This document shows, piece by piece, positions 1 through 42,675 of a stretch of DNA of 42,675 bases; positions within the stretch are counted from its first letter, which is position 1, and every line of letters begins with the position of its first letter. Under the pieces are notes generated by a model. It saw nothing but the letters and a program-made list of their open reading frames with translations. It was not told the origin of the DNA and searched no databases. The stretch covers positions 1 through 42,675 of the forward strand of contig CAJQQO010000195.1 of NCBI GenBank assembly GCA_905480475.1, given 5' to 3'. The translations under genes and the position numbers were made by a program. This DNA comes from an uncultured Pseudomonadales bacterium (GTDB lineage Bacteria; Pseudomonadota; Gammaproteobacteria; Pseudomonadales; UBA7434).

Positions 1-1
1 C

Positions 2-304
2 GCGATAAGCTGCTGGTTACGCAAACATTCTGCAGCTTATGCCGCCGAAGGTATTCGCCTGAATGCTGTAGCGCCGGGCTTCACCCAAACTCCATTAACC
101 GATAAAGGCTTGGAAGATCCGGCCTTTGGTAAGGTCATGCAGGACTTTGTTAACACGATTCCAGTCGGTCGGCCCGGCTTACCTAAAGATATTGCTGAAG
201 GCGTATGCTTTTTGTTAGACGGGGAAAAAGCCGGCTTTGTGGTAGGCAGCATATTGTTTATCGACGGTGGCCACGATGCAATGATGCGACCAACAGCGTT
301 CTAG
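2..304 (+). CDS. SDR-family oxidoreductase, C-terminal part (5' end cut by window)
   Basis: The reading frame is open from base 2 to a TAG at 302-304, so only about 100 C-terminal residues of a classical short-chain dehydrogenase/reductase are present. After a segment following the expected YxxxK helix come AAEGIRLNAVAPGF (the usual post-catalytic PG motif), a substrate loop, GRPGLPKDIAEGVCFLL and the terminal GSILFIDGGHDA motif seen in most SDRs. These enzymes use NAD(P)H on alcohol/ketone substrates. The Rossmann GxxxGxG motif and the Ser-Tyr-Lys triad lie outside the window, so the substrate cannot be stated. A stem-loop at 342-371 follows, and the next gene (acyl-CoA dehydrogenase) is co-directional but 373 bases away. 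Confidence 0.85.
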   Translation, partial: AISCWLRKHSAAYAAEGIRLNAVAPGFTQTPLTDKGLEDPAFGKVMQDFVNTIPVGRPGLPKDIAEGVCFLLDGEKAGFVVGSILFIDGGHDAMMRPTAF

Positions 305-677
305 GCTGGTAAATACTCTTCGGCAATGTGCATAAAATGACCTTAGCAGCGCTTCTAACGGCGCTGCTAAGTCTGGCTTTAAACCAAGGGCTAACGTTAA
401 GACTAAGCCTGCCCCCAGACAATATAATCCCCTATGAATCCAAGGTATTAGCCGCGAACTGATTGGCAGCACGGCGAATCCATGGCAATATCCCCCGCTA
501 TTTTAAGCTGCTATACATCCAATCCTGCGTATCTGCCGTATTTCTCTTATACGCCTATACTATTTGAATAATGTTTTGATCGCGGCTTGGCACTCTTTAT
601 TCGCTCACTAAATAAAGATCTAAGCGTCAATTTTTGGCTATTAAGCCTGCAACAATTTCCCACAGGAGCATATTGCG
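305..677. other. Intergenic region between SDR and acyl-CoA dehydrogenase
   Basis: I see no convincing gene here. It holds the stem-loop at 342-371 and an AT-rich stretch around 540-620 where a promoter for the acyl-CoA dehydrogenase is likely. A TATACT hexamer lies near 568, but I could not pair it with a good -35 box. A clear AGGAG ribosome-binding site sits about 10 bases before the ATG at 678. Confidence 0.4.
342..371 (+). terminator. Stem-loop after the SDR gene
   Basis: An 11-bp perfect stem (cttagcagcgc at 342-352 with gcgctgctaag at 361-371) closes an 8-base loop, 37 bases after the SDR stop codon. There is no long T tract after it, so it may be a weak or factor-assisted terminator, or an mRNA 3' stabiliser. 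Confidence 0.5.
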
Positions 678-1820
678 ATGATCGCAAGAACTGTCTTTGA
701 ACCCGAACATGAATTATTCCGTGAAAGTGTCAGCCGTCTTTTTGAAGCAGAAGCGGTGCCCTATCACGCGCAATGGGAAAAAGACGGCCAAGTCGATCGC
801 GCCATGTGGAACAAGGCTGGCGAGCAAGGTTTACTAGCGCCAATGGTGACCGAAGAGTACGGCGGCTTTGGTGCAGACTTTCGCTATAACACCGTAGTCG
901 CTGAAGAAGTATCGCGAATGGGTTTAACCGGTTTAGGATTTTCACTGCACTCGGATATCGCCGTACCCTATATCATTAATTACGGCACCGAAGCACAAAA
1001 ACAAAAGTATCTACCCGGCTGTGTATCCGGCGATATCATTACCGCCATCGCCATGACCGAACCGGGTGCCGGTTCTGATTTACAAGCCGTTGCAACCACG
1101 GCAGTGCTTGATGGTGATCACTATATTTTAAATGGTTCCAAAACCTTTATTACCAATGGCCAGCTTTCCGACTTGGTAATTGTGGTTTGTAAAACAGATC
1201 CAGACGCTGGCGCTAAAGGCACTAGTTTATTATTAGTTGAAGCCGGCACCGAAGGCTTTAGCAAAGGCAATAATTTAGAAAAGTTAGGTATGAAAGCGCA
1301 AGACACGTCCGAATTATTTTTTAACGATGCCCGCATCCCTAAAGAAAATCTATTAGGTGAAGAAGGCATGGGCTTTATCTACTTAATGGAAGAGCTGCCA
1401 CAAGAACGTTTATCGGTAGCAGTTGGCGCAATTATGAATGCCGAATCGATACTCAGCCAAACCATTGAGTACGTTAAAGAGCGCAAAGCTTTTGGCAAGC
1501 CTATTGCCGCATTTCAAAACACCCAATTTAAGTTGGCAGAAATGCATACCGACTTAACGGTAGCGCGCGTGTTTATTGATAAATGTCTTGAACTGCATCT
1601 TAACAAAGAGCTCGACGGCCCAACCGCTGCGCAAGCTAAACTAATGTCTACCGATTTACAGTGCAGCGTGCTTGATGAGTGCTTACAGCTACACGGCGGT
1701 TATGGATTTATGTGGGAATATCCCGTTGCGCGCGCATTTGCTGATGCACGTGTACAGCGAATTTACGCCGGGACTAATGAAGTGATGAAAGTTATTATTG
1801 GACGTGAAATTTTAAAATAG
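678..1820 (+). CDS. Acyl-CoA dehydrogenase, LCAD/IVD-like
   Basis: FAD enzyme that makes the trans-2,3 double bond in acyl-CoA, the first step of beta-oxidation, passing electrons to ETF. The 380-residue length is normal. AMTEPGAGSDLQ (about 125-136) is the flavin-contact signature, and QLHGGYGFMWEYPVARA is near the C-terminus. At the usual MCAD-type catalytic position the sequence reads YAGTNE, with Ala where MCAD has Glu. Instead ELPQERL (239-245) is present, the segment that carries the catalytic Glu in mammalian long-chain acyl-CoA dehydrogenase, so Glu243 or a neighbour is the probable base. The start is supported by AGGAG upstream. It is followed by a strong terminator. Chain-length or branched-chain preference is not decided by sequence. 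Confidence 0.95.
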   Translation: MIARTVFEPEHELFRESVSRLFEAEAVPYHAQWEKDGQVDRAMWNKAGEQGLLAPMVTEEYGGFGADFRYNTVVAEEVSRMGLTGLGFSLHSDIAVPYIINYGTEAQKQKYLPGCVSGDIITAIAMTEPGAGSDLQAVATTAVLDGDHYILNGSKTFITNGQLSDLVIVVCKTDPDAGAKGTSLLLVEAGTEGFSKGNNLEKLGMKAQDTSELFFNDARIPKENLLGEEGMGFIYLMEELPQERLSVAVGAIMNAESILSQTIEYVKERKAFGKPIAAFQNTQFKLAEMHTDLTVARVFIDKCLELHLNKELDGPTAAQAKLMSTDLQCSVLDECLQLHGGYGFMWEYPVARAFADARVQRIYAGTNEVMKVIIGREILK

Positions 1821-1850
1821 CGGCTAAAAGTAACGACTAATAGCAATGCA

Positions 1851-1881
1851 AAAAAATGCCGGGCAAGCCCGGCATTTTTTT
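1851..1881. terminator. Bidirectional rho-independent terminator
   Basis: A 9-bp GC-rich stem (atgccgggc / gcccggcat) with a 2-base loop is flanked by six A on the left and seven T on the right. It serves as an intrinsic terminator for the acyl-CoA dehydrogenase on the plus strand. Because of the A tract it also works for the convergent SDR gene on the minus strand. Confidence 0.92.
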
Positions 1882-1949
1882 GTCTTAAATTTGACTGTGA
1901 TTTAACTCGCCAATAAATATCATTTAAACCCTATTTAACTCGCTTTTAA

Positions 1950-2717
1950 CTACAACGTATGCGGATTTATCATAATCCCACCATCTACATCCAAGGTGGT
2001 GCCGGTAATAAACGACGCTCTATCCGACACTAAATAACAGACTGCATCGGCAACTTCTTCCGGTTCACCTAATCTACGCATTGCATGCACACCGGCAGTA
2101 TTTTTTTCTGCATGGGGGACTTTTTCAAAATACCGTTTTATTCCAGCGGTACGAATGCCACCGGGGTTAACCGCATTGATGCGAATACCATCACGCGCCC
2201 ACTCGGCAGCGGCGGTTCGCGTTAAGGCAATCACACCACCTTTGGCTGCGCTATAAGGTGACTGCATTGCCTCTCCTCTTACGCCCGACAAGGACGAGAT
2301 ATTAACAATTGCACCCCCCCCGTTTTTTAACATTGCAGGGATTTGGTATTTCAAGCAAAGCCAAACGCCTTTTAAAGTGACGCTTTGACACTTATCCCAA
2401 TTGGCTTCTTCCATATCGGGCAGCAAAGCAAAGGTCGCGCCACCCGCAGCGTTATTTGAGACACAATCCAAACGGCCAAAATGTTTTACCGTCGCATCAA
2501 CCATTGCCTCGACATCTTGCGCATTGGAAACATCCGCTTGAATTGCAATCGCTTCACCACCCATCGCCTCAATTAAGGCAACTGTTTCTTCAGCTGGGCC
2601 AAGACGAACATCGGCAACCGCGACTTTAGCGCCATCTTTTGCAAAAGCGAGACAGGTTGCACGGCCGATACCGTCACCACCGCCCGTCACCAAACCAATT
2701 TTATTCTCTAATAACAT
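1950..2717 (-). CDS. Short-chain dehydrogenase/reductase
   Basis: Complete 255-residue classical SDR. TGGGDGIG at 11-18 is the dinucleotide-binding glycine motif, Asp36 after the second strand suggests NAD preference, and NNAAGG sits at the NNAG position. The triad is Ser142, Tyr155 and Lys159 (YSAAK). The terminal GTTLDVDGG motif is present. Family members oxidise hydroxyl groups or reduce ketones on acyl-CoAs, steroids or sugars; the substrate is unknown here. GAGG lies a few bases before the ATG. The neighbours (acyl-CoA dehydrogenase, nitronate monooxygenase-like enzyme) suggest lipid or hydrophobic-substrate catabolism, which is inference. It converges on the acyl-CoA dehydrogenase across the terminator at 1851-1881. 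Confidence 0.95.
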   Translation of the reverse strand: MLLENKIGLVTGGGDGIGRATCLAFAKDGAKVAVADVRLGPAEETVALIEAMGGEAIAIQADVSNAQDVEAMVDATVKHFGRLDCVSNNAAGGATFALLPDMEEANWDKCQSVTLKGVWLCLKYQIPAMLKNGGGAIVNISSLSGVRGEAMQSPYSAAKGGVIALTRTAAAEWARDGIRINAVNPGGIRTAGIKRYFEKVPHAEKNTAGVHAMRRLGEPEEVADAVCYLVSDRASFITGTTLDVDGGIMINPHTL

Positions 2718-2916
2718 ATCAACCTCATGATGATTTTCTTAATCCAACTGATTCTAAACCACGTTTTATCAATGCAGTTAGTAACAATTGAAAAGTCGAA
2801 CCCATAGATCAGCTTAATAAAAAATTCCTGCACGGAATTGCTCATTACCCTGATAACAGCGCGTACTTTATAGGTTAGTGGTTTAACGACACGTTTTTAA
2901 CTGCCAATCGATTCGA

Positions 2917-3978
2917 TTAAACATCCGCAGCCAATAGGCGAGTTAATTTGCTTGCCGATATCTCTTTGCAGCCCTGCGCGTTTTGACCACTCCACATCGG
3001 CGTAAAATCATTACGCCCCGCTTGCTCAGCTTTTTTCCGTAAGGCAGAAACAGCACTTGCTGCTAGCGGAAACATCGGCGCGTTGTTAGTGACAGGGCCA
3101 ACTTCAGTTATTAAACGATTAACAATCGCGCGAGCAGGACGCCCGGTAAAGACATTAGTAATTACCGTTTGCTCTTGGTCGGTTTCATTCGATACTTTTT
3201 TTAAAGCCTCGCGATGCAAAGACGATGTTTTGGCCTCATCGCACAGTAAATACGCCGTACCGATTTGTGCGGCTATCGCTCCTAAGGATAAAACTGCAGC
3301 AACGGCCTTACTATCGGTAATACCGCCAGCCGCAATTACCGGAATACTCAACGCTTGCACCATCCGCGGTATTAATGCGAAGGTACCCACTTGATAAGGA
3401 ATTTTTTCGCAGGGATCATCCGTTAAAAATATACTTCGATGGCCACCGGCTTCTAAACCTTGTGCAATAACTGCATCGGCGCCATTTGCTTCTAACCACA
3501 AACCCTCTTCTACTGTTGTGGCCGATGCCAATATGGTCGCCCCAAAACTTTTTAGCTCGGCAATAATATCGGCCGCAGGTAGACCAAAATGAAAACTGAC
3601 CACCTTGGGTTTAAATTCTTTTAAGGTAGCTAAAGCTTCAGCATTAAACGACTGTCGAATTGCACCCTCCATAATATTGTTTGGATTAATTTGATATTGT
3701 TCAAAATAAGGCTGTAATGTTTGGCGCCAAATCGATTCGCGATCAGCATCAATTACCGGAGCTGAATGACAAAAGAAATTAACGTTAAAAGGGTTATTGG
3801 TTTTATTGCTTAGCGCTTTAAGCGATTGGTATAAGTCTTCACTGCTTAGCATTGCACAAGGCAGCGAACCTAAACCACCTGCATTGCAAACGGCTAAGGT
3901 TAACTCAACATCTTGCACACCGGCCATAGGCGCTTGAATAATTGGTAGATCAATAGCGAACAAATCTTGTAAGCGCAT
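2917..3978 (-). CDS. Nitronate monooxygenase-family flavoprotein
   Basis: FMN TIM-barrel protein of the 2-nitropropane dioxygenase / nitronate monooxygenase family, 353 residues. The N-terminal IIQAPMAG motif (13-20) and GLEAGGH (174-180) are both visible; the His of the second is the proposed catalytic base in characterised members. IPVIAAGGITD and GAIAAQIGTAYLL form the phosphate-binding part. True nitronate monooxygenases detoxify propionate-3-nitronate, while related enzymes act as enoyl-ACP reductases (FabK), so the substrate is uncertain. A GGGGAGAG ribosome-binding site precedes the ATG. It may be transcribed alone; 199 bases separate it from the SDR downstream and 56 from the lipocalin gene upstream. 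Confidence 0.9.
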   Translation of the reverse strand: MRLQDLFAIDLPIIQAPMAGVQDVELTLAVCNAGGLGSLPCAMLSSEDLYQSLKALSNKTNNPFNVNFFCHSAPVIDADRESIWRQTLQPYFEQYQINPNNIMEGAIRQSFNAEALATLKEFKPKVVSFHFGLPAADIIAELKSFGATILASATTVEEGLWLEANGADAVIAQGLEAGGHRSIFLTDDPCEKIPYQVGTFALIPRMVQALSIPVIAAGGITDSKAVAAVLSLGAIAAQIGTAYLLCDEAKTSSLHREALKKVSNETDQEQTVITNVFTGRPARAIVNRLITEVGPVTNNAPMFPLAASAVSALRKKAEQAGRNDFTPMWSGQNAQGCKEISASKLTRLLAADV

Positions 3979-4034
3979 TTTCTCTCCCCTAACTATTTCT
4001 CAACATCCGCGCTCTTTAGCGAATTTTTAGCCTC

Positions 4035-4604
4035 TTAATTCCGAGGTGGTTTTTCTAGCTCATCATGGTTAACATAAATAATGGCTTGCTCATCAAAACC
4101 ATATTGCCGAGTTAACACTTTAAAGCGCTGCATAATATCATCGCTCACCGTGGGTGTGCGTGATAGTAGCCATAAGAATTCCCTATTGTAGCTGGTGACA
4201 AAAGCATATTGATAGTTAGATGCGTCCAGCTCAAAAATCACATAGGCACCATAAAATGGCCCAAAAAAAGACACTTTTAAATGAGCGATATCGCTATCGC
4301 CAACAAAGTATGCTTTGCCCTCGGCTGTGCTCCACTGCTTTTTATCCGCCGAATAACCTTTATTTATAACGTTAACACCCCCATCATCGCGCAGTGCATA
4401 CTCGGCGGTAACATGGGATAAGCCTTTTTCAAAGGAATGGTTTAGGCGGGCAACTTCATACCAGCTACCAAGATAACGATCGAGCTGAAAATTATCGACG
4501 GGTTTAATATCGTCAGGCAAGCTAGTGCAGGATAATTGGCTTAGGCAGATTAGAACGATGCCTATCATGCCAGAAAGGTTTCGGTAATTTTTCTGAAGAA
4601 ACAT
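4035..4604 (-). CDS. blc: Lipocalin family outer-membrane lipoprotein (Blc-like)
   Basis: 189 residues. The N-terminus is a lipoprotein signal with a lipobox around Cys26 (SQLSC), so the mature protein is probably lipid-anchored facing the periplasm. DRYLGSWYEVARL at about 43-55 is the lipocalin GxW signature, and an eight-stranded barrel pattern follows, ending in a conserved segment with a WLLSRTP motif. Bacterial Blc binds fatty acids or lysophospholipids and is linked to envelope maintenance. Three bases separate it from the upstream DoxX-like gene, so the two form an operon. The name follows family resemblance; the ligand has not been shown. Confidence 0.9.
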   Translation of the reverse strand: MFLQKNYRNLSGMIGIVLICLSQLSCTSLPDDIKPVDNFQLDRYLGSWYEVARLNHSFEKGLSHVTAEYALRDDGGVNVINKGYSADKKQWSTAEGKAYFVGDSDIAHLKVSFFGPFYGAYVIFELDASNYQYAFVTSYNREFLWLLSRTPTVSDDIMQRFKVLTRQYGFDEQAIIYVNHDELEKPPRN

Positions 4605-4607
4605 AAC

Positions 4608-5012
4608 TTACTCGCAGTGAATTAATGCTTTAACACCATATTTTTTAATTAGCTGGCCGCAATCAGTGGCGTAAAAAATTAGCGCTATTAATACAAACTG
4701 CATAGGGATACGCGCCCAAGCAATTAGCGGATCAACCTGCTCGCCAAACATTGGAATATTATTGATCGCCATATTGATATTGGCGGTAAGTATTAGCAGA
4801 CAAAATAAGCTTAACCATAAACCTGTGGCTTGGCGGTATTTTGGGAGCAATAGAAAGATCGCAAAGAAAAACTCCATTAAGCCGGTTATCCAAACAATTT
4901 CCAGAGCAAAGGGTAGTGGTGTCATTGCCGCAAGATCTGTGTCGTTGGTGAAGTGCATTACGCCACCGATTATAAAACCGATGCTAATCAGTAGTAGAGT
5001 GATTATTTTCAT
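4608..5012 (-). CDS. DoxX-like small integral membrane protein
   Basis: 134 residues with four hydrophobic segments (about 3-20, 38-58, 65-86 and 102-120), the layout of DoxX/DUF417-like inner-membrane proteins. The N-terminal end (ISIGFIIGGVMHF) and the LMEFFFAIFLLLP helix resemble that group. Function in the family is poorly defined; some members are linked to redox or thiol stress. AGGAAAAAT precedes the ATG. It is the first gene of a two-gene operon with the lipocalin, which suggests an envelope role (inference). The hairpin region 5158-5270 lies upstream. Confidence 0.75.
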   Translation of the reverse strand: MKIITLLLISIGFIIGGVMHFTNDTDLAAMTPLPFALEIVWITGLMEFFFAIFLLLPKYRQATGLWLSLFCLLILTANINMAINNIPMFGEQVDPLIAWARIPMQFVLIALIFYATDCGQLIKKYGVKALIHCE

Positions 5013-5161
5013 TATTTTTCCTGGTGATTTTGATAGGGGATTAGAACATTAATGGTGGAATCGCGCCATGAATTGCTTGTTAGTTGTAGGCGTTAATTTT
5101 TTCTGGGAGTTGTAGCTGAGGTTGTTTAATTTTTTGAATGTCAAGGTTAAGGTCAAAAGAT

Positions 5162-5270
5162 TGTCGGAGTCGCCCGACATGCGACCCACTGACTATATGC
5201 GGATGCTGAGGTTTTTAAAGATCAAAATCAAATCCGTCGGTGGTGGACCGACGGATTTGATTTTGGTCTT
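5162..5270. repeat. Paired hairpins, one with a 19-bp perfect stem (REP-like)
   Basis: Two stem-loops lie between the fkbM-type gene and the doxX-like operon. The first is 6 bp (tgtcgg 5162-5167 with ccgaca 5174-5179). The second is much longer: 5223-5241 pairs perfectly with 5247-5265 around a 5-base loop (ggtgg), and with one G-U pair the stem extends to about 24 bp (5218-5270). Both stems share a gtcgg/ccgac core. This looks like an extragenic palindromic element. On the minus strand it could also end transcription from the fkbM gene, although the T tract is short. I see no second copy in the window. Confidence 0.6.
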
Positions 5271-5287
5271 CAGAAAACTAGAAAAAC

Positions 5288-6109
5288 TTACTCTCCTAAT
5301 AACAAATTAATAAACCCCTCATTTCCCTCATCCGCATCGGTCTGCAAAATCCACTCCTTCATCTCATCATAATTAATCGGTATTAACTTATGACCAAGAT
5401 GATCAATAAGATTCATCGGCAAAGCCAATTCATCAACTAAATCCAACAACGCCATACCGCTAGAGCCCGCCTGCCGCAAACTATAAGGCGTAAACTCCAA
5501 AATTATTTTTATACTCGGCAGACTTTTTTTAATCAATGGTAGCAGCCCACTCATTACAGAAAACTCAGCACCTTGCGTATCAACCTTAAGCACATCAATA
5601 CGATCAACCGGCTGTGAATCACCAGCAGATAAAAAATAATCCGCACCATTTAGTAAACGTATTGCTTGCCGAGTTCTCTGCGGCGTTGACTCGCCAAGCG
5701 ATTGCTGAAAGATCTGATGATCACCGCGATTCTCTTCATTAAGAAATAATTCCGCATCAGAGTCGGCATAACTTAAAGCAGCGGCGACAGCAGTAATATT
5801 AGTTAATTGATTATGTTGAATATTTTTTTCCAGCAAAGAAAAATTATCCCGCTCTGGCTCAAAGGCAAATACCCGACCAGTACTACCAACCAATGGCGAT
5901 GCAACAATACTGTAATAGCCGATATTGGCGCCGACATCGACAAAGGTCGCACCGGCAAATAATGACTGCATCAATAACTGCGTTTCAAAAATTTCCCACA
6001 CACCTTGCTCGGCAATTTGCTTGGAAACATGGGCATCAGTTTTTGAATGCACAAGCATAGCAAGCTTGCTTGGGTGGTTTTCAATCGTTAGCGGGTAAGG
6101 TCCGTTCAT
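5288..6109 (-). CDS. FkbM family SAM-dependent methyltransferase
   Basis: About 273 residues from the ATG at 6109. FVDVGANIGYYS is the SAM-binding motif I of FkbM methyltransferases, followed by VFAFEPE (the acidic residue that holds the ribose) and, later, DVLKVDTQGAEFSVMSG, the conserved family block before the catalytic strand. Members O-methylate sugars, polyketides or lipids; the acceptor is unknown. An upstream in-frame TTG at 6124 would overlap the preceding ABM gene by 7 bases. I prefer the ATG because neither site has a strong Shine-Dalgarno; either way the two genes are likely co-translated. The large hairpin at 5223-5265 follows. Confidence 0.88.
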   Translation of the reverse strand: MNGPYPLTIENHPSKLAMLVHSKTDAHVSKQIAEQGVWEIFETQLLMQSLFAGATFVDVGANIGYYSIVASPLVGSTGRVFAFEPERDNFSLLEKNIQHNQLTNITAVAAALSYADSDAELFLNEENRGDHQIFQQSLGESTPQRTRQAIRLLNGADYFLSAGDSQPVDRIDVLKVDTQGAEFSVMSGLLPLIKKSLPSIKIILEFTPYSLRQAGSSGMALLDLVDELALPMNLIDHLGHKLIPINYDEMKEWILQTDADEGNEGFINLLLGE

Positions 6110-6117
6110 AGGATAAA

Positions 6118-6435
6118 CTAACAATTACCTACGTTATTGGTGTTTTCCATCACTAAACTATAGTGCTCGACTTCAGGAAACGGCTGATAAAAATGATGCA
6201 GCTTGGCCTTCCACTGCTGGTATTCGGGCGAGGCTCTAAAACCTTGGGTATGATCTTCCAATGCTTGCCAGTTAACTAATAAAATATATCGATTATCTTT
6301 TTCAATACACTTTTGCAGTTGATGTGAGATATAACCGTGCAAGCTACTAATAATACTTTGCGCATCGTTAAACGCCAATTCAAAATCGGCGTTTAATTCT
6401 GGCTTGATATCGAGTATCGCAACTTCAAGAATCAT
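6118..6435 (-). CDS. Antibiotic biosynthesis monooxygenase (ABM) domain protein
   Basis: 105 residues forming one ferredoxin-like ABM domain: an ILEVAILDIKPE first strand, an amphipathic helix, the HGYISHQLQKC strand, YILLVNWQALEDHTQGFRAS (the family's W-x-x-x-E-D/H-H motif) and a C-terminal strand EVEHYSLV. Such dimeric proteins include quinol monooxygenases and haem-degrading enzymes, and many have no known activity. It ends directly at the start of the FkbM methyltransferase gene, so it is translationally coupled to it. No haem-ligand motif is clear enough to name a substrate. Confidence 0.85.
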   Translation of the reverse strand: MILEVAILDIKPELNADFELAFNDAQSIISSLHGYISHQLQKCIEKDNRYILLVNWQALEDHTQGFRASPEYQQWKAKLHHFYQPFPEVEHYSLVMENTNNVGNC

Positions 6436-6483
6436 TAGCTTTTACCCTGCACAAGCTATTGGGCCATACAACATCAGGAATAA

Positions 6484-7116
6484 CTAGCCGCGCATCGATG
6501 GATGAATACTGGCTTCAACACTCGGGCGCTGACGCATGGCTTCCATCCAACGGCTAACATTTTTTAATTCTGGATTCACCGGCTGACCCATACCGGCAAA
6601 GAAATCCAAAAAGCAAAACAGATGAACATCTGCCAAACTAAAACGCTGACCACAAATAAACTCATCACTTAATAAAGCATCCAACCACTTTAAACCATCT
6701 TGCGCTAAGGCTTTTAAATCAGCTGATGATTCAGGAAAGCACGCCATGCGATCTTTAAATAAATCAATCCCTTCACCAAATCGAAAACCGTTAGCCATTG
6801 GCTCGGTAATTTTAATATCAATTCGACGGCACCACATACGGGTCTGGGCTTTTTCTTCTAGGGTTTCACCCATCAGTGAATTTGCAGGAAATTTTTCATC
6901 GAGATAATCACAGATCGGCGTGATCTCACTAAGAATTTCACCGTTGGCCATTTCCAAAGCTGGGCTTTGTCCACCGGGATTTTTTTTAAGATAGGCTTCT
7001 TGGCGGTTTTCGCCCGACATAATATCCACTTCAATCGTTTCAATATCAATGCCTTTTTCGGCGATAAACATAGTAACCACACGAGGATTGGGGCCAACCG
7101 AGTTATAAAGTTTCAT
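6484..7116 (-). CDS. Glutathione S-transferase family protein
   Basis: 210 residues. The N-terminal thioredoxin-fold domain (1-80) contains NPGGQSPALEMANGEILSE, with the cis-Pro before the central strand and the Ser that binds the gamma-glutamyl group (ILSEITPICDYLDE). The C-terminal all-helical domain has the FSLADVHLF N-capping box. Sub-class cannot be fixed; it likely conjugates or reduces electrophiles with glutathione in the cytoplasm. AGGAAT stands upstream of the ATG. It is followed by the ABM-FkbM pair after a 48-base gap and could be co-transcribed with it. Confidence 0.92.
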   Translation of the reverse strand: MKLYNSVGPNPRVVTMFIAEKGIDIETIEVDIMSGENRQEAYLKKNPGGQSPALEMANGEILSEITPICDYLDEKFPANSLMGETLEEKAQTRMWCRRIDIKITEPMANGFRFGEGIDLFKDRMACFPESSADLKALAQDGLKWLDALLSDEFICGQRFSLADVHLFCFLDFFAGMGQPVNPELKNVSRWMEAMRQRPSVEASIHPSMRG

Positions 7117-7176
7117 TTTATATTCCTGTTAATTAAATTTATTCTTGCTGAACAAGCAGTCAATATCGCGAGCCAT

Positions 7177-7202
7177 AAAAAAGGTCTCGCTGAGAGACCT
7201 TT
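7177..7202 (-). terminator. Rho-independent terminator of gcvH
   Basis: A 9-bp stem (aaaggtctc 7180-7188 with gagaccttt 7194-7202) with a 5-base loop. Read on the minus strand it ends in a run of six T, about 40 bases after the gcvH stop codon, a standard intrinsic terminator. It separates gcvH from the GST gene. Confidence 0.88.
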
Positions 7203-7240
7203 ACTACAACACCAAAAAGCTCTGCAATCAATTCTGCAAG

Positions 7241-7633
7241 CTATTCGTCTGCTTCAATAACTTCTGCGTAAGCATCAGAGGTTAAAAGGTTATCTAGCTC
7301 GCTGGTATCGGATGGTTTTAAAATATAAAACCAGCCATCTTCATAAGGCTCGCTATTAACTGTTTCGGGCTCATCATCCAAGCGCTCGTTGACTTGAATC
7401 ACTTCACCGGCAATCGGCGCATAAACATCTGAAGCGGCTTTAACCGACTCAACCACACCGGCCTCATCGCCTGCCGATAGTAATTGACCCACATCAGGTA
7501 GTTCAACATAAACCACATCACCTAACTGTTGCTGGGCGTGATCGGTAATACCAACAACGACAGTACCGTCATCTTCTAAACGCGCCCACTCATGGCTGGA
7601 CGCATACCGTAATTCGGAGGGTAAATCACTCAT
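7241..7633 (-). CDS. gcvH: Glycine cleavage system H protein
   Basis: 130 residues; the start at 7633 ([16 protein letters not shown]) matches the normal GcvH N-terminus and has AGGAT upstream, so a longer in-frame extension was not used. [17 protein letters not shown] carries the lipoyl-lysine (Lys65), and the C-terminal [11 protein letters not shown] motif is intact. GcvH shuttles the aminomethyl group between the P, T and L proteins, and in some bacteria it also passes lipoyl groups to other enzymes. No gcvT or gcvP is in the window, although gcvT normally lies between ubiI and gcvH. It is followed by its own terminator. Identification is firm. Confidence 0.97.
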
Positions 7634-7758
7634 TAGCTTAATCCTGAAAAATTGTTCACGACGTGTTGTGCTATACCGACCAAAAGATTGCTGGCAGGCC
7701 AAGTACAGCTAGGCATTCTACCTCGGGCAATTCGAAAAACAATGCTTAGCGGCGATTA

Positions 7759-10023
7759 TCACGACGACAATCGCACCACTTTTTCATATACCCATAACTT
7801 CAGCTTGTTCCACCAGTCCGGGCTGGCCTCCATAGCTTTGTGAGCATGCATTTCACTAATAATATATTGATGGACTAGATGCGATTGCTCTATGGATAAA
7901 TCTTCAGCAAAGCTAACCATGCCGCGGTCGGCGTAAATGCCACCAATCACAATGGCATCAAAAATCCGGTGGGTTTCAGCACTCATATAGCGCAGATCCG
8001 GCACCAAGCCGCCACTTTGCACAGCCGGCCCGTGACAGCGACCACAGTGCGTAGCATATAGCTGCTGGCCTTCATCTAGCTCAGCTTCAGTGACGGTTAT
8101 TTCAGCCGGCTCAGGCATAACCGGTCGCGGAATGGTCGGTGGCAAACTTGCCGTGCCGCCAAGTTTAAATGCTAAAACCCTGCCTTTACTTTCAGTGTAT
8201 TCAATATTACCGCCACCCATCATGCCCATAAATCCACCCCAGCCTGACATGACCGCAATATATTGCTCGCCATCTACCGAGTAAGTGACCGGCGGTGCCA
8301 TGGTGCCGATTTGGGTTTGACCCTGCCAAACTTGCTCGCCAGTATCGGCGCGATAGGCTTTTAGCCAACCATCATGCGTACCTTGGAATAATAAATTGCC
8401 CGCCGTGGTTAACATGCTCATGGACCAAGCGCGATTAAAATCCACCCGCCAGCGTTCGGCTTGCTTAATAGGGTCCCAAGCGACAATCGAACCAATATGG
8501 GTTGCTCGCTGCACCGCACGCATTAACAATGGATCGGCGCGCCCCATGGACATCACTACACCAGTATGCAAAGTGCCTTCATTGGCAAACTCATCGTTAG
8601 CTTTAAATTCAAAACCTTGCTCGATTACCGGTATATAAACCAGTTTATGTTCGGGGTGATAAGCCATTGGATGCCAATTGTGCGCACCTACCATCGAAGG
8701 CAGTGTGAATTTGGGTTCATCGCGATAGTCGGCCACATCGGTAAATACTGGCCGACCGGTTTCCAAGTCAATATGGCTGGCCCAATTGACTCGCGCATAG
8801 GGCTCGGCAGAAATTAATTTGCCATTGGTTCTATCGATCACATAAAAGAAACCATTTTTTGGCGCTTGCATAATCACTTGCCGCTGCTCGCCCTCAATAG
8901 GCAGCTCGGCCAAAATCATATGTTGAGTAGCGGTATAATCCCAGCGTTCGCCCGGTGTGGTTTGATAGTGCCAAATATATTCGCCATTGTCGGGGTTTAA
9001 CGCAACAATCGATGACAGATAAAGATTGTCGCCGCCTTCGGGGCTGCGTACATAACTGTTCCATGGCGAGCCATTACCAACACCAATATACAATTGATTG
9101 AGCTCGGCATCGTAAGCCATGGAATCCCAAACCGTACCGCCACCACCCAGCTCCCACCATTCACCATTCCAGGTTTCTGCCGCTACGGCTAACTCTTTAG
9201 ATTCAAAACCGTCTTCCGGATTTCCCGGTACGGTATAAAAGCGCCAAAGCTGTTCGCCGTTTTTTGCATCGTAAGCGGTGACATAACCGCGGACACCAAA
9301 GTCGGCACCACCGTTACCAATAATCACTTTGCCATCTACAATTCTTGGCGCGCCAGTTATTGTGTAGGCCTTATCTAAATCAAAGGTTTGTGTTTGCCAA
9401 ACGGATTGCCCCGTCAGCGCATCGATTGCAACTAATCGACCATCGAGTGTTCCGACATAGACTTTGTCATCCCATACCGCCGCACCACGGTTTACCGTAT
9501 CACAACAGGCATAGTAACCTCGCGATTTATCCACCTGCGGATCAAAAAACCAAAGCTGCTCACCGGTTTTGGCATCCAAGGCAAACACCACACCCCAAGG
9601 GCCGGTGGTATACATACGTCCATCAACAATAATCGGCGAGGCTTCAAGGCCGCGCACCGTGCCGGTTTCAAAGTGCCAAGCCAAACTTAAGTCATCGATA
9701 GACTCAGTATTAATTTGTGTTAGCGGACTAAAGCGTTGCTCATCGTAAGTGCGACCATGCAGCAACCAGTTCTCCGGCTCGGCATTGGCATTAATTGCTC
9801 GCTGGCTATCAATAGGTTTAATGGCCTTGGCATTAGAATTAGCACTGGCATTAACACTAACATTTGAAGCATCGGCGCTTATAGGTTCGGAAACGGAAAA
9901 GCATGAAAGCGATAAAGCAAAGATAAACGCGGAAACCACAACGGGCAAACGTGATTGATTATTTATATTAGCGCTATGGATTTCTGTAAAGCTATTAACG
10001 TTGTTTTTGTTATTCAAGTGCAC
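7759..10023 (-). CDS. PQQ-dependent quinohaemoprotein alcohol dehydrogenase
   Basis: About 754 residues, periplasmic by a hydrophobic signal segment (about 27-45). The body is an eight-bladed PQQ propeller with repeated W-motifs (AxDAxTGxxxW). The vicinal Cys pair that contacts PQQ is at about 173-174 (YYACCDT), and the catalytic Asp is in RWDYTA (about 362). Thr stands two residues later, where lanthanide-type enzymes have a second Asp, so a Ca2+ enzyme is inferred. A C-terminal cytochrome c domain has CGRCH (660-664) and a likely Met ligand near 702. It oxidises alcohols or similar substrates, sending electrons via haem. I chose the GTG at 10023 (AGGA 7 bases upstream) over the TTG at 10050. 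No pqq genes are nearby. Confidence 0.93.
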   Translation of the reverse strand: MHLNNKNNVNSFTEIHSANINNQSRLPVVVSAFIFALSLSCFSVSEPISADASNVSVNASANSNAKAIKPIDSQRAINANAEPENWLLHGRTYDEQRFSPLTQINTESIDDLSLAWHFETGTVRGLEASPIIVDGRMYTTGPWGVVFALDAKTGEQLWFFDPQVDKSRGYYACCDTVNRGAAVWDDKVYVGTLDGRLVAIDALTGQSVWQTQTFDLDKAYTITGAPRIVDGKVIIGNGGADFGVRGYVTAYDAKNGEQLWRFYTVPGNPEDGFESKELAVAAETWNGEWWELGGGGTVWDSMAYDAELNQLYIGVGNGSPWNSYVRSPEGGDNLYLSSIVALNPDNGEYIWHYQTTPGERWDYTATQHMILAELPIEGEQRQVIMQAPKNGFFYVIDRTNGKLISAEPYARVNWASHIDLETGRPVFTDVADYRDEPKFTLPSMVGAHNWHPMAYHPEHKLVYIPVIEQGFEFKANDEFANEGTLHTGVVMSMGRADPLLMRAVQRATHIGSIVAWDPIKQAERWRVDFNRAWSMSMLTTAGNLLFQGTHDGWLKAYRADTGEQVWQGQTQIGTMAPPVTYSVDGEQYIAVMSGWGGFMGMMGGGNIEYTESKGRVLAFKLGGTASLPPTIPRPVMPEPAEITVTEAELDEGQQLYATHCGRCHGPAVQSGGLVPDLRYMSAETHRIFDAIVIGGIYADRGMVSFAEDLSIEQSHLVHQYIISEMHAHKAMEASPDWWNKLKLWVYEKVVRLSS

Positions 10024-10073
10024 GGTTTGTTCCTGCAGTGATTTAGCCAAGCCAACTACTCAAAATCTGTAGC

Positions 10074-10667
10074 TCACTCGGCACGGGTAATTAATTCATC
10101 CAAAGTCAGATCAAAGCTGGGTAAAAAAGTATCCATATAATAATCAACTTCGGGCATTTCCATTGCCTTTAAGCGTTGCTCTACATCTTTAATGGCTTGC
10201 GAAAACTCTGCATTGCCAGCGTTAATTTCGGCTTTGCATTTAATTAAACTGGAAATTAAATCGGCCGCCTTAATTAACTTAAGCGTTTCTTGCGGAATTT
10301 TTTCATGCAATAAGAAACCACAATAATCATCGCGCAATTCTTCTGGCAGCGTTGATAACATCTCACGCTCTGCCGCGTACTCCACTTCTTTATACGCATC
10401 ACGAATTTTTTTATTGTGATATTTAATCGGCGACGGCAAATCACCGGTTAGCACTTCAGAAGAATCATGATACAGAGCAGCGACAGCCGCAGCATTTGCA
10501 TCAGTATCTTTACCGTATAAACGATTGCCAATAATACCTAGCGCGTGGGTAATAACAGACACCTCGTATGAGTGTTCCATTACATTTTCCTGGATGGCGT
10601 TGCGCTTCATGCCCCAACGGTAAATCCAACGCATCTTGCTTAAGTAGGCGAAAAAGTGATTATTCAT
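10074..10667 (-). CDS. yfbR: 5'-deoxynucleotidase (YfbR family)
   Basis: 197 residues, the full length of the HD-domain phosphohydrolase YfbR, which removes the 5' phosphate from deoxynucleoside monophosphates in dTMP salvage. RWGMKRNAIQENVMEHSYEV holds the first metal-binding His (His32), YHDSSEVLTGDLPSPIKY the His67-Asp68 pair and the conserved TGD-PSPIKY block, and a further conserved Asp lies in the KAADLISSLIKCKAE helix. It sits between ubiI and the PQQ dehydrogenase, an unusual place for this gene. The ribosome-binding site is weak, and the ATG is fixed by family alignment. Confidence 0.93.
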   Translation of the reverse strand: MNNHFFAYLSKMRWIYRWGMKRNAIQENVMEHSYEVSVITHALGIIGNRLYGKDTDANAAAVAALYHDSSEVLTGDLPSPIKYHNKKIRDAYKEVEYAAEREMLSTLPEELRDDYCGFLLHEKIPQETLKLIKAADLISSLIKCKAEINAGNAEFSQAIKDVEQRLKAMEMPEVDYYMDTFLPSFDLTLDELITRAE

Positions 10668-10832
10668 AAACGGCTCGGCTAAGCTACTTACCCTTTAGTC
10701 AGGTTGGCTTGGTTTATCGGTGATTGGCCTGCTATGCGATAGCTAATCGACCGCTTGACGTAAATTGTTATGTTGCTGAACGCTTAGGTTAGGGTTTTGG
10801 ATGTTCACAAGATGAGACAGATCAAAGTCCGC

Positions 10833-12110
10833 TTAGTTAATTCCCATGGCGTGTTTGATAATGCGATTTTTAATCGCGCCTCTTTTATCCAGCGCGCTCA
10901 TTCCAGCGTTTCGCAACCAACGTAATGGTAGTGGTAGTGGCGCAAATAAACGCTTAAAACCTTCTACTGCCGTCATCATCGCAAGATTGTCTGCTTTGCG
11001 CTCTCGCTGGTAACGACTTAACACCTCGATATCGGCAATACTTTGCCCGCGCGCATGGGCAGTAAGAATACATTCAGATAATACCGCAACATCAGCCAAG
11101 CCAAGATTAATTCCCTGCCCGGCAAGTGGGTGAATAGTATGTGCCGCATCGGCAAGCAAAGCAAAACCGGGTTTTACGTAATCGATAGCATGGCGTTGGC
11201 GCAGTGGAAAACTAAAGCGTTTGGAACAAGACTGCACTTTACCTAGCTTATGCTCAAATGCCTGCCCTAAGGCCTGACAGAATTCCGCGTCATCCAAAGC
11301 CATGGCCTGTTCAGTTTGCTCGCCTGTTTGCGACCAGACAATAGAACAAAATTGATCTTGCTGATCGCTTGCTGAGAGCGGCAAAAACGCCAACGGCCCA
11401 TAGGGTGTAAAACGCTGCCAAGCAGTTTTTTGATGTTGATGCTCAACCGCTACCGTGCAAACCAAAGCATCGTGTTGATAATCCCACTCTCGGGTTGTCA
11501 GCCCTGCCATTTTGCGCAGCGGTGAATTCGCCCCATCGGCAGCAACCACTAAAGTGCTATAAATAACTGTCCCGTCAGCTAAGCTTATTTGCTGGCTTTT
11601 CGAATCCGGCGATTTTGTTTTCGGATCGGCCAAAAGCAAATCCGCAACCGGCTGCCCTTGAAAGATTTGAATATTGGCGTTTTCGCGCAAACGATTAACC
11701 AAGGCCGCAACCGTAACCCGGTTTTCAACGATATGGCCTAAAACATTTGACCTGACATCCGCCGCATCAAAAGCAATTTCACCAGTACCTTCAGCATCCC
11801 ATACTTGCATTTGCTCAAAGGGGCTCACTCGTTGTTGCGCAATCGCGGGCCAAGCGCCAATACGCTCTAATAAGTTTTGCGAGGCAATCGTTAAAGCACT
11901 AACACGCGGATCAAAGCCATTGACATCGCCTTCGCAAGGTGGCCACTCTTCGGGTAAGTTTTGCGCCTCGATCAGTGCAATACGCAGAGGCAGTTTTGAT
12001 GACTGACCGGATTGCGAGTCACTAGCGACAGACAAAGCACACGCTAGCGCACTGCCCGCGATACCTGCACCCACTATGGCGACATCATATTGCTCGTTTA
12101 ACCCAGCCAT
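10833..12110 (-). CDS. ubiI: FAD-dependent ubiquinone hydroxylase UbiI/VisC-type
   Basis: 425 residues, UbiH/UbiF/VisC family of flavin monooxygenases. VAIVGAGIAGSALA (about 10-23) binds the ADP part of FAD, VVAADGANSPLRK is the mid-protein DG motif, and LLADAAHTIHPLAGQGINLGLADVA is the second FAD signature. It hydroxylates the C5 of the ubiquinone ring (family knowledge; member roles differ between species). Its start overlaps the end of ubiH by 13 bases, so translation is probably coupled. A GGTGG ribosome-binding site lies inside ubiH. The order ygfB-pepP-ubiH-ubiI supports naming it UbiI rather than UbiF. Confidence 0.92.
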   Translation of the reverse strand: MAGLNEQYDVAIVGAGIAGSALACALSVASDSQSGQSSKLPLRIALIEAQNLPEEWPPCEGDVNGFDPRVSALTIASQNLLERIGAWPAIAQQRVSPFEQMQVWDAEGTGEIAFDAADVRSNVLGHIVENRVTVAALVNRLRENANIQIFQGQPVADLLLADPKTKSPDSKSQQISLADGTVIYSTLVVAADGANSPLRKMAGLTTREWDYQHDALVCTVAVEHQHQKTAWQRFTPYGPLAFLPLSASDQQDQFCSIVWSQTGEQTEQAMALDDAEFCQALGQAFEHKLGKVQSCSKRFSFPLRQRHAIDYVKPGFALLADAAHTIHPLAGQGINLGLADVAVLSECILTAHARGQSIADIEVLSRYQRERKADNLAMMTAVEGFKRLFAPLPLPLRWLRNAGMSALDKRGAIKNRIIKHAMGIN

Positions 12111-13501
12111 TTTCTACCACCTAATCCCGCTGCTTGATCAGCAAATCGATTTTTAGCCGGGCGCAATAAATCTAATGCCAGCAAACCAATAGTGCGACCT
12201 AGCTGCACCGGCAAAGCTTGCAAACCAAATAATTCAATTAAATTATGACTAAAGCCAATCGTCAGATTTTGATCGGATAGTTGTGTTGCTGCATAGTCAT
12301 CTAATAAATCCATCGAACCAATATCTTGATTATGCTGTCTGGCATTTATAATTCGCTCTACTAGTGCAGCCACATCTCTTAACGCCAAGTTAAAACCTTG
12401 GCCAGCGACCGGATGCAAAGAGTGAGCAGCGTTACCCATAATGACAATATGATTGCGATAAACTTCATCGCTTAAAGTTAGCGCCAGTGGATAAAACTGT
12501 CTTTGACCTACTCGCTCAATCGCACCAAGCCTAAAACCAAAGGCCGCTTGTAACTCGGCGCTAAAATCTTGCTCGCTTAATTCTGCTAATGCTTGTGCGG
12601 ATAATTTATTATCTGAATTTTCAACTGACGCAGCAGCATCTGATTCTGATGCCGGCACTGTCCAAACTAAAGCGCTACGATTTTTAGCATCAGCTAAATC
12701 TGCCAGCGGTAAAAAAGCGACTGCACCATCGGCAGTAAAACGTTCAAAGGCTTGGCCGTGATGAGGTAATTGCGTTTGTATATTGGCAATAACCGCTTGC
12801 TGTTGATATTGCTTAACACTGGCCGAAATACCCAAACTTTTACGCAGGCCGGATTGCGCGCCATCAGCAACAACTAACAAGCATGCCTCGATAGTTTGCG
12901 GCGGCTGTAAGGATTCGCTTTGCGCATCACTCTTAGCTTTAAGCGGACTAACCTCAACCGTAGCGCCACCTTGTACAGGTTTGATATTAGCAACCGAGGC
13001 ACCGGTCACTAATTCAATTGCCGGCAAGTCTGCCATGCAATCAAGTAGCACCGCACCTAACCATTGGTTTTCAATCACATAACCAAATGCTGTTTTATTT
13101 TGTTCTTCGGCATCCAGCAAAGTACTACCAGTATGACCACGATCAGACACATGTATTTGACGAATGGCTTCCGCGTGTTGCAACAAGGAGGGCAATATCC
13201 CCATCGTTTGATAAATTTCTATACTCGCTAAAGAGAGTGCTGTTGAGCGCGCATCAAAGCTGGGATGATATGTCGGTGGCGGCTTTTTCGCGCCGGCCGC
13301 TGGGCGTCTAAGTGGGAAATTATCCACCAGCAATATAGATAGAGGCTGTGATTTTGCCGCGTTCGGCTTTTTATCTGCTATCGTTTTTTTATCTGCAATG
13401 GCTAGCGCACAAGCTAAACTCAAGCCAACCATACCACCACCGGCGATAATAATATCGTATCGGCTTTTGCTTGGTAGAGCGGCCTGCTTATCCAAAATCA
13501 T
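12098..13501 (-). CDS. ubiH: 2-octaprenyl-6-methoxyphenol hydroxylase UbiH
   Basis: 467 residues. IIIAGGGMVGLSLACALA (17-34) is the FAD Rossmann motif, VVADGAQSGLRKSLG the DG motif and GNAAHSLHPVAGQGFNLALRD the second signature. The enzyme hydroxylates the C1 position of the benzoquinol ring in aerobic ubiquinone synthesis, in a membrane-associated Ubi complex. At 467 residues it is longer than the E. coli protein (about 390), from inserted Ala/Lys/Ser-rich loops, for example KKTIADKKPNAAKSQP near residue 37 and KAKSDAQSESLQPP in the middle; these probably lie at the surface. An AGAGA ribosome-binding site precedes the ATG. It is second in operon order after pepP. Confidence 0.93.
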   Translation of the reverse strand: MILDKQAALPSKSRYDIIIAGGGMVGLSLACALAIADKKTIADKKPNAAKSQPLSILLVDNFPLRRPAAGAKKPPPTYHPSFDARSTALSLASIEIYQTMGILPSLLQHAEAIRQIHVSDRGHTGSTLLDAEEQNKTAFGYVIENQWLGAVLLDCMADLPAIELVTGASVANIKPVQGGATVEVSPLKAKSDAQSESLQPPQTIEACLLVVADGAQSGLRKSLGISASVKQYQQQAVIANIQTQLPHHGQAFERFTADGAVAFLPLADLADAKNRSALVWTVPASESDAAASVENSDNKLSAQALAELSEQDFSAELQAAFGFRLGAIERVGQRQFYPLALTLSDEVYRNHIVIMGNAAHSLHPVAGQGFNLALRDVAALVERIINARQHNQDIGSMDLLDDYAATQLSDQNLTIGFSHNLIELFGLQALPVQLGRTIGLLALDLLRPAKNRFADQAAGLGGRKWLG

Positions 13502-13545
13502 TGATTCTCTTTAGTTCCAGCTTAACGCATTCCGGCACTTAACCA

Positions 13546-15300
13546 TTACTTCTTTGCGCCGGACTTCTTTTTAAGCGCTTTTTTCTTTTTAAGCACTTTT
13601 TTCTTTTTAATCAGGGCCTTGTTTTTTACTGCGGTTTTTTTCTTGATCGTTAATTTTTTCTTTGCGGACGATAGGGGTTTTTTACCCAGCTTATTTTTGA
13701 CTTTGGCTTTTTTCGCTTTAGCTTTTTTTACTTTCGCAGATTTCTTGCTTGCCTCTTTGGTTTTAATTTTAGCTTTAGCTTTACTTTTCGCCGTGCCTTC
13801 ATTTTTTAACGGTGCAAAAAGATCGTCAGATTCTATAGCCTCTGACTCGCTTGGCGCGGCAGTAGAAATAAAGTCCATTTGCGCAGGGTCAACAGCTTTT
13901 TGATTGCTGGCTGGTTGCATTAACGCATGAATTTCATCAACGGTCTTAACTACATCATGAGTTAAGACTTCATGGCCTTTTGGATTTTGACTAAGCGCAG
14001 TGACCAACACATCATCTTCAATACGAATGCCAATACCACGCCACTTGGCGGCGACATTTTCGTTATCCGGTGCAATATAAATTCCCGGCTCTACCGTCAT
14101 CACCATACCCGGCTCTAACACACGCCATTCGTCATGCACTTTGTAATCACCGACATCGTGCACATCCATACCCAACCAGTGACCGGCGCGGTGCATATAA
14201 AAAGGTTTATAGGCTTCGCTGGCGATCAGCTCTTTTAAGTCGCCACGTAACAAGCCTAAATCTAACAGCCCTTGAGTAATCACCTTAACCGTTGCGTCGT
14301 GCGATTGATTCCAGTGATTGCCCGGTTTAATGGTTTTAATTGCCGCTAACTGCGCATCTAATACTACTTCATATAAAGCTTGCTGCTCTTTGCTAAAGCG
14401 GCCGTTGGCGGGGAAAGTTCGAGTAATATCGGCGGCGTAACAATTTAATTCACAGCCTGCGTCAATTAAAACTAAATCACCGTCGCGAATCATCGCGTTA
14501 TTTTCAACATAATGCAAAATACAGGCGTTTTTACCGGCACCAACAATAGAATTGTACGCAGCGGCTTGCGCGCCATTAACTGCAAACTCATGCAGATACT
14601 CTGCCTCAAGTTCATATTCCATCATACCCGGTTGGCAAGCGGCCATTGCGCGAGTATGTGCTGCGGCAGATATTTCTGCGGCGCTTTGCATAATACGTAT
14701 CTCGGCAGCGCTTTTATATAAACGCATATCATGCAAGAGATGATCAAGATCTAAAAATTCGCCCGGCGGATGCGCACCCGATCGCGCATTGGAGCGCAGC
14801 ACATTAATCCAATCCATTAAACTTTTATCAAACTCGGGACGTTTACCCATCGAGTAGTAAACGCGCTCGCGACCTTCCATCAGGCCCGGCAGAATATCGT
14901 CGATATCACTAATCGGAAATGCATCATCTGCGCCAAAGTTTTCACAAACGCCTTCTGGCCCTTGACGATAACCATCCCAAAGCTCGCGCTCACGATCTCG
15001 CTCGCGGCAAAACACAATACATTGACCATGCTTACGCCCGGGAATCAGTACCAACACAGACTCCGGCTCGTTAAAGCCGGTTAAATAATGAAAGTCACTG
15101 TCTTGTCGAAATTTAAATTCGGCATCACGATTGCGAATAACATTGGTCGCCGAGGGAAGTATCGCAATACTGTCGGTTTCCATTTGAGCCATTAAATCGC
15201 GACGACGACGGGCAAACTCTCGTTTACTAATGGTGGGCGTCAACTTGGATTGCGCTTTAACGGTTTTTTTTGTCGTGCTAGTTGGAGCTGTTTTTTTCAT
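13546..15300 (-). CDS. pepP: Xaa-Pro aminopeptidase PepP with lysine-rich C-terminal tail
   Basis: Aminopeptidase P removes N-terminal residues before proline, using two Mn ions. The creatinase/PepP N domain spans about 26-200. The pita-bread domain has all five metal ligands: Asp280 and Asp291, His374, Glu404 and Glu428. The family is normally about 440 residues, but this protein is 584. Residues 501-584 are a low-complexity tail with 40 Lys out of 84 and two acidic residues, made of repeats such as KKKKVLKKKKALKKK. A short Lys/Thr-rich N-terminal extension (1-22) is also present. The tail resembles bacterial histone H1-like segments and may bind nucleic acid or polyanions (inference). Its gene DNA is T-rich and repetitive, so tail length could vary. 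Confidence 0.94.
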   Translation of the reverse strand: MKKTAPTSTTKKTVKAQSKLTPTISKREFARRRRDLMAQMETDSIAILPSATNVIRNRDAEFKFRQDSDFHYLTGFNEPESVLVLIPGRKHGQCIVFCRERDRERELWDGYRQGPEGVCENFGADDAFPISDIDDILPGLMEGRERVYYSMGKRPEFDKSLMDWINVLRSNARSGAHPPGEFLDLDHLLHDMRLYKSAAEIRIMQSAAEISAAAHTRAMAACQPGMMEYELEAEYLHEFAVNGAQAAAYNSIVGAGKNACILHYVENNAMIRDGDLVLIDAGCELNCYAADITRTFPANGRFSKEQQALYEVVLDAQLAAIKTIKPGNHWNQSHDATVKVITQGLLDLGLLRGDLKELIASEAYKPFYMHRAGHWLGMDVHDVGDYKVHDEWRVLEPGMVMTVEPGIYIAPDNENVAAKWRGIGIRIEDDVLVTALSQNPKGHEVLTHDVVKTVDEIHALMQPASNQKAVDPAQMDFISTAAPSESEAIESDDLFAPLKNEGTAKSKAKAKIKTKEASKKSAKVKKAKAKKAKVKNKLGKKPLSSAKKKLTIKKKTAVKNKALIKKKKVLKKKKALKKKSGAKK

Positions 15301-15423
15301 TGAGTAATTTCATTCTTTGCGCTTATACGCTATTCGGTTCAAATAGATTGATGTTCAACATCGTTACGATGGACAACAAATTAATTTAGTAGCTGATTTA
15401 ATAAACGGTCTTAATGCCCGTTC

Positions 15424-16236
15424 TTAATGCATGGTTTTATTACCGGGCCGAAAAAGTTTGGAGACACTCGCCGGTGATGCTTGATCAGGCGCATCGCTGA
15501 TAGGGCTTTGCTCGAGCATTTCTATCCAACCATATTCGGTAAATACAGTAATCGCCGCTAAACGCAAATATTCAACGATCTCCATATAATCCCGCTCGGC
15601 CGCTTCGGCGTCATTCGCATCGGCTTCGTATTCTTCTCCATCTTCAGTAAGTACGCCGTCTACGTCGAGAGGATCACCCATAAAACCGTCGTCGTCACCG
15701 TCTTCCTCGTAGCCATCATCTAAATCCTCAACAATCGCTTGCGCAATGGCGGATAAATCCTGCAAGGCTTCCTGAACATTTTCTGGCAAGGAAAGCCCAG
15801 ATCGCGAACGGCCTTCGGGTGAATCTGACTCGGGCTGGCTTTTCTGTAAAAACACCTGCGCCTCGGCAAAACCACCCAAAAAACCTTTGCACCAGCTGCT
15901 TAAGCCTTCGGTACGCTGTTCAATGGGTTCGTCGTCATCGGGCAAAAATGGCTGAAAAATCAAATCTTCACTCGCCAGCATTTCTAGCTGCTGTCTGGCC
16001 ATCCCACCCAATGTCGCCTCGGCAAGCTCACTGAAGTGGCCAATCACATGTTGCGAGGCTCCCATCACGGCCAAGCCAAACTGCGCCCATTGCGACGGTG
16101 GCAAGCGCATACAGCCCGATAAGCTGCCGATAAAAGCGCCATGCAACTCAGAGGGAGAAAACTGGCTATCGACGGTTATTAGCCAATCGGCCAGCTCGTC
16201 AAAATTGTCTGGCGGCGGTATGTTCTGATAATTCAT
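15424..16236 (-). CDS. ygfB: UPF0149 family protein YgfB, with acidic C-terminal extension
   Basis: 270 residues from the ATG at 16236 (MNYQNIPPPDNF), which fits the family start and has AGG upstream. The UPF0149/YecA domain includes ELHGAFIGSLSGCMR and LSSWCKGFLGGFA, two family motifs. In Pseudomonas a YgfB homologue affects antibiotic resistance by binding a transcription antiterminator; elsewhere the role is unclear. The protein is longer than the usual roughly 190 residues. An acidic segment (EEDGDDDGFMGDP, then EDGEEYEADAND) lies inside the C-terminal half, followed by a short family-like helix (YMEIVEYLRLAAITVF) and a poorly conserved end. It is the first gene of the pepP-ubi cluster; the minus-strand promoter at 16318-16346 fits. 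Confidence 0.9.
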   Translation of the reverse strand: MNYQNIPPPDNFDELADWLITVDSQFSPSELHGAFIGSLSGCMRLPPSQWAQFGLAVMGASQHVIGHFSELAEATLGGMARQQLEMLASEDLIFQPFLPDDDEPIEQRTEGLSSWCKGFLGGFAEAQVFLQKSQPESDSPEGRSRSGLSLPENVQEALQDLSAIAQAIVEDLDDGYEEDGDDDGFMGDPLDVDGVLTEDGEEYEADANDAEAAERDYMEIVEYLRLAAITVFTEYGWIEMLEQSPISDAPDQASPASVSKLFRPGNKTMH

Positions 16237-16317
16237 AGTGAACCTAAAAGATGGCTTAAAAATCACTGCTGGATAAACGCTAGAAAAGACTTAGCCATGG
16301 CAGTCATTAAGGGATTG

Positions 16318-16346
16318 ATTATACGAAGTGTTGCTAACTTTCTGAA
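16318..16346 (-). promoter_or_regulatory. Probable sigma70 promoter of the ygfB-pepP-ubi cluster
   Basis: On the minus strand TTCAGA (16341-16346) and a perfect TATAAT (16318-16323) are separated by 17 bases, about 80 bases upstream of the ygfB start codon. The -35 box matches 4 of 6 consensus bases. The position and the consensus -10 support it. Confidence 0.6.
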
Positions 16347-16632
16347 CTGAAATTATCGATATTGACCAATTGATCAGATATTGGCGATTAATTTTGGCCC
16401 TGCGAGCACTGCGAGCTTCAATAATGGCCAGAGCCTGGGGGATAATGGCTCGCAGATGGAGGAAAATCACTTTTAGCGAGCGACAATGCTTCGCAAATCA
16501 AAGACAAAAGCGCTTATTTTGATCACCGCCAATGCGGCACAAACCGCGAGTTCGCTATCATTTCGTCACCAATACTCCAGTATGTTTTGCTGAAAAACGA
16601 GAGCAGGTCGAAATAAGCCGTCATTACAGTTA

Positions 16633-16661
16633 TTGACCATCTTCGCCACGCGAACTATATT
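16633..16661 (+). promoter_or_regulatory. sigma70 promoter of the TIGR02449-zapA operon
   Basis: TTGACC (16633-16638) and TATATT (16656-16661) are spaced by 17 bases, each matching 5 of 6 consensus positions. They lie about 70 bases before the first ATG of the downstream cell-division gene pair. Confidence 0.65.
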
Positions 16662-16730
16662 AGCAGCCCTTTGCTTAGCCCCTGATTCAGGTCGGCAAGC
16701 CACACCTATACATCATTGCAAACAGGTTAC

Positions 16731-16940
16731 ATGATGAAAGACCAATTAGAGCGCCTTGAAGACAAGCTTGATGAGCTTATCGCACTGTGCTCGGCGCTGG
16801 ACAAAGAAAACCAATCCCTACGCGGTCGTGAAGGAGAATGGGCGAATGAGCGTCGTCAATTGTTAATCAAGAATGAAACCGCGCGCAGTAAAGTGGAATC
16901 CATGATCAGCAGGCTCAAATCGATGGAGACAGGGGAATGA
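16731..16940 (+). CDS. Small coiled-coil protein, TIGR02449 (ZapB-like)
   Basis: 69 residues from ATG 16731 (ATGATG pair, CAGG upstream); an upstream TTG at 16716 is less likely. The sequence is one long amphipathic coiled coil: LERLEDKLDELIALCSALD, then NQSLRGREGEWANERRQLL, with a conserved central W and a C-terminal MISRLKSME. It matches the small protein family that is normally encoded directly before zapA in gammaproteobacteria and is structurally like ZapB. Its stop codon overlaps the zapA start (ATGA), so it is translationally coupled. A role in division-ring assembly is inference from context; direct proof is lacking. Confidence 0.85.
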   Translation: MMKDQLERLEDKLDELIALCSALDKENQSLRGREGEWANERRQLLIKNETARSKVESMISRLKSMETGE

Positions 16941-17305
16941 AAGAATTATCCAGAGGCGTAGTTCCACCCAAAAACTCCAAACAGGAATCATTATCGGTGA
17001 GTAACGAAATCAGCACCATGAATGTAAAAATTCTCGGCAAGGACTTCCAAGTCTCATGTCCCGCCGATGAGCAAGATGAATTGACCAAAGCTGCCGAGCA
17101 ACTCGATATGCGTATGCGCGAAATTCGCGAATCAGGCAAAGTGATTGGCTTGGAACGCATTGCCATTATGGCCGGTTTAAACATTACCAATGAATTTTTG
17201 CAGGCCAAAGACCAAGTAGAAGGTAAAGAAACATCAAATTTATTAAAAAAAATAAATCGTAAATTAGATAATGCCTTGCAAAGCGCGAAGCAGATGGAAA
17301 TCTAA
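16937..17305 (+). CDS. zapA: Cell division protein ZapA
   Basis: 122 residues. ZapA binds FtsZ and promotes filament bundling at midcell. The core begins with NVKILGKDFQVSCPADE and continues with LTKAAEQLDMRMREIRESG, KVIGLERIAIMAGLNITNEFL (the family signature) and a C-terminal coiled coil. The N-terminus is about 25 residues longer than usual, so translation could also start at an internal Met near MNVKILG. The ATG at 16937 overlaps the TGA of the preceding gene, which supports it. 6S RNA follows about 200 bases later, as in many gammaproteobacteria. Confidence 0.95.
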   Translation: MKELSRGVVPPKNSKQESLSVSNEISTMNVKILGKDFQVSCPADEQDELTKAAEQLDMRMREIRESGKVIGLERIAIMAGLNITNEFLQAKDQVEGKETSNLLKKINRKLDNALQSAKQMEI

Positions 17306-17476
17306 CCGGTTTTACTTAGCTGCGCTCGCCAAGCCGCGCGTAGCCTGACTTCCAAGCCGCACTCCCCCTCAAATAAGCACTTCGATTAATCCACAAATAA
17401 GATTTTTATTGGGCTTTTAGTCACTAGCGAATCTATGCAATAGCTGCGCTTAAATATAAATGCTATATAACTTTCG

Positions 17477-17505
17477 TTCACGCGCGGCCAAAGCTGGTTT
17501 ATACT
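17477..17505 (+). promoter_or_regulatory. Probable promoter of 6S RNA
   Basis: TTCACG (17477-17482), a 17-base spacer and TATACT (17500-17505) sit directly upstream of the predicted 6S RNA start near 17512, a spacing of about 6-7 bases. The -35 box is weak; the -10 is good. Confidence 0.6.
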
Positions 17506-17511
17506 TGTTGT

Positions 17512-17688
17512 GAACTCCCTGAGGTATTCGCCAGTCAGCATGTCCTTGAGCCGATAATACCCACCCGGAGGTTTCACGCTTTATCTGTGTGCATGCCCGG
17601 CATGACCGGGAAGCCTGCGATCCTGCTGGAACCACCACCTTGAACCTGTCGGTTCGAGGCCGCACGACAGCGGTACCCTGGGGTGTTC
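17512..17688 (+). ncRNA. ssrS: 6S RNA
   Basis: About 177 bases between zapA and ygfA, the classical 6S RNA position. The 5' part reads ctccctgaggtattcgcc and gtccttgagccgataa, close to the E. coli 6S start (CCCTGAGGTGTTCGCCAG... CTGAGCCGATA). The 3' part has caccttgaacc and accctggggtgtt, also conserved, and the two ends pair into the long closing stem with a few wobbles. 6S RNA mimics an open promoter and sequesters sigma70 RNA polymerase in stationary phase. The 5' end is set by the promoter; the 3' end is approximate (about 17685-17690). Confidence 0.92.
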
Positions 17689-17740
17689 TTTATTTTTTGT
17701 ATAGTTCTTTATTTTTGTATAGCTCTCTATTTCCTGTATA
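17685..17740 (+). repeat. Three tandem T-rich 18-19-base repeats after 6S RNA
   Basis: Copies of gttctttatttttt-gtata lie at 17685-17703 (19 bases), 17704-17721 (18) and 17722-17740 (19, diverged), followed by a partial gtttta. Each contains a T tract after short pairing potential, so they could act as stacked pausing or termination sites for 6S RNA, or simply be a slippage-prone satellite. From 17741 to the next gene I see no other feature. Confidence 0.75.
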
Positions 17741-17928
17741 GTTTTATGGCCGTATAAAGTTCTGACATTAGCCTTGGCTAATTAAAAGTCCTTTTTATTC
17801 AGCAGTTAAATAGACATACAAAATCTCTAATAAGGTCACCGACCTATTTATCTTATCAATGCCCTTACGCTTGTAGGCGACATTAAATATATAAGTAGCA
17901 TCCATTATAAGTGACGTTAAATTTATCA

Positions 17929-18531
17929 ATGACCTCCAAGCGTAGCAGCGATACTCCTCAGACTCGACAGCAACTACGACAACACTATCGCGCGCTACGA
18001 CAAGCGCTGCCCAACTTTCGCCAACGTATTAGCGCCAAGCAATTAGCAGCCACGCTAAAACAGAGTGCAGAGTTTAAAAATGCTAAAACCATCGCCAGTT
18101 ATTTACCCGATGATGGCGAAATAGATCCAAGCATCATTCATCAATTAGCTTGGCATTGCGGGAAAAATATTTTTTTACCCGTAATCAATAAAAGCCAGCA
18201 CTCACTTAGCTTTGCCCCTTTTCATCGCAGCACTCCACTTGCAAGCGGTCCGTGGGGTATTCAACAACCTCGCTACGCCAAACAATTAGCACGCGTGCTT
18301 ATTGCCGATTTAATTTTATTACCGTTGGTGGCATTTGATGCTAAGGGTAATCGCTTGGGTCGCGGCGGCGGATATTATGATCGCTATCTTGGCAGTATTA
18401 AGCAGCACCGAAATGATGTGCGAGTTTTGGGTTTGGCGCATGACTTTCAGCAGGCCGAACAATTGTCGGTTGAAAAATGGGATGTACCCGTCGATGGCAT
18501 CGTTACACCAAGAAAAATTATTCGCTGTTAA
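17929..18531 (+). CDS. ygfA: 5-formyltetrahydrofolate cyclo-ligase
   Basis: 200 residues from ATG 17929; a GTG at 17911 would add six residues and neither has a clear Shine-Dalgarno. The enzyme converts 5-formyl-THF to 5,10-methenyl-THF with ATP. RQHYRALRQAL is the N-terminal family helix, YLPDDGEID and GPWGIQQP are internal motifs, and LGRGGGYYDRYL is the diagnostic nucleotide-binding motif. GLAHDFQQ and WDVPVDGIVTP close the fold. The gene follows 6S RNA as in E. coli, where ssrS and ygfA are co-transcribed, and that is likely here too. Confidence 0.93.
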   Translation: MTSKRSSDTPQTRQQLRQHYRALRQALPNFRQRISAKQLAATLKQSAEFKNAKTIASYLPDDGEIDPSIIHQLAWHCGKNIFLPVINKSQHSLSFAPFHRSTPLASGPWGIQQPRYAKQLARVLIADLILLPLVAFDAKGNRLGRGGGYYDRYLGSIKQHRNDVRVLGLAHDFQQAEQLSVEKWDVPVDGIVTPRKIIRC

Positions 18532-19143
18532 GTCTGTCGCCGTATAAGTGATAAACTACTTTTTAAAATTTGCAACGATAGGTCGAAATATTTTTGAGCG
18601 ATCTTATAATAGCGCTTAATTCGGCAAGGCTGATAACTGCAATCCGATACCGAGCCAATTCTCAACCAAAACTAAGTGATGCGGAACAATGCCAGGGTTG
18701 CCAATAATTGATTCTGGGCGGGATGGTCTGACAGTGGATTATTGCGGGGAAAAGGTCTGATAAATGACGAGAAGCTAATTAAGCCATTGAAACGGTAAAT
18801 GCACTAGAAAAGTGCTGTAATAACCGGCGTCAAGATCGTTAATAAAGTGCCCAATACAAAGACCAAGCAAGTCGCGTAATATGTGTCCATGAGAGATAAA
18901 CCGGCTGAAAAAAGGATTTGTTATTGTTATCTTAGATAAAGACGAAGAATACCGTATATCCTAGCTATCAAAATGTGATGGCGAGCACAAAGCAAGGCAT
19001 CGGAAATGAGAACTGGCACTAACTCACCTCACAGCAGTGCTGGTAGAGGCGGCTTGGCTGACAATTCCCCAACAAGCCTTATAGCGGCGATATTTCCCGC
19101 AATCAACAGTAGATAAATATTAACCAACCAGTCGAGACAAATT
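18532..19143. other. Intergenic region between ygfA and rpiA
   Basis: This 612-base stretch carries no conserved gene that I recognise. It contains a TATAAT hexamer at 18605-18610 without a good -35 partner, and one tiny minus-strand ORF for a 28-residue hydrophobic peptide (listed separately). The expected ilvA/serA genes seen beside rpiA in Pseudomonas are absent. Confidence 0.4.
18804..18890 (-). CDS. Possible 28-residue single-span membrane peptide
   Basis: ATG at 18890 to TAG at 18804. The product starts MDTYYATCLVFVLG and ends TLLTILTPVITALF, an almost uninterrupted hydrophobic run of about 22 residues, which fits one membrane helix. No Shine-Dalgarno is visible, and it could be chance in AT-rich DNA. 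I do not recognise a family. Confidence 0.25.
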   Translation of the reverse strand: MDTYYATCLVFVLGTLLTILTPVITALF

Positions 19144-19824
19144 ATGGCGCTATCTGCCCAAGACCAACTTAAAAGTGATGCGGCTGCCGCAGCGGTTTCA
19201 CTTATTCAAGCTCAGCTAGATCATGACAGCGTGGTCGGTGTCGGCACTGGCTCAACGGTTAATTTCTTTATTGATGCATTGGCAGATAAAAAAGGCCATT
19301 TTAGAGCCGCAGTTTCTAGCTCAGAGGCGAGCACCGAGCGAATGCGCGCGCACGGTATTACCGTGCTTGATCTCAATGATGTCAATGAGATTGATTACTA
19401 TATCGATGGCGCTGACGAATCCAACGAGCACTTACAATTAATTAAAGGGGGAGGTGCAGCGCTTACTCGAGAAAAAATTGTCGCCGCCGTAGCAAGAGAA
19501 TTTATCTGCATTGCCGATGACAGTAAACTGGTCAAAGTATTGGGTGACTTCCCCTTACCGGTTGAAGTGATCCCCATGGCGAGAAGCTATGTAGCCAGAA
19601 AATTAGTCGCACTTGGTGGCGTGCCAGTTTATCGAGAAGGTGTAGTTACGGATAATGGTAATCATATTTTGGATATGCAAAATTTCAAAATCCCTAATCC
19701 AATTGAGACCGAACGCAGTATAAATAATATTACCGGGGTTGTTACCAGCGGATTGTTTGCCATGCGACCGGCTAATGTCTTGTTGCTAGGGACTAAAAAT
19801 GGCGTTAAAACCCAGCGCGCTTAA
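19144..19824 (+). CDS. rpiA: Ribose-5-phosphate isomerase A
   Basis: 226 residues. It interconverts ribose-5-phosphate and ribulose-5-phosphate in the pentose phosphate pathway. [16 protein letters not shown] binds the phosphate and VSSSEAST follows. IDGADESN contains the catalytic Asp, and [16 protein letters not shown] carries the catalytic Glu and Lys. [20 protein letters not shown] and the terminal [12 protein letters not shown] are conserved. The start is a clean family match with GAG upstream. Pathway partners Tkt, Fba and Epd are about 7-10 kb away in the same window. Confidence 0.97.
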
Positions 19825-19883
19825 TCGCAAATCGGGCAGTAAAATTGAGTGGCGATGATGAATGCAAATACCCAACGCCGCTT

Positions 19884-20069
19884 TTAAGTATAAAAGGCCA
19901 TATCATCGCCGTTAATAACGGCAATACAGCTTGGACATAAACGCGATTCAATTATTAGAAATAATAGTGAATCGCCTAGTTCGCTTGATAAAAAGATTTT
20001 TCTGTCCGCTTTTATGCCGTCCTTATTGTATAAGCCGGTTTTATTGACAACGAATAAACAAAAAGACAT
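19884..20069 (-). CDS. Possible small hypothetical protein
   Basis: A 61-residue frame from ATG 20069 (MSFCLFVVNK) in the 397-base gap between rpiA and the P450 gene; a TTG at 20162 would extend it to 92. It has two Cys in SRLCPSCIAVI, a short hydrophobic stretch LLFLIIESR and the end INGDDMAFYT. GTGG precedes the ATG. I recognise no family, and the frame may be non-coding. Apart from it, the gap holds only the P450 leader with AGGAT before its start. Confidence 0.2.
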   Translation of the reverse strand: MSFCLFVVNKTGLYNKDGIKADRKIFLSSELGDSLLFLIIESRLCPSCIAVINGDDMAFYT

Positions 20070-20221
20070 GTTCCACGCTTGACCCTTTGAAGGCAAAGCC
20101 CCAGACTTTTTGCCTCTGTAATTACCCTCCGATAAAGCTTTATAATTCGGGTTAGCGAACAATATCAGCCAATCTCAATAAACATAAAACCAGCCGTTTA
20201 CGCAATCTTTAGGATACCGTT

Positions 20222-21466
20222 ATGAGTGCATGCCCACATATCAATTTAGCCGACCCGGATAATTACGTTGGCGGTGTGCCATTTGAGTGGCTAAAACAGC
20301 TGCGCGCCGAGCAGCCGGTTTTTTGGCAGGAAACCGAAGTGTTTGCCACCGGCGGCTATTGGGCCATAACCAAACATAAAGATGTTGATTTTATCTCTAA
20401 ACATCCGCTGTTATTTTCTTCTGCCGAACGCACGTGCATGCTGCAAGATATTGACGAAGAGCAATTACCCTTGCAGCAAATGATCCTTATCAATATGGAT
20501 CCGCCCAACCATATTCAGCATCGTCGTATTATCCGTAAAGCGTTTGTTCCCAAAGTCGTTGACTCTTATCACGAGCGCTTTAAACAGGTTGCCAAAGATA
20601 TTGTTGATCGTGTCGCCTCTAAAGGTCGCTGCGAATTTGTTCAGGATGTTGCTGCCGAGCTACCGCTTATCGCGATTTGCGAGTTAATGGGCGTCCCTAT
20701 TGAGCACCGACATAAAATCTTTGACTGGACCAACACCATGATTGGCGGTGATGACCCGGATCTGACCACCACCGAAGAAGATGCCCGCAATGCAATGATG
20801 GAACTATTTATGTTCGGCCACCAAATGGCGACCGACTATGAAGCAAATAAAGCAAAAGGTATTGAAGGCGCTTATATTATGAGTGCGCTACTAGACGGTA
20901 TTGATGGTGAAAAATTGTCGCATGAAGAATTTAGTAGCTTCTTTTTGATTCTGCTAATTGCCGGTAATGAAACCACTCGAACCGTTACCGCCCACGGTAT
21001 GCGCTTACTGATGGACAACCCTGATCAATTACAACAGCTGATTGATAACCCAGCGATGATTCCCAATGCCATGGAAGAGATTCTTCGTTATCACACAGCA
21101 GTAGTCGCGTTTAGACGCACGGCAACCGAAGATGTGGATTTACCCAGCGGCCACACGATTAAAAAAGGCGACAACGTTGTGTTGTTTTATCACTCGGCGA
21201 GTCGTGATGAAGAGGTATTTAGCGATCCTGAAACCTTTGATATTACCCGACAAGAACGTGAAGATGTGAAAAACAAACATCGCGCCTTTGGTATTGGCGA
21301 GCATTTTTGCTTAGGTTCGCATTTGGCGCGACTTGAGTTACAAGTGATTTTTGAAGAAATTGTTCCAAGACTAAAAAATCCAAAATTGGATCAGCCGATT
21401 AATTGGTTGCGATCGAACTTTATTAACGGCATTAAGGAAATGCATATTACTTTTGATCCGGAATAG
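20222..21466 (+). CDS. Cytochrome P450, CYP124/125-like
   Basis: 414 residues, soluble bacterial class I P450. The I-helix AGNETTR (247-253) gives the acid-alcohol pair for oxygen activation, EILR (286-289) is the ExxR motif, and FGIGEHFCLG (356-365) holds the haem Cys363. The C-terminal block WLRSNFINGIKEMHITF resembles CYP124/125/142 proteins, which hydroxylate the terminal carbon of branched lipids and sterol side chains. That substrate guess is inference. No ferredoxin or ferredoxin reductase lies next to it, so partners must be elsewhere. AGGAT precedes the ATG. A perfect inverted repeat follows at 21487-21522. Confidence 0.95.
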   Translation: MSACPHINLADPDNYVGGVPFEWLKQLRAEQPVFWQETEVFATGGYWAITKHKDVDFISKHPLLFSSAERTCMLQDIDEEQLPLQQMILINMDPPNHIQHRRIIRKAFVPKVVDSYHERFKQVAKDIVDRVASKGRCEFVQDVAAELPLIAICELMGVPIEHRHKIFDWTNTMIGGDDPDLTTTEEDARNAMMELFMFGHQMATDYEANKAKGIEGAYIMSALLDGIDGEKLSHEEFSSFFLILLIAGNETTRTVTAHGMRLLMDNPDQLQQLIDNPAMIPNAMEEILRYHTAVVAFRRTATEDVDLPSGHTIKKGDNVVLFYHSASRDEEVFSDPETFDITRQEREDVKNKHRAFGIGEHFCLGSHLARLELQVIFEEIVPRLKNPKLDQPINWLRSNFINGIKEMHITFDPE

Positions 21467-21486
21467 TATTACAACTAGAACAGTCT

Positions 21487-21522
21487 TATTTGCAAACCTC
21501 GTTTAAGTGGGGTTTGCAAATA
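21487..21522. terminator. 12-bp stem-loop between convergent genes
   Basis: 21487-21498 (tatttgcaaacc) pairs perfectly with 21511-21522 around a 12-base loop, between the P450 gene and the convergent beta-helix lipoprotein gene. A T-rich but not continuous flank makes it a probable bidirectional terminator. Confidence 0.6.
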
Positions 21523-21547
21523 GATAAGTTATTTTATAAGGAATGAC

Positions 21548-23122
21548 TTAAGGAGCAAAACCAGTAACAGTATCCGGAAACACCCCACCCGCCTGCAATG
21601 TCCAGCCATCAAATTCACTAGCTAAACTGCTACTATCGCTGCGGCTTGCGCCAATATTAGTTAAATCAAACGCCGATGGATCAGTAGCACCACCCACACC
21701 ATAGAGCGTTTCCGTACCATCGCTAAGCGGTACATTTATATCAGCACTACTAGTACCATTTACACCATTGGTATCGCCATCAGCAAAAGCATTTAGCAAA
21801 TTAACGCTATTATCAACTAAGTTATTTAAAAGCACTGGGCTTCCACTAATAGAATTTAAATACCAAGCAGAAGTTATTGCTTCAGATGGATTCGCTTCAC
21901 CATGGAAATTAAATGGCGCAAAGTCATAAAAGCGAAAACCATTGCCATTCCCATCGCCACGCGAATCCACATCTGACGGGAGGTTGTCAGCACTATCACC
22001 ACTGCGCAGCAACCAGCGAACAAATACATTACCTGCAATATTTGCTTGCTCATGTCCGCAATGTACTCCATCAATAAAGCTTGCAGTAAGATCCACACCA
22101 GCACTAAAAGTAATAGCGGAAAGATCAGAAGTCGAGTCGACCTCATAACAACCATTGCGGAAATTGGAAATAACTATATTAGCCATACGTGCTTGAGTAG
22201 TGCCATCGGCAAATAGAATACCGAACTCTCTTGCATCAGAAGCCAACGAACTAATGCTTGAGTTATCTCTACCTGCAAGCGTGATATTAACTAACAGTGG
22301 AATTGCCGATGCGTCATTCGCATCACCGACATAAATACCGGCCCGACCACCGCTTGGACTACTGTCACTATATTGACCCACACGATGAATCACCAACATA
22401 TCTTTTACCAAGCCGGTAAAGTTATCGTAGGACAAACCATCACGATTAGCGCCGGTAATTAACAACCATGCTAATTGCGCCTGATTGGCAGCACTATCGG
22501 ATGATTGCAATCGAATCCCATCGCGCGCGGAATCATGCGATTGCAGATACTGGATTTCGGTATCGTCATGCACACCTTCCAGCACAATATTATCGGCATA
22601 GGTATTAGCACCCACTGTGACCTGCCCACCCGCCTCGGTAACAATAACGTACTGCATAGAGATATCACCGTTAGTCGCCAGTGTATCTTCCAGAATGATA
22701 CCGCCCCACTCACCTGAGCCGGAAAAATCGGCATCGTCAGAAGAAAATATTACTGGATCATTAAGGGTGCCGGAAACATCCAGTGATGCACCTGGTGCGA
22801 CATAAAGATAATCAAAACTTGCGCCGTCTTCACTGCCAAAAATCTCTGCGCCAGCCACAATGGTTAACTCTGGACTTGAGGCACCATCCCCCACATGCAA
22901 TGCGCCGTTAAGATACCAATCGGTGCTAGCGGGTAGCGTTGCATCAACCGTTAAGGTGCCGTTAATTAAACATCGACCGCTGGTGCCAAGGCCAGTGGAT
23001 TTTTCTACCGTTAAATCCCCTACGGTAGGACAAGCCGATTCCTCTGCGGCGCGATTAGGATCAGACTCAGCCTCACAACCAAGCAACAACACGCTCGCAA
23101 TCAACAACATAAATAATTTCAT
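21548..23122 (-). CDS. Beta-helix-type surface lipoprotein
   Basis: 524 residues. The signal MKLFMLLIASVLLLGC has a clear lipobox, with lipidation at Cys16. After it come repeated short strands rich in Gly, Asp, Ser and Asn (ELTIVAGAEIFG, YLYVAPGASLDVSG, GGIILEDTL, QYVIVTEAGG, NIVLEGVHDD, EIQYLQSHDSARDGI), the rung pattern of a right-handed parallel beta-helix. A few late Cys (GCYEVD, GVHCGHE) may form disulfides. No catalytic motif of a polysaccharide lyase is recognised. It probably sits in the outer membrane or at the cell surface, and function is unknown. AAGGAGAG precedes the ATG. Confidence 0.8.
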   Translation of the reverse strand: MKLFMLLIASVLLLGCEAESDPNRAAEESACPTVGDLTVEKSTGLGTSGRCLINGTLTVDATLPASTDWYLNGALHVGDGASSPELTIVAGAEIFGSEDGASFDYLYVAPGASLDVSGTLNDPVIFSSDDADFSGSGEWGGIILEDTLATNGDISMQYVIVTEAGGQVTVGANTYADNIVLEGVHDDTEIQYLQSHDSARDGIRLQSSDSAANQAQLAWLLITGANRDGLSYDNFTGLVKDMLVIHRVGQYSDSSPSGGRAGIYVGDANDASAIPLLVNITLAGRDNSSISSLASDAREFGILFADGTTQARMANIVISNFRNGCYEVDSTSDLSAITFSAGVDLTASFIDGVHCGHEQANIAGNVFVRWLLRSGDSADNLPSDVDSRGDGNGNGFRFYDFAPFNFHGEANPSEAITSAWYLNSISGSPVLLNNLVDNSVNLLNAFADGDTNGVNGTSSADINVPLSDGTETLYGVGGATDPSAFDLTNIGASRSDSSSLASEFDGWTLQAGGVFPDTVTGFAP

Positions 23123-23217
23123 ATCGCTCTCCTTTTCGATTCACACTATTGAATCGCTAGTTAATTTCCCTAATCGGCCTGCTAAATACTGTGGTTTTTT
23201 TATTGGCTACAAACGGA

Positions 23218-23793
23218 CTAAGCTAGATCTCCCAATAAACGCAAAAATTCCTGCCGCGTATTGTAGGACTCCCGAAACTCTCCCAGCATAACTGATGATC
23301 CCATAACCGAGTTTTGTTTTTCAACCCCGCGCATCATCATGCACATATGTTTAGCCTCAACAATAACGCCCACACCCGCCGCGCCTGTTACATCAATAAC
23401 TGCGTCGGCAATCTGTCGGGTTAAACGCTCCTGAATTTGAAATCGCTTGGCATACATATCAACAATGCGAGCAAATTTGGATAAACCCAATACTTTGCCA
23501 TTGGGTATATAACCAATATGGCAAGTACCAACAAACGGCAACATATGATGTTCACACATCGAGTAGAGCTCAATATTTTTAACCACTACCATCTCGTCAG
23601 TGCCAGACTCAAAAACAGCACCATTCACTATTTCTTCTAGCGACTGATTGTATCCCTGAGCAATAGCACGCATGGCTTTTGCCGCACGCTTGGGTGTATC
23701 TTGCAATCCTTCTCGATCAAGATCTTCACCAAGCTCTAGCAATATGCTGCGGTAATTATTTTCTAGCGTTTGATTATCATTAGTCTCTGGCAT
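23218..23793 (-). CDS. folE: GTP cyclohydrolase I
   Basis: 191 residues from the ATG at 23793, chosen because GGAAAAAAC gives it a ribosome-binding site; an ATG four codons upstream (23805) is possible. The enzyme turns GTP into 7,8-dihydroneopterin triphosphate for folate or pterin synthesis. [15 protein letters not shown], the zinc-binding [10 protein letters not shown] (Cys80, His83) and KHMCMMMRG (Cys151), [14 protein letters not shown] and [10 protein letters not shown] are all conserved, and the C-terminus [10 protein letters not shown] is normal. It lies downstream of the hydrolase and glycolysis genes with a 44-base gap. Confidence 0.96.
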
Positions 23794-23837
23794 GTTTTTT
23801 TCCATACTGAATTTATCAAAGGGTAATACTTATTTTT

Positions 23838-24806
23838 TTAGCTCTCGGATCTTTTACTGCTGCGGCGATCAAAGTAAATATCGGCCGCTTGGCTTACCCG
23901 CTCAAAATACGGTTCGCTTTCACAAGCCAAGTGATGCTTGGCATCTTGAATTCGAAATTGTTTTGCCTGCGGAAATTTATTTTGAATAGCGGCTAAATTA
24001 TATTTCCAATCGACAGTTTTATCGCCCTCACCTTGGACAATTAATATTTCCATATCGCTCCAACTTAAATCTTTAAAGCGCTTATTCCATTGCAACATTG
24101 CAGATATCCAAGCTAGAGGCGTTCGTGTTGGTTGCAGGGGGTCTTGATGCTTTACAAAATGCAAAAAATCTTCATCGTGCGAATTATTGGAAAAGCCGCG
24201 TTTAATACCGCGAACAAAACCTTTCAAGATCCAATGCGCGACACGAATTTTCTGCCAACCGGCAGGCCTAACCAATGGCGCTAGCAATAACACTTTATCA
24301 AACGGACCGGTTTGCTCATCGTATTGCTGACTTAGCAGATAATCCATTACAACCGCGCCACCCGTGCTCTGACCAATCGCATGCCATGGCGCTGGCACTT
24401 TCTGATAAAAGAATTCTAAACATTGGCGCAATACTAAAACGTAATCGCCAAAGCTGTCGATTGACGCACTCTCACCCGAGGACAAACCATGACCGGGCAA
24501 ATCAATAGCAACAACATTACAACCCCGATGTAATAAGTAGTTAATGACTTTACCAAACAGACCAACGTGATCGGTATAACCGTGTACAATAAAACACGTA
24601 CGGCTGGCATTGTGATTAGCAAAATAATGGCAGGCAATACGGAAATTGTTACAAGAGAGATACCCTAAATACTGCTCTACACTAGCGATTTTTTTTTGAA
24701 AGTGGATATCGTAAAAGTCCAGATAGCCCAACTCTTCATCACTGGGAGTAAACGGCACGCTGATATCCAGCGGCCTAAGCTCATTGCGAAGCTGATCGAT
24801 ATTCAT
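23838..24806 (-). CDS. Alpha/beta hydrolase, lysophospholipase/monoacylglycerol lipase-like
   Basis: 322 residues. The core has the oxyanion loop IVHGYTDHVG, DLPGHGLSSGE, the nucleophile elbow AIGQSTGG (Ser147), the acid in QGEGDKTVDWK and the His in DAKHHLACE, in that order. This is the Hydrolase_4/PldB type that releases fatty acids from lysophospholipids or monoacylglycerols; the physiological substrate is unknown. No signal peptide is visible, so it is probably cytoplasmic. It sits 78 bases after pgk and before folE and may be co-transcribed with the tkt-epd-pgk run. The ribosome-binding site is weak. Confidence 0.9.
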   Translation of the reverse strand: MNIDQLRNELRPLDISVPFTPSDEELGYLDFYDIHFQKKIASVEQYLGYLSCNNFRIACHYFANHNASRTCFIVHGYTDHVGLFGKVINYLLHRGCNVVAIDLPGHGLSSGESASIDSFGDYVLVLRQCLEFFYQKVPAPWHAIGQSTGGAVVMDYLLSQQYDEQTGPFDKVLLLAPLVRPAGWQKIRVAHWILKGFVRGIKRGFSNNSHDEDFLHFVKHQDPLQPTRTPLAWISAMLQWNKRFKDLSWSDMEILIVQGEGDKTVDWKYNLAAIQNKFPQAKQFRIQDAKHHLACESEPYFERVSQAADIYFDRRSSKRSES

Positions 24807-24884
24807 GGGCTATCACTCCGTTTAACTTATGCCAAACTGCCGATTTATTTTGATAAAAACGAATACTTAAGCGCAGACAGATTT

Positions 24885-26072
24885 TTAATTCGAAGAACCA
24901 CGCTGCTCAAGAATTTCAACCGCCGGTAATACTTTACCTTCAACAAATTCTAAAAACGCGCCGCCACCGGTTGAAATATAACTGACTTTATCTGCAACAT
25001 TATATTTATCGATAGCCGCCAGCGTATCACCCCCACCGGCAATCGAAAAGCCAGCGCTAGCTGCAATAGCAGCAGCAACCGCTGCGGTCCCTTCGCCAAA
25101 CTGATCAAATTCAAATACACCAACCGGGCCGTTCCATATAATGGTTTTTGCATCCGCTAAAATAGCCTCAAGCTGCTTGCGACTTTGCGGACCTATATCA
25201 AAAATCATATCGTCTTCAGTTACATCATCAGCAGACTTCACTTCAGCTACGGTGGATGCGGAAAATTCTTTTCCGGTCACTACATCAACCGGCAAGGGAA
25301 TGGCGGTTTTTTTCGCTAATGTACTGGCAGTGCTTAGCAAATCGTGTTCGCACAAAGATTTACCCACCGGCTTACCGGCTGCCGCTAAAAAGGTATTGGC
25401 TATACCGCCGCCGACAATTAGCTGATCAACTTTTTCAGATAGCGTATCCAATACCGATAGCTTGGTTGACACTTTAGAGCCACCAACAATCGCAACCATC
25501 GGTCGCGCCGGATTTGCTAAGGCTTTTTCAAGTGCATCAAGCTCGGCGGCTAATAATGGGCCTGCGCATGCGATGGGAGCAAATTTGGCCACGCCGTGCG
25601 TAGATGCCTGCGCACGATGCGCGGTACCAAAGGCATCCATCACAAATACATCACAAATATCGGCATAGGCTTGCGCCAGTTTATCATCGTTAGATTTTTC
25701 GCCTTGGTTAAAGCGCACGTTTTCTAGCAGGCAGACTTCACCATTGGCCAATTGCTTTAGTGCGGATTGATCGCTTTGCCAATTAGCAAGTAATGGGACA
25801 TCGCGATTTAAAACTTGAGCTAAATGTGCTGCGACAGGCGCCAAACTAAAGGCTGCATTTTGCTCTGCGCTTGCGCCTTCTTCTGGTCGTCCCAAGTGAG
25901 ACATTAAAATGACTTTTGCGCCCGCTTTAAGCGCAGCTTCAATACTGGGTATTGCCGCGCGAATTCGCGCATCAGAAGATACTGCGCCATCTTTAATCGG
26001 TACGTTTAAATCCTCGCGAATCAATACACGCTTGCCGTTTAAATCAATATCCTTCATTAACATTAAAGACAT
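24885..26072 (-). CDS. pgk: Phosphoglycerate kinase
   Basis: 395 residues. It transfers phosphate between 1,3-bisphosphoglycerate and [18 protein letters not shown] is the PGK signature near the N-terminus, ILMSHLGRP follows, then [27 protein letters not shown], and [17 protein letters not shown] with [12 protein letters not shown] and [15 protein letters not shown] in the C-lobe. All substrate- and nucleotide-binding blocks are intact. GAGAGA stands about 10 bases before the ATG; in-frame ATGs at codons 4 and 6 are alternatives. It follows epd by 148 bases, as in the epd-pgk order of many gammaproteobacteria. Confidence 0.97.
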
Positions 26073-26220
26073 TTATATTTTCTCTCTATTGAAGCCGATA
26101 ATAATTTGTTCTCGAAAGTACTTCTTTTTCGACAGCGTTTCTTTTTCTAAAATGCTTATTTTTCTATAGTGCGTCTCTGTCGATAGCATTTACTTTTTCG
26201 ACAGTTAAACCCTTGTCTCG

Positions 26221-27240
26221 CTACTTATTTAAATTTGCTTTTAAGTACAAAGCCAAATCCAACATACGATTGGCGAACGCCCATTCATTATCAAACCAGA
26301 TCAGCACATTAACCGTGCGGCCCGCGCTAACCCTTGTTTGATTGGCGTCAATAACACCCGAGCGTATATCGTGATTAAAATCGCATGAAGCTAACAGCTC
26401 TTCGGTATAACCTAACACACCCGGCAACTGTTGTTCAGCCGCTTGACGAAGGCAATCATTAACCGCCTCCTCAGTGGTTTGATCGCGCACATTAATGGTG
26501 ACATTTAATGCCGAGACATTATTAACCGGTACTCGTAAAGCATGGGCGACAAACTTTCCACGCAAACCGGGTAACACGCGCTCAATGCCCTGTGCCAAAG
26601 CTGTATCTACCGGAATAATGGATTGCGATGCGGCGCGATTGCGACGTAAGTCTTGGCTGTGATAAGCATCAATAACCGGCTGATCATGCATCGACGCATG
26701 AATTGTCGTCACCACACCGTTTTCAACACCAAAAGCTTTATCAAGTACGGATAAGACTGGAATCAATGCATTACTGGTACAGGATGCCGCAGACAAAACG
26801 GTGGCCGAAGTATCAACCTGTTGATGATTGACGCCGTAGACTAGCGCAGGAATATCCGCTTCACCGGGATTTGATAACAACACTTGTCGCGCGCCGGATT
26901 GAATATGTTTTTGCGCATCGGCTGCGGAGGTGATTTTACCGGTGCACTCCATCACTAAATCGATATCCAAATCGCGCCATGGCAGTAAACCATGATCAGG
27001 CTGCTGAATTAAATCGATGGCAGTATCGTCAATAAATAATTGCTGTTGTTCCGGCTCGCATCGCACTGGCGCAGGAAAAGTGCCATGCGTGCTGTCGTAA
27101 TGCGTTAAATAAACAATCGCATCATGCGGTGCCAGTTCATTAATAGCCGCTATCGATAGCGCAGCAGTATCGTCACGCTCATACCATGCTCGCAGCACAC
27201 AGCGCCCGACCCGCCCATAACCATTGATTGCTAACCGCAT
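26221..27240 (-). CDS. epd: Erythrose-4-phosphate dehydrogenase (GAPDH family)
   Basis: 339 residues. AINGYGRVGRCVLRAWYE is the NAD-binding start and ASCTSNALIPV contains the catalytic Cys. TTIHASMHDQPVIDAYH and RRNRAASQSIIPVDTALA resemble Epd more than standard GapA, and WFDNEWAFANRMLD ends the protein. Epd oxidises erythrose-4-phosphate for DXP-dependent pyridoxal phosphate synthesis; the paralogue can also act as GAPDH. The placement tkt-epd-pgk fits. No other gap gene is in the window, so a dual role is possible but unproven. Forty bases separate it from the upstream tkt. Confidence 0.88.
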   Translation of the reverse strand: MRLAINGYGRVGRCVLRAWYERDDTAALSIAAINELAPHDAIVYLTHYDSTHGTFPAPVRCEPEQQQLFIDDTAIDLIQQPDHGLLPWRDLDIDLVMECTGKITSAADAQKHIQSGARQVLLSNPGEADIPALVYGVNHQQVDTSATVLSAASCTSNALIPVLSVLDKAFGVENGVVTTIHASMHDQPVIDAYHSQDLRRNRAASQSIIPVDTALAQGIERVLPGLRGKFVAHALRVPVNNVSALNVTINVRDQTTEEAVNDCLRQAAEQQLPGVLGYTEELLASCDFNHDIRSGVIDANQTRVSAGRTVNVLIWFDNEWAFANRMLDLALYLKANLNK

Positions 27241-27280
27241 ACGCTTTGCCGCTTAATAATACCAACCCGGCCCAACAAAT

Positions 27281-29302
27281 TTAGGCGGGTAACTGATCTT
27301 CCAACAAACCTCTTACAGCTTCTGTTACCGCTGCAGTGGTAATACCAAAGTGTTCAAATAATTGCTCGGCAGGTGCAGACTCACCAAAACTAGTCATACC
27401 TACAACCCGGCCATCCAAACCAACATATTTGTACCAAAAATCGACATGCGCTGCTTCAACCGCAACACGATTGACCACTTGTGCCGGTAATACTGATTCG
27501 CGATAAGCTGCATCTTGCTGATCAAAAACATTGGTCGCTGGCATTGAAACCACACGTACATGATAGCCTTCCTCTGCTAATGCCTTGGCAGAATCAACCG
27601 CTAAACTCACTTCTGAACCGGTCGCGATAATAACCGCATCCAACTCATCAGCATTAGCCGAACCTTCAATCAATACATAACCGCCCTTAGCGATATTGGC
27701 AACCTGCGTGGCGTCTCGCTCTTGGTGAGGCAAGCTTTGACGGGTAAAGATTAATGCCGACGGACCGTCGGTACTTTCGATGGCAGCTTTCCATGACACG
27801 GCAGATTCAACCGTATCGCATGGACGCCAAGTACTGAGATTTGGCGTGGTGCGCAAATTAGTTAGCTGCTCCACCGGTTGGTGCGTTGGGCCATCTTCAC
27901 CCAGACCAATAGAATCATGGGTATAAACCAAGATGCTGCGCTGCTTCATAATCGCAGCCATTCGAACCGCGTTGCGCGCGTATTCCATAAATACTAAAAA
28001 GGTTGCGCCGTAAGGAACAAAACCGCCGTGCAATGCCATACCGTTCATCATCGCCGACATGCCAAACTCGCGAACGCCGTAATAGAGATAGTTGCCCGAG
28101 GCATCAGCAGCAGTCACCGCCTTTGAGCCTTTCCAAATCGTGTTGTTGGAACCGGCCAAATCAGCCGAGCCTCCTAGCATCTCAGGTAATAGTGGGCCGT
28201 AAGCATCCAAACAGTTTTGCGACGCTTTGCGGGTCGCAATGCTGGCGCCATCGGCCTGACATTGGGCAATATAGGCGCTGGACTGCGCGGCAAAGTCGGC
28301 GGGTAGATCGCCAGACATACGACGTTGGAATTCAGCGGCTAATTCAGGATGCGCCGATTGATAAGCGGCAAAGCGTTGCGACCATGCATCTTCGGCAGCA
28401 GCGCCACGCTCTTTGGCATCCCAGCTTTGGTAGATATCATCAGGAATTTCAAACGGCGCGTGCGACCAACCTAGCTCAGCGCGAGCGGCGGCAACTTCAT
28501 CGGTACCCAATGCAGCGCCATGAACGCCAGAAGTACCCTGCTTATTAGGCGAGCCAAAACCAATAATGGTTTTACAGCAAATCAGTGTTGGGCGATCGCT
28601 ATCAGCCAGTGCCGCTTCAACCGCTGCTTTAATCGCATCGGCATCGTGGCCGTCTACGTTAGCAAGTACTTGCCAACCGTAAGCCTCAAAGCGGGCCGGG
28701 GTATTATCAGTAAACCAACCTTCAACTTCGCCATCAATCGAGATACCGTTATCATCGTAAAAGGCGACTAATTTGCCTAAGCCCAAGGTGCCAGCCAGCG
28801 AGCAAGCCTCGTGCGAAATACCTTCCATCAAGCAGCCGTCACCTAAAAAGGTGTAGGTATTATGATCAACAACAGAATGATCTTTGCGATTAAATTGCGC
28901 TGCCATCACCTTCTCGGCAAGCGCCATACCAACGGCATTAGTAATACCTTGGCCTAGAGGGCCGGTAGTGGTCTCAACACCCGGCGCATAACCATACTCG
29001 GGATGGCCCGGTGTTTTTGCATGCAATTGACGGAAGTTGCGCAGCTCTTCAATCGGCAATTCATAACCCGATAAATGCAGCAGTGAATAAATCAGCATTG
29101 AGCCGTGGCCATTCGATAAGACAAACCGATCGCGATCATGCCAGTCAGGATTCTGCGGATTGTGCTTTAAAAAGTCATTCCACAGCACTTCGGCAATATC
29201 GGCCATTCCCATTGGCGCGCCGGGGTGTCCGGAATTGGCTTGCTGAACAGCATCCATTGATAAAGCACGGATCGCATTGGCTAGGTCACGGCGTGAGGCC
29301 AT
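27281..29302 (-). CDS. tkt: Transketolase
   Basis: 673 residues; the start at 29302 ([17 protein letters not shown]) has CAGGAG upstream and matches the family, while a longer frame to 29380 is unsupported. It transfers two-carbon units between ketose and aldose phosphates with thiamine diphosphate. [37 protein letters not shown] and [20 protein letters not shown] (ThDP/metal motif with DNNGISI-type loop [15 protein letters not shown]) are in the first half, and [17 protein letters not shown] and [14 protein letters not shown] in the rest. It is the first gene of tkt-epd-pgk, divergent from the aldolase gene. Confidence 0.97.
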
Positions 29303-29814
29303 TAAGATGACTCCTGATATTGGGAAATTGAGCAGGTAAACGACGGATAAATCGGCCAAAAGCCGATTAAACGTGAGCACCCGTAAAAAAAGGGCGCTAT
29401 TGTCGCTTAAGCGGGCGAAATGGGCAATTTGTTTACATGCTATTAATACGTGTAAGCCAGTATTTAGCCGGTATACGGAGCCATAAAAGCTGAAGGAAAC
29501 GGCAAACTATCGGCCGGATCCGCCTCAGCCGACAAAAATTCTCGAATCCGCATCCTAGCTGGGCCAAGCACGTCGAGTCTGAACAGCGTCAATCACAGCT
29601 ATAAAATATCGTTAGATCAACAATTGCCAACTATCGTGAACTGATATTTGATCACATTATGCTAATATCGCCGCCCATAGGCCATGCGATCGCATTGTTC
29701 ATTATGCTGAACAATATAGCGATAGATAGCGCTGTAGACAGCGAAAATAGCCATATACCATCGACGACTTATACTTACTACTTACTTTACTAAAACCGGG
29801 ATCCTGGATCAGCT
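29303..29814. other. Divergent intergenic region tkt / fba
   Basis: This 512-base region has no gene. It contains the palindromes at 29684-29715, a TATACT hexamer at 29770-29775 that could be the -10 box of the aldolase promoter, and AT-rich stretches on both sides. I found no confident -35 boxes. Confidence 0.45.
29684..29715. promoter_or_regulatory. Two overlapping palindromes, candidate operator
   Basis: 29684-29695 is a 12-bp perfect palindrome (atgcgatcgcat). It overlaps by two bases an inverted repeat of 8 bp with a 6-base spacer (attgttca 29694-29701, tgaacaat 29708-29715). The pair stands about 100 bases upstream of the aldolase ATG and 380 from tkt, where a regulator of both genes could bind. 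The binding protein is unknown. Confidence 0.4.
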
Positions 29815-30720
29815 ATGTCAAACTCTGAACCCCAATTTCAAAAACAACTCGCCAAAGTAATTGGACAAGACGGTTTTATTGCCGCACTCGACCAAAGCGG
29901 CGGCAGCACCCCAAAAGCATTAAAACTCTACGGTGTAGAAGAAGATGCTTACAACAATGATGAACAGATGTTTGCCGTTGTCCACAAGATGCGCAGCCGA
30001 ATCATCACCAGCCCAAGCTTTAACGGTGACCGCGTACTAGGCGCCATTCTGTTTGAAAACACCCTCGGTAGAGAGATTGAAGGCCTCAACTCGGCGTGCT
30101 TTTTATGGCAAAACAAAAACGTTGTGCCGTTTTTAAAAGTCGACAAAGGTCTGGCCGATCTTGCCGACGATGTGCAACTAATGAAACCCATTCCCGAGCT
30201 TGACGCCCTACTCCGCAAGGCCAAGGCGCAAAATGTCTTTGGCACCAAAATGCGCTCGGTGATTAAACTGGCTAATCAAGCCGGTATTGCCGCTGTAGCG
30301 GAACAGCAATTTGCGGTCGGCAAACAGATTATTGCCGCCGGTCTGGTTCCCATTATTGAGCCAGAAGTGGATATCAATAGCCCTCAAAAAGCCGACGCCG
30401 AGCAAATTCTGAAAGAACAATTACTGCTGCAACTCAACCAATTAGCTGACGATCAACAAGTGATGCTAAAACTCACACTACCTGAGCGAGCCAATTTTTA
30501 CCGCGACTGCATCGAGCATCCTCGGGTACTAAAAGTTGTTGCGCTATCAGGCGGTTACGATCGTAATGAAGCCACTCGTCGCACTGCAGAAAACAATGGC
30601 ATGATCGCCAGCTTCTCGCGAGCATTAACGGAAGGGCTGAATGCACAGCAATCCGACGAGGCATTTAATCAATCACTCGACAGCGCTATTGAGGCCATTT
30701 TTCAAGCGTCAAAAACCTAA
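29815..30720 (+). CDS. Class I fructose-bisphosphate aldolase
   Basis: 301 residues, Schiff-base (metal-free) type of the class I fructose-1,6-bisphosphate aldolases. AALDQSGGSTPKALKLYGV and ITSPSFNGDRVLGAILFENT are N-terminal motifs; VPFLKVDKGL holds a catalytic-region lysine; GLVPIIEPEVDI and MLKLTLPE carry further active-site residues (the Lys of MLKLT is the Schiff-base position); VVALSGGYDRNEATRR and IASFSRALTEGL bind phosphate. It cleaves FBP to DHAP and glyceraldehyde-3-phosphate in glycolysis or gluconeogenesis. Many relatives with epd-pgk use class II FbaA there; here the class I gene is divergent from tkt. Confidence 0.93.
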   Translation: MSNSEPQFQKQLAKVIGQDGFIAALDQSGGSTPKALKLYGVEEDAYNNDEQMFAVVHKMRSRIITSPSFNGDRVLGAILFENTLGREIEGLNSACFLWQNKNVVPFLKVDKGLADLADDVQLMKPIPELDALLRKAKAQNVFGTKMRSVIKLANQAGIAAVAEQQFAVGKQIIAAGLVPIIEPEVDINSPQKADAEQILKEQLLLQLNQLADDQQVMLKLTLPERANFYRDCIEHPRVLKVVALSGGYDRNEATRRTAENNGMIASFSRALTEGLNAQQSDEAFNQSLDSAIEAIFQASKT

Positions 30721-30936
30721 GCGCAGCAACGGCGTTAGGGCTAGCGAGAAAGGGTGATTTTTATCAGCTTTTTGCCATTTGCGCGCCATAAAGCGCGCAG
30801 ACTCTGGTAGAATCGCCATCCTTTTTTCGGCTGCTGCCAGATGCCGCTGTTCTTATAGGTCGCTATACGCTGTTTTTATATCGACGTTTAACAATAGCAA
30901 TGCCGCCGGTTAATAACGCGCACATAAGAATTGTCT

Positions 30937-33747
30937 ATGGAATTTGTTGTAGGGCAACGCTGGGTTAGTCAAGCCGAGCCACAATTAGGTTTAGGTTTAG
31001 TCGTTGAAACCGACGGCCGACATATCACGTTAAACTTTCCAGCCGCTGAAGAAGATCGTATCTACGCAGCTAACAGCGCTCCGCTGGCGCGAGTAGTTTA
31101 TCAAACCGGCGACACGCTGCACGATATCGAACAAAACGAATTACTGGTTACCGCGGTCGAAGATGTTAACCAGATAAATTATTATTTGGCGACCAATGCC
31201 GATGGCGAAGAACGAATTATTCCCGAATCCAATATCTCGGCGTCTATTCAGTTAAGTTCGCCAACGCAGCGTCTTTATAGCGGTCAATTTGATAAAAACG
31301 CCGCCTTTCAATTGCGCGCCGCCACCTTACACTTTCGCTATCAACTGCAATGCTCACCCGCGCGCGGCTTGTTAGGGCCACGAACTAATCTGCTTAGACA
31401 CCAAATTTATATCGCCCATGAAGTCGCCTCACGTTATGCGCCACGGGTTTTGTTGGCCGACGAAGTAGGTCTGGGTAAAACCATTGAAGCCGGTATGATT
31501 TTGCATCATCAACTGCAAACCGGATTAGCAAGCCGAGCGCTTATTATTGTACCCGAGCCGCTATTGCATCAATGGCTGGTTGAAATGCTGCGAAAGTTCA
31601 ACTTGCATTTTTCGCTATTTGATAAAGAGCGCTACGATGAATTGCGTGAAAGCGATGAAGAAAGTAATCCCTTTGAATCTGAACAATTAATTCTATGCAG
31701 TCTGGACTTGTTCAACAGTGACGAACGTATTGTTCAAGAAGCCTGTGAAGCGGGTTGGGACCTCACCATTGTTGATGAAGCCCATCACTTACAGTGGTCA
31801 GAGCAAGAGACCAGTACTGAATATCAAATCATTGAACAAATCTCGCGTTTTAGTGCCGGTTTATTATTGTTAACCGCCACACCCGAACAACTTGGCATAG
31901 AAAGTCATTTTGCGCGCCTACGATTATTAGACCCGGCGCGATTCCATAGCCTAGCGGCTTTTATCGAAGAGCAAAGTCACTTTGTTGAACTCAATGATGT
32001 AGTCAGTGCGCTGGCCAATAATGAAACTTTATCCGAGCCGCAGCAAAAACAACTGGCAACATATATAGGCGAACTACCTGCCGACGGTAGCTGGGACGAC
32101 GAGGCGCACCACCAAAAACTTATTAACCGACTGTTAGATCGTCACGGCACTGGCCGGGTCCTTTTCCGTAATACCCGCGCAGCCATTCAAGGATTTCCAC
32201 AGCGGGTACCTCATGCTTATCCGCTCGACAAACCCGTCGACTACGCGAATGAAACAGGCTTATACCCAGAGCGAGCATCACAATTAAGCGGCGACGAATG
32301 GCTGGATAACGATCCACGTGTCAGCTGGCTAGAGGCGTTTTTAAAAGAACATCGCAATCATAAAGTATTATTGATTTGCGCCAACCCGAATACCGCAGTG
32401 GATTTAGAAAAGCATCTTCACTTAACCTTGGGTATACGCAGCGCAGCATTTTATGAAGGCTTATCAATTATCGATCGCGATAGAGCGGCTGCCTACTTTG
32501 CCGATGAAGATAGCGGCGCGCAGGTTTTAATTTGTTCGGAGATTGGCAGCGAAGGTAGAAACTTTCAATTTGCTCATCACTTGGTTTTATTTGACTTACC
32601 GACCAACCCGGATTTATTAGAACAGCGCATTGGTCGTCTTGATCGAATAGGTCAAACCGAAGATATTCAAATCCATGTGCCATTTATTAAAGATTCCGCA
32701 CAAGAATATTTATATCGCTGGTATCAAGAAGGCTTAAACGCTTTTGAGCAAAGCTTTTCGGCAGGCTTATCGGTTTCGCAACAATTCGCCCAACAACTTG
32801 CACCATGGCTTGAGGGTGAAAGCGGTGAAGACTTTGAACAATTAATTACTGCCACCGCTGCACATACTTTAAGTGTTAGAGAAGAATTGCAAAACGGCAG
32901 AGATCAATTACTGGAACTCAACTCCTGTAATAAAGTTGTTGCCGATGAAGTTATTCAAACCATTGCAGATGCCGAGCGCTCGGAAGTTTTGCAATCGTAT
33001 ATGATGATGTTATTCGACATCTTCGGTGTTGATTCGGACTTTCACTCCGAACATTGTTTAGTGCTCTACCCAACCGATCAAATGCTTACCGGTCATTTTC
33101 CCGGTTTAAAGGATGAAGGCGTTACTATTTGCTTTGACCGTGCCAAAGCCCAGCAACGCGAAGATATGGAATTTGTGACCTGGGAAAATCCCATGGTTAG
33201 CGAATCGATAGAAACCGTATTAGGTATGGAGCTAGGCAATGCTGCCATCGCCGCCTTAAAACTTAAATCGATTCCCGCTGGCACTTTAATGGTGGAATGC
33301 TTTTTTGCCATTCAATTTAGCGCGCCGAAAAAATTGCAACTCGATCGCTTTTTACCGGCCACACCTATTCGTGTATTGCTTGATAGTACGGGTAAAGATT
33401 TAACGACAACCATTAAGCATGCGCAAATGAACAAGCTTTGCGGTCACCTTAAAAAATCTAACCGTCTTGCGATTATCAAACAGATACGCGGCGAGTTAGA
33501 AAAAATGATTGCCCAAGCGCAAAAGCAAGCGCAAGTAAAAGCCCAGCCAATGATCACCGCAGGTAAAGAGCGGGTGATTGAAACGGTAGGCGAAGAATTC
33601 AATCGACTTACGGAACTCAAAGCGCTTAACGGTACGATTCGCGAAGATGAAATCGAATTTGTTAAAACAAGACAGAGTGAAGCCTTAAAGCATATTGAAA
33701 ATGCGACCGCAGAGTTACAAGCAGTGAGAATCGTTATTAATACTTAA
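30937..33747 (+). CDS. rapA: RNA polymerase-associated ATPase RapA
   Basis: 936 residues from ATG 30937 (MEFVVGQRWVSQAEPQLGLG); an in-frame TTG six bases upstream was rejected. RapA is a Swi2/Snf2 ATPase that recycles RNA polymerase after transcription. The N-terminal Tudor-like domains cover about 1-110. The ATPase core has DEVGLGKT (175-182), DEAH (280-283) and LLTATPEQ, then the helicase C lobe with CSEIGSEGRNFQFAHHLVLFDLP and EQRIGRLDRIGQ. The C-terminal RapA domain ends in a helical region. It is close to the E. coli length of 968. The 3' end overlaps the convergent PEP-CTERM-like gene by 11 bases. Confidence 0.97.
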   Translation: MEFVVGQRWVSQAEPQLGLGLVVETDGRHITLNFPAAEEDRIYAANSAPLARVVYQTGDTLHDIEQNELLVTAVEDVNQINYYLATNADGEERIIPESNISASIQLSSPTQRLYSGQFDKNAAFQLRAATLHFRYQLQCSPARGLLGPRTNLLRHQIYIAHEVASRYAPRVLLADEVGLGKTIEAGMILHHQLQTGLASRALIIVPEPLLHQWLVEMLRKFNLHFSLFDKERYDELRESDEESNPFESEQLILCSLDLFNSDERIVQEACEAGWDLTIVDEAHHLQWSEQETSTEYQIIEQISRFSAGLLLLTATPEQLGIESHFARLRLLDPARFHSLAAFIEEQSHFVELNDVVSALANNETLSEPQQKQLATYIGELPADGSWDDEAHHQKLINRLLDRHGTGRVLFRNTRAAIQGFPQRVPHAYPLDKPVDYANETGLYPERASQLSGDEWLDNDPRVSWLEAFLKEHRNHKVLLICANPNTAVDLEKHLHLTLGIRSAAFYEGLSIIDRDRAAAYFADEDSGAQVLICSEIGSEGRNFQFAHHLVLFDLPTNPDLLEQRIGRLDRIGQTEDIQIHVPFIKDSAQEYLYRWYQEGLNAFEQSFSAGLSVSQQFAQQLAPWLEGESGEDFEQLITATAAHTLSVREELQNGRDQLLELNSCNKVVADEVIQTIADAERSEVLQSYMMMLFDIFGVDSDFHSEHCLVLYPTDQMLTGHFPGLKDEGVTICFDRAKAQQREDMEFVTWENPMVSESIETVLGMELGNAAIAALKLKSIPAGTLMVECFFAIQFSAPKKLQLDRFLPATPIRVLLDSTGKDLTTTIKHAQMNKLCGHLKKSNRLAIIKQIRGELEKMIAQAQKQAQVKAQPMITAGKERVIETVGEEFNRLTELKALNGTIREDEIEFVKTRQSEALKHIENATAELQAVRIVINT

Positions 33748-34474
33748 GGCCAAGACGCTTAAAGCTTGTCAAACCAATAATGCCGGATATAAACAACCAT
33801 GCCGCAGCCGGTACCGGTACTTGTGAAATGGCGATAGTGCCATCGAGGCCGACCGAGAAGGATCCCACCGCTGAATTCAGAACCGGCTCATCCGTTGTAC
33901 TGTTGAAGGCGTTCTCGTATTGCACATACCACAGCGGCGTAAGCGATGAGCCCACCGATGTAAACGTACTCTGTAGTACCAACTGATCGATGGTGCTAGG
34001 ATATTGCGCGGTAAACACTTCATTAATCAATGCAAATTCCCGCGAGCCACTCGCTTCTAACTGGATATCATCCAGCATATTAAACCAGATTGTTTTCTTC
34101 TCCCCCAACTATTGACCCGTTTCGACAGCATTGGCCAACTGACTGCTTGAGGAGCTACTAACCAAGCCATTATTTTGATACGACGGCACTTCACCCGCCG
34201 CAGGTGGGCCGCCGACTCTGCCTATATCATTAACTCCGGCAATTAGCGCCCACTCCGACCCCGGGTGCGCTGCAAGAAATGCAGCGAGGCCGCTTGATGT
34301 TACTGCGGCGTTGGCACCGTCAACGATATCTTGCCCGTCGAGTAATAAATCAAAAAAATAAAAATCTGCACCAGCTGCATCTTTCACAACCACAACCGCT
34401 GAATCATCATCGAATGCTGCGTGAGAATGAGAAGCTATAAGACACGCTAATACGAGGGACGCTGGCTTTTTCAT
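33737..34474 (-). pseudogene. PEP-CTERM-like exported protein interrupted by in-frame TAG
   Basis: A strong ribosome-binding site (AAGGAGAG) and ATG at 34474 start a protein with signal peptide MKKPASLVLACLIASHSHA. After 121 residues (ending NAVETGQ) a TAG at 34109-34111 stops it. The same frame continues with no shift through LGEKKTIWFNMLDD to a C-terminal VPVPAAAWLFISGIIGLTSFKR, a PEP-CTERM-type sorting segment with a Pro-rich motif, a hydrophobic helix and a basic end. Together the parts would make one protein of about 245 residues. It is either a recent nonsense pseudogene, a read-through gene, or a sequencing error. Function is unknown; the C-terminus suggests exosortase-dependent surface export. 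Confidence 0.75.
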
Positions 34475-34671
34475 ATATCTCTCCTTGAACTATTTTATTT
34501 ATTTTTAGTGACAACTAAACCACGTTGTTAGTTGAAATCACCCTAGCAGGCGACTCGGTATCGATTGCGCTTACCACCACTAGCATAAAAGAATAACTCG
34601 TTGCGAATTCGACAAAGCAATATGACTGGCCTTGCTAAATTTCTTCATACTTTTAATAAGGGTTTTCGCAC

Positions 34672-35073
34672 TTACAAAACACCTCTTGCTTTAGCGGCGA
34701 CCCAAGGTGCTATGAAAGTTACTAACAACACGATAATAAATAAATTGCCGTCCTGTAGATTAAAAACCTGCGCAATTTCCTGCCATGATTTTCCTACAAC
34801 ATAATGGCCAAATGGAAATTCAACCAGCAGGGTAAGCGAAACCCAAAATAAGCCAATAACAAAATATCCTTTCTCGTTTGGCAAATCGAATAAGCTGATC
34901 GACACCCAAGAGACCGCCAAGATGAGAGCTGAAAGGGTTAAGCCACTCAAAGGAAGCGCATATTCTGTTCCAACAACAGCCACCAAAACCATTTCTCGGA
35001 ACAGTCCATTGATTATCGCCACAAAAAATATTGCAAGCCATATTCCAGTCGCTCTAAATGATATCGCGATCAT
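34672..35073 (-). CDS. Hypothetical four-helix membrane protein
   Basis: 133 residues with four hydrophobic segments at about 8-30, 40-60, 69-85 and 110-130. Loops carry NEKGYF, HYVVGKSWQEIAQVFNLQDGN and a C-terminal KARGVL. I do not recognise the family. The start is an ATG with no good Shine-Dalgarno. It lies between the broken PEP-CTERM-like gene and a 554-base gap, with no obvious operon partner. Confidence 0.6.
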   Translation of the reverse strand: MIAISFRATGIWLAIFFVAIINGLFREMVLVAVVGTEYALPLSGLTLSALILAVSWVSISLFDLPNEKGYFVIGLFWVSLTLLVEFPFGHYVVGKSWQEIAQVFNLQDGNLFIIVLLVTFIAPWVAAKARGVL

Positions 35074-35627
35074 AGCTGTGTGGAGAATTATCCTGATTAA
35101 CTACGCAAAATTAAGCGAAGCTTGGTTCAGATAGTCAATGGGCGGCTTTATCGGCCATACTATTCTTACTCATAACAGGCAATTCAAAAGATCTATTAGC
35201 CTTATCATTTTTATTCAGTAAAAAAATACAGCGTACAAATTAAAAATAATCTTATTAGTAATCAACGCGATAGCGTTTAAGGGGAAGTGAGATCTCAGAC
35301 AAAACTGACAGGAACACAAATCCCTTTCCCTTGATCACATCCCTATCGACTATAAATATCAAAACCTTAAATACTTTGAAGCTAAAGGCGAGAGCAGCAC
35401 TGCTGCTTCCGAACGATGGATACGAACAGCTTCCACATATTTCTTAAATAAGCTGCGGCTATATACCGGGCATTAAGAGCGTTAACTAATACGGCAGGGA
35501 AATCTTGAGGCAGGGGGAAAATTTGTAGGCTTTAAATTTTTAATATGTGGTTATCACCGAGTATACAAAAACCTTTGTGGTCAAAAGTATACTCGGCAAA
35601 TAAACCGTACTTACTTTGTATAACTAT
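35074..35627. other. Intergenic region before the peroxiredoxin gene
   Basis: No gene is seen. The only clear elements are the stem-loop at 35557-35596, a small agcagcactgctgct dyad near 35393-35408, and a possible upstream leader for the membrane protein. I see no recognised RNA. Confidence 0.35.
35557..35596 (-). terminator. Stem-loop after the peroxiredoxin gene
   Basis: ccgagtatac (35557-35566) pairs perfectly with gtatactcgg (35587-35596) across a 20-base loop, 31 bases beyond the peroxiredoxin stop codon on the minus strand. There is no T run directly after it, so termination strength is uncertain. Confidence 0.5.
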
Positions 35628-36107
35628 TTATAGCGCTGCTAAAATCGCTTCAGCACTACTGGCTTCAATACCCGGACCCGGCTCAACATTTAATGCCGTG
35701 ATCGTACCGTTATCAACAATCATTGAATAACGCTGCGAACGCGTACCCAGACCAAAACCCGAACCATCGAGCTCAAGACCCAATGCAGACGTTAACTCAC
35801 CATTACCATCGGCAAGCATCAATAGCTCTTCAGCATTTTGGTTATCGCCCCAAGCGCCCATAACAAATGCGTCGTTAACCGACAGACACACAATAGTATC
35901 GACACCCTTGGCTTTAATTTTATCGGCGTTAACGACAAAGCCAGGTAAATGAGTGACCGAGCAACCCGGCGTAAACGCGCCCGGCACTGCAAACATAACC
36001 ACTTTTTTACCGTTAAAAATTGAATCAGTTGTAATATCTTCGGGACCTTTTTCACCCATTACTTTTAGGGTGCATGAAGGAATTTTATCGCCTTGTTGAA
36101 TTGCCAT
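35628..36107 (-). CDS. Peroxiredoxin, Prx5 family
   Basis: 159 residues from ATG 36107, which has CAGGAT upstream; an ATG 24 bases earlier lacks support. It is a thiol peroxidase that reduces hydrogen peroxide and organic hydroperoxides. VPGAFTPGCSVTHLPGF has the peroxidatic Cys49 in the PxxxTxxC motif. Cys12 and Cys74 are the only others, so the resolving thiol may be one of these or an external thiol such as glutaredoxin. DAFVMGAWGDNQ and LGTRSQRYSMIVDNG are Prx5-type motifs. It is likely a single-gene unit with the stem-loop at 35557-35596 behind it. Confidence 0.94.
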   Translation of the reverse strand: MAIQQGDKIPSCTLKVMGEKGPEDITTDSIFNGKKVVMFAVPGAFTPGCSVTHLPGFVVNADKIKAKGVDTIVCLSVNDAFVMGAWGDNQNAEELLMLADGNGELTSALGLELDGSGFGLGTRSQRYSMIVDNGTITALNVEPGPGIEASSAEAILAAL

Positions 36108-36274
36108 GATTTTTATCCTGTGGATTGACATAGGTTGGAGAAGCTTTCTCGGCCAGCAATTCTACCGCAAAGATTTTAGCTTTGCCGCCGTTTTAGCTGC
36201 GGATTGCTCGGTTTTTTAACCAATTATAATAAAAGGTAATTTACATTACGGGCCAGATCATATGAATGGATCAT

Positions 36275-37702
36275 TCATAACAATAAATAACAGACGCTGG
36301 CGATAATAACTGCACCCAGTATATTTAGCACCAGCCCAGTGCATATCATATCCGTGGAGCGAATATGGCCGCTGCCAAATACAATGGCATTCGGCGCAGT
36401 CGCTACCGGCAACATAAAGGCGCAGCTGGCGCTTAAGGTTGCTGGAATCATAAGCAGCATAGGGTCAAGGCCCGCACCAATGGCCGCCGCCGCCAATATT
36501 GGCAACAGCAAAATGGTAGTCGCCATATTGCTGGTCGACTCGGTCATCATGCTGACTGCCAAACACAGCACTAACATCATAAAGAATACCGGCAGTATCG
36601 ACAGCGCCGCAAAGGTATCACCCAATGCGGTACTTAAACCAGAAACGGCAAAAGCCTTGGCAATACAAATGCCTCCGGCAAACAGTAATAAAATGCCCCA
36701 CGGAATCTGCACCGCCTGCTCCCATTGCAGTAAGCGCCCGCCTTTACCATTAGGGATCACAAACAGTGCTATCGCGCCCAGTAGCGCCACCGCAGCATCG
36801 TTAGCTTGCGGTACATTAAGCAATCCGCTCCAGCCACCAAAAGGTTCGCTACGCGTTATCCAAGCCAAGGCGGTGCAGGCAAATACAATTAACACCCGCT
36901 TCTCGGCTGGCTGCCATTGACCCGCAGAAGGCAATTCCAATGGCTTACCCTGACCCTTATTCACCTGACGGGTTAGCCACCAAGCAATAACCGGTATAAA
37001 AACAATAACCACTGGTACGGCAATCTTCATCCACTCGACAAAGCCTATCGTCTTGCCCGTGACCTCGGTATACACCTGCATAAACACCAGATTAGGCGGC
37101 GTACCAATCGGCGTACCCATACCACCAACATTAGCGGCATAGGCAATACCCAGCATCATTGCCAAAGGCAGGCGGGGATTCTCACTTTTTTCTAGAATCG
37201 CAAGAGCAATAGGTAAAAGCATAAGTGTCGTTGCGGTATTGGAGATCCACATACTTAATACGGCGCTCGCCAACATAAAGCCAATCACCACACTGCGATC
37301 GCTTGCTCCTCCGGCAACGCTACGGCAAGCATTGACCATATAAATAGCCAAACGGCGATGCGTACCGGTTGATTCCATTCCGCGCGACAACATAAAGCCG
37401 CCAAGCATAAGAATAATTAGCGGACTGCCATAAGACGCAGCAACCTGCGAGGAATCAAGCACGCCAAATATTGGGAATAGCGATAACGGAATTAACGAAG
37501 TCACCGGAATCGGCACCGGCTCAGTAACCCACCAGAGAATACACCAGAGAGTGATAGCCGCAGTGATAGCGGCGGCTGTTCCCAGCGTATCAGGCAACAG
37601 TAGAAACAATAAGACCGCAGCGAGCGGCCCCATAATTAATTTAATCGTTACAGCTTTATTTTCGTTAGCAGAACCATTAACAGCAAGATCCGAAATACTC
37701 AC
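36275..37702 (-). CDS. SLC13/DASS family sodium:dicarboxylate-type symporter
   Basis: 475 residues from GTG 37702, chosen because AGGGGAATTA gives it a very good ribosome-binding site; an upstream TTG adds eight residues. The protein is hydrophobic throughout, with about 11 spans. The SLC13/VcINDY signatures are both present: the substrate/sodium loops SNTATT (in the first half) and TSNMATT in the second, plus ATAPNAIVFGSG near the end. It probably imports C4-dicarboxylates or related anions with sodium across the inner membrane. Sulfate or phosphate transport cannot be excluded. Neighbours do not name the substrate. Confidence 0.93.
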   Translation of the reverse strand: MSISDLAVNGSANENKAVTIKLIMGPLAAVLLFLLLPDTLGTAAAITAAITLWCILWWVTEPVPIPVTSLIPLSLFPIFGVLDSSQVAASYGSPLIILMLGGFMLSRGMESTGTHRRLAIYMVNACRSVAGGASDRSVVIGFMLASAVLSMWISNTATTLMLLPIALAILEKSENPRLPLAMMLGIAYAANVGGMGTPIGTPPNLVFMQVYTEVTGKTIGFVEWMKIAVPVVIVFIPVIAWWLTRQVNKGQGKPLELPSAGQWQPAEKRVLIVFACTALAWITRSEPFGGWSGLLNVPQANDAAVALLGAIALFVIPNGKGGRLLQWEQAVQIPWGILLLFAGGICIAKAFAVSGLSTALGDTFAALSILPVFFMMLVLCLAVSMMTESTSNMATTILLLPILAAAAIGAGLDPMLLMIPATLSASCAFMLPVATAPNAIVFGSGHIRSTDMICTGLVLNILGAVIIASVCYLLL

Positions 37703-37842
37703 TAATTCCCCTAGACTCCCTAACAAATAGTCTATTTAACAGATAGCCACTTCAACCAATCGCCTATTTAATTATTAAGCGCTTAGACAATTATCATTTT
37801 ACGCAATAGGCGTATTGATTGAAGAAAAGCAGCCAGAAAAAT

Positions 37843-38997
37843 TTATTCTACCCCATAACCCACCGGTGCGAGCAAAATTCTCTCACCGGTAAATGAGCCA
37901 ATATACAATGTCTCGCCGACCCTTAATGCCGCAGTACCCGCGCCATAGAACTTGCCATCAGCACGGAACAATAACTTTTTCGAAAAATCATTGGCGTCGA
38001 TTTCTACAATATCAAATTCAGCAGGACAATTACCGCTACCATCGCTAAGGCATCCGGCCATATCCAAGAAGTTAAAATCGTGGGTGGCCACCAATAATTT
38101 GCCGGGATTCAATGTATCCCAGTTAGTATTATCAGCGCTGCGAATATCGATTTCATGAACAATTTCCTTGCTAGCGAGATCGAGTATACGTAATTTATCC
38201 TCGCCATAAATATTGATAAACACACGATTAATGTTTTTATCGGCAACGACACCATTAGGCATTACACCCTCAGTATTCGCGACTGGCGTTAAACCGCTCT
38301 GCAAATCCCACTGCCATAAAAAACCGGTATCGCGACCCAGAAAATAATCGAGCATACCCAGCATTCCCCCATCGCGGGACATCATCCGTGTAGTCACAAA
38401 ACCATTATCAAGTGCAGCAACATCATTAAAAGAGCTATCGTCCCTCGCCTCAACACAGCCACGCCAAATTAGCTGCCATTCGGCACTATCGTTTTTTAAC
38501 AACTCAAACATCTCGATCGCTTCACGGCCACCATGATTCACCACCAGCAACTGCCAACGACCACCGGGTCGCTGCGATAAATCGATACCATGCGGCGAAA
38601 AATATTCTGGCTCTGTACAACTGGTATCACCCCATATCGCATTATTTCCACGTAAATCATTACTACTTTGCGAAGAATACAATTCGGTTCGGCTATGATC
38701 GGCCAGATGTAAAATAGATAGCTTTCCTTCGTTCTCACCCATATGGCCATACTCGCTAACCAAAATACCCTTGCCGTCGGGTAATAGCGCTAAGTCTTCA
38801 GGAGATTGAAAGCCACAGATTGGCGTTAAGCCATCAAAGGGCGCGCACAGATCCTGATCGCTAGCCATATCATTACCGCCACACGCTGATAGCTGAAGCA
38901 GCAGCGCTGACATTAGCGGCAGTAGTAATCTGGATAGCCGCTTGTTAGCAAACTTGTTAACCAAAAAGCCCAAAGCATCTGTCATTTTTTGCCCCAT
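37843..38997 (-). CDS. Paraoxonase/arylesterase-like beta-propeller lipoprotein
   Basis: 384 residues. LLLPLMSALLLQLSACGG is a lipoprotein signal with Cys39 lipidated. The rest follows a six-bladed propeller of the SMP-30/paraoxonase clan. SPHGIDL (134-140) corresponds to the PON catalytic-region His, LLVVNHGG and the following acidic EMFEL match the PON VVNHP-type block, and SFNDVAALDNGFVTT and PNGVVADKNINRVFINIYGEDKL match two more PON motifs, where Asn and Asp ligate calcium. It may hydrolyse lactones or aryl esters in the periplasm. This is inference; similarity to PON is by motif, not by calculation. An alternative start four codons in (38985) is possible. Confidence 0.82.
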   Translation of the reverse strand: MGQKMTDALGFLVNKFANKRLSRLLLPLMSALLLQLSACGGNDMASDQDLCAPFDGLTPICGFQSPEDLALLPDGKGILVSEYGHMGENEGKLSILHLADHSRTELYSSQSSNDLRGNNAIWGDTSCTEPEYFSPHGIDLSQRPGGRWQLLVVNHGGREAIEMFELLKNDSAEWQLIWRGCVEARDDSSFNDVAALDNGFVTTRMMSRDGGMLGMLDYFLGRDTGFLWQWDLQSGLTPVANTEGVMPNGVVADKNINRVFINIYGEDKLRILDLASKEIVHEIDIRSADNTNWDTLNPGKLLVATHDFNFLDMAGCLSDGSGNCPAEFDIVEIDANDFSKKLLFRADGKFYGAGTAALRVGETLYIGSFTGERILLAPVGYGVE

Positions 38998-39303
38998 AAT
39001 CTCTAGTTGTTTTTATTGCGATTTTAGATGCTAACGCCACTGAGCTATTAACACACTAGCTGCAAAGAATAGTAACCGGTATTTAACCTAAGCTGACTCA
39101 ATGTATCAATATCTAACAGCAATTTGCGTGGTATGATTTGCATCTATTTTGAACGATGGCTTAATATCGCCTCAAAGCGAAAACGGTCTGTTCATTTTGT
39201 AGAGGCAAAAGCTGCCTGTTCATTTGATCAAAGTCTGCATTCAATCAACGTCTGCATTCCAGCAAAGTAAATAGACTCAGCTCCCGGAATAAGATATCAA
39301 ACC
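38998..39303. other. Divergent region before moaA
   Basis: This 306-base region between the paraoxonase-like gene and moaA has no gene. A 10-base direct repeat (ctgttcattt at 39188-39197 and 39216-39225) and a 17-base tandem repeat (39227-39260) are present. I did not find a molybdenum-cofactor riboswitch fold. Confidence 0.4.
39227..39260 (+). repeat. Tandem 17-base repeat upstream of moaA
   Basis: atcaaagtctgcattca (39227-39243) is followed directly by atcaacgtctgcattcc (39244-39260); 15 of 17 bases agree. It lies about 45 bases before the moaA ATG and may be in the leader. Confidence 0.75.
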
Positions 39304-40311
39304 ATGACCGCAAGATTAATCGACAATTTTGGTCGCCAGATTACCTACGCAAGACTGTCGGTAACCGATCGCTGTGATTTTCGTTGTGTGTATTGCATGG
39401 CCGAGGAAATGACCTTTCTCCCCAAAAACGACATTCTTTCCTTAGAAGAGTTACTGCAAGTCGGCACCGCTTTAGTCAATGCAGGTATTAGCAAAATTCG
39501 TTTGACTGGCGGCGAACCGCTTATCCGCAATAATGTTATGTGGCTAGTAGAGCAACTCAGCCAGCTTGACGGCTTAGAAGAGCTTACGCTAACAACCAAT
39601 GGCTCGCAGCTGGTTAAGTATGCCGATCAGTTAAGACGCTTTGGCGTTAAGCGGGTCAATATCAGTATTGACTCATTGCAAGCCGATAAATTTAAAGACA
39701 TTACACGTACCGGAAAATTACAAGCGGTACTCGATGGTATTGACGCAGCAATAGATGCCGGCTTTGAGCAAATCAAATTAAACAGCGTGATCTTAAAAAA
39801 TCGCAACGACGACGAAATTCTTGCATTGGTTAAATATGCCAGTGATAAAAATATTGATATTGCGTTTATTGAAGAAATGCCGCTAGGTGATATTGTTGAA
39901 CATGACCGGCTGTTGGCTTTTTGCTCCAGCGATGAAATCCGACAAATCATTGATAAGGAATTTGGTTTACAAGCCAGCGATAAAAAAACCAACGGCCCAT
40001 CAAAATACTTTACTCTTAACAGTAATGCCAATAAAAACAGCAAAACCCATGTTGGTTTTATATCCCCTCATAGCAATAACTTTTGCAGCGAGTGCAATCG
40101 CATACGCGTGACTGTAGAAGGTCGTCTATTACTGTGCTTGGGCAATGAGCATTCAATTGATTTAAGAGCGCTTATTCGTGATCAAAATGCAGATATTACC
40201 CAGCTAACTGAAGCCATAGATAAAAGTATGGCTATCAAACCCGAGCGACACTACTTTGATTTATCCGAGCAACCACAAATTGTTCGCTTTATGAATATGA
40301 CTGGCGGTTAA
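39304..40311 (+). CDS. moaA: GTP 3',8-cyclase MoaA
   Basis: 335 residues. Radical-SAM enzyme that, with MoaC, turns GTP into the molybdenum cofactor precursor cPMP. CDFRCVYC (Cys24, Cys28, Cys31) binds the SAM cluster, and RLTGGEPLIR is the SAM ribose motif. NFCSECNRIRVTVEGRLLLCLG near the C-terminus holds the second 4Fe-4S cluster that binds GTP. The protein ends in MTGG, the catalytically important GG tail. moaC and other moa genes are not in the window, so the cofactor set is split on the chromosome. The ATG is supported by family alignment. Confidence 0.95.
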   Translation: MTARLIDNFGRQITYARLSVTDRCDFRCVYCMAEEMTFLPKNDILSLEELLQVGTALVNAGISKIRLTGGEPLIRNNVMWLVEQLSQLDGLEELTLTTNGSQLVKYADQLRRFGVKRVNISIDSLQADKFKDITRTGKLQAVLDGIDAAIDAGFEQIKLNSVILKNRNDDEILALVKYASDKNIDIAFIEEMPLGDIVEHDRLLAFCSSDEIRQIIDKEFGLQASDKKTNGPSKYFTLNSNANKNSKTHVGFISPHSNNFCSECNRIRVTVEGRLLLCLGNEHSIDLRALIRDQNADITQLTEAIDKSMAIKPERHYFDLSEQPQIVRFMNMTGG

Positions 40312-40357
40312 AATAATACCCACTAGCGAAGATAAAAATTTATTGCATAACTTAACT

Positions 40358-40855
40358 ATGCCCGAAGCAGAAAGCATACAAAACATTATTCACACGCTGT
40401 CGCTAGAGCCGCATATCGAAGGTGGTTATTTTCGGCGCACTTATGCTGCAGAGCCAGAGAACGGCAAATTTTTTGCCTCATCGATTTATTATTTATTAAC
40501 TGCGCAATCGCCAGTAGGTCATTTGCATCGCAACCGTAGCGATATTATTCACTACTTTCACTCGGGCCAAAGCTTTCGCTATACCTTAATCGATACGCAA
40601 GGGTATTTATCGACGGTAACACTCGGCAACAATATCGATCAGGGTGAAACACCGCAGCTATTAGTCAAAGGCGGATACTGGAAAGCCAGTGAGCTGTTAA
40701 TCGATCAAACAGATCCCGAGCAATACGGATTAATATCGGAAGCAGTTGTGCCCGGCTTTAATTATCAGGATATGCAAATTGCCACTAGCCATGATTTATT
40801 AACGCTCTGGCCGCAACACCAAAATACACTACAACATTTAATTAAAAAGGCTTAG
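40358..40855 (+). CDS. DUF985-type cupin
   Basis: 165 residues from ATG 40358; a TTG at 40343 is less likely. The N-terminal LEPHIEGGYFRRTY, then SSIYYLLTAQSPVGHLHRNRSDIIHYFHSG (the cupin metal/His block), SFRYTLID and VKGGYWKASEL, are typical of the DUF985/cupin_5 family, and AVVPGFNYQDMQIA closes the domain. The family folds as a double-stranded beta-helix, and its biochemical role is not defined. The gene follows moaA by 46 bases and precedes the LLM oxidoreductase by 24, so a short operon is likely. Confidence 0.85.
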   Translation: MPEAESIQNIIHTLSLEPHIEGGYFRRTYAAEPENGKFFASSIYYLLTAQSPVGHLHRNRSDIIHYFHSGQSFRYTLIDTQGYLSTVTLGNNIDQGETPQLLVKGGYWKASELLIDQTDPEQYGLISEAVVPGFNYQDMQIATSHDLLTLWPQHQNTLQHLIKKA

Positions 40856-40879
40856 CTAAAAAGCAAAAAGGATAAAGTT

Positions 40880-41926
40880 ATGACATCAACAACCCGCCAT
40901 CCGGAACTTAGCTGCTACTTATTACCCGGACACACTGCAACGCCAGCTGACGCAATTGAAGAAGCCAAACAGGCAGAAGCCTTAGGCTTAGGCAAGGTTT
41001 GGCTATCAGAGCGCTTTGATGTAAAAGATGCTGGGGTAATTTGCTCGGCAGCACTAACAGTAACCAAGTCAATTAAAGTAGCCACGGCAGCTACCAATAT
41101 TCATACCCGACATCCGATGGTATTAGCTACCATGTGTAGCTCATTGCATTATTTATCTGGCGGCCGTTTTGAGCTTGGACTCGCGCGCGGCGTAAACATC
41201 CGCAACGATTTAATGGGTTTAAAAAAGGTAAGCAACCAACAGCTGGTTGAAGGTATCGATATATTACGTAAGCTTTGGGCTGGCGAAAAAATTATGGGCC
41301 ATAACGGCACCATGGGTAACTTACCCTATTTAAGTATGGGTGATTGGTTAGATGCAAAAATCCCCATTCACTTTGTTGGCTTTGGTGCAAAAAGTTTACG
41401 CTTTGCTGGCGAGCATTTCGATGGCGCGCATCTGCATACCTTTATTAGTGACCAAGGTTTGCGTAGAGCTAAATCGCTAATACAAGAAGGCGAAGCCAAA
41501 GCGGGCCGCGAAGCTAACAGCGTAAAAGTCTGGTCGATTATTGCCACCTCGCTCAACCCCAGCCGTGAAGATTTTTTGCGGAAGATGGTGGCGCGTATGG
41601 CGACCTATATGCAAGCGCCGGGTTATGCCGAGATGCTGATTGATTTAAATGGTTGGGATATGGAAGTGCTTGAAACGTTTCGCGCCAACCCGATAGTCAG
41701 CTCAATGCCCGGTGGTATTGATAGTGTTGCAACGCTGGAGCAGTTAGAAGAAATAAGCCCACTGATTCCAGACGAATGGTTACCCGCAGCGACCGGTAGC
41801 GCAGAAGAATGTGCCAAGGCATGGCAAAACCAATTAGACAATGGCGCTGATGGTATTGTTATTCACGGCTCCACGCCTGAAGAGTTTGCGCCGATTGTTA
41901 AGGCTTATGAGAAAATGAAGGGGTAG
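40880..41926 (+). CDS. LLM-class flavin-dependent oxidoreductase
   Basis: 348 residues, luciferase-like monooxygenase superfamily of F420- or FMN-dependent TIM-barrel enzymes. EEAKQAEALGLGKVWLSERFDVKDAG, ATAATNIHTRHPMVLATMCSSLHYLSGGRFELGLARGV and FVGFGAKSLRFAGEHFDGAHLH cover the barrel and cofactor-binding regions, and the C-terminal LDNGADGIVIHG completes it. The motifs do not separate F420 from FMN use, and the organism's ability to make F420 is unknown. AAGGA is well placed before the ATG. It is the last gene of the moaA-DUF985-LLM run. Confidence 0.88.
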   Translation: MTSTTRHPELSCYLLPGHTATPADAIEEAKQAEALGLGKVWLSERFDVKDAGVICSAALTVTKSIKVATAATNIHTRHPMVLATMCSSLHYLSGGRFELGLARGVNIRNDLMGLKKVSNQQLVEGIDILRKLWAGEKIMGHNGTMGNLPYLSMGDWLDAKIPIHFVGFGAKSLRFAGEHFDGAHLHTFISDQGLRRAKSLIQEGEAKAGREANSVKVWSIIATSLNPSREDFLRKMVARMATYMQAPGYAEMLIDLNGWDMEVLETFRANPIVSSMPGGIDSVATLEQLEEISPLIPDEWLPAATGSAEECAKAWQNQLDNGADGIVIHGSTPEEFAPIVKAYEKMKG

Positions 41927-41978
41927 CGGCAACGCTATAGAACGAAGTACGTGTTTTTTGGCGGTCTTGTTCAACTTC

Positions 41979-42512
41979 TTACGCATTCGGGATATTAACC
42001 AACAGGTCTGTGACGCCTATATTTACGCCTGCCTGATTGAGCAGCGTAGATATTTGGCCACGATGGTGCGTTTGATGGTTGAATAAATGCTGAACCAAAT
42101 GCCCAAGATTCTTTGTAAACAACTCACCTTTAGTATTGCTGTATGACAACGACGAGGAAACTGCTTCATCCCCTAGCTCAATAACAAAGTCTTTGATTGC
42201 GCTATCCATTTTCGTTCTAGCACCTAACTGAAACTCAAAATCATCATATAAAATAATGTCGAGAGACTTTGGAATTTCCAGACTACGCACATAATCAAGT
42301 GATTTAAATTGTGATGGGTGATTAGAAAATCGTTTGAGCCAGATCGTATCACCAACAAGAATATGATTTAACGTCCCGATGATCGAACCGAAGAAAGCGC
42401 CGCGATTCTCGGCCAACGCCAAAGGACTTAATTGAGATGCAGCCCTATATAAACTTACATTCATCCACTGATTGTAATCTGCCATAAGTTCAAAATTTGA
42501 TTTCAGCGACAT
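41979..42512 (-). CDS. DinB family protein
   Basis: 177 residues, DinB/YfiT four-helix metalloprotein. TLNHILVGDTIW carries the first metal ligand His50, and HLFNHQTHHRGQIS gives His146 and His150, the HxxxH pair. The N-terminal FELMADYNQWMN is also typical. Members include maleylpyruvate isomerases, bacillithiol transferases and mycothiol-dependent enzymes, but most are uncharacterised; here function is unknown. GAGGAG precedes the ATG. It converges with the LLM oxidoreductase gene across a 52-base gap. Confidence 0.9.
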   Translation of the reverse strand: MSLKSNFELMADYNQWMNVSLYRAASQLSPLALAENRGAFFGSIIGTLNHILVGDTIWLKRFSNHPSQFKSLDYVRSLEIPKSLDIILYDDFEFQLGARTKMDSAIKDFVIELGDEAVSSSLSYSNTKGELFTKNLGHLVQHLFNHQTHHRGQISTLLNQAGVNIGVTDLLVNIPNA

Positions 42513-42675
42513 AACTTCTCCTCTATATTACGCCAAGCTATCAGATCAAAAAGCTGTAGTTAGCAACTATATTCTATGATTATAACGACCGTCTTGTTAA
42601 GCGAATGTTACCCAGCCCATTGAATGGCTATACTTTATTAACATACCGGTACACATGATTACGATCACAAACCTT

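Follow-up and report, generated by a model that had tools for sequence, protein, structure and literature searches.

In Pseudomonas, the proteins AlgP and PhaF carry histone H1-like domains in which a disordered, lysine-rich, repetitive C terminus is attached to a folded N-terminal domain. The C-terminal region of AlgP is needed for the spacing of polyphosphate (polyP) granules, with which AlgP associates, and the homologous region of PhaF is thought to bind DNA (PMC9239181). Actinobacterial TopA, HupB/HupS, and Ku are likewise normal proteins apart from the lysine repeats at their C termini. Those of TopA stabilize it on DNA, and Ku and HupB are further precedents (PMC7398561). In RNase R and YihI, lysine-rich regions bind polyP and are important for ribosome-related functions (PMC12345225). 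Finally, eukaryotic MAP2, which has the M24 fold, contacts rRNA through a poly-lysine stretch that passes through the major groove (PMC10808355). We describe such a tail on an aminopeptidase P (PepP), a widespread housekeeping enzyme whose role is to trim peptides that contain proline. Tails of this kind are already known, but PepP is an unusual carrier, and our literature search found no report of a lysine-rich aminopeptidase P.

The DNA analyzed here (the window) is a 42,675-nucleotide stretch from an uncultured Pseudomonadales bacterium. Its pepP open reading frame has an ATG start and a TAA stop and encodes 584 amino acids (Table 1). The product scored 520 bits against the NCBIfam PepP equivalog model NF008131 (cut-off, 465), and two Pfam domains were above their cut-offs, AMP_N (residues 29-148) and Peptidase_M24 (residues 203-435). 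D280, D291, H374, E404, and E428, which we take to be the metal ligands (D, D, H, E, E) from their positions in E. coli PepP, are invariant in 67 sequences. The predicted fold of the body is like those of E. coli PepP (1a16 and others) and P. aeruginosa PepP (5wze), and it matched 5wze_A with 69% identity, a TMt of 0.97, and an rmsd of 1.1 Å. The catalytic domain had been called complete when the sequence was first read, and these results agree. The window pepP is the ordinary chromosomal gene, and its product is complete, has an intact predicted fold, and is predicted to be catalytically competent and cytosolic. A genome search found this gene to be the sole strong PepP match in the window's own genome. 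Its neighbors are a familiar set in the usual pepP-ubiH-ubiI order, with genes for a ZapA-like protein and 5-formyltetrahydrofolate cyclo-ligase also nearby. The upstream neighbor is presumably a member of the UPF0149/YgfB-like family. The short N-terminal arm of PepP varies among congeners.

Table 1. Features in and around pepP (window coordinates)
Feature	Position	Strand	Basis
UbiH/UbiF/VisC-type hydroxylase (ubiI position)	10833..12110	-	TIGR01988 over cut-off
ubiH, downstream neighbor	12098..13501	-	NCBIfam NF004356 over cut-off
pepP CDS (Xaa-Pro aminopeptidase, 584 aa, including stop codon)	13546..15300	-	ORF, NCBIfam, Pfam
Lysine-rich C-terminal tail, residues 501-584 (40 K, 2 D/E)	13549..13800	-	composition; predicted disorder
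18-bp tandem repeat x 2.6 under tail, 96% match	13565..13610		repeat scan
15-bp tandem repeat x 2.7 under tail	13694..13734		repeat scan
Linker, residues 463-500, motif DPAQMDFI (about 472-479)	13801..13914	-	congener alignment
Catalytic two-domain PepP body, residues 24-462	13915..15231	-	conservation, predicted fold, 5wze_A match
Short basic N-terminal arm, residues 1-23	15232..15300	-	charge about +5.5
UPF0149/YgfB-like protein (presumed), upstream neighbor	15424..16266	-	NF002562 4e-24, below cut-off
6S RNA (ssrS)	17513..17688	+	Rfam RF00013, 100 bits

The solved PepP homologues share the catalytic body, metal ligands, and fold of the window PepP, but they end after the last helix (about 440 to 452 amino acids), whereas the window protein is about 120 residues longer. 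This extra length includes the 84-residue tail. The sequence-only reading had counted 40 lysines and two acidic residues in the tail, and our recount was exact. The tail has a net charge of about +38 and a pI of 11.1, and its densest stretch holds 13 lysines in 20 residues. In contrast, the body (residues 1-465) has a pI of 5.6, a charge of about -14, and 4.9% lysine. At that lysine frequency, the binomial probability of 40 lysines in the tail is about 1e-29. Among the window open reading frames of at least 60 amino acids, only PepP has so basic a stretch. In an AlphaFold2 model built with 67 homologues, most of the body had a pLDDT above 90, whereas the tail scored about 40 to 53 and had no secondary structure. 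(This model replaced an earlier one built from 10 close sequences, which had a mean pLDDT of 33.) The tail is therefore predicted to be disordered.

The composition of the tail, rich in lysine and almost free of acidic residues, bears out its earlier description as H1-like. The resemblance is one of composition alone. The tailed protein had no match to HC2 or a related Pfam model at an E value of 1 or less. Only one of the 84 tail residues is proline, and the KPAA tandem repeats of the AlgP/PhaF domain are absent. AlgP and PhaF have such repeats on granule- and DNA-binding proteins, whereas PepP has KKK-rich runs with little proline on an exopeptidase. A search with the tail alone found almost nothing besides the tail itself, because of its composition. 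The linker before the tail contains a motif, DPAQ[MIV]DFI, that is kept in 8 of 12 congeners (it is missing in G003, G007, G008, and G010). It has no confident structure in the model and could be a short docking motif.

We examined PepP in the 12 species of this marine genus in our collection (one genome each), where it is the sole genus of its family. As the sequence-only reading had proposed, the PepPs of these close relatives were aligned, and a lysine-rich tail was present in frame in all 12. The tail and PepP are on a single contig in 11 genomes; in G010 the gene lies in two pieces on different contigs, and the tail is on the second piece. Counted from just past the last conserved helix region, the tails have 46 to 221 residues, 28 to 45% lysine, and 0 to 9 acidic residues, mostly in the linker. 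The shortest is that of G003, and the G005 tail runs to the edge of its contig and may be longer than measured. Length differs even between close species, such as G006 and G009. Thus, the order and length of the tail drift among species, but its composition stays. Two doubts raised at the outset can be set aside. In the window, translation of the tail DNA in either remaining frame of that strand meets several stops. This, together with the same kind of tail being in frame in 12 genomes, excludes both a frameshift and an error of assembly. The other doubt was that all close relatives might lack the tail, and instead all of them have one of similar composition.

Is the tail maintained, or is it tolerated low-complexity growth, in which A-rich repeats were expanded by slippage at a harmless C terminus and the tail has little function? 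A T-rich repeat that might slip had been noted beneath the tail; tandem units of 18 and 15 bp were indeed found there, but the DNA repeat is weak in the window. Tandem 18-bp units and the length differences between close species are what slippage would leave. (With one genome per species, changes in length are seen between species of the genus, and frame-broken tails are also seen between species.) By estimates that are approximate because repeat alignments favor K-to-K matching, dN/dS for pairs with estimable dS was 0.11 to 0.57 in the tail and 0.03 to 0.06 in the body, and aligned K/K columns of G004 and G011 held 35 synonymous lysine-codon differences versus 4 single-base nonsynonymous changes at lysine. 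Across pairs, synonymous differences likewise far outnumbered single-base nonsynonymous ones at lysine sites. Tail dN/dS is several times that of the body, as tolerated growth would give, but still below 1. These approximate values suggest that the tail is under selection against change, but loosely, with lysine kept while adjacent residues change. Unconstrained growth also fits poorly with in-frame tails in 12 of 12 species, with their steady lysine content and few acidic residues, and with the stops met by out-of-frame readings. We regard it as unlikely on balance, but as a serious rival.

We also asked how widespread the tail is. PepP was found in 357 of 392 genomes of an order sample. Among the matches listed outside the genus (about 140), all end by query residue 483 and have no tail. 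Fourteen long PepP frames from elsewhere in the order were read, and none has a tail; their extra length lies upstream. Those closest to the genus in the tree, among them Oceanicoccus and Dasania (Spongiibacteraceae), have no tail, and no such tail was present among the listed PepPs of other families of the order. A class sample of 151 genomes yielded one further genome, G488, with a lysine-rich PepP tail, and it was the only case among 10 long PepP frames checked in the class.

G488 belongs to an unrelated gammaproteobacterial family, f144, and this family has a second clade of PepPs with lysine/arginine tails (loci L149 to L169). In the genera g239 and g293, 44 to 149 residues follow the IEDD motif of PepP, and 18 of 21 PepPs hold at least 9 lysines there. 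PepP of G556 (genus g292) is tail-less, with no such lysines after IEDD, and G558, also in f144, had no PepP match. Therefore, the view that such tails are not known from PepP holds for the related families but not for f144. The tailed groups occupy two separate places in the PepP tree, each fully supported, with tail-less rows between. Two independent gains of the tail are thus the simplest reading. A single origin for both was considered, and an AU test that made them one clade gave p = 0.09, which is no formal rejection.

The second clade bears on tolerated growth in both directions. A tailed clade in another family, when the PepPs listed for hundreds of relatives have no tail, is not what such growth predicts. 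However, f144 also has frame-broken tails: in some species (L151, L162, and L168) the tail is truncated or frame-broken, so it is not always needed in this family. The tails of G488 and G542 appear to be frame-broken, and lysine-rich sequence goes on past the stop or in another frame. Ten genomes of the tailed genera were searched with a lysine-run DNA pattern and had 5 to 106 matches each, many of them in long arrays, whereas counts in G556 and G558 were near control. In G553, lysine-coding units of 18 bp form two arrays of about 900 bp (G553:C1:2353621-2354528 and 3850548-3851402), with nearly identical series of units. They probably encode long H1-like proteins or reflect the duplication of a gene.

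The same pattern was used to find other lysine-rich proteins in the genus of the window. In several genomes, proteins that bind DNA have lysine repeats, namely topoisomerase I (as a tail), a protein with an HU domain (as an arm), and an HC2/H1-like protein. The HC2/H1-like protein has 127 to 201 residues, and the window's own genome has one (L119, at G000:C281). Its HC2-like match is below the cut-off (31.1 versus 40 bits). This protein, which resembles the chlamydial HC2-type H1-like protein, is separate from PepP, and the PepP tail itself has no Pfam match. Over half of the residues of the HC2/H1-like proteins L119, L121, L124, and L133 are lysine, and in some species the protein ends in GPGRPKK or SPGRPKK, which is AT-hook-like. 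Enzymes are represented too. L135 (G003:C199) is a WS/DGAT wax-ester synthase-type acyltransferase with a lysine-rich tail (compare PhaF on storage granules), and L138 (G010:C95) has a lysine-rich N-terminal arm and a C-terminal part that resembles an alpha/beta hydrolase. G003 also has a further lysine-rich protein of no assigned family. Many other Pseudomonadales have lysine-repeat loci but no PepP tail, so genomic lysine repeats are not sufficient for the tail, and the genome-level link between the two is a correlation only. We considered whether the tail was captured from the genome's H1-like gene by recombination. This was unsupported by a comparison of shared DNA, because the longest strings shared by the tail and the H1-like gene were no longer than those from synonymous-codon shuffles in nearly all comparisons.

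These observations are firmer than they first appeared, with the tail a genus-wide trait that has a second occurrence elsewhere, and the tether suggested when the sequence was first read is a plausible interpretation. By analogy with the lysine tails of PhaF/AlgP, TopA, HupB, and MAP2, we lean, by a little, toward the tail being a maintained, nonspecific polycation by which active PepP would be tethered to nucleic acid (the nucleoid and/or ribosomes and RNA). A normal PepP would have gained a long disordered polycationic tail, in which composition and charge, and not the exact sequence, would be what is maintained throughout the genus. By electrostatics, the tail would bind cellular polyanions nonspecifically and hold PepP close to nucleoid DNA and/or polysomal RNA. 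This may raise the local PepP concentration where new proteins and peptides arise or turn over. The electrostatic tethering, the choice of polyanion, and the physiological benefit are all things we infer. Consistent with a tether are the steady lysine and few acidic residues of 12 tails that differ so much in length, and the intact ligands and fold combined with a tail predicted to be disordered. Lysine repeats on HC2/H1-like, HU-domain, and TopA proteins and on the WS/DGAT enzyme of the same genus also support it, as does the f144 clade, in which tailed genomes have lysine arrays and G556 and G558 do not. On the other side, the tail sequence appears to be weakly constrained, and slippage alone could produce part of the length drift. 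Also, the G003 tail is short, and some f144 tails are truncated or frame-broken.

Other partners for the tail were considered. Ribosome binding in particular is a special case of the tether, in which PepP would be placed at nascent N termini like MAP2. PepP and MAP2 share the pita-bread (M24) fold superfamily and an added polylysine arm. However, the MAP2 extension is N-terminal, alternates acidic and basic residues, and binds a eukaryotic rRNA expansion segment, whereas the PepP tail is C-terminal. Loss of the MAP2 poly-lysine weakens binding at the tunnel exit (PMC10808355), and Ebp1 is reported to bind there too (PMC7005732). The tail sequence does not favor ribosomes over DNA, nor does it separate either of them from membranes, and the other lysine repeats of the genus are mostly on DNA-binding proteins. 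To our knowledge, bacterial ribosomes also do not have ES27L, the element that MAP2 uses. We consider a specifically ribosomal tail rather improbable.

The tail might instead be a module that binds polyP through lysine polyphosphate modification, so that PepP would be parked there or regulated during stress. Its 13 lysines in 20 residues exceed the 9 in 20 of two polyP-binding P. aeruginosa proteins (PMC12077175), AlgP provides a precedent for association with polyP granules, and PPK1 is present in the window's own genome. However, just 4 of the 12 genus genomes (G000, G007, G008, and G010) had a PPK1 match, one of which also had PPK2, and no kinase was found in several genomes that are 91 to 97% complete (G002, G004, G005, and G009). 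Unless kinases were missed in draft genomes, polyP cannot explain a genus-wide tail. It is therefore disfavored as the universal ligand, and we think the polyP module very unlikely. Least probable of all, and hard to credit, is binding to an anionic membrane lipid or to the ubiquinone-synthesis complex encoded next door. pepP does adjoin ubiH and ubiI, but this gene order is common in tail-less relatives too. Polybasic stretches can bind anionic lipids, as is reported for EBP1 (PMC4941749).

With nucleic acid preferred as the partner, a broader idea can be offered tentatively, and we hold it to be doubtful. An exopeptidase might have been made nucleoid or ribosome tethered twice independently in Gammaproteobacteria, by an H1-like lysine tail that is a counterpart of the MAP2 arm, which would couple peptide trimming to translation or the chromosome. 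TopA, HupB/HupS, and Ku already act on DNA, whereas the substrates of PepP are peptides. Lysine-rich tails of bacteria are usually discussed on DNA, RNA, or storage-granule proteins; here, one is on a metabolic peptidase. With PepP well studied structurally and its tail easy to delete, a genus-wide case with a second family offers a direct test of whether such tails are portable localization tags for any enzyme or neutral by-products of lysine-repeat expansion.
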